A stretch of 64,000 bases of DNA from Gemmobacter lutimaris (GTDB lineage Bacteria; Pseudomonadota; Alphaproteobacteria; Rhodobacterales; Rhodobacteraceae). A model generated the notes under the pieces. The model saw only the letters and a program-made list of their open reading frames with translations. It was not told where the DNA came from and did no database searches. The stretch covers positions 1 through 64,000 of the forward strand of contig NZ_QXXQ01000002.1 in NCBI RefSeq assembly GCF_003570715.1, read 5' to 3'. Positions 1 to 64,000 of the stretch are shown here, piece after piece. How positions within the stretch are numbered: the first letter of the stretch is position 1; every line of letters begins with the position of its first letter. The translations under genes and the position numbers were made by a program.

Positions 1-53
1 AACGGCTTCAACCGCTCCATCTGCTCGTCTGTCAGCCAGAAAAGGTTGCTCAT
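1..53 (-). CDS. IS5 family transposase, N-terminal fragment (cut by window edge)
   Basis: Only 17 codons are inside the window. The translation MSNLFWLTDEQMERLKP is the typical beginning of IS5-family transposases of Rhodobacteraceae, in which the N-terminal region binds the element ends and a DDE domain follows. I cannot see the catalytic part, so whether the element is intact is unknown. The start codon is the ATG at 53 on the minus strand. Recognition rests on this short peptide alone, and that limits the confidence. Confidence 0.6.
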   Translation of the reverse strand, partial: MSNLFWLTDEQMERLKP

Positions 54-126
54 CCTCACCCCCAATGTCCGGGAGCTTGAATCACGCAGCGACCGCAGCC
101 TCAAGCCGATCAATGGGTCCTGACCC
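1..126 (-). mobile_element. End of an IS5-type insertion sequence, truncated by the window
   Basis: The first 126 bases look like the left end of an insertion sequence that continues outside the window. They contain the start of a transposase gene (minus strand from 53) and about 70 bases of leader. On the minus strand the element would begin at 126 with GGGTCAGGACCC, a terminal sequence of the kind carried by IS5-superfamily elements. The next three bases, TCA at 127-129, would fit a TNA target duplication and are at the same time the stop codon of the neighbouring H-NS gene. The boundary is inferred because the other end is not visible. Confidence 0.6.
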
Positions 127-441
127 TCAGCCGATCACAAGGTCTTCGGCGGATTTTCCAGAGGCGAGAGCGTCCACAAACCACTGCGGTTTGCGGCCGC
201 GGCCCGACCAGGTCAGGGAGGGGTTTTCGGGGTGCCGGTATTTTGCAACTGCGGGTGCGCGGGTGGCCTTCACTTCCACGCCAACGAGATCGGCAAGCGA
301 ATATCCCATTTCACGAGCAAATGCTTCGACCTTGGCGCGGGTTTCGGCTTTCTGCCGTTCCTCATAACCGGAAATCGCCTTGGCGACATCCTTCTGCAAT
401 TGTTTCAGTTCCTTGAGTGACAAAGAGTCCAGATCAGTCAT
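127..441 (-). CDS. H-NS family nucleoid protein, HvrA-like
   Basis: This is a 104-residue protein with the layout of alphaproteobacterial H-NS-like regulators such as HvrA. An N-terminal helical oligomerisation part (residues about 5-50, rich in K, E and Q) is followed by a short linker. The C-terminal DNA-binding module (residues about 66-92) has the motif YRHPENPSLTWSGRGRKPQW, whose RGR core is known to read AT-rich minor grooves. Such proteins adjust photosynthesis, nitrogen or horizontally acquired genes depending on species. The length is normal for the family, so the insertion sequence beginning immediately at its stop codon has not shortened it. Transcription termination or mRNA stability may be affected. 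The specific regulon cannot be inferred. Confidence 0.88.
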   Translation of the reverse strand: MTDLDSLSLKELKQLQKDVAKAISGYEERQKAETRAKVEAFAREMGYSLADLVGVEVKATRAPAVAKYRHPENPSLTWSGRGRKPQWFVDALASGKSAEDLVIG

Positions 442-881
442 TCAGATCCCCAGATGTCTATTATCCAAAATCTCTATAGACCTATTTCAAACCTAACGCC
501 AATCATGCAGATCGCCGGATCGGTTTCTCTTTCACGAATTGCACCAATATCGCGCAACCTGCGCGTGGGTTTATATTTTGCAAACAACCCAGATCAAATA
601 TATCTGAAATTGCAGCCAACTTTCGATGTCTGTTTTTCTCCGGCGGTGGCTGAAAAACTGTGCGAATCAACCTGCCGGTGGTCGTGGTCGCGCCTGCCGG
701 AAAGGGTGAGATACCGCCAGACGACGGGTGCATCGCCGTGCGCTTCAGCCTGGCTGTTGTCGTGCAGCGCGATATGACGCATGGTTTAGCTGCATTGCGG
801 ATGCGAGTTTGATGCAGGTCAAGGCAGCGACGGGTCTGCCGTCCGATACCAGCCGCAACCCAGCCAACCGGAGTTCCGTCC
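442..881. other. Intergenic region between divergent hns-like gene and ccoG
   Basis: These 440 bases hold no convincing gene; the short frames inside lack a ribosome binding site and family features. The half next to the H-NS gene is AT-richer and probably carries its promoter. The half next to ccoG carries the FNR-type site at 809-822. No ccoNOQP genes or remnants are visible here. Confidence 0.7.
809..822 (+). promoter_or_regulatory. FNR/FnrL-type binding site upstream of ccoG
   Basis: The sequence TTGATGCAGGTCAA matches the FNR consensus TTGAT-N4-ATCAA with one change and the Anr/FnrL variant TTGAT-N4-GTCAA. It lies 60 bases before the ccoG start. Activation of cbb3 oxidase assembly genes by FnrL under low oxygen is established in Rhodobacter, so the position and function agree. 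Confidence 0.8.
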
Positions 882-2303
882 GTGACCAGCCCCGATACCG
901 AGCCGCACAGCCTTTACGCCGCCCGCGAACCTGTCTTTCCAAAGCGGATCAAAGGCACCTTCCGCACGCTGAAATGGTGGCTCATGGCCCTGATGCTGGG
1001 CGCCTATTACCTTGCACCGTGGATTCGCTGGGATCGTGGACCGGAACTGCCGGATCAGGCGATCCTGCTGGATATGGCGGGGCGGCGCTTCTTCTTCTTC
1101 ATGATCGAAATCTGGCCGCACGAATTCTATTTCGTTGCCGGATTGCTGATCATGGCGGGGCTTGGGCTGTTCCTGTTCACCTCGGCGGCGGGGCGGGTAT
1201 GGTGCGGCTATGCCTGTCCGCAGACCGTCTGGACCGACCTGATGATTCTGGTCGAACGCTGGGTCGAGGGTGACCGGAACGCCCGGCTGCGACTGTTTCG
1301 GCAAAAATGGGATGCCGAGAAGATCCGCAAGCGCCTGCTGAAATGGGCGCTGTGGCTGCTGATCGGTCTGGCGACTGGCGGGGCGTGGATCTTCTATTTC
1401 ACCGACGCGCCGACGCTGGCGCGCGATCTGGTGACCGGCAATGCCCATCCCATCGCCTATACGACGCTGTTCATCCTTACGGCGACAACCTTCGCCTTTG
1501 GCGGCTTCTTCCGCGAACAGGTCTGCATCTACGCCTGCCCGTGGCCGCGCATTCAGGCCGCGATGATGGACGAGGATACGCTGACCATCGGTTACCGCGA
1601 ATGGCGGGGCGAGCCGCGCGGCAAGCCGGGTGTGGCGGGCAATGGCGACTGCATCGACTGCAAGGCTTGCGTCAACGTCTGCCCGATGGGCATCGACATC
1701 CGCAACGGGCAGCAACTGGCCTGCATCACCTGTGGCCTGTGCATCGACGCCTGTAACGAGATTATGGACAAGATCGGCAAGCCGCGTGACCTGATCGGCT
1801 ATCTTGCCCTGACCGATGAAACCCGCGAACGCGCCGGCGAGACGCCGAAATCGGTGTGGAAACATGTGTTCCGCCCGCGCACCATCCTTTACACGACACT
1901 GTGGACCGCGGTTGGGGTCGGCCTTCTGGTCGCCCTGTTCATGCGCTCGGACATCGACGTAAACGTCTCGCCGATCCGCAACCCGCTGTATGTCACCCTG
2001 TCGGATGGCACGATCCGCAACGCCTATGACCTGCGGCTGCGCAACAAGCTGGGGGCGGCGCATGACTATGCGATCAGCGCCACTTCAGATGCCGATCTGC
2101 GGGTGCGGATCGAGGGCACCGATGGCGATACCGTGAACGTGCCGGCCAATGACACGCTGTCGGTCCGCATGTATCTTGAGGCCACGCCGGACAGCCCGGC
2201 GGCCAATCAGGAACGCACCGACGTGCGGCTCTGGATCAAGGACGCCGATGGCGGTGACACGCGGATCCATCATGACACGGTGTTCCACGGGAAGGACAAA
2301 TAA
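882..2303 (+). CDS. ccoG: Cytochrome c oxidase accessory protein CcoG (RdxB/FixG)
   Basis: This 473-residue membrane iron-sulfur protein is required for cbb3-type oxidase biogenesis; CcoG family members are reported to act as copper(II) reductases supplying Cu(I). Several hydrophobic segments lie in the first 240 residues. Two membrane cysteine motifs, GYACP near 108 and YACPW near 215, are present, followed by two ferredoxin-like cysteine clusters (CIDCKACVNVCP near 257 and CITCGLCIDAC near 281). The C-terminal periplasmic part is an IG-like domain. The start is GTG at 882, with GGAG about 8 bases upstream. It is the first gene of ccoGHIS. The oxidase structural genes ccoNOQP, often directly upstream, are absent here. 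Confidence 0.96.
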   Translation: MTSPDTEPHSLYAAREPVFPKRIKGTFRTLKWWLMALMLGAYYLAPWIRWDRGPELPDQAILLDMAGRRFFFFMIEIWPHEFYFVAGLLIMAGLGLFLFTSAAGRVWCGYACPQTVWTDLMILVERWVEGDRNARLRLFRQKWDAEKIRKRLLKWALWLLIGLATGGAWIFYFTDAPTLARDLVTGNAHPIAYTTLFILTATTFAFGGFFREQVCIYACPWPRIQAAMMDEDTLTIGYREWRGEPRGKPGVAGNGDCIDCKACVNVCPMGIDIRNGQQLACITCGLCIDACNEIMDKIGKPRDLIGYLALTDETRERAGETPKSVWKHVFRPRTILYTTLWTAVGVGLLVALFMRSDIDVNVSPIRNPLYVTLSDGTIRNAYDLRLRNKLGAAHDYAISATSDADLRVRIEGTDGDTVNVPANDTLSVRMYLEATPDSPAANQERTDVRLWIKDADGGDTRIHHDTVFHGKDK

Positions 2304-2304
2304 G

Positions 2305-2760
2305 ATGGGCGAGATCACCGGGCGTCAGGTATTGGGTTTCACCGTCGGGGCTTTCGCCGTCATCATCGGGGTCAATGTGCTGATGGCCTACAAGGCGATC
2401 AGCACCTTCCCGGGGCTTGAGGTCGATAACTCCTATGTTGCCTCGCAGACCTTCGATACCGACCGGAAGGCGCAGGAATCCTTGGGCTGGCTGCTGGTGC
2501 CTGAATACCGCAAGGGCGAGGGGTTGCACCTTACCTTCACCGATGCGGGTGGCCAGCCCGTGCCGGTGCAGGGCTTGACGGTGCTGATCGGTCGCACCAC
2601 CACGGCGGCGGAGGACCAGACGCCCTCATTCGTGCGGGAGGCGGGCGTCTACAAGGCGCCGATCGAACTGGCACCGGGCAAATGGATGTTGCATGTCGAA
2701 GCCCATGCCGAGGATGGCACCTTGTTCCGGCAGCGGCTGGATCTGTTTGTTCGGGGGTAG
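2305..2760 (+). CDS. ccoH: CcoH/FixH (RdxH), cbb3 oxidase assembly protein
   Basis: A 151-residue membrane-anchored protein of the FixH family. Residues about 8-30 form one transmembrane helix (GFTVGAFAVIIGVNVLMAYK); the remainder is a periplasmic beta-rich domain. In other bacteria CcoH stabilises the late cbb3 assembly intermediate. The open frame extends upstream into ccoG, but the ATG at 2305, one base after the ccoG stop, gives the normal family length and puts the membrane helix near the N-terminus. It belongs to the same operon as ccoG and ccoI, with ccoI starting 3 bases after its stop. Confidence 0.93.
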   Translation: MGEITGRQVLGFTVGAFAVIIGVNVLMAYKAISTFPGLEVDNSYVASQTFDTDRKAQESLGWLLVPEYRKGEGLHLTFTDAGGQPVPVQGLTVLIGRTTTAAEDQTPSFVREAGVYKAPIELAPGKWMLHVEAHAEDGTLFRQRLDLFVRG

Positions 2761-2763
2761 GCC

Positions 2764-4983
2764 ATGACGCTGGCGCAGCGCATCGACCCGCTGCCGGAGG
2801 AAACCGGCCATGCCGCCCCCTCGGCCTGTCCCGCTTGCGTGGCGGCGCCTTCGGCGGAACAGCTTGCACGGATGGCGGCGCCGGCGGATGCGCGGCTGAT
2901 GCTGTCGGTGCCGATGGCGCATTGCGCGGTCTGCATCTCGACGGTTGAACAGGCGCTGGCGGATGTGCCGGGTGTGCGCTCGGCGCGCATGAACCTGACT
3001 CTGAAGCGTGTCTCGGTCGAGGCCGAGCCGGAGATTGACGCCACGCCGCTGATCGCGGCGCTGAAGGGCGTGGGCTACGAGGCGCACGAACTGGACGCGG
3101 GCCTGCTGAGCGCGACCGAGACCGACAAGCAGGGCCGTGACCTGCTGATGCGGCTGGGTGTTGCCGGTTTCTCCATGATGAACGTCATGCTTCTGTCGGT
3201 CGCCGTCTGGTCGGGGGCCGAGGATGCGACGCGCGACATGTTCCACTGGATTTCGGCTGCCATCGCGCTGCCGACCGTGGTCTTTGCCGGTCAGCCCTTC
3301 TTCAAATCCGCTTGGGCCTCGTTGCGTGTCGGGCGGCTGGGGATGGACGTGCCGATCAGCCTCGCGTTGATCCTCGCCTCGGCCATCTCGGTTTTCGAGA
3401 CGATGAACTCCGGTCATCATGCCTATTTCGATGCGGCTGTGATGCTGGCCTTCTTCCTGCTGGCAGGGCGCTATCTGGATCACCGCACCCGCGCGGTGGC
3501 GCGGTCGGCGGCCGAGGAACTGGCGGCACTGGAAGTGCCGCGCGCGACCGTGCTGCGCGACGGCGAGGAGGTGACTGTCGCCATTTCGGAAATCGCGGTG
3601 GGCGAGTTGGTGCGGGTGCGCCCCGGCGGCAGGATGCCGGTGGACGGTGTGGTCGTCGAGGGCACGTCGGAACTGGACCGTTCGCTGCTGACCGGGGAAA
3701 GCCTGCCGGTCTGGACCGGCCCCGATACCGTGGTCAGCGCGGGCGAGGTCAACCTGACCGGCCCTCTGACCTTGCGCGTCACAGCGGCGGGGCGGGATTC
3801 GAGCCTGCACCGCATGGCCGATCTGGTCGCGGTGGCCGAGGCGGCCAAGACCCGCTACACCAGCCTTGCCGAACGCGCGGCGCGCGCCTATTCGCCGCTG
3901 GTTCATCTGCTCAGCTTTTCCGCCTTCGGGTTCTGGATGTGGAAAACCGGGGGCGATCTGCGCTATGCGGTCAATATCTCTGCTGCCGTGCTGATCATCA
4001 CCTGCCCCTGCGCGCTGGGGCTGGCGGTGCCGGCGGTGGTGACCGCGGCCTCGGGCAAGCTGTTCCGCAAGGGGTTGCTCATCAAGGATGGCACCGCGCT
4101 GGAGCGGTTGGCCGAGGTGGATACCGTCGTCTTCGACAAGACCGGGACGCTGACACTGGGTGTGCCGGAGCTGACCAATCTGGGCGACCATCCGCGTCAG
4201 GCGGCCGAAGTGGCGATGGCACTGGCCGGGGCTTCGGCGCATCCGCTGGCGCAATCGCTGGTGCAGGCGGGGCGTGCGGCGGGGCTGCAACCGGCGCAGG
4301 TATCCGATCTGCGCGAGGTGCCGGGCTATGGTGTCGAAGGGCAATGGCGTGGCCGCCGGGTGCGGTTGGGTCGCGCTGGCTGGTGCGCGGCCGAGGCGCT
4401 GCCGGTGACGGCGACCTATCTTTGCACCGGCGAGGGCAGCCCGCGCGCCTTCACCTTCGCCGACCGGCTGCGCCCCGGCGCCGCCGAGGCGGTGGCCGCC
4501 TTGCAGGCGCAGGGCAAGGACATCCGGCTGATTTCCGGCGATGCCGAGGGTGCGGTGGCCGATCTGGCCGGGCGGCTGGGCATCCGGCACTGGACCGCCG
4601 GCGCGCTGCCGGCTGAGAAAGCCGCCGAAGTTGCGGCGCTGACTGCGGCCGGGCACAAGGTGCTGATGGTGGGGGACGGGCTGAACGACACCGCCGCGCT
4701 GACGGCGGCGGATGTGTCGATCTCGCCCGCGACCGCGCTGGACGCGGCGCGCACCGCCTCGGACATCGTGCTGCTGGGGCAGGATATGGCACCGATTGCC
4801 GATGCGACCCGGATCGCACGGCAATCGACGCGGCGGATTCGCGAGAATTTCAGCATTTCCGCGCTTTACAACGTGGTTGCGGTGCCGCTGGCACTGGTGG
4901 GGCTGGCCACGCCGCTGGCGGCTGCGCTGGCGATGTCGCTGTCATCCATTTCCGTGACGCTGAACGCGCTGCGGCTGAAATGA
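2764..4983 (+). CDS. ccoI: Copper-exporting P1B-type ATPase CcoI (RdxI/FixI)
   Basis: A 739-residue heavy-metal P-type ATPase that moves Cu(I) across the inner membrane for insertion into the cbb3 oxidase. A short cysteine-bearing N-terminal tail (CPAC near 20) precedes a heavy-metal-associated domain with CAVC near residue 55. Paired helices follow, then the actuator loop TGES near 310, the membrane metal motif CPC near 413, the phosphorylation motif DKTGT near 457, the HP motif in SAHPLA and the hinge GDGLND near 638. All catalytic signatures are intact. It lies between ccoH and ccoS, which distinguishes it from CopA-type detoxifying exporters. Confidence 0.96.
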   Translation: MTLAQRIDPLPEETGHAAPSACPACVAAPSAEQLARMAAPADARLMLSVPMAHCAVCISTVEQALADVPGVRSARMNLTLKRVSVEAEPEIDATPLIAALKGVGYEAHELDAGLLSATETDKQGRDLLMRLGVAGFSMMNVMLLSVAVWSGAEDATRDMFHWISAAIALPTVVFAGQPFFKSAWASLRVGRLGMDVPISLALILASAISVFETMNSGHHAYFDAAVMLAFFLLAGRYLDHRTRAVARSAAEELAALEVPRATVLRDGEEVTVAISEIAVGELVRVRPGGRMPVDGVVVEGTSELDRSLLTGESLPVWTGPDTVVSAGEVNLTGPLTLRVTAAGRDSSLHRMADLVAVAEAAKTRYTSLAERAARAYSPLVHLLSFSAFGFWMWKTGGDLRYAVNISAAVLIITCPCALGLAVPAVVTAASGKLFRKGLLIKDGTALERLAEVDTVVFDKTGTLTLGVPELTNLGDHPRQAAEVAMALAGASAHPLAQSLVQAGRAAGLQPAQVSDLREVPGYGVEGQWRGRRVRLGRAGWCAAEALPVTATYLCTGEGSPRAFTFADRLRPGAAEAVAALQAQGKDIRLISGDAEGAVADLAGRLGIRHWTAGALPAEKAAEVAALTAAGHKVLMVGDGLNDTAALTAADVSISPATALDAARTASDIVLLGQDMAPIADATRIARQSTRRIRENFSISALYNVVAVPLALVGLATPLAAALAMSLSSISVTLNALRLK

Positions 4984-4990
4984 GGCTGGA

Positions 4991-5149
4991 ATGGGTATCC
5001 TGACGTTTCTGATTCCGATCTCGCTGTTCATGGGCGGAGTCGGGCTGGTGGCGTTTTTCTGGGCGCTGAAGAAGGGGCAGTTTGACGATCCGCAGGGGGA
5101 TGCGAACCGCATCCTGACCACAGATTACGACGACCATCCCAAGCCGTGA
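4991..5149 (+). CDS. ccoS: CcoS, cbb3-type oxidase assembly protein
   Basis: A 52-residue protein beginning MGILTFLIPISLFMGGVGLV, with one N-terminal membrane helix followed by FFWALKKGQFDDPQGDANRI. The motif in which a helix precedes LKKGQFDD(P/L)xGDAxRIL is characteristic of CcoS. Family members are needed for cofactor insertion into the oxidase core subunit. It starts 7 bases after the ccoI stop and ends the operon. The gene is too short for many gene finders but is unambiguous by motif and position. Confidence 0.93.
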   Translation: MGILTFLIPISLFMGGVGLVAFFWALKKGQFDDPQGDANRILTTDYDDHPKP

Positions 5150-5156
5150 TGTGGAA

Positions 5157-5223
5157 AGGGGGGCTGTCTGCCCCCCTCGCCCCTGCGGGGCACCCCCCGA
5201 GGATATTTTTGCCAAGATGAAGG
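5157..5223 (+). repeat. Intergenic palindromic repeat, copy 1
   Basis: The segment between the converging ccoS and hemC genes forms two successive hairpins: a GGGGGGC stem at 5158-5164 pairing with 5170-5176, and GCCCC-TGC-GGGGC at 5079+100 (5179-5191). It ends with a GGATATTTTTGCCAAGATGAA-like tail. The same architecture occurs at 12747-12802, and a weaker version near 40120. It resembles the dispersed intergenic repeats common in Rhodobacteraceae genomes and may also serve as a terminator for both flanking genes. Confidence 0.65.
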
Positions 5224-5224
5224 C

Positions 5225-6187
5225 TCAGCGCCAGGCGAAGAAGTCTTTCGGGGCTTGCGCCAGCAAGTCGGCGGCGAGGTGGCGGCCAAGGGCAGCGCCA
5301 TCGCTGGCAGGGCCGCGAATGTCGCCGGTGATGGTTTCGGAACCGTCGGGACGCAGAATCTCGCCGCGCAGCCAGAGGTCGGTGCCGTCCAGCAGCGCAA
5401 GCCCGGCGATGGGGGTTTCGCAGGACCCATCCAGCGCTGCCAGATAGGCACGCTCGGCAGCAAGGCGCAGGCCGGTGGGCGCGTGGTGCAGCGCGGCGAG
5501 CATCGCTTCGGTGCGCGGATCGTTCAGGCGTCGCTCCACACCGATGGCGCCTTGCGCGACGGCGGGCAGCATGTCTTCGGGTTCGATGGCGGAGCGGGCG
5601 ACATGCGCCATGCCCAGCCGGTTCAGTCCGGCCATGGCAAGGAAGGTGGCCGAGGCCACGCCATCTGCCAGCTTCTTCATCCGGGTCTGAACGTTGCCGC
5701 GAAATTCCACCACCTCCAGATCCGGGCGGCGCGCTTTCAACTGTGCACGGCGGCGCAGGCTGGATGAGCCGACGCGGGCACCCTGCGGCAGGTCGGTGAT
5801 GCCGGTGGCGGTGGCGGAGACGAAGGCGTCGCGCACATCCTCCCGCGGGAGGTAGCAATCGAGGATCAGCCCCCCGGGCTGCGCCACCGGCATGTCCTTC
5901 ATCGAATGGACAGCGATGTCGATGCCCCCGGACAAGAGTGCCTCTTCGATTTCCTTGGTGAAGAGGCCCTTGTTGCCGATCTCCTTCAGCGGACGGTCGG
6001 CGGCGATCAGCACCGAATCGTCGCCGGTGGTCTTGATAACCACGATGCGGAAGGCGTCTTCGGGCAGGCCGAAGGCGGCCATCAGCCGGTCGCGCGTCTC
6101 ATGGGCCTGAGCCAGCGCCAGCGGCGAGCCGCGGGTGCCGATCTTCAGCGGTTCGGCGGGGGTGGGGAGTGCGAGCGTCATGCCCAT
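5225..6187 (-). CDS. hemC: Hydroxymethylbilane synthase (porphobilinogen deaminase)
   Basis: This protein joins four porphobilinogen molecules into hydroxymethylbilane in tetrapyrrole (heme, bacteriochlorophyll) biosynthesis. It is about 320 residues long and begins with the conserved block KIGTRGSPLALAQ. It contains GNVQTRMKKL and the dipyrromethane-cofactor cysteine in LDGSCETPIAGLA (residue about 256). The open frame extends to 6217. The ATG at 6187 is preferred because AAGG lies 8 bases upstream on the minus strand. It converges on ccoS across a palindromic repeat. The following gene on the same strand, a peptidase, ends only a few tens of bases upstream. Confidence 0.95.
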   Translation of the reverse strand: MGMTLALPTPAEPLKIGTRGSPLALAQAHETRDRLMAAFGLPEDAFRIVVIKTTGDDSVLIAADRPLKEIGNKGLFTKEIEEALLSGGIDIAVHSMKDMPVAQPGGLILDCYLPREDVRDAFVSATATGITDLPQGARVGSSSLRRRAQLKARRPDLEVVEFRGNVQTRMKKLADGVASATFLAMAGLNRLGMAHVARSAIEPEDMLPAVAQGAIGVERRLNDPRTEAMLAALHHAPTGLRLAAERAYLAALDGSCETPIAGLALLDGTDLWLRGEILRPDGSETITGDIRGPASDGAALGRHLAADLLAQAPKDFFAWR

Positions 6188-6220
6188 CGGCATAGCCTTG
6201 CGGCGCCTGCCTTGCAACGG

Positions 6221-7528
6221 TCAGCGCGCCGCAGGGGCCAGCAGATCCGCCAGAACCAGCGCCATGACAAGGGCGCTGTCCTGCATGTCCTGCACACCGA
6301 CCCATTCATCGGGTTGATGCGCCAGATGCAGCAGGCCCGGCCCGTAGGCGATGCAGTTCTTCAGCCGTCCGATGCGGTCGATGTGTTTCTGGTCATAGGT
6401 GCCCGGCGAGACGACGTAATCGGCGACCTGACCCAGCACCTTTTCGATGGCGGCGGCGGTGGATCGCACCACAGGGGCTGTGCGTTCCGTCATCGTGGGC
6501 TGCACCTCGAACAGGTCGCGGATGGTGTAATCGAATCCGGGGCGGCTGGATTTCAGCCCGTCGAGCAGGCTCGTCATCTCAGCCTTCACCTCGGGCAGGG
6601 CTTCCTCGATCAGGAAGCGGCGGTCCAGCACGATGCGGCAGCGGTCGGCGACGCAGGGCGCGGGCAGGCCGGTGAAGCCGGGTTCCGGCTCCGCCTCGCC
6701 GCCGTGGATCGAGTTGATGTTCAGCGTCGATTGCCGGGCACCCTCGGGCACCACCGGCATGGCAGTGTGCTTGGTGGCGAGATGGGGATAAAGCCGGTGC
6801 TCGATCTCTTCCAGCACGGCGCCCATATGGCGGATAGCGCTGTCGCCGAGGAAGGGCATGGAGCCATGGGCGATCCGGCCCTTGGTTTCCACCTCGGCCC
6901 ACCAGACGCCGCGATGGCCCAGACAGATACGGTCCTTGTGCAGGGGTTCGGGGATGATGACGTGTTGCACGCGGTCGGGGTCGAACCAGCCCTGTTCGGC
7001 TAGGTAGGCGACACCGCCATAGCCGCCGGATTCCTCGTCTGCCGTGGCGCTGATTTCGATGGCACCGGAGAAATCGGGGCAGGTGGCGATGAAGGCTTCG
7101 GCCGCGATGATGCTGGCGGCAAGGCCGCCCTTCATGTCGCAGGCGCCGCGGCCATAGATGCGGTCACCGTCCAGTTCGCCGCCAAAGGGATCGCGGGTCC
7201 AGCCGTGGCCGACCTCCACCACATCGTGATGGCTGTTGAAATGCACGCAATAGCCGGGTGCGCTGCCTTCACGCCGCGCCACCATGTTCCAGCGCGGCCA
7301 TGTCTCGCTGTCGCCCGGCGCGCCCTCGGCCCGCACCAGCGCGGTGATGAAGCCGCGCGCCGACAGCCGGTCGGACAGGTAATCGCAGATCTCGCGGTAA
7401 TGTCGCCCCGGCGGGTTCAGCGTGGGAATGCGGATCAGATCCTGCGTCAGCGCGATCAGATCATCGCGGCGGGCGGCGATTTCGGCGGTGAGGCGGGGGT
7501 GCAGATCGGGTTCCATGTTGCGGATCAT
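6221..7528 (-). CDS. M20 family metallopeptidase (ArgE/DapE-type deacylase)
   Basis: About 435 residues. The protein has the dizinc M20 architecture: the first metal histidine in HFNSHHDVVEVG, the bridging aspartate in GRGACDMKGG and the catalytic glutamates in ATADEESGG. The dimerisation lid occupies the middle. A late metal histidine sits near the C-terminus in LLHLAHQPDEW. Relatives hydrolyse N-acyl amino acids or peptides (acetylornithine, succinyl-diaminopimelate and others). Substrate cannot be assigned because there are no arginine or lysine pathway genes nearby. The open frame reads much further upstream, but the family-typical start is at 7528 or 7516. The neighbouring cyclase-family gene diverges from 7553. 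Confidence 0.88.
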   Translation of the reverse strand: MIRNMEPDLHPRLTAEIAARRDDLIALTQDLIRIPTLNPPGRHYREICDYLSDRLSARGFITALVRAEGAPGDSETWPRWNMVARREGSAPGYCVHFNSHHDVVEVGHGWTRDPFGGELDGDRIYGRGACDMKGGLAASIIAAEAFIATCPDFSGAIEISATADEESGGYGGVAYLAEQGWFDPDRVQHVIIPEPLHKDRICLGHRGVWWAEVETKGRIAHGSMPFLGDSAIRHMGAVLEEIEHRLYPHLATKHTAMPVVPEGARQSTLNINSIHGGEAEPEPGFTGLPAPCVADRCRIVLDRRFLIEEALPEVKAEMTSLLDGLKSSRPGFDYTIRDLFEVQPTMTERTAPVVRSTAAAIEKVLGQVADYVVSPGTYDQKHIDRIGRLKNCIAYGPGLLHLAHQPDEWVGVQDMQDSALVMALVLADLLAPAAR

Positions 7529-7552
7529 AGGGACGCGGCCTAGCGTTCGGCA

Positions 7553-8131
7553 ATGGACTGGATCGACCTTACCCGCCCGATGGACGAAACGCTGACGGTT
7601 TACGCGGAGCCGGGCTATTCCGACCCGCCGTTCCGCGTTGAACCTTGGTGCGACATCGCCGGGCAGGGCTATGCGGTGCAGCGGCTCGCGCTCGGCACGC
7701 AATGCGGCACCCATATCGACGCCCCTGCGCATATGGCGGAAGGTGGCGTCACGCTGGAGGCGCTGCCGGTTTCCGCGCTGGTCGGGCGATATGTCACGCT
7801 GCGGCCGGGGCAGGTGCCGGAGCGGGGTGACGCGACGCTGCTGTTCGTCGATGGCACGGTGGGGCCGATTGCGCGGGCCGGGTTCGACGCGGCGCTGGCG
7901 CTGGGCTTTCCGGTCTGGGTCATGGCGGGCGGGTTGCAGGTGGCGGGGGAGGAGCCATTGTTCCTGCACCGCGCCCTTGCGCGGGCCGGGATCTATCTGG
8001 TCGAGGATCTGGACGAGACCGCCGCCGCGCACCTGCCCGACCGGGGAGAGATCATCGCGCTGCCTTTGTGTCTGGTCGGCACCAGCGGGGCGCCGTGCCG
8101 GGTTCTGGCGCGTGGTGATGTGCTGCGTTGA
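7553..8131 (+). CDS. Cyclase family protein (kynurenine formamidase-like hydrolase)
   Basis: A 192-residue metal-dependent hydrolase of the cyclase/KynB superfamily. The signature CGTHIDAPAHM (residues about 50-60) supplies the H-x3-D-x3-H metal-binding residues, and N-terminal DLTRPMDETLTVY is typical. Members hydrolyse N-formylkynurenine, isatin or similar cyclic or formylated amides. Without kynurenine-pathway neighbours the substrate stays open. It diverges from the M20 peptidase with only 24 bases between starts. Its GC-rich codon use matches the surroundings. Confidence 0.85.
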   Translation: MDWIDLTRPMDETLTVYAEPGYSDPPFRVEPWCDIAGQGYAVQRLALGTQCGTHIDAPAHMAEGGVTLEALPVSALVGRYVTLRPGQVPERGDATLLFVDGTVGPIARAGFDAALALGFPVWVMAGGLQVAGEEPLFLHRALARAGIYLVEDLDETAAAHLPDRGEIIALPLCLVGTSGAPCRVLARGDVLR

Positions 8132-8260
8132 TTTTCCCGCCCGGCTGGCGCAGGCTTGGGGGGTAAGCGTGTCAGGCCGCGCGCAATTTTTCCGCGCGTG
8201 GTTCTGGTAAGGTGCCTGTGACCCGCACATATGTAAACGAGATTCACTTGGAGGAGCCAG

Positions 8261-9334
8261 ATGGCCACGTTTGATGCCCAGATCGCCGAAAGCCAGAAGC
8301 AGATCGCCGAGGCTCAGGAAAAGATTGCCGCCATCACGACCCGGATCGAAACCGCGCGCCAGAACCTATCGCAGGGCGATGCTGCCATCGACATCGAAAA
8401 TGCGACGCTGGAGGATGTGCACAAACACACCGACCTGATGAACGCCAATATCGCCGAGCTGATCATGGGGCTGGACGATGTGACAGCGGGCTTCACCGAA
8501 GATTTCAACGAACTGCGGTCGAAAACCACGATGGAAAGCGTGGTGGGCTTTTTCTCGGGCTCCAAATCCGAGGCGATGCGGCAGGAACGCCTGCGCACCG
8601 CCTCGATCGACAGCAAGTTGCAGGATCTGATTTCCAAATCCGATGTGATCGTGAAGCTGCTGCAAGGGCAGCTTGACCTGCTGAACGGCCAGAAAACCAA
8701 GGTGGAGGCGAACCTCGTCAGCACTCTGGACGAGCGTGAAACCACCGTGGCCGAGCTGGAGGCCGTGCGCACCCGCGTTGCCGCCATGGACCCGCAGATC
8801 ATCGAACTGGAAAACAAGATCGCCGTCGAACAGGACGCCGCCGCGCGCACCAAGCTGGAAACCGATCTTGCGACGCTGAACGCCGAATACAACGCGCTGG
8901 TGCAGGATGAACAGGTGAAGCTGGCGAAAAGCCAGACGCTTGAGCGCTATATCGAAAAGGGCAAGACTTGGGTGGACAGTTTGCAGAACCAGGCGGCGAC
9001 GCAGATGGTGCTGATCAACAAGCTGCAAACCGACACGCGGCAGCGGGTGGTGCTGTATGACGCGCTGACCTCCTCGCTGAAAACCGCGCAACAGCAGGAT
9101 GTCGCGCACCGGATCAACGAGATCGGCGTGAAGACAGATCAGGAGGCGCAAGCCGCCATGGCCGCAATCGGAACCGCCACAAATCAGCGCATGGCCGACA
9201 TGCTGGAGGCGCACGAGGGCCATATGGTCTTTGCGCGGCAAGTGCTGGAGGCCAAGGCCAAGGCCGACGAACGCTTTGCCCGGCGCTTTGCCAAGATCGT
9301 CGAGAAACACGACAAGAACCAGTATGGAGAGTGA
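8261..9334 (+). CDS. Coiled-coil protein of unknown function, first gene of a seven-gene run
   Basis: A 357-residue soluble protein with no signal peptide or membrane helix. It is almost wholly helical, with heptad-like stretches at residues about 5-45 and 115-235 rich in E, K, Q and A. The overall layout recalls TelA-type (toxic anion resistance) proteins: long helices, then a Q-rich segment such as NQAATQMVLINKLQTDTRQR. I see no decisive motif, so that relation is a guess. A good ribosome binding site (GGAGGA) precedes the ATG. A small inverted repeat (CGCGCG at 8178 and 8193) lies in the upstream region. The next gene overlaps its end by 11 bases, indicating translational coupling. It may act as a scaffold or adaptor for the AAA ATPase downstream. 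Confidence 0.75.
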   Translation: MATFDAQIAESQKQIAEAQEKIAAITTRIETARQNLSQGDAAIDIENATLEDVHKHTDLMNANIAELIMGLDDVTAGFTEDFNELRSKTTMESVVGFFSGSKSEAMRQERLRTASIDSKLQDLISKSDVIVKLLQGQLDLLNGQKTKVEANLVSTLDERETTVAELEAVRTRVAAMDPQIIELENKIAVEQDAAARTKLETDLATLNAEYNALVQDEQVKLAKSQTLERYIEKGKTWVDSLQNQAATQMVLINKLQTDTRQRVVLYDALTSSLKTAQQQDVAHRINEIGVKTDQEAQAAMAAIGTATNQRMADMLEAHEGHMVFARQVLEAKAKADERFARRFAKIVEKHDKNQYGE

Positions 9335-9692
9335 CACCGGGTTGGTTCCGCAGGTGCAAGGATACTGGACGCTGCGCCGGCAGACCATGGTGGCGCTGAT
9401 CGTCGGGGCAGTCATGCTCGGGATCGGCATTGTCACTTCTGGGAGGCTGGTCGATTATCGAACGATCTTCGGCACCACGATCGAGGTGCAGTGGCTTTGG
9501 CTGCTCTGGATGATCTGGTTCGGCACAGGTTTCATCCTGTTCGCATTCGTCGGGATCATGCGGCCCTTGCAGCGGCGGCTTGTCCTGAGGCTGGCGCGCC
9601 ATGATCCTTTGGTGCTTCCGCTGTTCGCTGCGATTGCCCCTTTGCGGCTGTGGATGTGGATTGATGCTTACGGGAAAGACCGGGATGCCTGA
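9324..9692 (+). CDS. Small two-helix membrane protein of unknown function
   Basis: 122 residues. Two clear transmembrane segments (about residues 22-42 and 55-80, with the tryptophan-rich WLWLLWMIWFGTGFILFAF) are separated by a short loop. A basic cytoplasmic C-terminal region follows. The ATG at 9324 lies inside the end of the preceding gene, and the stop overlaps the start of the next by 8 bases, so all three are probably translated together. I recognise no family. In this context it is a candidate membrane anchor for the coiled-coil protein or the ATPase. Confidence 0.7.
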   Translation: MESDTGLVPQVQGYWTLRRQTMVALIVGAVMLGIGIVTSGRLVDYRTIFGTTIEVQWLWLLWMIWFGTGFILFAFVGIMRPLQRRLVLRLARHDPLVLPLFAAIAPLRLWMWIDAYGKDRDA

Positions 9693-10806
9693 GACCCATC
9701 TGACCGACGATCACGCCACGCTGTCCGACAGCCTGCTGGCGCGGCGGTATTTCGCCAAGTTCGACGCGATCACCGGCCATCTGGGTCGGGTCGCGGCGGA
9801 ACTGGAGGCCGAGGGGCGTCTGGGTCGGCTGGAGGCGCGGGTAATCGGCGGCTATGTGCAGCGGCTCGCGGCGACCTTCCGGGCGCTCAGCCACAAATAT
9901 CTGATGACCGGGCGGCTGGAGGGCGCGCTGCCCGGTGCGCCGACCTTTGACCGGCATGAAAGCGGCTTTCCCATCGCGCAGGAACTGATGCTGATGGCGG
10001 TGGATGCGCAGCATGCCGTGCAGCATCTGGCGGGTATGGCGGCGGAGGCGGAGCTGAAAGACCGGATGGTGCGCCAGATCGTCGGTGATCTGACGGTGCC
10101 GACGCAGTTGCAATTCGCGCTGTCGCAGCGGCTTTATTACGAGGCGCTGAAGGCGGGTGGGCTGTTTCAGGCGCGCAACGACCCTGATGCGCAATGGGTG
10201 GCCGATGTGGGCGACCGGCGGCGCTTTCTGGTGCATTGGGCGGTTTACGACACGCAAACCAACCTGCCCGCGGTTTATCTGCTGGAGGTGGAGGATACCG
10301 GCCGCCGCCCCTTCCCGACCGATGACCGCCGCTGGCCGCAGGCGCAGGCGCATCTGATGGCGCAATCTCTGGCGGGGCTGAAACTGGTGACCATCGCCAT
10401 GGGGTTCGATCGTGATTTCGCCGATCTTTACCCCCGGCGGCTGCGGCGGATCACGCTGGGGCCGATGTATTCGCACAGCTTCACCTTGCAATCCGGCCCC
10501 ATCGCCGAGGTGCTGACCAATGCCATGGCCCCGACGGGCGAGGATTGGGCGCTGGTCTGGACCATCGAAGACCTGATCTCGGATCGCGAGGAAGAGGTGA
10601 AAGACGGCTGGTTCTCCACCGCTTTGCGGCAGGTCTGGCGGCTGGATCCGGTGAACGGCGGCGAGACCGGCGCGACCCGGCTGGAACGCATGATGATCCT
10701 GCCCGAACGCCCCTATCAGGCGCTGGCCGAGCTGAACCCGCCCGGTTTCGCCAATATTCGTAAATTTGTTGTGGGTGCCGGCGGGCGCCTCATTCCCGCG
10801 AGGTAG
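9685..10806 (+). CDS. Conserved protein of unknown function in the AAA operon
   Basis: 373 residues when started at the ATG 9685 (a GGG-rich stretch precedes it); an upstream in-frame start would add an unlikely cysteine-rich tail. The protein is soluble and mixed alpha/beta, with a helical first 150 residues and a more beta-rich second half containing RRFLVHWAVYDTQTNLPAVY and RRITLGPMYSHSF. No catalytic motif is evident. It overlaps the membrane gene before it and ends 2 bases before the AAA ATPase start, so it is part of the same transcription unit. The function is unknown. A substrate-recognition or effector role is only an inference from position. Confidence 0.72.
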   Translation: MPETHLTDDHATLSDSLLARRYFAKFDAITGHLGRVAAELEAEGRLGRLEARVIGGYVQRLAATFRALSHKYLMTGRLEGALPGAPTFDRHESGFPIAQELMLMAVDAQHAVQHLAGMAAEAELKDRMVRQIVGDLTVPTQLQFALSQRLYYEALKAGGLFQARNDPDAQWVADVGDRRRFLVHWAVYDTQTNLPAVYLLEVEDTGRRPFPTDDRRWPQAQAHLMAQSLAGLKLVTIAMGFDRDFADLYPRRLRRITLGPMYSHSFTLQSGPIAEVLTNAMAPTGEDWALVWTIEDLISDREEEVKDGWFSTALRQVWRLDPVNGGETGATRLERMMILPERPYQALAELNPPGFANIRKFVVGAGGRLIPAR

Positions 10807-10808
10807 AA

Positions 10809-12740
10809 ATGAGCACACGCGACACGATGGAACTGAAGGAAGAAACCATCCGCGGTCATTATGACGCGGCGCTGGGCTTGCTGACCGGATTCGACCACGC
10901 ACCGCGCATCGCCACTGCAACGGCGGCCCCGGCGGCGGAACCCGAACGCTCCCCTGGCATCGGGGCGCGACCGCGATTCCGGTCCACCGTGCCGGGGATG
11001 GCGGCGCGGCCCACGGCGCGGCCCGGCGGGGTGCGGTTGGTCGAACGTATCGAGGCTTTGGGCGAGGGTCTGGTGACGCCGCCCGAGGCGCAAGCGCTGG
11101 CGGCGCTGCGGCGGGGCCTCGCCATTGCGCTGGCCATGGGGGAAACCTTCGCACAAGGCTCCGCGCTGGCCGAGTTGAAACGCGCCAACCTTGAGGCGCG
11201 CCTGCCCGAGCCGCGCCGTGCCGAGTTTACCGCGCTGCTGGCCGCCGAGGCGCTGGTGGTGCTGCATGCCTTCGCCAATGCAACAGCCTATCTGCTGGCG
11301 CCTGCGCTGGGCGAGGTGACGGTGGAAATTGGCACAGTCGAAGAGATCCTGACCGACAACGCGCCGCTCGCGTTGCAAGGCGTGCTGTGGGAACTGGATC
11401 AGGACATCGCCACCCATGGCACCGACGATCCGCGCCTGATCGCCACAATCGCCGCCTTCTGCGAGGCGCTGATGACCCGCGTGGCCTCCCGCGTCGAGGG
11501 CGTGGCACCTGCCGCACTCTTTGCCGGTCAAAGCTGGCGGGTGGAGGCGGACGGGCTGACCCTTGCAGGCTTCAGCCCCGCCCGCGCCGCGAAGGGCACG
11601 GCACTGACCATGCAGTTCAAGAAACCGACCGAGGTGGTGGGCAACCATATCGCCAAATATCAGGCGATGCGGCTGGCCAAGATGCTGATGGCCTATGATT
11701 TCAGCCGGAAGCTCAACCCCTTCGCGGAACTGGGCGGCTTCATCTTCACCTTCATGGGCGACGGCAAGCCCGGCACCGGCAAGACCACGCTCATTCAGAT
11801 GATGGCGGGATTGCTGAATGATTACTGCAAGGTCGCGGGCTACCCGTTCCGCTATCAGAACTTCTCGATCGACCAGATCGACAGCTATCAGGGCAAGTCG
11901 GGGCAGAACGCTAAGGCCTTCATCACCAATATCATCGACCCGGCGGTGATCGCCTTCGGCACCATCGACGACATCGACCAGATCGCCGGCAAGCGCGGCG
12001 ACCGGCAGTCGAGCGCGGGCCAGCAGGAGGTGACGGCGGTCTTCATGGAGGCATTCGCCGGGGCCAATACCGTGGTGCGCGGCAACTGCACCTTTGGCAT
12101 GTTCTCGAACTACCCCGAAAACGTCGACGACGCGCTGCGCCAGCGGGCGGGCGCGCGGTTTCTGGTGGACGGCCCGCAAAGCCGCGAGGATTACATCGAC
12201 ATCCTCGCGCTGCTGCTGGGCAAGAACCATGCGATTCCGCTGGGGGAGCATGACCTGTTCGCCGCGCAGGAAATTAAGCGCGCCGTGGCTGCGAGTTTCG
12301 AAAAACACGCCCGCCCGCAGGAGGACGGCCTGATCCGGGTGTTCGACAAGGTCGCGGGTGACATCGGGCCGCTGGACACGATTGCCAAGCTCGGCACCTA
12401 CCTCAAGGCGATCCAGCAGGCCGACGACCGTTTCACCGGGCGGGCGATCAAGAACATCACCGATGGGGTGAAGGTGCGCGCGATGGATTTCGAACTGCCC
12501 GACGACTGGATGGAAAACCCCGACCTGTTCCTGTTCCAGCCCTATGAGCGGAAGATGGAGATGATCCGAAGCCTGATGACGCCGATCACGGTGGAGATGG
12601 TGGTGCAGGAGATCAACCGCTATGCGGATTCGGAATTCCGTTATGCCGACAAATCGGATGAGGCTGCGATCAGCACCATGGTCCGCGATTTCGGCCGGCA
12701 GGAAGAGGCGAAGCGGCGGTATCTGGAGGGGCGGGGATGA
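10809..12740 (+). CDS. AAA family ATPase with a long unknown N-terminal region
   Basis: 643 residues. Residues 1-300 match nothing I know and begin with a P/A-rich linker (about 35-75). The ATPase module lies at about 310-470: Walker A GDGKPGTGKTT (317-327), a Walker B-like IDDID (near 385), sensor-1-like FSNYPENVDDAL near 433 and a likely arginine finger in RQRAG. The DDID in place of the usual DEID is unusual but keeps two acids. The remainder is helical. Such ATPases remodel proteins. No protease or nuclease domain is fused. It is the only recognisable enzyme in the seven-gene run. The next gene follows after a palindromic repeat. Confidence 0.82.
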   Translation: MSTRDTMELKEETIRGHYDAALGLLTGFDHAPRIATATAAPAAEPERSPGIGARPRFRSTVPGMAARPTARPGGVRLVERIEALGEGLVTPPEAQALAALRRGLAIALAMGETFAQGSALAELKRANLEARLPEPRRAEFTALLAAEALVVLHAFANATAYLLAPALGEVTVEIGTVEEILTDNAPLALQGVLWELDQDIATHGTDDPRLIATIAAFCEALMTRVASRVEGVAPAALFAGQSWRVEADGLTLAGFSPARAAKGTALTMQFKKPTEVVGNHIAKYQAMRLAKMLMAYDFSRKLNPFAELGGFIFTFMGDGKPGTGKTTLIQMMAGLLNDYCKVAGYPFRYQNFSIDQIDSYQGKSGQNAKAFITNIIDPAVIAFGTIDDIDQIAGKRGDRQSSAGQQEVTAVFMEAFAGANTVVRGNCTFGMFSNYPENVDDALRQRAGARFLVDGPQSREDYIDILALLLGKNHAIPLGEHDLFAAQEIKRAVAASFEKHARPQEDGLIRVFDKVAGDIGPLDTIAKLGTYLKAIQQADDRFTGRAIKNITDGVKVRAMDFELPDDWMENPDLFLFQPYERKMEMIRSLMTPITVEMVVQEINRYADSEFRYADKSDEAAISTMVRDFGRQEEAKRRYLEGRG

Positions 12741-12746
12741 GTATTT

Positions 12747-12802
12747 GGGGGCTCTGCCCCCGCGCCTGCGGCGCTCCGCCGGGATATTTGGAAACAGATG
12801 AA
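12747..12802 (+). repeat. Intergenic palindromic repeat, copy 2, inside the AAA operon
   Basis: Two adjacent hairpins (GGGGGC-TCT-GCCCCC, then GCGCC-TGC-GGCGC) are followed by CGGGATATTTGGAAACAGATGAA. They occupy nearly all of the 76-base gap between the AAA ATPase and the next gene. Its order of elements matches copy 1 at 5157. Being inside an operon it could lower transcription of the distal genes or protect the upstream mRNA. Confidence 0.65.
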
Positions 12803-12816
12803 AGGAGCGGGTTGCG

Positions 12817-14187
12817 GTGCGGCGGCTGATCGAAAAGGGCCTGATGTTCGGCAATCTGGTCGAGGTCTCCTCGCCTGCGCTGGTGGAGCGTTACCGGCGC
12901 GCGCTGCGGCATCTGACGGGGAAAGACACGGCGCTGACCGACTTTCACATCGACATCTCGGGCTATGCGCCGGAGATCGGCGATGAACTGGGCGATGACC
13001 TATACCTCAACCCCAATGGCTGTAACCGGCAGTTCATCCTGCTGACCACGGCGCAGAAAACGGCGCCGCTGCTGCATATCAGGTTTTCAACCTCGCGCGG
13101 CATCCTGCAACAGTTCATCGAGGCGAATGAGGCGCAGTTGTTCGCGCTCACCGCGCGTGATGCGGTGGCCGGAGAGTTGGAGAACAGCGTTTACGAGGTT
13201 TCAAACCCCACGCGGCTGTTCGACATGCGGCGGGTGACGGTGCAGGCCGATACCATCGGCGGCCATGTGCGCGATGCGGGCAAGCTGGCTGCGCTGGTGG
13301 ATCGGTTCCGCCGTGAACCGGAGGGCTGGCGCGACGATGTGCTGATCGCGCAGATGATCGAACTGGCGAAGAAGACCGGCGATGTGACGCGGGTGCCGAT
13401 TGCCCTACCGGCGATGAGCTTTGAACAGCCTGATTTCTGGACAGCGCATTTCGGGGGCCTTTATATCTTCCGGGGCCTGCCCTTTCCGGGCGTGATTGCG
13501 CGCGCACCGAAAGCGGGTCTTGGCGCCCTGCCAGTGGCGCCGGTGATGGATCTGGGGGACCGGAACGCGATTGCCGATTGGCTGGAGCGGAACGAACTGG
13601 TCGAGCCTATCGTGCAGGCGCGCGGCACTGATGTGGCGGCGATCCTTCGGCAGAAGATGGATTTCATTCTGGTCGATGCGGCGGATGCGCTGAACCTCGA
13701 TCTGGGGTCGGCGACTCGTGCCGATCTGCGCAAGATCGCGCATCGGCTGGGTTCGGCGCTGCCGGCGGAGTTTCAGGGACTGGGGGCGCTTTTGCGCTGG
13801 GTGGAAGGTGCGGGGGATTGGCCGCGGCTGACCTCGGAACATCCGGCCTATTTCTACACGCTGCGGGCGCGGCCGGGGCGGCTGCGCGATCTGGTGAACA
13901 TGCTGCTGGCCGAACTGGCGCCGCTGGACGTGCGGCAGCTTTACATCACCCACAAGGAACTGTTTTACGCAAGCTACCGCGGCTGGAGTGACCGCAAGCG
14001 GCAATATGTGGCGGATTTTCTTGAGCGGGAGTATCTGGTGGACCGGCAGGGCGCCCGACGCGCGCTATTCGGGCCGGAGCCGGGGATGGATGAATTGCAG
14101 CGCCCGGAAATGCGTGAGGGGCCGAAACCGGCGACCGATCTGTTGCAACGTGTCGGGCCCTGGGGGGCGGTAAGGGGGAGGGGATGA
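12817..14187 (+). CDS. Conserved protein of unknown function (DUF6638-like, from memory)
   Basis: 456 residues, starting at a GTG with AAAGGAG about 11 bases upstream. The start RRLIEKGLMFGNLVEVSSP and the segments GDELGDDLYLNPNGCNRQF and NPTRLFDMRRVTV are, as I remember, hallmarks of a Rhodobacteraceae family filed as DUF6638. No enzymatic motif is visible. The C-terminal region (residues about 350-410, LVNMLLAELAPLDVRQLYITHKE) could be a small winged-helix-like fold, but this is a guess. It is separated from the AAA gene by a repeat and overlaps the next gene by 4 bases. This suggests both belong to the same unit. Confidence 0.75.
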   Translation: MRRLIEKGLMFGNLVEVSSPALVERYRRALRHLTGKDTALTDFHIDISGYAPEIGDELGDDLYLNPNGCNRQFILLTTAQKTAPLLHIRFSTSRGILQQFIEANEAQLFALTARDAVAGELENSVYEVSNPTRLFDMRRVTVQADTIGGHVRDAGKLAALVDRFRREPEGWRDDVLIAQMIELAKKTGDVTRVPIALPAMSFEQPDFWTAHFGGLYIFRGLPFPGVIARAPKAGLGALPVAPVMDLGDRNAIADWLERNELVEPIVQARGTDVAAILRQKMDFILVDAADALNLDLGSATRADLRKIAHRLGSALPAEFQGLGALLRWVEGAGDWPRLTSEHPAYFYTLRARPGRLRDLVNMLLAELAPLDVRQLYITHKELFYASYRGWSDRKRQYVADFLEREYLVDRQGARRALFGPEPGMDELQRPEMREGPKPATDLLQRVGPWGAVRGRG

Positions 14188-14450
14188 TCGGTATTCTGCG
14201 CGCCTGGCTTCTGGGTCTTGTCGTCCTGACGGCCTTTTACTGGTTGCTGAAGATCTACTTCCGGTCCACCCGGCGCGAGCGGCTGGAGAAACAGTTCGAT
14301 GCCGAGGCGATGCAGGGCGACCGCGATGCCTGGGTCGAGGCGCAGATGAAGGATTATGGCCGCAGCCTGAAGCTGAAGCTCGTCTGGCTGGTTTATATCC
14401 TGCCGATGATCGGCATGGCGCTGGCCATCTATTTCGTGAATTACGACTGA
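14184..14450 (+). CDS. Small membrane protein with two helices
   Basis: 88 residues. An N-terminal transmembrane helix (about 3-24, RAWLLGLVVLTAFYWLLKIY) and a C-terminal one (about 67-85, LVWLVYILPMIGMALAIYF) flank a highly charged cytoplasmic stretch. The start ATG overlaps the preceding stop by 4 bases (ATGA), the usual mark of translational coupling. Similar short proteins of Rhodobacter have been labelled efflux pump components, but nothing in the sequence supports transport. It may anchor the complex together with the DUF1523 protein that follows. Confidence 0.72.
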   Translation: MIGILRAWLLGLVVLTAFYWLLKIYFRSTRRERLEKQFDAEAMQGDRDAWVEAQMKDYGRSLKLKLVWLVYILPMIGMALAIYFVNYD

Positions 14451-14465
14451 AGGAGTGCCGCTGGC

Positions 14466-15119
14466 ATGTGGAAATTTATCAAATGGTGCTTTCGCACCAC
14501 GGTGCTGATCTCCGTGGCGGCCTTCCTGCACTATACGCTGCCGCAACGCGACATCGTGCGCATCACGGGCACCTATAACCGGTTGACCGAGGTGGGGGCG
14601 AATTCGATCTTCTACGCCTCGCCCGACAGCGGCACGACCACCAATACCGTGGACCGACGCGACATCCGCTTTATCGAGGCGGTCTATCCCGATGGCGGGC
14701 CGATGGTCTATCGCAACGAGGATACCGGCTGGATCTGGCCACCCTATTTCAAATACGACAGCTCCAACCTTCAGGCCGAGGCGACCAATGCCATCTCGCC
14801 CAAGGACAAGCCGGAATGGGTGGCTGTCACGCATTACGGCTGGCGGCTGCCGATCTTCTCGATCTATCCCAATGCGGTGAAGATCAAGCCGGTCGCGGGG
14901 CCGGATGTGCGGCTGGTCCCTTGGGTCAATATCGTGGTTTTGGTGCTGCTGGGTCTGCTGGTCCTGATGCTGTGGCGGATGTGGGCGCAGTTCAAGGAGC
15001 GGATGATCGAACCGGCGATGGACGATCTGAACAATACTCTGGATGCGGTGGATGCGCGGGCCGATGCGGCGCGGGACCGGGCGCGGGGCTTCTGGGGTCG
15101 GTTGTTCGGCAAGAAATGA
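14466..15119 (+). CDS. DUF1523 family membrane protein
   Basis: 217 residues matching, by recognition, the DUF1523 family. An N-terminal membrane helix (about 8-25) is followed by HYTLPQRDIVRITGTYNRL. A periplasmic domain of about 120 residues contains DRRDIRFIEA and NEDTGWIWPPYFKYDSS. A second helix lies at about 155-178, and a basic A/D/R-rich tail at 190-217 is probably cytoplasmic. The function of DUF1523 is unknown. It is the last gene before a strong terminator. Its periplasmic domain makes it a candidate sensor for the cytoplasmic ATPase machinery. Confidence 0.8.
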   Translation: MWKFIKWCFRTTVLISVAAFLHYTLPQRDIVRITGTYNRLTEVGANSIFYASPDSGTTTNTVDRRDIRFIEAVYPDGGPMVYRNEDTGWIWPPYFKYDSSNLQAEATNAISPKDKPEWVAVTHYGWRLPIFSIYPNAVKIKPVAGPDVRLVPWVNIVVLVLLGLLVLMLWRMWAQFKERMIEPAMDDLNNTLDAVDARADAARDRARGFWGRLFGKK

Positions 15120-15127
15120 CGGCTAAG

Positions 15128-15151
15128 CCGGGGGCCATGGCCCCCGGTTTC
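15128..15151 (+). terminator. Rho-independent terminator closing the seven-gene run
   Basis: A perfect 20-base palindrome (15128-15147, core GGGGGCCATGGCCCCC) is followed by TTTCTT. It lies 8 bases after the DUF1523 stop and before the convergent sulfotransferase stop. It can serve the upstream operon and probably both directions. Confidence 0.8.
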
Positions 15152-15155
15152 TTCG

Positions 15156-15974
15156 TCAATCGCCCAGCTTGGCGTGCACTTCGTCCAGATCAATCTCGCC
15201 AATCGGCATCTTGTTGCCCGGATTGTCGAAATCATATTTGAACAGCTGGAAATCGCGCTTGTAGATCTCCCACACCAGATGGCGGGACAGGTCGTCGAAG
15301 TAGTCTTCCACCGGATGCAACCGCTTGGGGCCATGCCCCTCGCTTTCGTTGAACTTCGGGATCTTCTTCAGGTTGACCTTTTTCTTGCTCTTGATGTTGT
15401 CCAGAACGACCTGCATGCCTTCATCGAACTTCTCGGTGAAGAAGATGTGGTCATACTGGCCGCCGTTGACAATGAAGGTCGAGATATGGCCCGACATCGC
15501 CGACCAGTGGATGTCAGGCTCCATCGGTTTGCGCCAGCGGATCGTATCGCGTGCGAACAGCAGGAAGCGGCGGAAGCTGGCGATCTGGTCGAATTCCTGT
15601 TTGCCGTCTTCGCCGCCGACCTCGATCCCGTATTTCTGGATCAGAAGCGGCACAAGATTGCCGCGATAGCGCTTGCCGTTGCGCTGGATACCGCAGATCT
15701 TGTCGAAGAAACTGGAAAGAATGCGGGTATAGGGGTTGCGCACACAGGTGAAGGAATAGCTTTTGTGCCCCTTCACATTCGCCTCGATCAGCGGCTGGCT
15801 GGCCTCTTGGCTCCATTTATGGAGACCCTTGGTCGAATCATGGATGTCGCCGTCGAAGAACTTGCCATGGTCGGAATAGAACATGATCTGCCCGATGGAC
15901 GAGCAGGCACATTTCGGCACGACCCGATACACCACGCTTTCGCTTTCCGTCATCCAGGTTCCCGGGAACCCCAT
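15156..15974 (-). CDS. Sulfotransferase family 2-like protein
   Basis: 272 residues from the ATG at 15974, which has GGAGG 8 bases upstream; longer starts lack such a site. The PAPS-binding motifs of the carbohydrate sulfotransferase family are present: VPKCACSSIG near residue 20 (5'-phosphosulfate loop) and RNPYTRILSSFF near 80 (3'-phosphate loop). The enzyme would transfer sulfate from PAPS to a sugar hydroxyl. It diverges from a Core-2-type glycosyltransferase gene. This suggests a sulfated, N-acetylglucosamine-containing exopolysaccharide or glycan, but that is inference. Confidence 0.8.
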   Translation of the reverse strand: MGFPGTWMTESESVVYRVVPKCACSSIGQIMFYSDHGKFFDGDIHDSTKGLHKWSQEASQPLIEANVKGHKSYSFTCVRNPYTRILSSFFDKICGIQRNGKRYRGNLVPLLIQKYGIEVGGEDGKQEFDQIASFRRFLLFARDTIRWRKPMEPDIHWSAMSGHISTFIVNGGQYDHIFFTEKFDEGMQVVLDNIKSKKKVNLKKIPKFNESEGHGPKRLHPVEDYFDDLSRHLVWEIYKRDFQLFKYDFDNPGNKMPIGEIDLDEVHAKLGD

Positions 15975-16121
15975 CGGCCACGCCTCCACACACCAATTAC
16001 CCCGCAAAGGCGGAGCTTCTGTCCTGTTCGTCACAAAAAGCAAACAAACTCTGTCTTTTCAATGACCAGTAAAGCATTTTATGGAAACAGTGACGAAAAG
16101 CATCGGGGTCGCGTTTCCTGA

Positions 16122-17699
16122 ATGGCAAAGATTGCCTACATATTGCTGTGCCACAAGGACCCCGAGGGGATCATCGCGCAGGCACAGCGCCTGACGGCGG
16201 CGGGCGACTACATCGCAATCCATTTCGATGCCCGGGCCAAGCGTGAAGATTTTGACCAGATCCGCGCGGCGCTGGCCAACAATCCAGCGGTGACCTTCGC
16301 GAAGAAGCGGCTGAAATGCGGCTGGGGGGAATGGAGCCTCGTCGATGCCTCGTTGCAGGCGGTGCGCGCCGCAGTCGAGGATTTTCCGCGCGCGACGCAT
16401 TTCTATATGCTTTCGGGCGACTGCATGCCGATCAAGACCGCAGAATATGCCCATGCCTTTCTGGACCGCGAGGAAGCGGATTACATCGAAAGCTTTGATT
16501 TCTTCTCGTCCGACTGGATCAAGACCGGCATCAAGGGCGAGCGGCTGATCTATCGCCACTGGTTCAACGAACGCACCCAGAAGTGGCTGTTCTATACCTC
16601 GATGGGGTTACAGCAGAAATTCGGGCTGGAGAGGCCGATCCCCGAGGATCTGACCATCCAGATCGGCAGCCAGTGGTGGTGCCTGCGCCGCCGCACGGTG
16701 GAATGGATTCTCGATTTCTGCCGCAAGCGGAAAGATGTGATGCGCTTCTTCCGCACCACATGGATCCCGGACGAGACCTTCTTTCAGACACTGGTGCGTC
16801 ATCTGGTGCCCCATGATGAAATCCGCACCCGGACGCTGACCTTCCTCATGTTCACCGATTACGGGATGCCGGTGAACTTCTACAATGATCAGTATGACCT
16901 GCTGATCGCGCAGGATTATCTGTTCGCCCGCAAGATTTCGGTCGATGCGCAGGAGCTGAAAGAGCGGCTGGGCAATCTTTACACCTCGGAAGGGGTGCTG
17001 TTCCCGGTGTCGAACGAGGGTCGCAGCCTTTACAAGTTCCTGACCGGCCGTGGCCGGATCGGCCGTCGTTTCGCGCCGCGCTTCTGGGAAACCGAGGCGA
17101 GCCTTGGCCGCGAGCGCACGCTGCTGATCGTCACTTGCAAGAAATGGCACGTTGCCAAACGTCTGGTGCAGCGTATCCGCGATGTGACGGGGCTGGCGGC
17201 GGTGGATTATGTGTTCAGTGAGGCATCGACCCCCTTGCCCGATCTGGGCGGGATCCAGTCTACGCTGGAAAAGCGCACGCGGCACCGCCGGGCGCTGGTG
17301 CGCATGCTGTTCGATTACTGGAATACCGACAAGCTGGTGCTGTGCATCGACCCCGGAAATGTGGAGTTGATGCAGGATTTCTATAATGACCGTTCCAATG
17401 TGCGGCTGCTGGAAATCGAATGCGAATTTACCGACGACTATCTGCTGGGTCATGCCCGACGGGTGGGGCTGGCGGGTGACAAGACGCCGCAAGAGGTGCT
17501 GGACCGGCTGCTGCCGACCATCCGCTATGACGTACGCTTTGAAAGCGACCGTATCCGAGACGCGGATTTCGAGAATTTCCATCGTATCCGGCAGGCTGCC
17601 GGGGTAGAGGAAAATACCGCACCGCTGGCTGCCTTTCTGGGCGTGTCCCGCGAAAAGGCGCAAGAGATTGCCGAGACTCATTATCTGTTCGTGGACTGA
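16122..17699 (+). CDS. Beta-1,6-N-acetylglucosaminyltransferase-like protein (Core-2/I-branching plus C-terminal extension)
   Basis: 525 residues. Residues about 1-270 are a Core-2/I-branching glycosyltransferase domain (family GT14): AYILLCHKDPE at the start, the acceptor/donor region VFAKKRLKCGWGEWSLVDAS-like near 60-75, FYMLSGDCMPIK near 93 and TTWIPDETFFQT near 215. The C-terminal 230 residues correspond, as I recall, to the DUF5928 extension found with this domain in Rhodobacteraceae. The likely product is a sugar-branching step for a surface glycan. It lies divergent to a sulfotransferase and is followed 5 bases later by a HIT-family gene. Confidence 0.84.
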   Translation: MAKIAYILLCHKDPEGIIAQAQRLTAAGDYIAIHFDARAKREDFDQIRAALANNPAVTFAKKRLKCGWGEWSLVDASLQAVRAAVEDFPRATHFYMLSGDCMPIKTAEYAHAFLDREEADYIESFDFFSSDWIKTGIKGERLIYRHWFNERTQKWLFYTSMGLQQKFGLERPIPEDLTIQIGSQWWCLRRRTVEWILDFCRKRKDVMRFFRTTWIPDETFFQTLVRHLVPHDEIRTRTLTFLMFTDYGMPVNFYNDQYDLLIAQDYLFARKISVDAQELKERLGNLYTSEGVLFPVSNEGRSLYKFLTGRGRIGRRFAPRFWETEASLGRERTLLIVTCKKWHVAKRLVQRIRDVTGLAAVDYVFSEASTPLPDLGGIQSTLEKRTRHRRALVRMLFDYWNTDKLVLCIDPGNVELMQDFYNDRSNVRLLEIECEFTDDYLLGHARRVGLAGDKTPQEVLDRLLPTIRYDVRFESDRIRDADFENFHRIRQAAGVEENTAPLAAFLGVSREKAQEIAETHYLFVD

Positions 17700-17704
17700 A
17701 ACCG

Positions 17705-18091
17705 ATGCCCTACACCTATGACCCTCAGAACATCTTTGCCCGTATCCTGCGTGGCGAGATCCCGAACCGGACGGTGCTGGAAACCGTGCATACGCTGGCC
17801 TTCCACGACATTTCTCCGCAGGCGCCGGTGCATGTGCTGGTGATCCCGAAGGGCGCTTATGTGACCTATGATCACTTCGCACGCGATGCCTCGGACGCCG
17901 AGATCGCGGATTTCCACCGCACGGTGGCCAAGGTCTGCGCGCTCTTGGGTATCCAGCCGGGCGAAGGGGGAGAGGGGTTCCGCGCCATCACCAATGCAGG
18001 TGAACATGGCGTGCAGGAAGTGCCGCATTTCCACCTGCATATCCTTGGCGGGCGGCCGATGGGGCGGATGGTGGCGCGCGTCAGCGAATAA
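17705..18091 (+). CDS. HIT family nucleotide-binding protein (HINT type)
   Basis: A 128-residue protein with the histidine triad HFHLHILGG near 108-116 and the N-terminal NIFARILRGEIP. The triad histidines carry the nucleotidyl intermediate in phosphoramidase reactions on AMP-lysine-like substrates. It starts 5 bases after the glycosyltransferase stop and is probably cotranscribed. A second, different HIT protein is encoded at 43672. This one ends in GGRPMGRMVAR, the usual end of the HINT/PKCI subgroup. Confidence 0.9.
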   Translation: MPYTYDPQNIFARILRGEIPNRTVLETVHTLAFHDISPQAPVHVLVIPKGAYVTYDHFARDASDAEIADFHRTVAKVCALLGIQPGEGGEGFRAITNAGEHGVQEVPHFHLHILGGRPMGRMVARVSE

Positions 18092-18157
18092 AGCGCAAGC
18101 TTCGGGTCGTTTCGGACCATGCCTGTCGTCAGTCTGGCCAAAACACCGGAGGACGAC

Positions 18158-18622
18158 ATGACCCTACGCTTTACTGCCCTTGCCACCGAAACCGTGCGTC
18201 GCCTGCAAGCGGGCGGTGCAGATGCCAATCATATGGCACCTGAACGCCATATCGCGCAGGGTAGCGGTAACCCCTGCCGCCATTGCCTGAGCATGATCCC
18301 CGAAGGTGCACCGATGCTGGTGCTGGCGCATCGGCCCTTCCCGGTCTTGCAGCCCTATGCGGAATGCGGGCCGATCTTTCTTTGTGCCGAAGATTGTCAT
18401 CAGGGCGGCGGGGCTGCGTTGCCCGAGATGCTGGCTTCACCGGATTACATCATCCGGGGCTACGGCCATGACGACCGGATCGTCTATGGCACGGGCGCGG
18501 TAGTGCCGACTGATCATCTGATCGCCGAGGCGGAGGCGCGGCTGGAGGATCCGCGCATCGCCTATCTGCATGTCCGGTCGGCCCGGAACAACTGCTACCA
18601 GTGCCGGATCGACCGCGGCTGA
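18158..18622 (+). CDS. DUF1203 family protein
   Basis: 154 residues with the DUF1203 pattern: LRFTALATE at the start, a pair of cysteines in NPCRHCLSMIPEGAP (residues about 43-50) and AYLHVRSARNNCYQCRID at the end. The four-cysteine arrangement may bind a metal, but that is inference. The ATG at 18158 follows GGAGGA. An upstream in-frame start exists but is not supported. The function of the family is not known. It is probably an independent gene, since 66 bases separate it from the HIT gene. Confidence 0.85.
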   Translation: MTLRFTALATETVRRLQAGGADANHMAPERHIAQGSGNPCRHCLSMIPEGAPMLVLAHRPFPVLQPYAECGPIFLCAEDCHQGGGAALPEMLASPDYIIRGYGHDDRIVYGTGAVVPTDHLIAEAEARLEDPRIAYLHVRSARNNCYQCRIDRG

Positions 18623-18640
18623 GCGGCAGATCGCGCGAGG

Positions 18641-20284
18641 TCAGACCAGACGGCTGACCTCGACCGCCGCGCGCACGAAATCGGCGAACAGCGGATGCGG
18701 CGCGAAGGGCTTCGACTTGAGTTCCGGGTGGAACTGCACGCCGATGAACCACGGATGGTCCTTCACTTCGACGATTTCCGGCAGGCGGCCATCGGGCGAC
18801 ATGCCCGAGAAGATCAGCCCGCAGCTTTCCAGCTTGTCCTTGTAGCGGATGTCCACCTCGTAACGGTGGCGGTGGCGTTCCTCGATCTCGGTCGCACCAT
18901 AGACGCGGGCGACGTTCGAGCCGTCCTTGAGGCTGGCGTTATAGGCCCCCAGCCGCATGGTGCCGCCCTTGTCGTCGCCGACCTTGCGTTCGACCTTGTG
19001 GTTGCCCTGCACCCATTCCTTCAGGTGATAGACAACCGGGGTAAACCGCTTGGCACCGGCCTCGTGGTCGAATTCTTCCGACCCGGCATCGGTCATCCCG
19101 GCCAGATTGCGCGCGGCCTCGATCACTGCCATCTGCATGCCAAGGCAGATGCCCAGATAGGGCAGACCCTTTTCGCGCGCATATTGCGCGGCGCGAATCT
19201 TGCCCTCGGTGCCGCGCTCGCCAAAGCCGCCGGGCACGAGGATAGCCTGGAAGCGTTCCAGATGCGGGGCGGGGTCTTCGCGTTCGAATATCTCGCTGTC
19301 GATCCATTCGGCCTTCACGCGGGTCCGGTTGGCCATGCCGCCATGCGTCAGCGCCTCGGCAATGGATTTGTAGGCGTCTTCAAGCTGGGTGTATTTTCCG
19401 ACGATGGCGACACGCACCTCGCCTTCGGCATGGGTCAGACGGTCCATCACGTCTTCCCAGCGGGCAAGGTTCGGGCGCGGTGCGGGGGCGATACCGAAAG
19501 CATCCAGCACCGCCTGATCCAGCCCTTCGCGGTGATAGGCCAGCGGCGCCTCGTAGATGGTTTTCAGGTCATAGGCCGGGATCACCGATTCCGGGCGCAC
19601 GTTGCAGAACAGCGCGATCTTGGCGCGTTCCTTTTCCGGGATCGGATGTTCCGACCGGCAGACCAGCACATCGGGGGCAAGACCGATGGATTGCAGCTCT
19701 TTCACGCTGTGCTGGGTCGGCTTGGTCTTCAGCTCGCCGCTGGCCGCCAGATAGGGCAGCAGCGTCAGGTGCATCAGGATGCACTGGCCGCGCGGGCGTT
19801 CGTGGATGAACTGGCGGATCGCCTCGAAGAAGGGCAGGCCCTCGATGTCGCCCACCGTGCCGCCGATTTCACACAGCATGAAATCGACCTCGTCCTCGCC
19901 AATGCGGAGGAAATCCTTGATCTCGTTGGTGACGTGGGGAATCACCTGAATGGTCTTGCCGAGGTAATCGCCCCGGCGCTCTTTCTCCAGCACGTTGGAA
20001 TAGATCCGTCCGGAGGAGATGGAATCGGTCTTGCGGGCCGAAACGCCGGTGAAGCGTTCGTAATGGCCAAGGTCGAGGTCGGTTTCGGCGCCGTCGTCGG
20101 TGACGAAGACCTCGCCATGTTCGAAGGGCGACATCGTGCCCGGATCGACATTCAGATAGGGGTCGAGCTTGCGCAGGCGCACCGAATAGCCCCGCGCCTG
20201 CAACAGCGCCCCAAGTGCCGCCGAGGCAAGCCCCTTGCCGAGCGAGGACACCACACCGCCGGTGATGAAGATGTAACGTGCCAT
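18641..20284 (-). CDS. pyrG: CTP synthase
   Basis: 547 residues. The enzyme makes CTP from UTP with ATP and glutamine-derived ammonia. The N-terminal synthetase domain begins [21 protein letters not shown] with its P-loop-like SSLGKG. Allosteric and substrate loops follow. The C-terminal class I glutaminase has the nucleophile cysteine in GICLGMQ (residues about 375-381) and a catalytic HPE in QFHPELKS. It is a complete, ordinary-length enzyme. It is convergent with the DUF1203 gene and, on the same strand, downstream of secG. A leader of notable structure precedes it (20295-20356). Confidence 0.97.
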
Positions 20285-20294
20285 GTGCGCGGGT

Positions 20295-20356
20295 CTCCCG
20301 TGAAACGCTCGATAGGTAAGGCGATTCGCAACGCTGGAATCGCAGTATCACGGGAG
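20295..20356 (-). promoter_or_regulatory. Nested inverted repeats in the pyrG leader that can mask the ribosome binding site
   Basis: On the transcript (minus strand) CTCCCGTGA at 20356-20348 pairs perfectly over 9 bases with TCACGGGAG at 20303-20295. The second arm contains GGGAG, the only good ribosome binding sequence, 10 bases before the pyrG ATG. Nested inside is a 7-base stem GCGATTC (20343-20337) with GAATCGC (20327-20321). The two stems together would form an element that hides the ribosome binding site. That it regulates pyrG is inference. Confidence 0.45.
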
Positions 20357-20445
20357 TCATGGCTTAGCCGGATTTCCGGCAAAGCGCAACAGGCCCGCTA
20401 GATGCTGTTTGCAGCCGCGGCAAGAAGCCTAGGAATAGTGGGCCG

Positions 20446-20838
20446 TCAGTTGTTCTGCGCGGGGGCTTCGGTCGGCTGATCGACACGGGGCGGCGCAATC
20501 GGCGCGTCCGAGGTGCCGGGCGGCAACAGATCGGTGCCCAAGGGTGAAGCGGGCTGTTCCTGCGCGGGGGCCGGAGCCGTGCCGCCGATCTGGTCGATGA
20601 CCGAGCCGCCATCTGCCTGACGCGCCGACATGATGGTCAGCGTGATCGAGGTGCCGATGAAGGCGATTGCGAAAATCCAGGTCAGTTTCGTCAGCGCATT
20701 GGCGGCACCGCGGGCCGAGACGACCCCGCCACCGCCGCCACCCATGCCAAGCCCGCCGCCTTCCGACCGTTGCAGCAGCACGACGCCGATAAGCAGAAGT
20801 GCGAGGATCAGGTGGATGGTGAGGATGACGTTTTGCAT
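20446..20838 (-). CDS. secG: Preprotein translocase subunit SecG
   Basis: 130 residues. Two transmembrane segments (about 2-18 MQNVILTIHLILALLLIGVV, and 52-72) flank the hallmark LLQRSEGGGLGMGGGGG and a glycine-rich loop. The C-terminal 50 residues are a proline/alanine-rich tail common in alphaproteobacterial SecG. The protein assists SecYEG channel function during export. It lies upstream of pyrG on the same strand, a common alphaproteobacterial order, with about 160 bases between them. Confidence 0.93.
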   Translation of the reverse strand: MQNVILTIHLILALLLIGVVLLQRSEGGGLGMGGGGGGVVSARGAANALTKLTWIFAIAFIGTSITLTIMSARQADGGSVIDQIGGTAPAPAQEQPASPLGTDLLPPGTSDAPIAPPRVDQPTEAPAQNN

Positions 20839-21105
20839 GGTCCCGCCGTTTCGGTGCTGACGCGCCTATCTAGGCGGAAGGGGCCTAGGGCGCAAGGGCG
20901 CAGGTGCATTGCAACACGCAGCGAGGCGTCTATCGTCGGGGCAGGTGGGTATCGGAGAGGCGACGCGGCGGCAGTTGCAGCAGATATTGCAGGAAAGCCC
21001 TGTGCAGGCGCCGGTCCGCCGGGGCTGGCACAGGGTGGCTCTGTTGATTGAGTATTTGGGCAAGAAGTAGGGTGAGAAGGGCAGGCGGGACGGAGAACGG
21101 CGTGC

Positions 21106-21813
21106 TCAGGTCTGAGTCTGCCAGCGGGTGAAGCTGTCTTGCAGCGCCTCGTCCAGCTGACGACCGGGAGAGTAGGCGGCGAGGTGCGCAGGCATTGGCG
21201 TGGCCGCTGGCAGGACGGGCGAGGGCTCGGGCGTGCCGAGGGTGGTTGTGACCGGGATCACCCCCGCCCAGACCGGCCAGGTGCCGTCTTCCTCGTCATC
21301 GCCGACATTGACGCCGCGGATCTTGGCGCTGGCTTCCTCGATGTCCATGCGGACCACGGATGTGGCCTTGATTTCCTGCGCGGTCATCGGGCGCAACTCG
21401 GCGTTTCGGCCGGGGAACAGGCGGTCGGTCACGGCGTAGAGGGCGCGTTCCTTTTCGGCCGGCTCATCGACCAGCCGGGCGGTGCCGAAGACCATGGCGC
21501 AGCGGAAGTTGGCCGAGTGGTTGAAGGCGGAGCGCGCCAGAACCAGCCCATCCAGATGGGTGACGGTGACGCAGACCGGCAGGCCGGGGCCTTGGGTGCG
21601 CAACATGCGGCTGGCCGAGGAGCCGTGCCAGTAAAGTATCTCACCCTCACGCCAATGGATCGTAGGGGTGCAGTAGGGCTGGCCGTCGATTGTATAGGCG
21701 ACATGAGCCAGCATGGCACTGTCGAGGATGGCATGCACGGTCGCGCGGTCATAGCTGCCGCGCTTGGGGTTGCGTTTGATGCGGCTGCGCGGGCCGGGAG
21801 TATAATCGTTCAT
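21106..21813 (-). CDS. Pyridoxamine 5'-phosphate oxidase family (flavin/heme-binding split-barrel) protein
   Basis: 235 residues of the split-barrel flavin-binding superfamily. The pattern KRGSYDRATVHAILDSAMLAHVAY near 15-40, PTIHWREGEILYWHGS and VTVTHLDGLVLARSAFNHS are typical of the COG3467-type members. They bind FMN or F420 or heme rather than clearly acting as PdxH. The gene is divergent from the MocR-type regulator at 21895, an arrangement in which the regulator often controls this neighbour. The C-terminal about 40 residues are P/A-rich and probably disordered. The substrate is unknown. Confidence 0.85.
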   Translation of the reverse strand: MNDYTPGPRSRIKRNPKRGSYDRATVHAILDSAMLAHVAYTIDGQPYCTPTIHWREGEILYWHGSSASRMLRTQGPGLPVCVTVTHLDGLVLARSAFNHSANFRCAMVFGTARLVDEPAEKERALYAVTDRLFPGRNAELRPMTAQEIKATSVVRMDIEEASAKIRGVNVGDDEEDGTWPVWAGVIPVTTTLGTPEPSPVLPAATPMPAHLAAYSPGRQLDEALQDSFTRWQTQT

Positions 21814-21860
21814 GCGTCACCTGTGGAATGCGGTTGCCTGAAGATGCAGTAGTGGGCAGG

Positions 21861-21882
21861 ATTGGTTTGAATAAGAGCCAAT
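21861..21882. promoter_or_regulatory. Candidate operator between the MocR regulator and the oxidase
   Basis: The 81-base divergent spacer holds an inverted repeat ATTGG-N12-CCAAT. MocR-type regulators commonly bind sites between their own gene and a divergent target. That makes this a candidate, though direct repeats are also common in this family and the arms are only 5 bases long. Confidence 0.35.
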
Positions 21883-21894
21883 CATGGACTGAAT

Positions 21895-23286
21895 ATGCAG
21901 ACCAATAAATCGGACTGGTCGGCGTTGATCCCGGTCTTGCCGCAGGAAGGGCCGCGGGCGCGGGCGCTTTATGCGGCGCTTCGGCAGCGGATTGAGGAGG
22001 GTGCCCTGCCGCCGGGCACCAAACTGCCGCCAACCCGCGATCTGGCGGCGCGGCTGGGGGTGGCGCGCGGGGCGATGGTGGCGGCTTTCGAGATGCTGGC
22101 GGCCGAGGGCTTTACCGAGGCGCATGTCGGGCGCGGCACCTTCGTGGCCGAGGCGGTGCCGCGTCTTGCGCCCAACGGTCCGTCACCCGTGCCCCCGTCC
22201 TTTGTGGCACGCGATCTGCCCGGCGATCTGGGGCTGGGGTTTCCCGACCCGCAAAGCCTTGACCGTTTAAGGGCAATTCTTGCGAGGGTTATGGCGCGCC
22301 CACCTGTAGCGCTGTTTCATTATGGCGATCCGCAGGGCGATGCGCGGTTGCGGGCCGAGGTGGCGGCCTATCTGCGGGCGGCGCGGGGGCTGCGGCTGGA
22401 CCCGGCGCAAGTGGTGATCACCACCGGGGCGCAAGGGGCGCTGGATCTGGTCGCGCGCGCAGTGCTGGCGCCCGGCGATCCGGTCTGGATGGAAGATCCG
22501 GGCTATCCTTCCGCCAAGGCGGCGTTCGCGACGCAGCGCTTGGTGCCCGTGCCGGTGGATGACGAGGGGCTGAATGTGGCGGCGGGCCGGGTGTTGTGCG
22601 CCGCTGCACGGGCGGCCTATGTTACGCCCTCACACCAGTTTCCGCTGGGGGTGGTGCTGACCATGCGGCGGCGTCTGGCGCTACTGGACTGGGCAGCAGA
22701 GGCCGGGGCCTGGGTGGTCGAGGATGATTACGACAGTGAGTTCCGCTTTGACGGCCCGCCTCTGGCTGCCATGCAGGGCATGGATGGGCGCGGGCGGGTG
22801 ATCTATATCGGCACCTTTTCCAAGGCGCTGATGCCGGGGTTGCGGCTGGGCTATATGGTCCTGCCCGAGCCGTTGCTGGCGCCGGTCATCGCATTGCAGG
22901 CGCAATCGGACCGGGCGCCTTCGGCCCTGATTCAGGCAGCGATGGCCGAGTTTCTGGCAACGGGCCATTTCGCGCAGCATCTGAAACGGGCGCGGCGGCG
23001 GGTTCGGGCGGCACGCGATGCGCTGGTTGCAGAACTGGGTGCGGTGGGGCATCCCGTGCGGGCGCCGGATCAGGGATTGCATCTGGTGGTGCCTTTGCCT
23101 GACCATGTCGATGACCTGCGGCTGGCCAGTTTGACGCGCGCGGCGGGCCTCGGCGGTCGGGCGCTTTCTGCCCTGCATCTTGGGGCGCAGCCGCCGAAGG
23201 GGCTGGTGATCGGATTTTCCGGCCATGAACCGGCAACACTGGCCAATGCCGCACAGCAGGGGCTTTCGGCGGCGGGCCTGTGCTGA
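21895..23286 (+). CDS. MocR-type transcriptional regulator (GntR HTH fused to an aminotransferase fold)
   Basis: 463 residues. A GntR winged helix (about 20-85, GTKLPPTRDLAARLGVARGAMV) is fused to a class I aminotransferase-like domain from about 105. The PLP-lysine signature is GTFSKALMPGLRLGY, with VEDDYDSEFRF upstream. Such proteins sense PLP or related metabolites and regulate PLP-salvage or GABA/taurine genes; PdxR is a known member. The divergent neighbour, a PNPOx-fold protein, fits a vitamin B6-related role, but that is only inference. Confidence 0.9.
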   Translation: MQTNKSDWSALIPVLPQEGPRARALYAALRQRIEEGALPPGTKLPPTRDLAARLGVARGAMVAAFEMLAAEGFTEAHVGRGTFVAEAVPRLAPNGPSPVPPSFVARDLPGDLGLGFPDPQSLDRLRAILARVMARPPVALFHYGDPQGDARLRAEVAAYLRAARGLRLDPAQVVITTGAQGALDLVARAVLAPGDPVWMEDPGYPSAKAAFATQRLVPVPVDDEGLNVAAGRVLCAAARAAYVTPSHQFPLGVVLTMRRRLALLDWAAEAGAWVVEDDYDSEFRFDGPPLAAMQGMDGRGRVIYIGTFSKALMPGLRLGYMVLPEPLLAPVIALQAQSDRAPSALIQAAMAEFLATGHFAQHLKRARRRVRAARDALVAELGAVGHPVRAPDQGLHLVVPLPDHVDDLRLASLTRAAGLGGRALSALHLGAQPPKGLVIGFSGHEPATLANAAQQGLSAAGLC

Positions 23287-23370
23287 ACCGCGCAGGGCAT
23301 TTTCTGCTGTCATCGCGCGCGCGGCCTCTATATACCGGCGCCGGTTTCACACCTCCGAAGGAGTCTGGAC

Positions 23371-24663
23371 ATGGCCAATGTCGTCGTCGTCGGTGCCCAA
23401 TGGGGCGACGAGGGAAAAGGCAAGATCGTTGACTGGCTGAGCGAGCGCGCCGATGTGATCGCGCGGTTTCAGGGCGGCCACAACGCGGGCCATACGCTCG
23501 TCATCGACGGCAAGGTCTATAAGCTGAATGCGCTGCCCTCGGGTGTGGTGCGCGGTGGCAAGCTGTCGGTCATTGGCAATGGCGTGGTGCTGGACCCCTG
23601 GCATCTGGTGTCCGAGATCGCCAAGATCCGCGAGCAGGGTGTGACCATCACCCCCGAGACGCTGATGATCGCGGAAAACACCGCGCTCATCATGCCTTAT
23701 CACGGCGAGTTGGACCGCGCGCGCGAGGCGCAGGTAGCGGTTGGCAAGATCGGCACCACCGGGCGGGGCATCGGGCCCTGCTATGAGGACAAGGTGGGCC
23801 GCCGCGTGATCCGCGTCGCCGATCTGGCCGATCAGGCGACGCTAGAGCTGCGCGTTGACCGGGCGCTGGTGCATCACAATGCGCTGCGCGCCGGGCTGGG
23901 GCTGGAGGCTGTGGACCGTGACGCGCTGATTGCGGCGCTGAATGCGATTGCGGCCGAGATCCTGCAATATGCCGCGCCGGTCTGGAAGGTGATGAACGAG
24001 CTGCGCCGCGCCGGCAAGCGCATCCTGTTCGAGGGGGCGCAAGGGTCGCTGCTGGACATCGACTTTGGCACCTATCCCTATGTCACCTCGTCCAACGTGA
24101 TCGCCGGGCAGGCGGCGACGGGCGTGGGTCTTGGGCCGAATGCCATCGACTTCGTTCTGGGCATCGTGAAAGCCTATACCACCCGTGTCGGTGAAGGCCC
24201 TTTCCCGACCGAGCTGCATGATGCCGATGGCGAGCGTCTGGGGACGCGGGGCCATGAGTTCGGTACGGTGACCGGGCGCAAGCGCCGCTGTGGCTGGTTC
24301 GATGCGGCGCTGGTGCGGCAGACCTGCGCGATTTCCGGCATCAACGGCATCGCGCTGACCAAGCTGGACGTGCTGGACGGGTTCGAGACGATCAAGATCT
24401 GCACCGGCTACATGCTCGACGGGCAGGCGCTGGATTATCTGCCGACCGCCGCCGATCAGCAGGCGCGCTGCACCCCGGTCTATGAGGAAATCGAGGGCTG
24501 GAGCGAATCGACCGAAGGCGCACGCAGCTGGGCCGATCTGCCGGGCGCCGCGATCAAATATGTTCGCCGCGTCGAAGAGCTGATCGGTTGCCCGGTCGCG
24601 ATGCTGTCCACCAGCCCGGAGCGGGACGATACCATCCTCGTCACCGATCCTTTCGAGGATTGA
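23371..24663 (+). CDS. purA: Adenylosuccinate synthetase
   Basis: 430 residues, complete. It makes adenylosuccinate from IMP, aspartate and GTP in AMP synthesis. The start [22 protein letters not shown] carries the GTP-binding P-loop and catalytic aspartate (QWGDEGKGK). The middle has GTTGRGIGP and the end [26 protein letters not shown]-type site (GAAGGAG) precedes the ATG. The next gene (DUF2842) begins 5 bases after its stop. Confidence 0.97.
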
Positions 24664-24667
24664 TCCG

Positions 24668-24901
24668 GTGGCGCTGGCCTATCGCACCCGCAAGCGCCTT
24701 GCGCTGCTGATCCTGCTGATCGGGCTGCCTGTGTATATCGGCGCGGTCTGGGGGATCATGGGGGCGCTGGACCGGCCACCGATCTGGGTGGAGTTTCTGG
24801 TCTATGTCGGGCTGGGGTTCCTGTGGATGCTGCCCTTCCGGTTCATCTTCAAGGGGATAGGTCAGGCCGACCCCGAGGCGCCCACGGCACAGGACGACTG
24901 A
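24668..24901 (+). CDS. DUF2842 family small membrane protein
   Basis: 77 residues with two membrane helices (about 9-32 and 42-60) and the family ending LWMLPFRFIFKGIGQAD. The GTG start at 24668 follows purA by 5 bases. DUF2842 is a short conserved alphaproteobacterial membrane family of unknown role, frequently next to purA. A perfect terminator hairpin follows (24911). The small size and hydrophobic pattern make it easy to miss. Confidence 0.82.
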   Translation: MALAYRTRKRLALLILLIGLPVYIGAVWGIMGALDRPPIWVEFLVYVGLGFLWMLPFRFIFKGIGQADPEAPTAQDD

Positions 24902-24910
24902 CAAAAGGAA

Positions 24911-24937
24911 AAGGCGGAAGGGAAACCTTCCGCCTTT
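24911..24937 (+). terminator. Hairpin terminator between purA-DUF2842 and the convergent gene
   Basis: A perfect 11-base stem (AAGGCGGAAGG with CCTTCCGCCTT) closed by a GAAA loop, with only a short T run. It separates the two convergent transcripts and could work in both directions. Confidence 0.85.
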
Positions 24938-24992
24938 CGCCTGTCCGGGGAGGGTGGCAGCCCGTCAGACCCGGAAATCAGGGGGCTGAGGC

Positions 24993-27155
24993 TCAGCCCA
25001 CCAATTTGCGGGCCTCCGCCAGGAAATGCGAATCCTCGGCCAGCGCATATTGGCCCCGGCGGATCTTCACGATACGGCCGGTGCGCAGAAGCGTGCCGAA
25101 GCTGCGCAGGCTGTCTTCGCGCAGATTGCCTTCGGTTTCCGAGATGCTGGCGACCTGACGCATGATCTGCGGCCGGGTGAATTGCGGCCGGCCTTCCACA
25201 CAGGCGGCATAAGCAGCGGCGGCCTCCAGCAGCGCGCCCAGATCCTGCGCGCCAAGACGTTCGGCGAATTCCGCAAAACCACGCGTATCGGCGAACAGGT
25301 TGTCCTCATTCTCAAGGTCGTCTTCGTCGTCCTCGGCCAGCGCGGCAGAGCCGGCCACACGACGCGGCCGGATCGGGCCAACCTCGGCCGGGCGCGGCGC
25401 GGGTTCGGTCACCGGCGCGCGGTCGATCCGCTGCTCCGACACCAGCACCAGCGGCGTGGGGCGGTTGGCGGTCGGCGTTGCCGGACGCACGATGAGCGAG
25501 AGGTCCTCGCGGTAGGGGTCTTGCCGATCCGTTTCGTTCACCGGCTTGGCGGCACCCGCGCGGCGCTCGGCCACGGTGGCAGCAACGGCGGCTTTCAGAT
25601 GCGCGATGGCAGACAGGCGGCGGCGATTCTCGGCGCCCTGCATCTGGTTGTTGGTTTCCGCGATCAGCCGCGACATGGCAGCTTCACCCTCGCTTTCGCC
25701 TTCGGCCAGCGTGCTGCGGCGTGGCGCGGCTGCCGGGCGCACCGGACGGACCGGGCGCACCGGAGCGGCATCCTGTGGCGTGGCGGCCGGTGCGGGTTCC
25801 GCAGGCATTTCCGGCAGATCGGCGACATGGGTTTCCGCTTCCACCTCGGCCAGTTCGCGCATCAGATCGGCTTCGGCTTCCGGCGAAAGTGCGGCCTCGG
25901 CCTCAGAGACCTCGGTCGCGGTGGCTTCGACCACTTCTTCCGCCTCATCAGCAGGCTGCGGCGCCGCGCGCCGGATGCGGATGACCCGCGCACGGGCGCG
26001 CTGGATACGCTCTGACGCGGTGCCACCGGCCTCATCGTCTTGCGGTGCGGGTTCAGTCTCGGCGCTGGTCGGGACAGCTTCATCCGGTTCCGCTGCGAGG
26101 ACAGGTTCTGCGGCCTCGCCCTCCTCGTCCTCCAGTCCGGCGAGGAAATCGTCATCCTCCAGACTGTCAGCCAGGTTCGCGGACGGAGCGGCGGGTGCGT
26201 TCAGGCTGGACAGCAGCCCGTCCAGTTCATCCGCATCTGCCTCGAGATCTTCCTCCGCTGCTTCGGGTGCTTTGACCGTCTCGGTTTCTTCGCTCAACGC
26301 TGCGAGAACGTCGTCGAAATCTTCATCTGCTGCACTGTCTTCGCTGGCGGCGTGTTCGGACGGTGCTTCTTCGGGCTGGCTGTCCAGTCCCACAAGATTG
26401 GCAAGAAGCGCATCTTCGGCGCCGAAATCCGCTTCGGGTTCGGGCGATGCGAAGTCGTCTGCCTCTTCGTCAGAGGTTTCCGCGACCTGTTCGTCGGCTT
26501 CGATCCCGTCTTCGGCTTCGATTCTGGCTTCGGCCTCGATCTCGACCTCGGGCGACAGGGAATCGGCCATGTCCGGGTCGGACAGCGAAAGCGCCTCATC
26601 CTCAAACGATGGCGCGTCAAGGACGGGTTCTTCCATGACGGGCGCGGCCATCTCCACCGCGTCTTCGGCAGCCTCGTTCTCAAAGAACTCGACGGCTTCA
26701 GGGGCAGTCACAATTGCGGCGGCAGGGGCCTTTGCCTCGGCCACAGCCTTGCGGATCCGCGAGAGTTTGGCGGCAACGCTTTCTGATTGCGGCGCAACTG
26801 CTTGCTGTGCCGGTTCAGGCTCCGCAACAGCGGGGTGCGGGCTGGCCGCCTCGGCGGCCGCGACAGGCGCGCTCAGGGCGGCTTGCCGGGAGACCTCGGT
26901 TTCGGCCGCGCGCAGAATCACGCCGTTTTCCTGAATTTTCGCCTCAACCCGGCGCTGGATCTCGCGCTCGGCGATCCGGTGCAGCATGGCCGCATCGGGT
27001 GTTGGCGGTTCGGCGCCGAAATAGCGGTCTTCGGCGGCGAGATCACGGAAATACTCGGCAATCGCCTTCATCGTGTTGAAAGGATCGTCAAACCCCTCCA
27101 GCGTGCAGGAGAACGTGCCGTAGGACACCGTTAGAATTTTACTTGCTCCGACCAT
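24993..27155 (-). CDS. Long acidic conserved protein of unknown function
   Basis: 720 residues from the ATG at 27155 (the frame extends further but the conserved start is MVGASKILTVSYGTFSC). Three parts are visible. The first is a conserved N-terminal module (about 1-75, TFSCTLEGFDDPFNTMKAIAEYFRDLAAED). The second is a very acidic, alanine/glutamate/aspartate-rich middle (about 90-560), probably disordered. The third is a conserved C-terminal module (about 645-720) with GRPQFTRPQIMRQVAS and RTGRIVKIRRGQYALAE. I know no function. The N-terminus could be a small globular fold and the C-terminus a winged-helix-like DNA- or RNA-binding fold, both inferences. It diverges from thiN. Confidence 0.7.
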   Translation of the reverse strand: MVGASKILTVSYGTFSCTLEGFDDPFNTMKAIAEYFRDLAAEDRYFGAEPPTPDAAMLHRIAEREIQRRVEAKIQENGVILRAAETEVSRQAALSAPVAAAEAASPHPAVAEPEPAQQAVAPQSESVAAKLSRIRKAVAEAKAPAAAIVTAPEAVEFFENEAAEDAVEMAAPVMEEPVLDAPSFEDEALSLSDPDMADSLSPEVEIEAEARIEAEDGIEADEQVAETSDEEADDFASPEPEADFGAEDALLANLVGLDSQPEEAPSEHAASEDSAADEDFDDVLAALSEETETVKAPEAAEEDLEADADELDGLLSSLNAPAAPSANLADSLEDDDFLAGLEDEEGEAAEPVLAAEPDEAVPTSAETEPAPQDDEAGGTASERIQRARARVIRIRRAAPQPADEAEEVVEATATEVSEAEAALSPEAEADLMRELAEVEAETHVADLPEMPAEPAPAATPQDAAPVRPVRPVRPAAAPRRSTLAEGESEGEAAMSRLIAETNNQMQGAENRRRLSAIAHLKAAVAATVAERRAGAAKPVNETDRQDPYREDLSLIVRPATPTANRPTPLVLVSEQRIDRAPVTEPAPRPAEVGPIRPRRVAGSAALAEDDEDDLENEDNLFADTRGFAEFAERLGAQDLGALLEAAAAYAACVEGRPQFTRPQIMRQVASISETEGNLREDSLRSFGTLLRTGRIVKIRRGQYALAEDSHFLAEARKLVG

Positions 27156-27292
27156 CGGATGCTCGCCTTCTACTAACCCATGGCCCCAATTTACCGTCTT
27201 GCCGATCAATTCCGTGGACAGACCGGGGTAATTTGAAGGATTGATTATGGCCCGTGGCGCCGGTGCCTGCCTTATTTCGGAACAGTATCCCC

Positions 27293-27967
27293 ATGAATGC
27301 GGTCATTGTCGAATCTTCCGATCCGGTCACGCTGGTTGCAGGCGGACCGGTGCGGCGGGCCGAACTGCGGCTGGCCTTGCGGCGTGCGCCGGTCGTGGTG
27401 GCGGCGGATGGCGGGGCGGACCAGGCGCTGGCACTTGGGGTGGTGCCGACGGCGGTGATCGGGGATCTCGATTCGATTTCGGCACCCGCACGGGTGGCGC
27501 TGGCGGATCGCCTGCATCCGATTGCCGAACAGATGACGACCGATTTTGACAAGGCGCTGCGATCCATCCATGCGCCTTTCGTGCTGGCGCTGGGGGTGAC
27601 GGGTGGGCGGCTGGATCACGAACTGGCTGTTCTGTCTGCGCTGGTGCGTCATGCAGCGCAGCGCGATGCGATTCCCTGTCTGCTGCTGACACCGCAGGAT
27701 GTGATCTTTGCCCTGCCGCCGGAAATTACGCTGCGCCTGCGCGCGGGGGACAGGCTGTCTCTGTTTCCGATGCGGCAGGTTACAGGCGAAAGCACAGGGC
27801 TGCGCTGGCCGATCAACGGGATCGCCTTTGCCCCTGACGGGATGATCGGCACTTCCAACATGGTGACGGAGGGGCCGGTCTCTTTGCATCTGGACGGGCC
27901 CGGGATGCTGGCGATCCTGCCGCGCGAGCGTCTTGATGCGGCTCTTGCCGGGCTGGTCACCGCATGA
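27293..27967 (+). CDS. Thiamine diphosphokinase
   Basis: 224 residues. The enzyme phosphorylates thiamine to thiamine diphosphate. The bacterial TPK signatures are present: VAADGGADQAL (about 32-42), IGDLDSIS, MTTDFDKAL and GVTGGRLDHELAVL. The frame extends upstream, but the ATG at 27293 gives the normal N-terminus. The 4-base overlap with the next start (ATGA at 27964) implies translational coupling with a DNA repair methyltransferase, an unexpected pairing for a cofactor enzyme. Confidence 0.9.
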   Translation: MNAVIVESSDPVTLVAGGPVRRAELRLALRRAPVVVAADGGADQALALGVVPTAVIGDLDSISAPARVALADRLHPIAEQMTTDFDKALRSIHAPFVLALGVTGGRLDHELAVLSALVRHAAQRDAIPCLLLTPQDVIFALPPEITLRLRAGDRLSLFPMRQVTGESTGLRWPINGIAFAPDGMIGTSNMVTEGPVSLHLDGPGMLAILPRERLDAALAGLVTA

Positions 27968-28752
27968 GACGCGAATCGGCCATGTCCCAGAGATGGGCGG
28001 GCAGCGCGGCTACGGGGGTCTTCTGCCGTGCGGGCTGTCATGTTGCGCGGGATTCTGGATGTGATCCTTACGACAGCCCTGCTGACTGCCTTGCCGCCGG
28101 ATTGCGCCCCTGCCCGGAATGTGACCCGATGGACGAGCGGATAAATGGCTTCGACGCCGGGCTTGACGGTGCGCTGGCGCGTCTGGCGGTTGTTCGGGCA
28201 GGGCCGGTTGCCCTGCATGCGGCGCTGCTGCCGACCCCGTTGGGTGATCTGCTGGCAATCTGTGATGCACATGCGGTGCGCCTTCTGGAATTCACCTCAC
28301 GTCCAGTGCTGGCGCGGCAGGTCAGGGCACTGGAAAGGGCGGTGAAAGGCCGAATCGTTGCGGGCCGCACAACGGCGACCGCGCAACTTGAAATCGCCCT
28401 GTCCCGTTACTTCGCCGGCGATTTTGAGAGGGGCGAAGTGGCTTTGTCACCAATTGGCACGCCGTTTCAACAGCGGGTCTGGCAGGAATTGCGCAGCCTT
28501 CCCGCTGGCGTCACGATTCGATATGTCGATCTTGCGGTGCGGATCGGTCGGCCCGAAGCTGTCCGGGCGGTTGCCGCGGCAAATGGCGCCAATCCGGTGG
28601 CGATTCTGATCCCCTGCCATCGTATCATCGGTTCCGATGGCAGCCTGACCGGCTATGGCGGCGGTCTTTGGCGCAAGCGTCATCTGCTGATGTTGGAAAG
28701 CGCACCTGCGGTCAGCGGTGAATCGCTTGACGCTGGCCGGTTTTCCGCCTAA
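27964..28752 (+). CDS. Methylated-DNA--cysteine S-methyltransferase with an Ada-type N-terminal metal-binding domain
   Basis: 262 residues. Residues about 17-55 have the four-cysteine arrangement of the Ada N-terminal zinc domain (C21-x3-C25 and C50-x2-C53, in FCRAGC and RPCPEC), where Cys38 in E. coli Ada accepts methyl groups from phosphotriesters. The C-terminal about 170 residues are an O6-methylguanine methyltransferase with the active-site PCHRIIG. The AraC-type DNA-binding middle domain of Ada is missing, so this is an Ada-N/Ogt fusion. It should repair alkylation but not activate transcription. It is coupled to thiamine diphosphokinase. The 4-cysteine site implies phosphotriester repair by analogy. 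Confidence 0.82.
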
Positions 28753-28755
28753 AGG
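28727..28755 (+). promoter_or_regulatory. Possible sigma-70 promoter of rpmB
   Basis: TTGACG and TAAAGG are spaced by 17 bases, ending about 100 bases before the rpmB ATG at 28857. The -10 half is poor, so this is only a possible promoter. Confidence 0.3.
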
Positions 28756-28856
28756 GCGTCGATGGAATTTGGCGCTCGCAGCCTTGCGGGGGCTATGGGT
28801 GTTACTCCGGGCCGCCGCTCAACGGGGCAAAGGTCCGAAAGACAAGGAACAAGACG

Positions 28857-29144
28857 ATGTCGCGCGTCTGCGAACTGAGCGGTAAAGGCCCGATGGTTGG
28901 CAACAACATCAGCCACGCCAACAACAAGACCAAACGGCGCTTCCTGCCGAACCTGAACGACGTCACCCTGATCTCGGACGTTCTGGGGCAGTCGTTCAAG
29001 CTGCGCGTGTCCTCGGCTGCGCTGCGCACCGTCGATCACCGCGGCGGGCTGGATGCCTTCCTTGCAAAAGCCAAGGATGACGAACTGTCGGCCAAGGCGC
29101 TGAAGATCAAGAAAGAGATCGAAAAGGCGCAGGCCGCCGCCTGA
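28857..29144 (+). CDS. rpmB: 50S ribosomal protein L28
   Basis: 95 residues, beginning [28 protein letters not shown], the universal L28 signature. It is a structural protein of the large subunit. The C-terminal lysine/alanine-rich tail is typical of alphaproteobacteria. It stands alone with its own possible promoter (28727) and a strong terminator, as often for rpmB. Confidence 0.96.
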
Positions 29145-29169
29145 TCCTGATTTCGGTCGGATGTCGAAG

Positions 29170-29195
29170 CCCCGCCCTTGGCGGGGTTTTGCTTT
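29170..29195 (+). terminator. Rho-independent terminator of rpmB
   Basis: Stem CCCCGCC/GGCGGGG with a three-base loop, then TTTTGCTTTTT. It begins 26 bases after the rpmB stop. The long T-rich tail makes it one of the best terminators in the window. Confidence 0.9.
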
Positions 29196-29265
29196 TTGGA
29201 TGGGCAGGATGCCGCACCGCGCGCGGCGTGCTGGTCAAAGGCTCCGCGCTGCGCTAGGCAAGGCC

Positions 29266-29616
29266 ATGCGCCGTTTCCTGCGACTTCTGACCGGAACCCT
29301 TGTGCTGCTGGCTTTCGTGGTCGGCGCGCTGGGGCTTGGCGTGGCTCAGTCGTTGCCTGTTGCGGTGGCCGAGATGGAAATCTGCTCGGACGGCCAGACC
29401 CGGCTGCTGGGTGTGGATGCCGCTGGACGGCCTGTTGGCCCGGTGCACCTTTGCCCGGATTGTGTCATCGGCGCTTCCGCTGCCCCTCCGGGCGCCCTCC
29501 CGCCCCCGGAACGGCCCGCAGGCCGGGTCAGCCGGGCGGAATGGCCAGTTCCGCATGCCGCAATGGCACAAGCCCGGCCTCAGCCTTCGGCGCGGGGGCC
29601 ACCTGTCCTGTCGTGA
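29266..29616 (+). CDS. DUF2946-like membrane/secreted protein next to a copper chaperone
   Basis: 116 residues from the ATG at 29266. An N-terminal membrane or signal segment (about 5-28, LLTGTLVLLAFVVGALGLGVAQ) is followed by MEICSDGQTRLLGVDAAGRP and HLCPDCVIG. The pattern of one cysteine, then a CxxC after about 30 residues, resembles DUF2946, a family found beside copper uptake genes. The C-terminus is proline-rich. It ends 39 bases before a PCu(A)C chaperone gene. A metal-related role is inferred from motif and neighbour, and confidence is modest. Confidence 0.55.
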   Translation: MRRFLRLLTGTLVLLAFVVGALGLGVAQSLPVAVAEMEICSDGQTRLLGVDAAGRPVGPVHLCPDCVIGASAAPPGALPPPERPAGRVSRAEWPVPHAAMAQARPQPSARGPPVLS

Positions 29617-29655
29617 TCTCTTTCCGACACAGACCCCAATCAAAGGACAGAACAA

Positions 29656-30171
29656 ATGACCCTTTTCAAATCGCTTCTGGGCGTTGCCGCCCTCTGTGCC
29701 GCCCTTCCCGCCTTCGCCGGGGATATCGAGGTGAAGGATGCCTATGCGCGCACCTCCTCGGCCATGGCCAAATCCGGCGCCGCCTTCATGGTGATCGAGA
29801 ATACCGGCGATGCCGACGACCGGCTGGTCTCGGCCGCGTCCGATGTGGCGCAAAAGGTCGAACTCCACACCCATATGGACATGGGTGATGGCGTTATGAA
29901 AATGATGGAGGTCAAGGAAGGCTTTGCCGTTCCGGCCCACGGGCATCACGCGCTGGCGCGTGGCGGCGATCACGTCATGCTGCTGGGCCTGACGCGCGAG
30001 CTGAAGCAGGGCGATATGGTCAGCGTGACCCTGACCTTCGAGAAGGCGGGCGAGATGACCATTGAGGTGCCGGTGGATCTGGAACGTCAGGACGGCATGC
30101 AGATGGGCGGTGGCATGGGCCACGACCACAGCAAGATGAACCACGGTCAGATGAACGGCGCCTCGAACTGA
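29656..30171 (+). CDS. Periplasmic copper chaperone, PCu(A)C family
   Basis: 171 residues. A cleavable signal peptide (about 1-21, ending ALPAFA) precedes a PCu(A)C domain carrying the family copper ligands in VELHTHMDMGDGVMKMMEV (His/Met near 74-85) and VPAHGHHALARGG. The C-terminal tail is unusually rich in Met and His (MQMGGGMGHDHSKMNHGQM), offering extra copper ligands. Members deliver Cu(I) to cytochrome oxidase. The cbb3 assembly operon is about 25 kb away. The sirtuin gene converges 3 bases beyond its stop. Confidence 0.92.
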   Translation: MTLFKSLLGVAALCAALPAFAGDIEVKDAYARTSSAMAKSGAAFMVIENTGDADDRLVSAASDVAQKVELHTHMDMGDGVMKMMEVKEGFAVPAHGHHALARGGDHVMLLGLTRELKQGDMVSVTLTFEKAGEMTIEVPVDLERQDGMQMGGGMGHDHSKMNHGQMNGASN

Positions 30172-30174
30172 GAC

Positions 30175-30873
30175 TCAGCCCCGCCGCGCCAGTATCTCGT
30201 CCACCCATGCGGGGACGATCTGTGTGGCGGGGCCAAGCCGGATCTCGTCGAAATCCGGGGCTGTGGCGCTTGCCTCTGCGTTGAGTTCAAGGCAATGCGC
30301 CCCGGCCCGTCCGGCATCCTGCGCAAAGGCCGCAGCGGGGTAGACGGTGCCGGAACTGCCGATGGCGACGAACAGATCGGCTGCGCGCAACAGAGGCCAG
30401 ATCTCAGCCATATGATAGGGGTATTCCCCGAACCACACGATGTCCGGCCGGGTTTGCGCTTCGCCGCAGGCGGGGCAAGGGTCGGCCGGGTGCATCCGTG
30501 CCGGAGCAGACCAGCGCTGGCCGCATCGGGCACACAGCGCGCCTTCCAGCACGCCGTGCAGGTGCAAAACTCCGGTTGATCCAGCGCGTTCGTGCAGGTC
30601 ATCTACATTCTGCGTCACGATCCACACTTTGCCGGGCCAGGCGCGTTGCAGTCGTGCCAGCGCCTCATGCGCTGCATTCGGTTTGGCCGTGCGGGCATTG
30701 GCGCGGCGGGCGTTGTAGAACTCATGCACCAGTGCGGGATTTCGGGCAAAGCCGTCGGGCGTGGCAACCTCGTTCAGGTCGTAACGGGTCCAGAGACCAT
30801 CCTTGTCGCGGAAGGTGCCCAGCCCGCTTTCCGCACTGATACCCGCGCCGGTCAGGATCACGATGGTTTCCAT
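30175..30873 (-). CDS. cobB: Sirtuin family NAD-dependent protein deacylase
   Basis: 232 residues. NAD-dependent removal of acyl groups from lysines, CobB type. NAD motif GAGISAESG near residues 8-16, TQNVD near 90, the catalytic histidine in LHLHG and the zinc cysteines CARC and CPAC. The sequence FYNARR carries the Y-x2-R pair (about Y53, R56) that in class III sirtuins recognises succinyl or malonyl lysine. So it is likely both a deacetylase and desuccinylase. The N-terminus METIVILTGAG is short, as expected for this class. It converges on the copper chaperone gene. Confidence 0.92.
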   Translation of the reverse strand: METIVILTGAGISAESGLGTFRDKDGLWTRYDLNEVATPDGFARNPALVHEFYNARRANARTAKPNAAHEALARLQRAWPGKVWIVTQNVDDLHERAGSTGVLHLHGVLEGALCARCGQRWSAPARMHPADPCPACGEAQTRPDIVWFGEYPYHMAEIWPLLRAADLFVAIGSSGTVYPAAAFAQDAGRAGAHCLELNAEASATAPDFDEIRLGPATQIVPAWVDEILARRG

Positions 30874-30954
30874 GGCGGTTTATCCCTTTAACGTCCGACG
30901 AGCAGCCTGACCATCCTGTCCTTCAGGGCAATATGGGCAGGCCGGACAGCAGGT

Positions 30955-31980
30955 CTAGCCCTGCCAGTGTATCCATTGGCCGTGAAAGCCCGCCCTGCCG
31001 ATCGCCATATCCAGATGATCAGGCCAGAGTCGCAGGCGCAGCCCGGCGCCCTCGGCGCTATCGTCGGCCTCCATCCCGAACCAGGCCACGGGGGCATCAG
31101 CCGTGGCGCGCGTGCCCGCGGCTTCCAGAAGGCGGCTGCCGCGCGCCTGTGCTTCGGCCGGGAAATATTGCCAGGCGATCGTGTGATAGATCAGATGAAG
31201 CTGGCCGGGGCGGGGTGTTGCAAGGCGCTGTTCCAGCCAGTCCACCGCATCCGCCTGATCGACCATCGCCGATTGCACTTTCAGCGCAGCACGGGTGCGG
31301 GCCAGACGTTCGGCCTGATCGGGCCACAGGCAGGACAGGAGGCGCAACTCGTCCTCCGGGCGGCCTGCGCGGAGCGGGGCCAGATCGACACCCCGCCGGT
31401 CTGTGATGACAGGCTTTGCGACGGGAGGCAGCGATCCCTGCCATTCGGGCACCAGTTGCAAGACGGCATTGGCAGGGCCGAAGCAATGCCCGCCGATCTC
31501 GAGTGCATAGCGGTCAAACATCAGGTTCAACCCGGCGCTTGCGCCCAGTTCCGACAGGGTGATGGGCAAGCCGTGACGGGCGGTCAGCCAATGTGCAACA
31601 GCAATCAGCGCGGCGGATCGGCGGATTTCATTGGTTTGCGGTGCGCGGTCGCACCAGCGGGCAAGGAAAGCATCGTGGCGGTGCAGTGCCCGATCGACTG
31701 CCGCTGCCAGATTCCCGCCCGATCCACCGGGGTAGGCGGCCGCCAGTTCCGCATTCTGACCGGACAGAACCAGCGCATGAAGCCCGCTGGCCAGCCGCAG
31801 TGGCAAGGAAGCCCCGCGCGGCCCGATCTCGCCCGGCCAGGCTGCAAAGTGCTGAGCCAGTGCGGTATCATCTGGCCAATGCGCCGCCAGATGGCGCATC
31901 AGCCGCTCCATGAAGGGGGAGCCAAGCGCGGCACAGTTCGCCGCCTGCTCGGCAAAGGCCGCAGGCAGGCGGTCAGCCAC
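30955..31980 (-). CDS. DUF2332 family protein
   Basis: 341 residues matching, by recognition, the DUF2332 family: SPFMERLMRHLA near 20, TNEIRRSAALIAVAHWL near 120, SELGASAGLNLMFDRYA near 144 and a C-terminal IYHTIAWQYFP motif. The glycine/aspartate pattern GASAGLNL suggests a Rossmann-like nucleotide fold, but no reaction is known. A small secreted protein gene lies upstream, 6 bases before it on the same strand. Function is unknown. Confidence 0.85.
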   Translation of the reverse strand: MADRLPAAFAEQAANCAALGSPFMERLMRHLAAHWPDDTALAQHFAAWPGEIGPRGASLPLRLASGLHALVLSGQNAELAAAYPGGSGGNLAAAVDRALHRHDAFLARWCDRAPQTNEIRRSAALIAVAHWLTARHGLPITLSELGASAGLNLMFDRYALEIGGHCFGPANAVLQLVPEWQGSLPPVAKPVITDRRGVDLAPLRAGRPEDELRLLSCLWPDQAERLARTRAALKVQSAMVDQADAVDWLEQRLATPRPGQLHLIYHTIAWQYFPAEAQARGSRLLEAAGTRATADAPVAWFGMEADDSAEGAGLRLRLWPDHLDMAIGRAGFHGQWIHWQG

Positions 31981-31986
31981 GGCGGA

Positions 31987-32301
31987 TCAGCCGGCGCAAT
32001 AGGCCTCGGCGGTCTGGCCGAAGGATTTGTAGCGTTCCCAGAAGGCGTCATCGGCCTCGCGCTTGGAAATCCAGACCTCATGCGCCAGATCGGGGTCGGC
32101 CATCATCTTGGCCGCCTTGCGCTGGTCACGCCCGGTCAACGTCATGTCGGCAACCTGCTGGATGCAGCCGCAAACCGCCGGATTGGCCGAGCCACGATCC
32201 GAGCGCAGACAGGCCCGCTCGATCGAGCCAGCCAGCGCAGACGTCGCCATGACGGGAAGCACCAATGCGCCAAAGGCGCCTGCCAGAACCAGTTTCTTCA
32301 T
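31987..32301 (-). CDS. Small secreted protein of unknown function
   Basis: 104 residues with a clear signal peptide (about 1-24, ALVLPVMATSALAG). A compact mature domain contains CLRSDRGSANPAVCGCIQQVADM (three cysteines) and a last cysteine near the end. A conserved family in Rhodobacteraceae, as far as I recall, sometimes labelled an arginine transporter for no evident reason. The four cysteines could form disulfides in the periplasm. It is next to the DUF2332 gene. No function is assigned. Confidence 0.75.
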   Translation of the reverse strand: MKKLVLAGAFGALVLPVMATSALAGSIERACLRSDRGSANPAVCGCIQQVADMTLTGRDQRKAAKMMADPDLAHEVWISKREADDAFWERYKSFGQTAEAYCAG

Positions 32302-32486
32302 GTCTCTGCCTCTTGCCGCCGGGGGGATGTTCCTCCCCGGTCATTTTCTGGCAGTGATTATGACGATTCGGGGCAAATTTATCAATGATCTGGCGCAAAC
32401 CGGCAGAAAACGGCCGAAAACCCGGCCTGTCTGCCGGATGATGCGGGGCAGATGCCGCCCCGCCGCAAGATGATGTGGTGTGACGG

Positions 32487-33635
32487 TCAGGCGGCCAGCA
32501 AAGCTGCGTGATTGCGCAGATGCCGTTCCGCCATCTGTCGGCCGCGGCGACCGGGCACCAGCACACGCGCAGGCATCAGGCGCTGACTATCAAGAATCGC
32601 CAGATCCGGGAACAGGTCGAGGATTTCGCGCGCCGCCGTCGCCCCCAGCGCCCGCATGGCCATCGGCCCCGGATAAAGGCTTTCGCTGGGGGCGCCTTCG
32701 GCAAAGATGACCTCGTGCCGGTCGAACATCAGATGCACATAGGTCACGGGCCGCAGGCTGTCGTCGCGCGTGATACCGGGCAGGCCGATCAGGTGGCAGG
32801 CAGCCACCAGAACCTCGTCAGCCTCGAACATCCGCTGCGCGATGCGTGAGCGAACCAGCATCCGGTGCTGGGGCGAGACCCGCAGGTCGCGCTCGGGTTG
32901 ACCGGGGCCAAGCGCCCCGGCGGCGATACACACCGGGCGCAGGTGTTCTGCGGCAACCAGTTCTGCGGCAGAAAGGCTGCGCTTGCCGATCCAGCGCACG
33001 ACCTGTGTTCCGTGATCCGCGGTTACCACCCTGTCGCCGGGGCAGAGGGTTTCGACTGCGCACGGGCCTTTCGGGGTGCGGATCGTCGTGCCAGCGGTGA
33101 AGCACGGGATTTCGATGTCGAAAATATCGGGATCGAACGAGATGACGGCATTCAGCACGGTATTGTTCGGGAACGGCGTCGCCTGATTGACGGTGATCGA
33201 GCGCAGGGCGTTGATGCCGTCCCAGTCGGGCAGATAATTGGCATTCGGTCGCAGGAACAGATCGCCGTTTGTCATTTGCACGACGGTCGCCACCTGACCA
33301 GAGGTGCTGCCGTCAGGCAGGGTGATGGTGATGTCACCCCGGAATGTGGTCTGGATCGTCTGGCCGCTGATGGTTCCCGATGTGGTCGGGCTGTCGAAAC
33401 TGAACTGGCTGAGGAAGTTGTTGGTCGGGTTGAACGGCGCGGTGAAGACCTGCGCCCCGCCACTGGTCGTGGTGGTGCCGGTAACGGCGACGGGGGCGAT
33501 ATGCCCCGGCCCGGTAACGGAATAACCAGTCATGCCCGCGGCATTGAGCTGGCTTTGAGTGACATTGCTGGAAGCTGTGCTGTCGATGGCAGGCAGGTTC
33601 CCGATCCATAGCCAATTGACCGTACTGGTCGGCAT
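32487..33635 (-). CDS. Hint domain-containing secreted-type protein
   Basis: 382 residues. The N-terminal about 170 residues are S/T/G/N-rich and beta-prone, without an obvious signal peptide. The C-terminal half is a Hint domain of the bacterial secreted type: the splice-junction cysteine in CFTAGTTIRTPKGPCAVETLCPGDRV near 177, TADHGTQVVRWIG and SPQHRMLVRS. The reactive Cys is followed by F-T rather than the usual C/S-F-x-x-G-T. The Hint module suggests autoprocessing of the N-terminal part for surface display or release, as in calcium-binding relatives. The processed product is unknown. Confidence 0.84.
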   Translation of the reverse strand: MPTSTVNWLWIGNLPAIDSTASSNVTQSQLNAAGMTGYSVTGPGHIAPVAVTGTTTTSGGAQVFTAPFNPTNNFLSQFSFDSPTTSGTISGQTIQTTFRGDITITLPDGSTSGQVATVVQMTNGDLFLRPNANYLPDWDGINALRSITVNQATPFPNNTVLNAVISFDPDIFDIEIPCFTAGTTIRTPKGPCAVETLCPGDRVVTADHGTQVVRWIGKRSLSAAELVAAEHLRPVCIAAGALGPGQPERDLRVSPQHRMLVRSRIAQRMFEADEVLVAACHLIGLPGITRDDSLRPVTYVHLMFDRHEVIFAEGAPSESLYPGPMAMRALGATAAREILDLFPDLAILDSQRLMPARVLVPGRRGRQMAERHLRNHAALLAA

Positions 33636-33955
33636 CGCAAATTCCCCCGAACTGGTAACGCCCTTGCTGGGCGGCGGTCCATGGCAGCGGGCCGCTGCTA
33701 CAGGGAATGCGGATGCTGTGCGCCTCTGTCAAATTGCGGCAAAACTTCGGCAAATGCGTGATTGCATTAAGGAATTCGTGCAATTACCGGAAAAATCTGC
33801 AATATCGGGCTGTTTCTGGAACGGAAACGAAGTTGCGCTGCCGCAGCCTCGGGAATATTCCCCCCTCGCCAGTGCGATGATGCCGGATTTTTCGGCATCC
33901 GGCCCGGCGCAAATCCCCCTTCCCGGCCCTTGCGGGACAGGATATACGCGCGCCC
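33636..33955. other. Divergent intergenic region between the Hint protein gene and lepA
   Basis: 320 bases with no convincing gene. It is AT-richer near 33721-33830 than its surroundings and probably carries both promoters. An inverted repeat ATTGCA-N12-TGCAAT at 33761-33784 is a possible operator. The last about 100 bases before lepA are a GC-rich leader. Confidence 0.6.
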
Positions 33956-35755
33956 ATGACCCAGCTTGACCGCATCCGCAATTTCTCGATCGTGGCCCAT
34001 ATCGACCACGGCAAATCCACACTCGCCGACCGTCTGATCCAGATGACGGGCACGGTGGCTGCGCGCGACATGAAGGCGCAGATGCTGGACAGCATGGATA
34101 TCGAGCGCGAGCGCGGCATCACCATCAAGGCCAACACCGTGCGGATCGAATATCCGGCGAAGGATGGCAATACCTACATCCTCAACCTGATCGACACGCC
34201 CGGTCACGTTGACTTTGCCTATGAAGTCTCGCGCAGCATGCGCGCGGTCGAGGGTTCGCTTCTGGTTGTGGATGCGTCGCAGGGGGTCGAGGCGCAGACG
34301 CTGGCCAATGTCTATCAGGCGATTGATGCGGGCCATGACATCGTGCCCGTGCTCAACAAGGTGGACCTTCCGGCGGCCGACCCGGAGCGGGTGAAGGAAA
34401 ACATCGAGGATGTGATCGGCATCGACGCCTCTGATGCGATCCCGATCTCGGCCAAGACCGGCCTCGGCATTCCCGATGTGCTGGAGGCCATCGTGAAGCG
34501 CCTGCCCGCGCCCAAAGGCGACCGCGACGCACCGCTGAAGGCCATGCTGGTGGACAGCTGGTATGACGCCTATCTGGGCGTCGTCGTCATGATCCGTGTC
34601 ATTGACGGCGTGATCAGGAAGGGCGACCGGGTCAAGATGATGCAGACCGGCGCGGTTTACGGCATCGACAAGCTGGCGGTGCTGAAACCGCAGATGGTGG
34701 ATATTCCCGAACTGGGGCCGGGCGAGATCGGCGTGCTGACCGCCTCGATCAAGCAGGTCCGCGACACCCGCGTCGGCGACACGATCACGCATGAGCGCAA
34801 GCCCTGCGACGCGCCGCTGCCCGGGTTCAAACCGGCGCAGCCGGTGGTTTTCTGCGGCCTGTTCCCGGTCGATGCGAATGACTTCGAGGCTTTGCGCGAC
34901 GCCATCGAAAAGCTGGCGCTGAACGACGCGAGCTTCAGCTACGAGATGGAAACCTCGGCCGCGCTGGGCTTCGGTTTCCGCATGGGCTTCCTGGGCTTGC
35001 TGCATCTGGAAGTCGTGCGCGACCGGCTGGAGCGGGAATATGACCTCGACCTGATCACCACCGCGCCTTCTGTGGTCTTCAAGCTGCACATGAAGGATGG
35101 CGAGGTGCGCGAGCTGCACAACCCCGCCGACATGCCCGACCTGACCTATATCGACCATATCGAAGAGCCGCGCATCAAGGCCACGATCATGGTGCCGGAC
35201 GAATATCTGGGTGACATCCTCAAGCTCTGCCAGGATCGCCGGGGCATCCAGTTGAATCTCACCTATGCCGGCAGCCGCGCCATGGTGGAATACGACCTGC
35301 CGCTGGCCGAGGTGGTGTTCGATTTCTACGACCGGCTGAAATCGGTGACCAAGGGCTATGCCTCGTTCGACTATCAATTGTCGGAATACCGCGAGGACAA
35401 TCTGGTGAAGATGTCCATTCTGGTGAACGACGAGCCGGTGGATGCGCTGGCGATCATGGTCCACCGTGACCGGGCCGAGGCGCGGGGCCGCGTGATGGTG
35501 GAAAAGCTGAAAGAGCTGATCCCCCGCCACATGTTCAAGATTCCGATTCAGGCGGCGATTGGCGGCCGTGTCATCGCGCGCGAGACGATCAGCGCCATGC
35601 GCAAGGACGTGACCGCGAAATGCTATGGCGGCGACGCGACCCGGAAGAAGAAGCTCTTGGAGAAGCAGAAAGAGGGCAAGAAGAAGATGCGCCAGTTCGG
35701 GAAAGTGGAAATCCCGCAAAGCGCCTTCATCAATGCGCTCAAGATGGATGGGTGA
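33956..35755 (+). CDS. lepA: Elongation factor 4 (LepA, back-translocating GTPase)
   Basis: 599 residues. Ribosome-associated GTPase with G1 [14 protein letters not shown] near 15-28, G3 DTPGHVDF near 77 and G4 NKVDLP near 131. The LepA-specific C-terminal domain ends [21 protein letters not shown]. Complete. Its stop lies 3 bases from the stop of the convergent nuclease gene, leaving no room for a terminator. The expected terminator is instead 860 bases downstream (36615). Confidence 0.97.
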
Positions 35756-35758
35756 GGG

Positions 35759-36547
35759 TTATTCCTCACCTTCATTCCATTGCTGCTGTATCATTGTTAG
35801 CAAGGCTTGCGTTGTTTGGTTGCGCTTTTCTTGGTCTGCAATTTGCAAGAACTCAATGTCAGAAAAGTCATCGCCACGCTTGCGATTCTGAGATGGTTCA
35901 AGAGATTCAATGAGGATGGCTTCCATCAAGGAAATTATCTGAGGAATACCAACAGAGAAATCTGGCTCTCCTAACTTTCCGGTAGAATCCACACCCTTCA
36001 AACCAAACCACGAGAAGCGATCCCAGCGACCGTTCAATCTGTCGCGCGTATGTTCAGACAGACGAACCCCCAAAGGCCTATCTACTGAGCGCCCAACGTA
36101 AATTACGCGGGATCTGTCATAGAGTAGGTAGATGCCAACCTGTTCGCAGAAGTCGATTGATTTGGCGCCTTGCTGTTGCTGTCCAAGTAGCCTCGGTTTG
36201 TGTCGCCAAATCACTTTGCTGGCGTGCCAATACATACCAACAGATTTAACGATAGACTTGGTTTCGATCTCGGATTCTTGATCGGCACTGCGAACCACAT
36301 CAATTTGTGCGCCAGTTTCGGACCGAAGCATAAAGATGCCCGGGTTTGTTTTTATGAACGGGCTGACTTCACCCTCATTTTTGATTGAATTATTAATCGC
36401 AACAAATACCGTATTTGCAGGAGTTGCGTCAAGAGAGCGCCGGAGTTTCATCTCCTCGATTTTCTCGGCAATTGTTTTATAATGTAAAGCCTGACCAGAC
36501 CGTGTGAGCACAGCTATGGCAGCTTCTTTCCATGCTAAGTCCGACAT
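35759..36547 (-). CDS. HARE-HTH plus GIY-YIG nuclease, probably horizontally acquired
   Basis: 262 residues. Residues about 5-75 fit a HARE-HTH domain (WKEAAIAVLTRSGQALHYKTIAEKI), the winged helix found fused to restriction nucleases and thought to read modified DNA. Residues 138-225 are a GIY-YIG endonuclease: GIYLLYD (138-144), YVGRS (150-154), R162, H166, the metal glutamate in MEAILIESL (E209) and N221. All catalytic residues are present. A linker (103-135) contains GMYWHASKVIWRHKPRLLGQ. The gene is visibly AT-richer than its neighbours and has atypical codon use. It lies alone between lepA and the lepA-side terminator. A lone nuclease or anti-phage function is inferred from the domains. 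Confidence 0.8.
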   Translation of the reverse strand: MSDLAWKEAAIAVLTRSGQALHYKTIAEKIEEMKLRRSLDATPANTVFVAINNSIKNEGEVSPFIKTNPGIFMLRSETGAQIDVVRSADQESEIETKSIVKSVGMYWHASKVIWRHKPRLLGQQQQGAKSIDFCEQVGIYLLYDRSRVIYVGRSVDRPLGVRLSEHTRDRLNGRWDRFSWFGLKGVDSTGKLGEPDFSVGIPQIISLMEAILIESLEPSQNRKRGDDFSDIEFLQIADQEKRNQTTQALLTMIQQQWNEGEE

Positions 36548-36614
36548 GTAGCTCTCAAGTGACTATGTTCATAGCAGTTTAGCTAGAGCGTTACTACTTG
36601 ACAACGTATCTGAC

Positions 36615-36640
36615 GCGGCAGGGTTTCCCCTGCCGCTTTT
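36615..36640 (+). terminator. Terminator beyond the nuclease gene, probably originally that of lepA
   Basis: Stem GCGGCAGGG/CCCTGCCGC with loop TTTC, then TTTT on the plus strand. Its T run faces the direction of lepA, although the HARE-GIY gene now lies in between. It could still end lepA and act weakly for the ETF-QO gene on the other strand. Confidence 0.75.
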
Positions 36641-36643
36641 GCC

Positions 36644-38287
36644 TTACATGTTCGGGTAGTTCGGGCCGTCGCCGCCTTGTGGTGTGGTCCAGTTGATGTT
36701 CTGCGACGGGTCTTTGATGTCGCAGGTCTTGCAGTGGACGCAGTTCTGGAAGTTGATCTGGAACCGCGCCTCGGCGCCCTCGCCGATCACCTCGTAGACG
36801 CCGGCGGGGCAGTAGCGTTGCGCCGGCTCGTCATACTCGGGCAGGTTGACGCGGATTGGCAGCGACGGGTCTTTCAGCTTCAGATGCGCGGGCTGGCTTT
36901 CATCGTGGTTAGTAAAGCTGAAGGCCACGTTGGTCAGACGGTCGAAGGACAGTTTGCCATCGGGCTTCGGATAGTCGATCTTCTTGAAGTCCTTGGCCTT
37001 GCCGGTCGCGGCCGCATCGGTCTTGCCGTGTTTCAGCGTGCCGAACAGCGTCAGGCCGATGGTGTTCAGCCACATATCGGCGCCGCCGCCCATCAGCGAG
37101 GCGATGAGGCCGAATTTCGACCACAGCGGCTTGACGTTGCGGACCTTCTTCAGATCCTTGCCGATCGGGCCGCTGCGCACCTCGGCTTCATAGGCAGCGA
37201 GTTCGTCGCCCTCGCGGCCTGCCTTGATCGCGTCAAAGGCGGCTTCAGCCGCGGCCTTGCCCGACAGCATGGCATTGTGGTTGCCCTTGATGCGCGGCAC
37301 GTTCACCATGCCGACCGAGCAGCCCAGCAGGGCCACACCCGGCGCCACCATCTTGGGCATGGACTGCCAGCCGCCCTCGCTGATCGCGCGGGCGCCATAG
37401 GCCACGCGCTTGCCGCCTGCCAGCAGATCGGCCACCATCGGGTGATGCTTGAAGCGCTGGAACTCCATGTAGGGGTAGAGGTGCGGGTTGGCATAGTTCA
37501 GGTGAACCACAAAGCCAACGTAGACCTGATTGTTTTCAAGGTGGTAGATGAACGAACCGCCCCCGGCATTCGACCCGAGCGGCCAGCCCATCGTATGCGT
37601 GACCGTGCCCTCGCGGTGCTTGGCGGGGTCGATCTCCCAGATCTCTTTCATGCCGATGCCGAATTTCTGCGGGCAATGGCCCTTCGACAGGTCATATTTC
37701 GCGATGACCTCTTTCGACAGCGACCCGCGCACGCCTTCCGCGAGGAAGACGTATTTGCCGCGCAGCTCCATCCCCGGCTCGTAGTTCGGGCCGGGCTGGC
37801 CGTCCTCGCCCAGTCCGAATTCGCCGGCGACGACGCCGACCACCCGGTCGCCTTCGTAAACCAGTTGCGAACAGGACATGCCGGGGAAAATCTCCACCCC
37901 CAGCCCCTCGGCCACGCCGGCCATCCAGCGGCAGACATTCGCCATCGAGACGATGTATTTGCCATGGTTGTTCATGAAGGGCGGCATGGGCCAGTTCGGG
38001 ATGCGGGCCTGACCGGCCGGGCCGAGGATATAAAAATTGTCCTCTTTCACCTCGGTCTTGATCGGGGCGTCCATTGACTGCCAGTCGGGCAGCAGCGCAT
38101 CCAGACCGCAGGTATCCAGCACGGCGCCCGAAAGGATATGCGCGCCGACTTCGGACCCCTTTTCCAGCAGCACGACATTCAGATCGGGGTCGAGCTGTTT
38201 CAGCCGGATCGCCGCTGACAGACCCGCAGGCCCGCCGCCTACGATCACGACATCGTATTCCATGCTCTCGCGTTCGATCTCTGCCAT
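36644..38287 (-). CDS. Electron transfer flavoprotein-ubiquinone oxidoreductase
   Basis: 547 residues. Membrane-associated FAD and [4Fe-4S] protein that passes electrons from ETF to ubiquinone. FAD-binding motif YDVVIVGGGPAGLSAAIRL near 10-28. The family C-terminus has the iron-sulfur cysteines YCPAG, CVHCKTCDIKDP (residues about 488-520), and the ending NWTTPQGGDGPNYPNM. The start at 38287 follows GGGGAG with proper spacing; an upstream ATG adds only ten residues. Divergent to greA. It links to fatty and amino acid oxidation. Confidence 0.96.
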   Translation of the reverse strand: MAEIERESMEYDVVIVGGGPAGLSAAIRLKQLDPDLNVVLLEKGSEVGAHILSGAVLDTCGLDALLPDWQSMDAPIKTEVKEDNFYILGPAGQARIPNWPMPPFMNNHGKYIVSMANVCRWMAGVAEGLGVEIFPGMSCSQLVYEGDRVVGVVAGEFGLGEDGQPGPNYEPGMELRGKYVFLAEGVRGSLSKEVIAKYDLSKGHCPQKFGIGMKEIWEIDPAKHREGTVTHTMGWPLGSNAGGGSFIYHLENNQVYVGFVVHLNYANPHLYPYMEFQRFKHHPMVADLLAGGKRVAYGARAISEGGWQSMPKMVAPGVALLGCSVGMVNVPRIKGNHNAMLSGKAAAEAAFDAIKAGREGDELAAYEAEVRSGPIGKDLKKVRNVKPLWSKFGLIASLMGGGADMWLNTIGLTLFGTLKHGKTDAAATGKAKDFKKIDYPKPDGKLSFDRLTNVAFSFTNHDESQPAHLKLKDPSLPIRVNLPEYDEPAQRYCPAGVYEVIGEGAEARFQINFQNCVHCKTCDIKDPSQNINWTTPQGGDGPNYPNM

Positions 38288-38573
38288 CCGCGTCTCCCCT
38301 GTGGCTACGGGCGCCACGCGCCGCTTGCTGGATTTGTCCGGGGTTTTGTCTGCCCCAAGGGAAAGCGCCCGTCAATCGTGACGCAACATCAAATCGCTGC
38401 ATCGCGGCGTAGGAGAAATATTCTTGCGGCAACTATGACGCAAGCATCCGCCCATCTGTCGTTTCCCTGCCGCGGCCCCTTGCATTTGCGGCGCCGGTGC
38501 GGTCTGGTGAGGCGAAGACGAAGGAGAGTCATGGCCTGGCCGGGCCGTGGCTTTGTTTTTTGGTGAGAGACCG

Positions 38574-39044
38574 ATGGAAAAGATTCCGATGACCCGCGCA
38601 GGGTTCGACATGCTGGATGGCGAGCTGAAGCACCTGAAATCGGTGGAGCGGCCCGCCATCATCCAGGCCATCGCCGAGGCGCGTGAACTGGGTGACCTGT
38701 CGGAAAATGCCGAATACCACTCCGCCCGCGAGAAGCAGAGCTTCATCGAAGGCCGCATCAAGGAGCTTGAGGGCACCCTGTCGCTGGCCGAAGTGATCGA
38801 CACCGCGAAACTGTCGGGACCGATCAAGTTTGGTGCCACGGTGACGCTGGTGGACGAAGACACGGATCAGGAAAAGACCTATCAGATCGTCGGCGAGGTC
38901 GAGGCGGATCTGGAGCGCGGGCTGCTGAACATCCGCTCGCCGCTGGCGCGGGCACTGATCGGCAAGGACGAAGGCGACAGTGTCGAGGTCAAGACGCCGG
39001 GCGGTGACCGCAGTTACGAAGTGCTGAGCGTCCGTTACATCTGA
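38574..39044 (+). CDS. greA: Transcription elongation factor GreA
   Basis: 156 residues. A coiled-coil N-terminus ([23 protein letters not shown]) has the acidic tip loop [15 protein letters not shown] near 43-57 that stimulates transcript cleavage in RNA polymerase. The FKBP-like C-terminal domain ends [14 protein letters not shown]. The frame extends to 38547, but the ATG at 38574 begins the conserved N-terminus. It precedes a membrane coiled-coil gene 15 bases downstream. Confidence 0.95.
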
Positions 39045-39059
39045 GGCGAGGGAGGCACC

Positions 39060-40049
39060 ATGCCCGAACCGCATGACAGCCCGAACGGTGGCGCGGCAGA
39101 GACCGGTGCCCGGTTTTCGCGTGTGGAGGCCGTGGCCGCCGCGCTGAGTGTGATCTGGGTGGTGGCTGTCGCCGCCTATCTTCTGGCCGGGCCGGGGGAG
39201 GGCGGGACCCTTGATCTGGTGATGACGCTGGTCATGGTTTTCCTGCCCATCGCGCTGATCTGGATCGGGGTGACGACGCTGCGCTCGGTGCAGGATCTGC
39301 GGGCCGAGGCCGCGCGGTTGCAAGCCTCGGTCGAGACGATGCGGGCTGCCTGGGTGCAAAGCCAGGTACAGCCCTCGGTCGAGCAGAAGCTGCAAGAGAT
39401 CGAGCGCGCGGCCAAGACGGCAGAGACGGTATTGGCCACATTCACCTCGCGCCGCGATGCTTCGCTGGTGCAGGCATCGGCTGACCGCAAGGCGGCGCTT
39501 GTCGTTCCGTCCAGGGTTGGCGTGGGCGAGGATCAGCCCGCGCTGGCACTTGGGACGCCGGCCGAAGACCTGCGCGCGCCGCTGTCGGTGGCCGAATTCA
39601 TCCGGGCGCTGCAATTTCCCGAGAACCCGGATGACCGCGACGGTTTTCGGGCGCTGCGTCTGGCGCTGGAGGATCGCACGGTTGCCAAGCTGATCCGCGC
39701 GGCACAGGACGTTCTGACGCTTCTGGCGCAGGAAGGCATCTACATGGATGACCTGAAACCCGAGCGCGCGCGGCCCGAACTGTGGCGCAGTTTTGCCCAA
39801 GGCGAGCGCGGGCGGGCGATTTCGGGGCTGGGGGGGATTCGTGACCGGTCGTCGTTGGCGCTGACGGCGGGGAGGATGCGGGAAGACCCGATCTTCCGCG
39901 ATGCGGCGCATCATTTCCTGCGGACCTTCGACAAGACCTTTACCGAGTTCGAGAAGAACGCGAGCGATGCCGAACTGGTCGATCTGGCAGATACCCGTAC
40001 CGCGCGCGCCTTCATGCTGTTTGGCCGGGTCGCGGGGGTTTTCGAGTAG
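39060..40049 (+). CDS. Membrane protein with coiled coil, unknown function
   Basis: 329 residues. Two predicted transmembrane helices (about 22-42 and 50-73) are followed by a coiled coil (about 75-135, LRAEAARLQASVETMRAAWVQSQ). A soluble helical C-terminal part follows (about 150-329, LRAPLSVAEFIRALQFPENPDDRDGF). It is a conserved type of Rhodobacteraceae protein as far as I can judge, without a known role. It follows greA by 15 bases, suggesting cotranscription. No catalytic motifs are seen. Confidence 0.72.
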   Translation: MPEPHDSPNGGAAETGARFSRVEAVAAALSVIWVVAVAAYLLAGPGEGGTLDLVMTLVMVFLPIALIWIGVTTLRSVQDLRAEAARLQASVETMRAAWVQSQVQPSVEQKLQEIERAAKTAETVLATFTSRRDASLVQASADRKAALVVPSRVGVGEDQPALALGTPAEDLRAPLSVAEFIRALQFPENPDDRDGFRALRLALEDRTVAKLIRAAQDVLTLLAQEGIYMDDLKPERARPELWRSFAQGERGRAISGLGGIRDRSSLALTAGRMREDPIFRDAAHHFLRTFDKTFTEFEKNASDAELVDLADTRTARAFMLFGRVAGVFE

Positions 40050-40119
40050 CCCGCGCTTTTCGGGCAGAGCGGGCCCTTGCGGGCCCGCGCGACTTTTGTC
40101 TCGGCGTCCGCCGATGGCG

Positions 40120-40166
40120 GATCGCCTCGGGTGCGCCTCCGGCAGGAGTATTTTGCAAGAAGCAAA
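40120..40166 (+). repeat. Degenerate copy of the intergenic palindromic repeat
   Basis: The end of the gap between converging genes has a hairpin-prone GGGCCC-TTGC-GGGCCC at 40071-40086. A CCTCCGGCAGGAGTATTTTG tail follows, ending AGAAGCAAA. The tail resembles the GATATTT-type tail of the other two copies. It is divergent enough that its membership is tentative. Confidence 0.4.
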
Positions 40167-40168
40167 TA

Positions 40169-41524
40169 TCAGACCGGCGTGGCAGTGAGCCAGACACCGC
40201 CTTCGGGACGCAGGGTCAGGATCATCACGGGTTTCGGGGTGCGGCCGGGGACGGGTGCGAAGGTGAAACGGGCCAGCAGTGTGGCGAGGATGATCACCGC
40301 CTCCTGCATGGCGAAGCTGGCGCCGATGCAGATTCGGGGTCCGTCGCCGAAGGGCAGGAAGGCGAAGCGTTCTGGACGGTGATCGAGGAAGCGCTCGGGC
40401 CGGAAGGCGTCAGGGTCGGGCCAGAGCTTGTGGTGCCGGTGCAGGGCGTAGATGGGCAGAATCACCGTATCACCGGGGCGGACCTCGCGGCCGCAGAGCC
40501 GGTCCGGGGTTTGGGCGGTGCGCGACAGGAATGCGGCGGGCGGATAGAGGCGCAGGGTTTCTTCAACCATGGCGCGGATGAAGGGCAGGTGGGGCAGGTC
40601 ATCTACCGTGGCGGCACGCGGGCCAAGGCGGGCCTGTGCTTCGGTCCTAGCGCGGGCCTGTCGGGCGGGATCGAAAGCGGCGAGGTAGAGCGCCCACGAC
40701 AGGGTGAGCGCAGTGGTTTCATGGCCCGCCACGATGAAGGTCAGCAGGTTGTCGCGCAGTTCCGCCGTTGTCATCCGGCGGCCGGTTTCGGGATCTTGCC
40801 CGGCCAGCAGCAGATCGAGCAGATCTGGCGGAGCAGAGGCACCGCGGGTTCTGCGACCCGCAATCGTGCTGTCGGCCATCTGTTTCATTGCGCCCATATG
40901 GGCACGAGCCTGCAGACGGGAGGGGCGCGGCACCCAGCCAGGCATGCCGAGGATGTCGAGCAGCGAGACCCTGGCGGTGCCTGCGATGTAATCTTCGATG
41001 GCGCGGTGGACGGCGGCGCGGTCAAGGCCCTCGCCGCCTGCGAAGGTCACGTCGGAGATGACGTCGAAAGTGGTGCGGACCATTTCGTCGAAGAGATCGA
41101 CCGCGCGCGGCCCGGCGGCGGCGATGCGGGTGCAGGCGGTTTCGGCGGCGGCGGTCATCACCGGGGCGAGGGCGGCGACATTGCGCTGCGAAAACACCGG
41201 CGCGGCGGTCCGGCGTTGCCAGAGCCAGCTTTGGCCTTCAGCCACGAAAAGGCTGTCACCGATGGCGGGTTCCAGCAACAGCTTGGTGACCACGGATTTC
41301 GGGTAATCCTGCACGCGATCCCGCAGGATCTGTTTCAGCGCAGCCGGGTCCATCACCATGTGCCAGCGCTTGCCTGTGCGACCGGACAGGATCGGGGCAT
41401 GGGTGGCGATTTCAGGGATCAGCTCCAGCACGTTGCGGCGTCCGGCGCGCAGTGAGCCGAGGATGCCCAGGGGCTCGGTCGCGAGCGGCACTCGGACGGG
41501 GAGAGGTGGGGCGGCTGCATCCAT
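40169..41524 (-). CDS. Cytochrome P450
   Basis: 451 residues from the ATG at 41524, with AGGAG 6 bases upstream. Heme-thiolate monooxygenase fold: I-helix oxygen-binding AGHETTALTLS (near 262), the ExxR motif in EETLRLYPP (near 330), and the cysteine ligand FGDGPRICIGASFA (near 393). No redox partner gene is adjacent. The substrate cannot be predicted. The open frame extends upstream past the ribosome binding site, but a shorter start is preferred. It converges on the membrane protein gene across a repeat. Confidence 0.93.
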   Translation of the reverse strand: MDAAAPPLPVRVPLATEPLGILGSLRAGRRNVLELIPEIATHAPILSGRTGKRWHMVMDPAALKQILRDRVQDYPKSVVTKLLLEPAIGDSLFVAEGQSWLWQRRTAAPVFSQRNVAALAPVMTAAAETACTRIAAAGPRAVDLFDEMVRTTFDVISDVTFAGGEGLDRAAVHRAIEDYIAGTARVSLLDILGMPGWVPRPSRLQARAHMGAMKQMADSTIAGRRTRGASAPPDLLDLLLAGQDPETGRRMTTAELRDNLLTFIVAGHETTALTLSWALYLAAFDPARQARARTEAQARLGPRAATVDDLPHLPFIRAMVEETLRLYPPAAFLSRTAQTPDRLCGREVRPGDTVILPIYALHRHHKLWPDPDAFRPERFLDHRPERFAFLPFGDGPRICIGASFAMQEAVIILATLLARFTFAPVPGRTPKPVMILTLRPEGGVWLTATPV

Positions 41525-41639
41525 CGGGGACTCCTGTCGCCATGGATATAGGCGCCGAAGCGCGCGGGACAACGGCCCGGCGTTGCGCCGGTGGCGGCAA
41601 GCGGGTAATCCGGTGGGCGCCCCCGACCGGAGAGTGCCG

Positions 41640-42245
41640 ATGTTGCGAACTGACCGCCGTCTTGTCCTGTCCCTGGCCCTGGTTTTGCTGGGAGCCTGTG
41701 CGAAGAACGACCTGTCTGACCCGCCCGCGGATCTGGGCGATTTCGTGCTGGGACATAACATCGTCGTGGCCGACAAGATGCAGAAGGTGCCGATCTCGCG
41801 CGAGGCGACAGTTGAGGAATGGGAGACCGCCATGAAGAAGGCGGTGGAGGATCGTTTCGGGCGATACGAGGGCAATCGGATCTACAATATCGGCATTGCG
41901 GTCGATGCCTATGCACTGGCCCCGCCCGGTATTCCTGTGGTTCTGTCGCCGAAATCGGTGCTGGTGATCACGGCGAATGTCTGGGACGACGCGCAGCAGA
42001 AGAAGCTGAGCGGTGAAGGCAAGCAGATGACCATTTTCGAAAGTCTGGATGGCGAAAGTGTCGTGGGTTCGGGATTGACCAAGACGCGCGAACAGCAGAT
42101 GGCGGCGCTGTCCTTCAATGCCGTCAAGGCGGTGGAGAAATGGTTCCTAGAAAACCCGGAATGGTTCGACCTGCCTCCGAAGGGGAAGGAGGCGAAGGTA
42201 GCCTCCGCCGTGAAGCCCGAAGATGAGGCCGCTTCCGGCAAGTGA
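41640..42245 (+). CDS. Putative lipoprotein of unknown function
   Basis: 201 residues. The lipobox LLGACAKN (Cys near 20) follows a hydrophobic signal, so the mature protein should be attached to a membrane. The remaining domain has EEWETAMKKAVEDRFGRYEG and PPGIPVVLSPKSVLVITANVWDD. This resembles periplasmic lipoproteins of alphaproteobacteria but no function is known. It is divergent from the P450 gene and is followed by tuf after an about 90 base gap carrying a promoter. Confidence 0.75.
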   Translation: MLRTDRRLVLSLALVLLGACAKNDLSDPPADLGDFVLGHNIVVADKMQKVPISREATVEEWETAMKKAVEDRFGRYEGNRIYNIGIAVDAYALAPPGIPVVLSPKSVLVITANVWDDAQQKKLSGEGKQMTIFESLDGESVVGSGLTKTREQQMAALSFNAVKAVEKWFLENPEWFDLPPKGKEAKVASAVKPEDEAASGK

Positions 42246-42248
42246 GGC

Positions 42249-42277
42249 TTGATTTTCCCGGTTTTCATGGCTAAGTC
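42249..42277 (+). promoter_or_regulatory. Candidate promoter of tuf
   Basis: TTGATT and TAAGTC are separated by 17 bases, ending about 60 bases before the tuf ATG. The -35 hexamer is the same as in the tRNA-Trp promoter at 46848. Position and spacing are convincing; the hexamers are approximate. Confidence 0.45.
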
Positions 42278-42336
42278 GCGGCCGGTGTAGATTGACGGGC
42301 CTTGTCCTCAGGGCCCCACAGACCGCGAGGGCCCCC

Positions 42337-43512
<1,176 letters not shown>

Positions 43513-43580
43513 TGATCCCGAGACGCGCCCACAAAGGCGTGTCGAAGATCATCGGGTGATCACTCGGATCATCTGATCGA

Positions 43581-43606
43581 AAGGCCGCCCTTCGGGGCGG
43601 CCTTTT
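43581..43606 (+). terminator. Terminator of tuf
   Basis: A perfect 10-base stem AAGGCCGCCC/GGGCGGCCTT with a TTCG tetraloop, followed by TT. The stem is nearly identical to the terminator at 44517. Confidence 0.92.
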
Positions 43607-43671
43607 CGCTTCGGCTGGACGACAGCCGCAGCATGGCTAGGGTGGGTGCCAACCGACCTGAGGACCAAGAT

Positions 43672-44100
43672 ATGACCGATTGCCTGTTCTGCCGGATCGC
43701 CGCCGGTGCGCTGCCTGCGCACAAGCTTTATGAGGATGATCACATCCTCGCCTTTCTCGATCTGCATCCGATCCGGCCCGGTCATGCGCTGGTGATCCCG
43801 AAGGCGCATCACGTCTGGTTCGAGGATCTGCCGCCCGACCTTGCGACCCGCGTGACCACCTGTGCGCAGCAGCTTGCGCGGCGGATGAAGGCGCTTTACG
43901 GCGTGCCGCGTGTTGCGATGTTCTACACCGGCATTCATGTGCCGCATGCCCACGCCCATGTGGTGCCGATGCAGGATCAGCATGACGTCACCTCGGCCGC
44001 CTATCTGGCTGAGGGGCCGGGTGTGTTCAGCGCGCCGCCGCAATTGCCCGCCGAGGAGATGGTCGCTATCGCCGCCGCCCTTCGACCCGCCTTTTCCTGA
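43672..44100 (+). CDS. HIT family protein (Fhit/AP4A hydrolase-like)
   Basis: 142 residues from the ATG at 43672 (MTDCLFCRIAAGALPAHKLYEDD). The N-terminal CLFC could bind zinc. The histidine triad is HVPHAHAHVVP near 98-108, followed by a Q-rich segment like Fhit-type members. It hydrolyses dinucleotide or AMP-linked substrates. It is different from the HINT protein at 17705. The next gene, a glyoxalase fold protein, starts 13 bases after its stop. The pair is enclosed by two near-identical terminators. Confidence 0.88.
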   Translation: MTDCLFCRIAAGALPAHKLYEDDHILAFLDLHPIRPGHALVIPKAHHVWFEDLPPDLATRVTTCAQQLARRMKALYGVPRVAMFYTGIHVPHAHAHVVPMQDQHDVTSAAYLAEGPGVFSAPPQLPAEEMVAIAAALRPAFS

Positions 44101-44113
44101 CCCGGAGTTTCCG

Positions 44114-44509
44114 ATGCCCCGTTACATCCATTCCATGATCCGCGTGCTGGACGAGGCGCGCTCGCTGGCCTTCTATGACGCCGCATTCGGGCTGAAGGTG
44201 GCCGAGCGGCTGGATTTTCCCGATTTCTCGTTGATCTACCTGTCCAATGCCGAATCCGAGGTGGAGCTGGAGCTGACGGTGAACCGGGGCCGGACAGAGC
44301 CATACGATCTTGGCGACGGCTACGGCCATATCGCCTTTTCGGTTGAGGATATTGCCGCCGAACATGCGCGGTTCACAACGGCCGGGCTGGGCCCAGGCAA
44401 GCTGGTGGAGTTCGCGCCGGGTGGCACTGTCATAGCGCGATTTTTCTTCGTCACTGACCCCGACGGCTACAAGATCGAGGTCTTGCAGCGCGGCGGGCGG
44501 TATCTCTGA
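44114..44509 (+). CDS. Glyoxalase (VOC family), lactoylglutathione lyase-like
   Basis: 131 residues, a single VOC domain. The four metal-ligand positions are visible: His in RYIHSMIRV, Glu in ELELT, His in YGHIAFSV, Glu near the end in YKIEVLQR. This pattern is that of GloA-type lactoylglutathione lyases, which convert the methylglyoxal-glutathione adduct to lactoylglutathione. The start is the ATG at 44114; the open frame extends far upstream only by coincidence. It probably forms a transcription unit with the HIT gene. Confidence 0.86.
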   Translation: MPRYIHSMIRVLDEARSLAFYDAAFGLKVAERLDFPDFSLIYLSNAESEVELELTVNRGRTEPYDLGDGYGHIAFSVEDIAAEHARFTTAGLGPGKLVEFAPGGTVIARFFFVTDPDGYKIEVLQRGGRYL

Positions 44510-44516
44510 TCACCGG

Positions 44517-44540
44517 AAGGCCGCCCTTGGGGCGGCCTTT
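44517..44540 (+). terminator. Terminator after the glyoxalase gene
   Basis: Stem AAGGCCGCCC/GGGCGGCCTT with a TTG loop, then TT. Same stem as at 43581. Confidence 0.88.
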
Positions 44541-44570
44541 GTGATTGCGAGGTTGGCATGATCCATTTAT

Positions 44571-44583
44571 GTTATGATATAAC
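44571..44583 (+). promoter_or_regulatory. Zur-type operator at the start of the COG0523 GTPase gene
   Basis: The sequence GTTATGATATAAC is an inverted repeat GTTAT-N3-ATAAC, the core of Zur boxes (TGTTATRNTATAACA). It lies in a locally AT-rich stretch directly before the annotated start of a zinc-responsive type GTPase gene. Zur binding here would block transcription in zinc-replete cells. The operator ends 4 bases before the first ATG of the frame. Confidence 0.75.
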
Positions 44584-44598
44584 GCAATGGAGATGCCC

Positions 44599-45810
44599 GT
44601 GAACCAGACCCGCGATTCCCGCCTGCCCGTCACCGTCCTGTCCGGTTTTCTGGGGGCGGGCAAAACAACCCTGTTGAATGCCATCCTGAACAACCGCGAA
44701 GGCCGCCGTGTCGCGGTCATCGTCAATGACATGTCCGAGGTGAATATCGACGCCGATCTGGTGCGTGCTGGCAGCGACCTGAGCCGGGCCGAGGAAAAGC
44801 TGGTCGAGATGACGAATGGTTGCATCTGCTGCACCCTGCGCGAAGACCTGCTGACCGAGGTGCGTCGCCTGTCGGAAGAAGGCCGTTTCGACTATCTGCT
44901 GATCGAATCGACCGGCATCGCCGAACCGCTGCCCGTGGCCGCTACCTTCGACTTCCGCGATGCTGAGGGGGAAAGCCTGTCCGATGTCGCCCGGCTGGAT
45001 TGCATGGTGACTGTGGTCGATGCGGTGAACCTGCCGCGCGATTTCGTCTCGCATGATCTGCTGGGCGACCGGGGCGAGGTGTTGGGGCCGCAGGATGATC
45101 GCAGCATCGTGCAACTGCTGACTGAGCAGATTGAATTTGCCGATGTGATTGTGCTCAACAAGGTCTCCGATGCCACGCCCCGCGCCTTGGCAGAGGCACG
45201 CGCCATCGTGCGGTCGCTGAATGCCGATGCGCGGATCATCGAGACCGATTTCGCGCGGGTCGATGCGGGGCAAGTGCTGGATACCGGCCTTTTCGATTTC
45301 GACCGCGCGCATCAGCACCCGCTTTGGGCGCAGGAGCTTTACGGGTTCGCGGACCATGTGCCGGAAACCGAGGAATACGGCATTTCGTCTTTCGTTTACC
45401 GGGCGCGGGCGCCGTTCGACCCAGGAAGCCTGCACCGGGTGCTGAATGGTGACCTGCCGGGCGTGATTCGGGCCAAGGGGCATTTCTGGCTGGCAACGCG
45501 GCCGGACTGGGCGGCGGAGTTCTCGCTGGCCGGGGCGATTTCATCGGTGCGGCCGCTGGGGCGGTGGTGGGCCTCGGTTCCGGCGGAACGCCTGCCGAGC
45601 CACCCCGAGGCGCGGGCCGAGATCGCGGCGCAATGGGCGGAGCCATGGGGTGACCGGCGGCAGGAGATCGTGTTCATCGGTATGGGGCTGGACCGGGCCG
45701 CGTTGACGGCGGCGCTGGATGCAGCACTGGTGCCTGCGCAGGCATTCCGGCCGGAAGATTGGGCAGGCATGGCCGATCCCTTCCCGCGCTGGGGCGCCGA
45801 GGCAGCATGA
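44599..45810 (+). CDS. COG0523 (CobW/YciC-type) GTP-binding metal chaperone, probably zinc
   Basis: 403 residues when started at the GTG 44599, which has GGAG 6 bases before it; an upstream ATG at 44587 abuts the Zur box and lacks a site. Walker [13 protein letters not shown] near 15-26, the metal motif [10 protein letters not shown] near 73-82, [10 protein letters not shown], and NKVSD for guanine specificity. The C-terminal domain contains a CobW C-terminal fold ending in [15 protein letters not shown]. The Zur box upstream argues for a zinc-scarcity role, such as zinc transfer to apo-proteins. The next gene overlaps its stop by 4 bases. Confidence 0.9.
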
Positions 45811-46103
45811 GGCGCAATCTGGCAACACGGCTGCGGCGACGCCCGCAGAGGGGGGCTCCGATGGCAACCTATGACCGGCTGCCGCCCCCGCTGCGGCGTT
45901 GGCTGGCGGAGGCAATTCTGCCGTGGAGCGCCGCCAGCGCCCTGCGGCTTTGGCGGCGCACGCTGGCTGAAACGGGCAGCGAGGCGGCGGCGCTGGACCG
46001 CTTGGCCGCCGCCGAGTCGCGGCTGGTGGCACGGGATGCTGCGCGCATCTGGGGCGCAGGGCATCCCATGGCTGGCGATACGCGGCGCCCTGTGGCAGGA
46101 TAA
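45807..46103 (+). CDS. Small conserved protein beside the zinc GTPase (DUF6525-like, from memory)
   Basis: 98 residues, starting with ATG overlapping the GTPase stop (ATGA). It is basic and helical with the pattern [27 protein letters not shown] and [16 protein letters not shown] recall a Rhodobacteraceae family filed as DUF6525 with this pattern. No metal ligands stand out. Being coupled to a Zur-controlled gene, it probably takes part in the same zinc-limitation response. Confidence 0.68.
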
Positions 46104-46178
46104 GCCAACACCGATGGAGGAAAAGATGAACAAGATCGCCTGAGCCTGTTTCCACAAACATCAGCCAAAGGTCTTGTC

Positions 46179-46820
46179 ATGCCCTTCCCGAATCCCGCCT
46201 TGCGGCATCCGATGCGCTTTGCCGGCGGGTCTGAAAACCCGTCGATGGTGCATCTGGCCGCAGTGATCGACCATCCCAACATCACCGTCGGCCGCCACGC
46301 CTATGCCAATGATTTCGATCCGCCTGCGGACTGGGCGGTACGGTTGGCGCCCTATCTGTATCCCGGCGCGCCGGAACGGCTTGAAATCGGGGCTTTCTGC
46401 CAGATCGCGCATGGCGCGCGCTTTATCACGGCCTCGGCCAATCATCCGATGGCCGGTTTCAGCACCTATCCTTTCGCTGTCTTCGACCCTGCGACACTGC
46501 CCCTGCTGCTTGGACAGTTGAAGGATCTGCCCGATACGGTGATCGGCCCGGATGTCTGGATCGGCCACGGCGCGCTGATCCTGCCGGGCGCGCGTCTGGG
46601 GGCGGGCGCGATCGTCGGTGCGGGCGCGGTTGTGGGCGGCGAGGTGCCGCCCTATGCGATTGTTGCGGGCAATCCGGCGCGGGTGATCCGGTATCGCTTT
46701 GCCGCCGATGTGGTGGAACGCCTGCTGGCGCTGGCATGGTGGGAATGGCCTAGCCGACGGATCGAGGCGGCCTTGCCTGCCTTGATGGCCGACGACATCG
46801 ACGCGCTGGAGCGGTGCTGA
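46179..46820 (+). CDS. CatB/Vat-type hexapeptide acetyltransferase
   Basis: 213 residues with left-handed beta-helix hexapeptide repeats ([32 protein letters not shown] near 130-160). The catalytic-type histidine lies in [13 protein letters not shown] near 88-93. It resembles xenobiotic acetyltransferases (chloramphenicol/virginiamycin type) but with no proof of antibiotic resistance; sugar acetylation is as likely. It follows the zinc GTPase pair with a 75-base gap. An independent gene is probable. Confidence 0.86.
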
Positions 46821-46847
46821 AAATTCGGGGCAGCCTCAGGTTGCCCC

Positions 46848-46876
46848 TTGATTTCCCCCCATGGGTGCCGTAATTC
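46848..46876 (+). promoter_or_regulatory. Candidate promoter of tRNA-Trp
   Basis: TTGATT and TAATTC with a 17-base spacer, the -10 ending 14 bases before the tRNA. The arrangement is like the tuf promoter, including the identical -35. Confidence 0.5.
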
Positions 46877-46889
46877 CCGCCGCAGGCCT

Positions 46890-46965
46890 AGGGGTATAGC
46901 TCAGTTGGTAGAGCATCGGTCTCCAAAACCGAGGGTCGCGGGTTCAAGTCCTGCTGCCCCTGCCA
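46890..46965 (+). tRNA. tRNA-Trp (anticodon CCA)
   Basis: 76 bases including an encoded CCA end. Acceptor stem AGGGGTA pairs with TGCCCCT, the D arm is GCTCAGTTGGTAGAGC, the anticodon stem TCGGT/ACCGA carries CTCCAAA with anticodon CCA (46923-46925), and the T arm is GGGTTCAAGTCC. The place between tuf and secE/nusG is the usual alphaproteobacterial location of tRNA-Trp. Confidence 0.97.
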
Positions 46966-46994
46966 GGTCCTTCCAGACATAGTGATCGAATGTG

Positions 46995-47753
46995 TCAGGC
47001 GCTGATGCGCTTGCGTTCTGCTATGGGCGCTGTTCCGAAATGCTGCCGGTAAGCGCGGCTGAACCCTTCGGCCGAGCCATAGCCGTAACGATGTGCCACC
47101 CGATCAACCCGATGGCCACGCGCCAGATCCTGCCGGGCAAGAAGCAGCCGCCAGCGCCGTGCATAGGCACCGGGAGTTTCGCCCATGGCTATGGTGAACA
47201 GATCTGCGAAGCGGCTGAGCGAAAGGCCCGCAAGGGCGGCAAGATCCTCATTTAACCAGGTTTTTTCCGGTCGGTCGTGAATGGCGACAATGGCACGGCT
47301 CAACCGGGGGTCCGCCAGACCGGCCAGAAGGCCCGGCGTGGTCGAGCCCGAGGCGATGCAATCGCGCAACATCCGTACGATCAGAACCTCGGTCAGGCGC
47401 GCGACGACTGAAGGGCCGCCGCAACGCGGGCTGTCCAGTTCGGCGCGTAGCACCTTGATCAAGGCGGCGCTTTCTGCGTCCTGATGCAGATCGAACCGGA
47501 TCGGGTCTGGCAAGGTGGCAGCCAGGGGGTTCGCCTCGCCGCCCCAATCCACCCACGCTGAAAAGACGGGGAGGGCAGCGTCTGGTTGCAATGCCTTGCC
47601 TCGCAGGCACAGCAAGGCACGATCCGCCGTGCCATCCGGCCCCGCCGTCACCAGAAGATTGCCTTGGCCTGCGGGCGCCGGGCTGACGGTCAGCGCGAAA
47701 TGCGCCATCAGGCTCGACAGTCGGTCGCGGTGGGGTTCAGGAGTTTTGGTCAT
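46995..47753 (-). CDS. AraC family transcriptional regulator
   Basis: 252 residues from the ATG at 47753; an upstream frame extension is unsupported. The N-terminal about 140 residues match the cupin-like domain of AraC regulators (TLPDPIRFDLHQDAE), and the C-terminal has two helix-turn-helix units (WLNEDLAALAGLSLSRFADLF near 178 and DRVAHRYGYGSAEGFSRAYRQ near 225). It is divergent from a peroxiredoxin-like gene and likely regulates it. It ends 30 bases after the tRNA-Trp 3' end, within the conserved tuf-secE region. Confidence 0.9.
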   Translation of the reverse strand: MTKTPEPHRDRLSSLMAHFALTVSPAPAGQGNLLVTAGPDGTADRALLCLRGKALQPDAALPVFSAWVDWGGEANPLAATLPDPIRFDLHQDAESAALIKVLRAELDSPRCGGPSVVARLTEVLIVRMLRDCIASGSTTPGLLAGLADPRLSRAIVAIHDRPEKTWLNEDLAALAGLSLSRFADLFTIAMGETPGAYARRWRLLLARQDLARGHRVDRVAHRYGYGSAEGFSRAYRQHFGTAPIAERKRISA

Positions 47754-47823
47754 GTATATCGGATTTTTACAACCATAAACTTCGATACACCGATGCGGCA
47801 GTAAATCCAAGAAAGGACAATCC

Positions 47824-48360
47824 ATGCTTGTGCCGCGTCAGAAAACGCCTGATCTTGTCATTCCGACTCTGGATCACGGAACTTTCGACCTGTCGGTGGA
47901 GCGGAATGCGCGCGGCACGTTGGTCTGCTTCTATCGCGGCCTGCATTGCCCGATCTGCGCCACCTATCTGACCGAGTTGCAGAAGCGGACAGCAGACTTC
48001 GCGGCGCGTGGTGTCGGGGTCATCGCAGTCAGCAGCGACACGGCTGAACGGGCGCGCGGAATGGCCGAGAAGATCGGGGCGACGACATTGCGCGTCGGGT
48101 ATGATCTGCCGTTGCAGGTGGCGCGGGACTGGGGGCTGTATCTGTCAACCTCGCGCGGCAAGACCTCGATCGGGATCGAGGAACCGGCGCTGTTTTCCGA
48201 ACCGGGGCTGTTCCTCGTCAGCCCGCACCAGACGCTTTACTATGGCTCGGTGCAGACCATGCCCTTCGTGCGGCCGCATTTCGCGGAATTGCTTGGGGCG
48301 CTGGACTTCGCCATCAAGGCCGATTACCCGGCGCGCGGCGAATATACCGGGCCGGTTTAA
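47824..48360 (+). CDS. Peroxiredoxin-like (AhpC/TSA) protein
   Basis: 178 residues with a thioredoxin-like fold: LVCFYRGLHCPICATYLTEL contains a C-P-I-C pair near 43-46, the expected peroxidatic/resolving place. The protein lacks the usual PxxxTxxC loop of classical peroxiredoxins, so its reaction is uncertain. It diverges from the AraC regulator across 70 bases. A stress-inducible redox pair is a reasonable inference. Confidence 0.82.
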   Translation: MLVPRQKTPDLVIPTLDHGTFDLSVERNARGTLVCFYRGLHCPICATYLTELQKRTADFAARGVGVIAVSSDTAERARGMAEKIGATTLRVGYDLPLQVARDWGLYLSTSRGKTSIGIEEPALFSEPGLFLVSPHQTLYYGSVQTMPFVRPHFAELLGALDFAIKADYPARGEYTGPV

Positions 48361-48380
48361 ACCCTCTTCACGGCTTGCGC

Positions 48381-48409
48381 TTGAATTCCCCGGCGCAAGC
48401 GCGTATCTC
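48381..48409 (+). promoter_or_regulatory. Candidate secE promoter
   Basis: TTGAAT and TATCTC with a 17-base spacer, about 40 bases before the secE start. Its sequence (TTGAATTCC at the start) is very similar to the one before nusG at 48671. Confidence 0.5.
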
Positions 48410-48450
48410 CGCCCCCTGAAACAGGCGCGCGCATTGGCAGGACTTTACGC

Positions 48451-48651
48451 ATGGCAAAGGTCAACCCCCTCCAGTTCATCCAGCAGGTGCGCACCGAGGT
48501 GGGCAAGGTCGTCTGGCCGTCGCGCCGCGAGGTCATGCTGACCACCATCATGGTGTTCATCATGGCGGCGCTGTCTGCGACCTTCTTCAGCCTTGTCGAT
48601 CTGGCGATCCGCACAGGGCTTTCGGTCGTCGTCGGCGGCTTCGGCGCCTGA
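48451..48651 (+). CDS. secE: Preprotein translocase subunit SecE
   Basis: 66 residues with the conserved cytoplasmic part NPLQFIQQVRTEVGKVVWPSRREVMLTT and one membrane helix (about 39-60, VFIMAALSATFFSLVDLAIRT). The short single-helix form is typical for alphaproteobacteria. It is followed by nusG as in most bacteria. Good context; own promoter possible. Confidence 0.94.
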   Translation: MAKVNPLQFIQQVRTEVGKVVWPSRREVMLTTIMVFIMAALSATFFSLVDLAIRTGLSVVVGGFGA

Positions 48652-48670
48652 GCGCTCACGCCGTTTTTTC

Positions 48671-48699
48671 TTGAATTCCGGGGCGCGGGCCGTTATGCC
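48671..48699 (+). promoter_or_regulatory. Candidate nusG promoter
   Basis: TTGAAT and TATGCC with a 17-base spacer, 149 bases before nusG. The TTGAATTCC-N-GGCGC core matches the secE promoter. Confidence 0.45.
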
Positions 48700-48847
48700 C
48701 GCCGCAACGAATAGGAAACCGGCGCGCAGCGATTCGAGTTGCGCGCTGTTTTTTGTTCCGTGCGGAGTGACTTATCGCTCTGATTTGGCAGGAATTTCGC
48801 GGGCCAGGCTTGGGCCTTACCCGTGTGACGAAGGTGGTGAAGGCAGC

Positions 48848-49381
48848 ATGGCGAAGCGGTGGTATTCGGTTTCCGTCCTCTCGAATTTCGAGAAGAAGGT
48901 CGCCGAGCAGATCAAGCAAGCCGTGGCGGAAAACGGCCTTGAGGATGAGATCGAGGAAGTTCTCGTTCCGACCGAAGAGGTGATCGAGGTGCGCCGCGGC
49001 AAGAAGGTGACCTCCGAGCGCCGCTTCATGCCGGGCTATGTGCTCGTCCGCATGGAGATGTCGAATCGCGGCTATCACCTGATCTCGTCGATCAACCGGG
49101 TGACGGGCTTCCTTGGCCCGCAGGGCAAGCCGATGCCGATGCGCGATGCCGAGGTGAACACCATCCTGAACCGCGTCGAGGAGGGGCAGGAAGCGCCGCG
49201 CACCCTGATCCGTTTCGACGTGGGCGAGAAGGTCAAGGTGACCGACGGCCCGTTTGAAGGCTTCGACGGTATGGTCGAGGGTGTGGACGACGATCATCAG
49301 CGCCTGAAGGTCACGGTGTCGATCTTCGGTCGTGCGACCCCGGTCGAGCTGGAATTCACTCAGGTCTCCAAGCAGATCTGA
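48848..49381 (+). CDS. nusG: Transcription termination/antitermination protein NusG
   Basis: 177 residues. NGN domain beginning AKRWYSVSVLSNFEKKVAEQI; KOW motif VKVTDGPFEGFDGMVEGVD near 127-146; end VELEFTQVSKQI. The start is the ATG at 48848 preceded by AAGG; the long frame before it is not coding. It links RNA polymerase to rho or the ribosome. Located upstream of rplK as usual. Confidence 0.95.
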   Translation: MAKRWYSVSVLSNFEKKVAEQIKQAVAENGLEDEIEEVLVPTEEVIEVRRGKKVTSERRFMPGYVLVRMEMSNRGYHLISSINRVTGFLGPQGKPMPMRDAEVNTILNRVEEGQEAPRTLIRFDVGEKVKVTDGPFEGFDGMVEGVDDDHQRLKVTVSIFGRATPVELEFTQVSKQI

Positions 49382-49471
49382 GTGCTGTGCGTGGGAGGCG
49401 AGGGGTAAGTCCCGGGCCGGACCACTAAACCATGCGCCCCCAAGGGGTGCGGTGACAAAGGAGACGGCCAG

Positions 49472-49924
49472 ATGGCCAAGAAGATTATCGGCAGCCTCAA
49501 GCTGCAAGTGAAGGCCCAGCAGGCCAACCCCTCCCCGCCGGTCGGTCCGGCGCTGGGTCAGCGCGGTCTGAACATCATGGCCTTCGTGAAGGAATTCAAC
49601 GCGAAGTCCGCCGATTTCGCGCCGGGCACCCCGATCCCGACGGTCATCACCTATTATCAGGACAAGTCGTTCTCGCTCGACCTGAAGACCCCGCCGGCTT
49701 CCTACCTGCTGAAGGTTGCCGCTGGTCTTCCGGCTGTCGGCAAGCGGAACCGTCCGAAGGGTTCGTCGAAGCCGGGCCGTGAAGTGGCTGGCAAGGTGAC
49801 CGCGGCGCAGATCCGCCAGATCGCCGAAACCAAGATGAAAGACCTGAACGCGAACTCCGTCGAGGCCGCGATGCAGATCATTCTCGGCTCGGCCAAGTCC
49901 TGCGGCATCGAAGTGAAGGGCTGA
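49472..49924 (+). CDS. rplK: 50S ribosomal protein L11
   Basis: 150 residues with the signature [41 protein letters not shown]. It forms part of the GTPase-associated centre of the 50S subunit. The L11/L1 pair rplKA follows nusG, with rplA starting 4 bases after the rplK stop. The length is slightly longer than E. coli L11 (142). Confidence 0.97.
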
Positions 49925-49928
49925 GATC

Positions 49929-50627
49929 ATGGCGAAACTCGGTAAACGCACCAAAGCCGCCCGCGAAGCTTTCGTTGGCAAGGAACTGGTCTCGGTTGAG
50001 GACGCGGTGAAGCTGATCAAGTCGGCTGCTACGGCGAAATTCGACGAAACCCTTGAAATCGCAATGAACCTCGGTGTTGACCCGCGTCACGCCGACCAGA
50101 TGGTTCGTGGTGTTGTCCAGCTCCCGAACGGGACCGGCAAGACCGTGCGCGTGGCGGTGTTCGCCCGTGGCGCCAAGGCTGACGAAGCCAAGGCTGCCGG
50201 CGCCGACATCGTGGGTGCCGAAGACCTGATGGAAACCATCCAGTCGGGCAAGATCGAATTCGATCGCTGCATCGCCACACCGGACATGATGCCGCTGGTC
50301 GGCCGTCTTGGTAAAATCCTCGGCCCGCGCAACCTGATGCCGAACCCGAAAGTCGGCACCGTGACGATGGACGTGAAAACGGCTGTCGAAGCGGCGAAGG
50401 GTGGCGAAGTCCAGTTCAAGGTCGAGAAGGCCGGTGTGATTCATGCCGGGATCGGCAAGGTCTCGTTCGACGAGGGCAAACTGTCCGAGAACGTGCGCGC
50501 GTTCGTTGATGCCGTGACCCGTGCCAAACCGGCAGGGGCCAAGGGTACCTATGTGAAGAAGGTTTCGCTGTCCTCGACCATGGGTCCGGGCGTGTCGATC
50601 GACCTCACTTCGGCTTCGGGCAACTGA
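49929..50627 (+). CDS. rplA: 50S ribosomal protein L1
   Basis: 232 residues with [50 protein letters not shown]-type N-terminus and the central [22 protein letters not shown] motif. It binds 23S rRNA at the L1 stalk and, in E. coli, represses rplKA translation. It is directly downstream of rplK and probably in the same operon. Confidence 0.97.
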
Positions 50628-50639
50628 GGCCAAACGAAA

Positions 50640-50857
50640 TTCTCCTTGGCGACAAGGGGATGGCGGGGCGGAAACGCCCCGTCCTGTCCGAGACGGCGGG
50701 TGGCGCGCAAACGCCTTAATTTCCTGCCTGAGATGGGGATCGGGATTGAAGAGCGCCTCGGCGGTCTTGGTTTCGGGAACCCCAAGCGGACCCGAACGCC
50801 CCTGGAGACAGGGGCACATACGAGCCGGGGGGAAACCCCCAAACTTGGAGTGAAACT
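50640..50857 (+). promoter_or_regulatory. rplJ leader, probable L10 leader region
   Basis: The 230 bases between rplA and rplJ have no gene and show two hairpins with GNRA loops: GGGGCG-GAAA-CGCCCC at 50665-50680 and CCCCTG-GAGA-CAGGGG at 50799-50814. Such a structured leader is where L10 (with L12) binds its own mRNA to repress rplJL translation in other bacteria. The L10 leader assignment is by position and structure, not by a covariance-model match. Confidence 0.6.
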
Positions 50858-51373
50858 GTGGATAGAGCCCAGAAAGAGAAAGTGGTCGAGGAACTCGGCC
50901 AGATCTTCGAAAGCTCTGGCGTGGTTGTGGTTGCACACTACGCGGGTATCACGGTTGCAGAGATGCAGGATCTGCGGGCGCAAATGCGCGCCGTCGGCGG
51001 TTCCGTTCGCGTTGCCAAGAACAAGCTCGCCAAGATCGCCCTTGAAGGGAAACCCGCTGCGAAGATGGGTGACCTGCTCACGGGCATGACCGTGATGTCC
51101 TTCTCGGAAGACCCCGTCGCTGCGGCGAAGGTCTGCGAGGCTTACGCCAAGAAAAACGACAAGTTCGTGATTCTGGGCGGTGCCATGGGCGATACGGTTC
51201 TGGACCAGGCCGGTGTGAAAGCCGTCGCTTCGATGCCGTCGCGCGAAGAGCTCATTGCTCAGATCGTGTCGATGATCGGTGCGCCCGCTTCCAGCATCGC
51301 CGGGGCCATTGGCGCGCCTGCTTCGAACATCGCTGGCATCCTTTCGACCATCGAGGAAAAGGCTGCGGCCTGA
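50858..51373 (+). CDS. rplJ: 50S ribosomal protein L10
   Basis: 171 residues starting at a GTG ([30 protein letters not shown]). It forms the base of the L12 stalk; conserved helix ending in EEKAAA supplies the L12-binding C-terminal. It has a long leader with hairpins (50640-50857), and the rplL gene follows. The GTG start is frequent for rplJ in alphaproteobacteria. Confidence 0.96.
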
Positions 51374-51441
51374 TCTTTGGATATTCGCGTGGGTTGCCCA
51401 ATCCCGTTGGAACCCCCATCTTAACTGAACGGAACTGAAAA

Positions 51442-51819
51442 ATGGCTGATCTTAAAGCTCTCGCCGAACAAATCGTCGGTCTGACCCTCCTGCAAGCCCA
51501 GGAACTGAAAACCATCCTGAAGGATGAGTATGGCATCGAGCCGGCAGCCGGTGGCGCCGTCATGATGGCTGCTGCTCCGGGCGCTGCTGCTGCTCCGGCT
51601 GAAGAAGAAAAGACCGAATTCGACGTCGTCCTGACCGACGCCGGCGCCAACAAGATCAACGTGATCAAGGAAGTGCGCGCGATCACCGGTCTTGGCCTGA
51701 AAGAAGCCAAGGATCTGGTGGAAGCTGGCGGCAAAGTGAAGGAAGCTGTTTCCAAAGCTGACGCCGAAGCGATGAAGAAAAAGCTCGAAGAGGCTGGCGC
51801 CAAGGTCGAGCTGAAGTAA
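51442..51819 (+). CDS. rplL: 50S ribosomal protein L7/L12
   Basis: 125 residues. N-terminal dimerisation region [19 protein letters not shown], alanine-rich hinge ([12 protein letters not shown]) and C-terminal factor-binding domain [39 protein letters not shown]. It recruits translational GTPases. It follows rplJ by 68 bases. Confidence 0.97.
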
Positions 51820-51858
51820 TCCTTCCGGTGCCTCGGCACTGAAAGGTCTACGGATCGG

Positions 51859-51887
51859 GCTGGGTCTGACCTTGTGTCAGGCCCAGC
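51859..51887 (+). promoter_or_regulatory. Imperfect 12-base hairpin between rplL and rpoB, possible RNase processing site
   Basis: GCTGGGTCTGAC pairs with GTCAGGCCCAGC over 12 positions including one G-U, closed by a 5-base loop. There is no T run, so it is not an ordinary terminator. In E. coli the rplL-rpoB gap has an RNase III-cleaved hairpin and attenuator; the same function here is inference from position and shape. Confidence 0.5.
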
Positions 51888-52068
51888 TTGAGCCGTCTGA
51901 AGGCACCCCGGCTCGGAAGGCGCTGTGCGCAGCTTCTTCCCAGGCGTGGTTCGAGGTTCGGGAGCGGCCCGTCGGGAAGGGCCGCATGAATGGAACCTCC
52001 CCCCTGATCGCAATCGGCACGCGCCTGAGCCCCGACAGGCCGCGCGTCGGCGAAACAGAAAGGTGACG

Positions 52069-56208
<4,140 letters not shown>

Positions 56209-56254
56209 GGGCGGTCGCGCCCTCCTCACCCATCCCTCTTTTTAAGGACGCAAG

Positions 56255-60496
<4,242 letters not shown>

Positions 60497-60530
60497 TCTT
60501 GCCCCGCAAGGGGATGTGAACCAAAGGAAG

Positions 60531-60560
60531 CCCCCGCGTCCGTCGCGGGGGTTTTCGTTT
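60531..60560 (+). terminator. Rho-independent terminator of the rpoBC operon
   Basis: Stem CCCCCGCG/CGCGGGGG with a 5-base loop, then TTTTCGTTTT. It lies 35 bases after the rpoC stop and separates it from the inserted glycosyltransferase gene. Confidence 0.92.
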
Positions 60561-60612
60561 TGACAGTGCAGAGTGGCGCGGCCATGCTGGCGCGGATCAG
60601 CAGGAGGATGCA

Positions 60613-61419
60613 GTGAAGATCCGAAACCAGATCATCGGGTTGATGCGGTTTTCCTACCCGTCCAAGGGCGGTTTCGTGAAAGCGGGCGACGACCCCGAGG
60701 CGCAGGCCAGGCGGCTATACGACCCCGCGCGGCTGGAGCGTCGATTTGATCTGTTTGAAAAGTTGACCCTGCCTTCGTTGCTGGCGCAGTCAGATCAGGA
60801 TTTCCGCATGGTGTTCCTGATCGGGCGTGATCTGCCGGATGTCTGGCGTGATCGGCTGGCCGATGCCATTGCGCCGCTGGCAGGCGCGCGGCTGGTGGCA
60901 CTCGTGTCGTTGCCGCATTACCTTGCGGTGCGGCGGGCCTATGCCATGGCCGAGAAAGACAATGCGACTCATGTTACCGGCTTCCGGCTGGATGATGACG
61001 ACGCGCTGGACATTCACCATATCGCGCGGATGCGGGCGACGGTGGAGGCGCTGCTGCCGGTCACCGGGCCGGAGCTGCCGCTGGTCACCGGCTGCCACCG
61101 CGGTTTTTTTCTGGAGCGCAAACCCGAGGGGAACGAGATCTTCGAGGTGGTCGAAAAGGCGCCTATCGGACTTGGCCTTGCGATGACGACGCCGAAAGGG
61201 GTCAGCGAGAACATCTTTCGCCGTAACCATCGTTTCGCGAACCAGTGGTATAATACTTATACAGACGCCAATCAGCCGGCCTTCATCCGCACCGTGCATT
61301 CCGACAATGACAGCGACCCCCATGCCTCGGGCCGGATCGAGAAGGTTGACTGGGCGCAGGCCGGCCCGGTGATCGAAGCGCATTTCCCCTTTGCCGCCGA
61401 GATGTTGAAGGCGCTCTGA
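60613..61419 (+). CDS. Putative rhamnosyltransferase-family glycosyltransferase
   Basis: 268 residues from a GTG at 60613. Related by recognition to the putative rhamnosyltransferase family (Rhamno_transf): RNQIIGLMRFSYPSKGGFVK at the start, FRMVFLIGRDLPD and the acidic FRLDDDDALDIHHI near 125 as likely nucleotide-sugar/metal site, and NIFRRNHRFANQWYNTYTDAN later. It sits between the rpoC terminator and an EamA transporter. This is an accessory insertion in an otherwise conserved transcription/translation cluster. The substrate sugar is unknown. Confidence 0.78.
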   Translation: MKIRNQIIGLMRFSYPSKGGFVKAGDDPEAQARRLYDPARLERRFDLFEKLTLPSLLAQSDQDFRMVFLIGRDLPDVWRDRLADAIAPLAGARLVALVSLPHYLAVRRAYAMAEKDNATHVTGFRLDDDDALDIHHIARMRATVEALLPVTGPELPLVTGCHRGFFLERKPEGNEIFEVVEKAPIGLGLAMTTPKGVSENIFRRNHRFANQWYNTYTDANQPAFIRTVHSDNDSDPHASGRIEKVDWAQAGPVIEAHFPFAAEMLKAL

Positions 61420-61478
61420 AGCCTCTGGCCCCTTCTGACCGGCCCTGCTACCGATCCGGCAGGGACAGGGAGAACCTC

Positions 61479-62357
61479 ATGGCGATGTCGGACAATATGC
61501 GCGGCGTGTTGCTGATGAATGTTGCCATGCTGGCTTTCACGCTGAACGATACAGCGATGAAGGCTGTGGCCGAGACCTTGCCGCTGTTTCAGGCAATCAC
61601 CTTGCGCGGCGTGCTGACAACGGCAGGCTTGGTGGCACTGGCCATGGCGCGCGGCGGTTTGCGGCTTTGGCCGGGGCGACGCGATGGCGGGATCGTGGCG
61701 CTGCGCACATTGGCCGAGGTCTTTGCCACCCTGACCTTCCTCGTCGCGCTGACCCATATGCCGCTGGCGAACCTTTCGGCGATCATGCAGTCGCTGCCGC
61801 TTGCCGTGACGCTTGCCGCCGCACTGGTGCTGCGCGACCCGATCGGCTGGCGCAGGCTCAGCGCCATCGGCATCGGTTTTCTGGGCGTGCTCCTGATCGT
61901 GCGGCCGGGAACCGATGGGTTCGACCGCTGGGCGCTGCTGGGCCTTGCCTCGGTGGCCTGTGTTGTCGTGCGCGATCTGTCCACGCGCACGCTGGGCGGT
62001 GCGGTGCCCTCTGCCACCGTCGCCATCTGGGCCGGGGCGGGGGTGACGCTGCTGGGTCTGGTCGGGTTGACGGTTCAGGGCTGGGCGCCGATGGGGGTGC
62101 GGGAGGCTCTGATCATCTTCTTCGCCGCGTCGTGCCTCGTGGTCGGTTACATGACTGTCGTCATGGTCATGCGGGTGGGGGATATCGGAACTATCGCACC
62201 ATTCCGCTATACCGCCTTGCTTTGGGCAATCCTGCTCGGCTATGTCGTGTTCGGCGCACTTCCCGAACGGTTGACGCTGATAGGTGCGGGGATCGTGGTG
62301 GCGACGGGCATCTATACGCTGCTGCGCGAACGCCGCCTGCGGCGCAGCGGTCGCTGA
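61479..62357 (+). CDS. DMT superfamily transporter (EamA type)
   Basis: 292 residues with about ten transmembrane helices in two repeats of the EamA type, each starting with a conserved pattern (first repeat NVAMLAFTLNDTAMKAVAETLPLF). Members export metabolites or amino acids; the substrate is not predictable. It starts 59 bases after the glycosyltransferase gene and is followed by the rpsL promoter. It is part of the accessory insertion. Confidence 0.88.
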   Translation: MAMSDNMRGVLLMNVAMLAFTLNDTAMKAVAETLPLFQAITLRGVLTTAGLVALAMARGGLRLWPGRRDGGIVALRTLAEVFATLTFLVALTHMPLANLSAIMQSLPLAVTLAAALVLRDPIGWRRLSAIGIGFLGVLLIVRPGTDGFDRWALLGLASVACVVVRDLSTRTLGGAVPSATVAIWAGAGVTLLGLVGLTVQGWAPMGVREALIIFFAASCLVVGYMTVVMVMRVGDIGTIAPFRYTALLWAILLGYVVFGALPERLTLIGAGIVVATGIYTLLRERRLRRSGR

Positions 62358-62369
62358 CCCCTGCGCCTG

Positions 62370-62398
62370 TTGACAACCCAAGCGACTCCCCATATACG
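62370..62398 (+). promoter_or_regulatory. Strong sigma-70 type promoter of the str operon
   Basis: TTGACA and TATACG separated by 17 bases, the best promoter match in the window. It begins 12 bases after the EamA gene stop and about 230 bases before rpsL, implying a long leader that includes short repeats like CCTGCGCAGG. No open frame in the leader is convincing. Confidence 0.75.
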
Positions 62399-62626
62399 CC
62401 GCTCACCTCGACCTGTGCCCTGCGCAGGGCGGGGTATCAGAATGGATGTGGTCACGATCCGGGCCCACAGCCCCGATCCTCTGAAATTCCACCGCGTCGG
62501 CCCCGCGCTGGGGCCGGGTGCGGTTTTCGTGTTTTGCGGACGCGCAAGGCGCATGTCGAAGAAATGCCCCCGGAAACGCCTCTGACGAGCGGTGATTGAA
62601 CGGGTTGCAAGATAGAGGCTAGTTTA

Positions 62627-62998
62627 ATGCCGACGATCCAACAGCTGATCCGCAAGCCGCGGGAAGCGAAAGTGAAAAGGTCCAAGTCGCAGCACTTGGA
62701 ATCCTGCCCGCAGAAGCGCGGCGTGTGCACCCGCGTGTACACCACGACCCCGAAGAAGCCGAACTCCGCTATGCGTAAGGTCGCCAAGGTGCGTCTGACC
62801 AATGGCTTCGAGGTCATCAGCTATATCCCCGGCGAAAAGCACAACCTGCAGGAACACTCGGTGGTGCTGATCCGCGGCGGCCGGGTAAAAGACCTTCCCG
62901 GTGTGCGTTACCACATCCTGCGCGGCGTCCTGGATACCCAGGGTGTCAAAGACCGTCGTCAGCGTCGTTCGAAATACGGCGCGAAGCGTCCGAAGTGA
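62627..62998 (+). CDS. rpsL: 30S ribosomal protein S12
   Basis: 123 residues. [20 protein letters not shown] is the signature; the loop [13 protein letters not shown] has the wild-type lysine of the streptomycin region, and the second region ends [13 protein letters not shown]. It is part of the decoding centre. GAGG lies 8 bases before the ATG. Followed by rpsG 11 bases later. Confidence 0.97.
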
Positions 62999-63009
62999 GG
63001 AACTGAGAG

Positions 63010-63480
63010 ATGTCCCGTCGTCACGCCGCCGAAAAGCGCGAAATTCTGCCCGACGCCAAGTATGGCGATCGCGTGCTGAGCAAATTCATGAACAACCTGA
63101 TGATCGACGGCAAGAAATCCGTCGCCGAATCGATCGTCTATGGCGCTCTGGAGCGCATGGAAAAGCGCCTGAAGCGCGAGCCGGTTCAGGCATTCCATGA
63201 AGCTCTGGACAACGTCAAGCCGGCCGTCGAGGTCCGCAGCCGCCGTGTGGGCGGTGCGACCTATCAGGTTCCGGTCGAAGTGCGCACCGAGCGCCGTGAA
63301 GCCCTGGCGATCCGCTGGGTGATCACCGCTGCCCGCAAGCGCAACGAGAACACCATGGAAGAACGTCTGGCCGCTGAACTGGCTGACGCGGTGAACAACC
63401 GCGGCACCGCCGTGAAGAAGCGCGAAGACACCCACAAGATGGCAGACGCGAACAAAGCGTTCAGCCATTACCGCTGGTAA
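63010..63480 (+). CDS. rpsG: 30S ribosomal protein S7
   Basis: 156 residues: [31 protein letters not shown]-type beginning and [23 protein letters not shown]. It nucleates the head of the 30S subunit. Lies between rpsL and fusA in the standard str operon, starting 11 bases after rpsL. Confidence 0.97.
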
Positions 63481-63492
63481 GGGGACGCCATC

Positions 63493-64000
<508 letters not shown>

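What the first reader, a model, noticed from the sequence alone, without database searches (positions are those of the whole stretch)
35759..36640. Laterally acquired HARE-HTH/GIY-YIG nuclease inserted between lepA and its terminator
The gene is AT-richer than its neighbours, its stop is 3 bases from the lepA stop, and the terminator whose T run faces lepA lies beyond it (36615-36640). It joins a HARE-HTH domain, associated with modified-DNA sensing and restriction enzymes, to a GIY-YIG nuclease with all catalytic residues. It may be a single-gene defence nuclease acting on modified phage DNA.
Basis: partly seen in the sequence, partly recalled or inferred. Interest (0 to 1): 0.85.

Follow-up and report, generated by a model that had tools for sequence, protein, structure and literature searches.

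The report
Acquired HARE-HTH nuclease beside lepA
A foreign single-gene DNA-cutting enzyme, probably an anti-phage defence, sits in a chromosomal pocket next to the lepA gene where relatives often carry other foreign genes, several of them defence-like.

Summary
Window 35759-36547 (-) is a 262-aa gene, 46.5% GC between neighbours of 61-63%. It joins a clear HARE-HTH domain (46 bits) to a nuclease domain that profiles barely see but that carries the GIY-YIG residues and, when modelled, resembles UvrC and Hpy188I. Its stop is 3 bases from lepA's.

It was acquired: 1 of 11 genus genomes and 3 of 345 sampled family genomes carry the full-length gene. G001 (LepA 99.7% identical) has unrelated DNA between the same borders. 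The hairpin beyond the gene is not lepA's terminator; in G001 it is scored behind ETF-QO.

Relatives occur across many phyla without a recurrent neighbour, so the gene probably acts alone; HARE-less relatives of its nuclease lie in two restriction-type operons. The lepA 3' end is a hotspot in the host family: 25 of 57 genera have an AT-rich segment there (glyA control 0 of 39; other alphaproteobacterial families 1 of 37), holding diverse genes, some defence-like.

Best reading: a modification-sensing, type IV-like restriction nuclease. Cleavage and target base are untested; carriers show no clear avoidance of C5 or adenine methylases.

The parts
33956..35755 (+). lepA (EF-4); left border of the insert at its 3' end (last codon GGG here, AGC in G001)
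35759..36547 (-). HARE-HTH/GIY-YIG nuclease gene, 262 aa, AT-rich
36320..36535 (-). HARE-HTH domain (residues 5-76)
   Evidence: Pfam PF05066 46.4 bits; weak winged-helix fold matches
35762..36259 (-). catalytic module (residues 97-262): conserved GxxW...W segment followed by the GIY-YIG fold
36128..36136 (-). GIY motif, residues 138-140
36092..36100 (-). YVG (YIG-type) motif, residues 150-152
36062..36064 (-). R162 (82 of 82)
36050..36052 (-). H166 (82 of 82)
35921..35923 (-). E209, probable metal ligand (82 of 82)
   Evidence: role recalled
35885..35887 (-). N221 (81 of 82)
36576..36604 (-). sigma-70-like promoter candidate TTGTCA-17-TAAACT upstream of the nuclease gene, inside the insert
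   Evidence: 2 sites in the scanned region against 0.9 expected; weak
36615..36636 (.). hairpin at the right border; similarity to G001 resumes at 36615; scored on the minus strand in G001, on the plus strand here
36644..38317 (-). ETF-QO, right neighbour
   Evidence: name from the finding and recall

Best explanation
A laterally exchanged, self-sufficient DNA nuclease of the restriction type. Shown: HARE-HTH domain, GIY-YIG signature with a GIY-YIG-like model, foreign composition, replacement between sharp borders, no recurrent partner gene, and a location in a family-specific pocket at the lepA 3' end that holds other foreign genes, some defence-like. Inferred: the HARE-HTH domain recognises incoming DNA, most likely by a modified base the host does not carry (for instance a hypermodified cytosine), and places the GIY-YIG domain to cut nearby with a divalent metal and a tyrosine-activated water, restricting phages or plasmids without a partner methylase. 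The insert carries its own promoter candidate, and the gene also lies downstream of ETF-QO, whose hairpin has lost its minus-strand T run.
For: HARE-HTH profile. GIY-YIG residues conserved and UvrC/Hpy188I-like model. 211 stretches in GTDB genomes encode relatives; the 80 kept are 43-55% identical and come from many phyla. Within five genes of 81 walked loci the most frequent neighbour cluster is in 4 loci. HARE-less relatives of the catalytic module follow ResIII in G231 and ResIII plus N6_N4_Mtase in G033. Pocket at the lepA 3' end: 25 of 57 genera against 0 of 39 for glyA and 1 of 37 for other families; its genes include PDDEXK_13/REase-ARP, HNH, an OLD-like ATPase, TIR, DUF3800, DUF2971, Panacea and 8xMP. 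Winged-helix/GIY-YIG fusions with methylation-dependent cleavage are known biochemically (PMC11037411).
Against: No cleavage or phage data. PADLOC and NCBIfam do not recognise the window protein; members have only weak PADLOC matches, mostly PDC-S14. C5 methylases occur in 24 of 48 carrier genomes (host none) and D12 methylases in 20 of 48 (host two hits); the host also has two N6_N4 methylase hits: no clear avoidance of common methylation. PMC11037411 treats HARE-HTH base sensing as a suggestion. Of 30 pocket ORFs 17 have no Pfam match at E<=0.01, and of ten scanned singly against PADLOC five have no match at E<=1e-5, so the pocket is not shown to be purely defensive.
Confidence: 0.55

Rival explanations
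1. Restriction nuclease that does not read base modification; HARE-HTH is only a DNA-binding clamp, self DNA being spared by tight control or by host methylation.
For: HARE-less relatives of the catalytic module sit with an ordinary methylase and ResIII; carriers often hold C5 and adenine methylases.
Against: No methylase is a recurrent neighbour, so nothing adjacent would protect self DNA from a plain type II enzyme.
Confidence: 0.2
2. Free-standing homing endonuclease whose target is the lepA 3' end; it moves by cutting lepA and being copied into the break.
For: GIY-YIG-like fold; 5 of 7 host-family carriers lie right at the lepA stop in one orientation; the last lepA codon there is GGG in 4 of the 5 and AGT in the fifth, against AGC or AAC in 8 of 9 genus relatives without the gene.
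Against: Outside the host family no carrier has lepA in its fetched flanks and no recurrent neighbour was found; two host-family carriers are elsewhere (L003, L004); the pocket holds many unrelated genes in other genera.
Confidence: 0.1
3. DNA repair or chromosome maintenance nuclease (UvrC-like) without a defence role.
For: Closest solved folds are UvrC GIY-YIG domains.
Against: 3 of 345 sampled family genomes carry the full-length gene; in 55 of 63 carriers with background GC of at least 55% it lies more than 5 GC points below background.
Confidence: 0.08
4. Vertical inheritance at lepA with very frequent loss, not lateral exchange.
For: The 7 host-family copies form one clade (98/85) and 5 of 7 lie at lepA.
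Against: Copies at lepA have different right-hand neighbours and remain AT-rich in loci of 58-70% GC (window); in G001 the same interval holds other DNA.
Confidence: 0.07

Closest known systems
wH-GIY-YIG fusion endonucleases Ahi29725I and Apa233I (type IV, N6mA-dependent; PMC11037411)
   Same: Winged-helix-class DNA-binding domain joined to a GIY-YIG nuclease; methylase genes rarely adjacent (section heading of that paper).
   Different: Here the N-terminal domain is HARE-HTH by profile; m6A dependence untested. Their sequences were not at hand, so homology of the nuclease domains was not tested.
HARE-HTH + REase fusions in Dnd and BREX neighbourhoods (passages of PMC10853773, PMC12839542)
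   Same: HARE-HTH as predicted modified-DNA reader fused to a nuclease.
   Different: REase (in BREX PD-(D/E)XK) instead of GIY-YIG; here no recurrent neighbours.
Hpy188I (GIY-YIG restriction enzyme) and the UvrC N-terminal domain
   Same: GIY-YIG fold; best solved-structure matches for the catalytic domain.
   Different: No significant sequence match; Hpy188I is a sequence-specific enzyme and UvrC a repair subunit (recalled).
PD-T4-3, single-gene system with a GIY-YIG domain (one passage of PMC12409345)
   Same: Single-gene defence with a GIY-YIG domain.
   Different: The window protein has no PADLOC match at E<=1; whether that library holds a PD-T4-3 model was not checked.

Membership tests
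HARE-HTH domain proteins | Profile match over the curated cut-off | tested here: met
   46.4 bits, cut-off 25.9; 75 of 75 members of A1 match at E<=0.01
GIY-YIG nuclease superfamily | Signature residues (GIY, YIG, R, E, N) | tested here: met
   the list of defining residues is recalled
GIY-YIG nuclease superfamily | Profile match over the cut-off | tested here: not met
   13.2 bits against 22.4 for the window protein; 3 of 75 members match each of two models at E<=0.01
GIY-YIG nuclease superfamily | Fold | tested here: inconclusive
   ranks 1-9 are UvrC (7) and Hpy188I (2), best probability 0.95 and E 0.097; none with E<=0.001
Type IV (modification-dependent) restriction enzymes | Cuts only modified DNA | not testable with these tools
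   needs biochemistry
Type IV (modification-dependent) restriction enzymes | No cognate methylase partner | tested here: met
   no recurrent neighbour; hsdM-like genes in 3 and mod-like in 3 of 81 loci within five genes (names by eye, no profile run on them)
Type IV (modification-dependent) restriction enzymes | Carriers avoid the modification it cuts | tested here: inconclusive
   C5 in 24 of 48 and D12 in 20 of 48 carrier genomes besides the host; the tool's 14 control genomes give 10 and 4; no matched baseline
wH-GIY-YIG N6mA-dependent enzymes | DpnI-type winged helix | tested here: not met
   no DpnI-type model among the matches: HARE-HTH in 75, WH_GDS1 in 30, WH_Rok in 1 of 75; that Pfam holds a DpnI wH model is recalled
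Known PADLOC defence systems | PADLOC model match | tested here: not met
   0 for the window protein at E<=1; weak matches in other members, the commonest PDC-S14 model in 13 of 75
Homing endonucleases | Fixed insertion site across carriers | tested here: not met
   lepA in 5 of 7 host-family carriers; not in the fetched flanks of any other carrier

The most novel reading that the evidence does not exclude
The 3' end of lepA in this host family is an integration pocket, not found in print in my searches, where single AT-rich cargo genes, some of them defence genes, are swapped without a visible integrase by a sequence-specific process that rewrites the last lepA codon (a glycine codon next to 18 of 25 AT-rich flanks against 8 of 32 others), and the HARE-HTH/GIY-YIG nuclease is a recurrent occupant.
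Probability: 0.3. Interest if true: 0.75.

Novelty: new variant of a known kind. Interest (0 to 1): 0.6.

Why it matters
It adds a compact, widely scattered HARE-HTH/GIY-YIG nuclease family that would let the assumed modified-base reading by HARE-HTH (also a domain of ASXL proteins) be tested in a one-gene system. The lepA pocket gives a defined place to look for unknown defence genes in this family, and raises the question of how genes are exchanged there with no recombinase in sight.

Tried and rejected
lepA's own terminator left beyond the insert: rejected, since the same stem in G001 is scored only on the ETF-QO strand. A classical att duplication of the lepA tail at the far border: not found in general; best 24-base repeats average 14.1 matches against 13.8 in shuffles, with a few single outliers such as L135 (18 against 14.0) not followed. 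5mC or Dam-type m6A as target by genome avoidance: no clear avoidance. A known PADLOC single-gene system: no hit for the window protein. Sequence search of the PDB, single or profile: nothing significant. A partner gene: none recurrent. The lepA pocket as a general alphaproteobacterial feature: not supported, 1 of 37. The last-codon association is not corrected for kinship (p 0.0005), and the stricter AAGATGGATGGGT signature is weak (dip in 11 of 16 with it, 14 of 41 without, p 0.036). With the median of the whole stretch as baseline instead of 1.8-3.4 kb the dip counts fall to 21, 22, 16, 4, 1 and 0 of 57 for offsets 0 to 1500. Literature on a lepA hotspot: searches gave none that looked on topic; the 'lepA' passages were author names, the other hits were judged from listings only.

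Full report
THE GENE. Window 35759-36547 (-) encodes 262 aa. GC is 46.5% with third positions at 46.8%, against 61.4/84.2% for lepA and 62.9/83.7% for ETF-QO. Residues 5-76 match Pfam HARE-HTH at 46.4 bits, cut-off 25.9. The rest matches GIY-YIG profiles only below cut-off (GIY_YIG_2, 13.2 bits). Evidence for a GIY-YIG nuclease therefore rests on residues and model. In an alignment of 82 sequences (window plus 81 loci, one of them HARE-less) G138, Y150, G152, R162, H166 and E209 are invariant, N221 is present in 81 and Y140 in 80. The AlphaFold model of the whole protein has mean pLDDT 89.8, that of residues 97-262 has 88.8. Foldseek of the latter puts seven UvrC GIY-YIG chains and two Hpy188I chains in ranks 1-9, the best with probability 0.95 and E 0.097; no match reached E 0.001. 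The whole model gave weak winged-helix matches (Rok, RNA polymerase delta and others), Hpy188I and UvrC, again none with E<=0.001.

BORDERS. The stops of lepA and of the gene are 3 bases apart. G001 has a LepA 99.7% and an ETF-QO 99.3% identical in protein; in DNA the two flanking blocks are 89% and 94% identical. The last lepA codon already differs (GGG here, AGC in G001), the left block ends at 35757 and the right block starts at 36615, the first base of the hairpin stem. Between these borders G001 holds about 0.9 kb of other DNA with a 233-aa ORF of host-like GC (0.60). So this is a replacement rather than an insertion into an empty site. In G001 the hairpin is scored only on the minus strand, behind ETF-QO; in the window only on the plus strand. 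The assignment of this hairpin to lepA is therefore not supported. Of the nine genus relatives whose lepA flank was fetched (of ten; G007 was not), only G001 has ETF-QO in the stretch taken.

DISTRIBUTION. A match was found in 1 of 11 genus genomes; in the set of 61 relatives it was 3, two of those partial. Of 345 family genomes sampled 8 match the profile at E<=1e-20, 3 over the full length and 5 over the catalytic part only. In GTDB genomes 211 stretches encode relatives; the best 80 were kept, from Pseudomonadota, Planctomycetota, Verrucomicrobiota, Campylobacterota and others. Of 77 carriers with enough flank, 56 have the gene more than 5 GC points below their flanks and 8 above them; of the 63 with flanks of at least 55% GC, 55 lie more than 5 points below. 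The tree of 83 rows puts the 7 host-family copies in one clade (98/85); their identity to the window copy is 48-55%, and 45% for L072.

NEIGHBOURS. Clustering 608 ORFs within five genes of 81 walked loci (many with short flanks) gave no cluster present in more than 4 loci. HARE-less relatives of the catalytic module are 28-34% identical to it. In G033 one follows ResIII and an N6_N4_Mtase gene, its start overlapping the methylase's end; in G231 one follows a ResIII gene. In G231 a further gene overlaps the nuclease's end, so it is not the last gene there. Two Synechococcus phages carry a stand-alone module, annotated 'endonuclease II' in one and hypothetical in the other. A full-length relative sits on the 8.9-kb plasmid pDMC2.

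THE lepA POCKET. Four other host-family carriers (L002, L072, L134 = G131, L135 = G189) have the gene directly beyond lepA in the same convergent orientation (in L072 only the last 31 residues of LepA are in the contig). The far neighbour differs: ETF-QO here; by recalled recognition of sequence, a trxB-like gene beyond in L002 and an alpha/beta hydrolase in the other three, with a glyA-like gene seen beyond it in L072 and L135. L003 and L004 carry the gene elsewhere. I then took the lepA 3' flank from 60 family genomes, one per genus, of 121 with a hit, in descending order of lepA score, leaving out G026, G022, G112, G143, G146 and G131 on the way; 57 gave enough sequence. The first 900 bp lie at least 10 GC points below the 1.8-3.4 kb baseline of the same stretch in 25 of 57. 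By 600-bp window the counts from offset 0 in steps of 300 are 26, 27, 21, 11, 5, 2 and then 0; the zeros from 1.8 kb on are partly by construction, since the baseline lies there. Control: the glyA 3' end in 40 genomes picked by hand where glyA lay away from lepA, 39 usable, gives 0; in 37 genomes with both, lepA 16 and glyA 0, Fisher p 4e-6. Thresholds from 6 to 15 points give 34 to 19 of 57 against 4 to 0 of 39. Forty genomes of other alphaproteobacterial families, picked by hand among 96 with a hit (mostly larger genomes and contigs), gave 37 usable stretches and a count of 1; by 600-bp window up to 3. In 27 of 57 an AT-rich ORF of at least 140 aa starts in the first kb. Thirty such ORFs from 28 genomes (one a genus relative) were scanned: 13 have a Pfam match at E<=0.01, 11 of them over the curated cut-off, and 17 have none. 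Named families are PDDEXK_13/REase-ARP, AAA_21 with a sub-cut-off OLD-like TOPRIM, HNH, TIR_2 with AAA, DUF3800, DUF2971 twice, SocA_Panacea, 8xMP, Clp_N and HTH_3. PADLOC gives PDC-S31 in 2, a TIR effector model in 2, and Old-type and PDC-S59 in one each; of ten scanned singly, five match at E<=1e-5 and five do not, among these the PD-(D/E)XK, HNH and DUF3800 proteins. Five pairs of the thirty are related by BLAST, so the pocket holds many families. No defence-content control was run for other loci. The last lepA codon is a glycine codon in 18 of 25 flanks with the dip and 8 of 32 without (p 0.0005, not corrected for kinship); in the genus it is GGG in the window and AGC (6), AAC (2) or AGT (1) in nine relatives.

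FUNCTION. PMC11037411 (abstract, section 23, passages and outline seen) shows that winged-helix/GIY-YIG fusions cut near m6A, and remarks that HARE-HTH domains are related but more likely sense cytosine modification. PMC10853773 and PMC12839542 (passages) place HARE-HTH/REase fusions in Dnd and BREX loci. PMC12409345, PMC11347163 and PMC8432527 were seen as passages only. Aravind and Iyer 2012, the source for the HARE-HTH idea, was not held, so whether it already describes this fusion is not known to me. Genome avoidance did not single out a base: of 48 carrier genomes searched (49 of the 80 loci given, L038 not held) 24 have C5 and 20 have D12 methylases; the host has no C5, two D12 and two N6_N4 hits. 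A base that hosts lack, such as a hypermodified phage base, fits best but is inference.

VERDICT. Observation confirmed, interpretation partly supported. A new variant of a known kind (reader domain plus nuclease) in a host-family hotspot that I did not find described in the searches made.

Noticed in passing
L141-L200, downstream of lepA: The lepA 3' end is an AT-rich accessory-gene hotspot in the host family (25 of 57 genera), with restriction, OLD-like, TIR, HNH and many unknown genes.
   Followed up: yes
window 35750-35755 and L114-L200: The last lepA codon is more often glycine next to AT-rich flanks (18 of 25) than without (8 of 32); the exchange mechanism is unknown.
   Followed up: partly
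L161, L194, L175, L191 at the lepA stop: The lepA tail appears to form an inverted repeat with the bases just after its stop, like a terminator overlapping the gene end (read by eye).
   Followed up: no
L138:491-7945 and L136:986-8350: HARE-less GIY-YIG nucleases in operons with ResIII (both) and an N6_N4 methylase (shown for L138).
   Followed up: partly
L002:3103-3897: Copy of the gene beside lepA in a Paracoccus MAG has an in-frame stop; sequencing error or decay not resolved.
   Followed up: no
L131 (plasmid pDMC2) 2303-3055: Full-length relative on an 8.9-kb plasmid, annotated as HTH domain-containing protein.
   Followed up: partly
L122:3213-4016: Genus relative G006 has a different AT-rich 268-aa ORF without a Pfam match right after lepA.
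   Followed up: partly
L140:7089-7679: HARE-less GIY-YIG gene right behind a gene that looks like odhB in genome G368 (name recalled from sequence).
   Followed up: no
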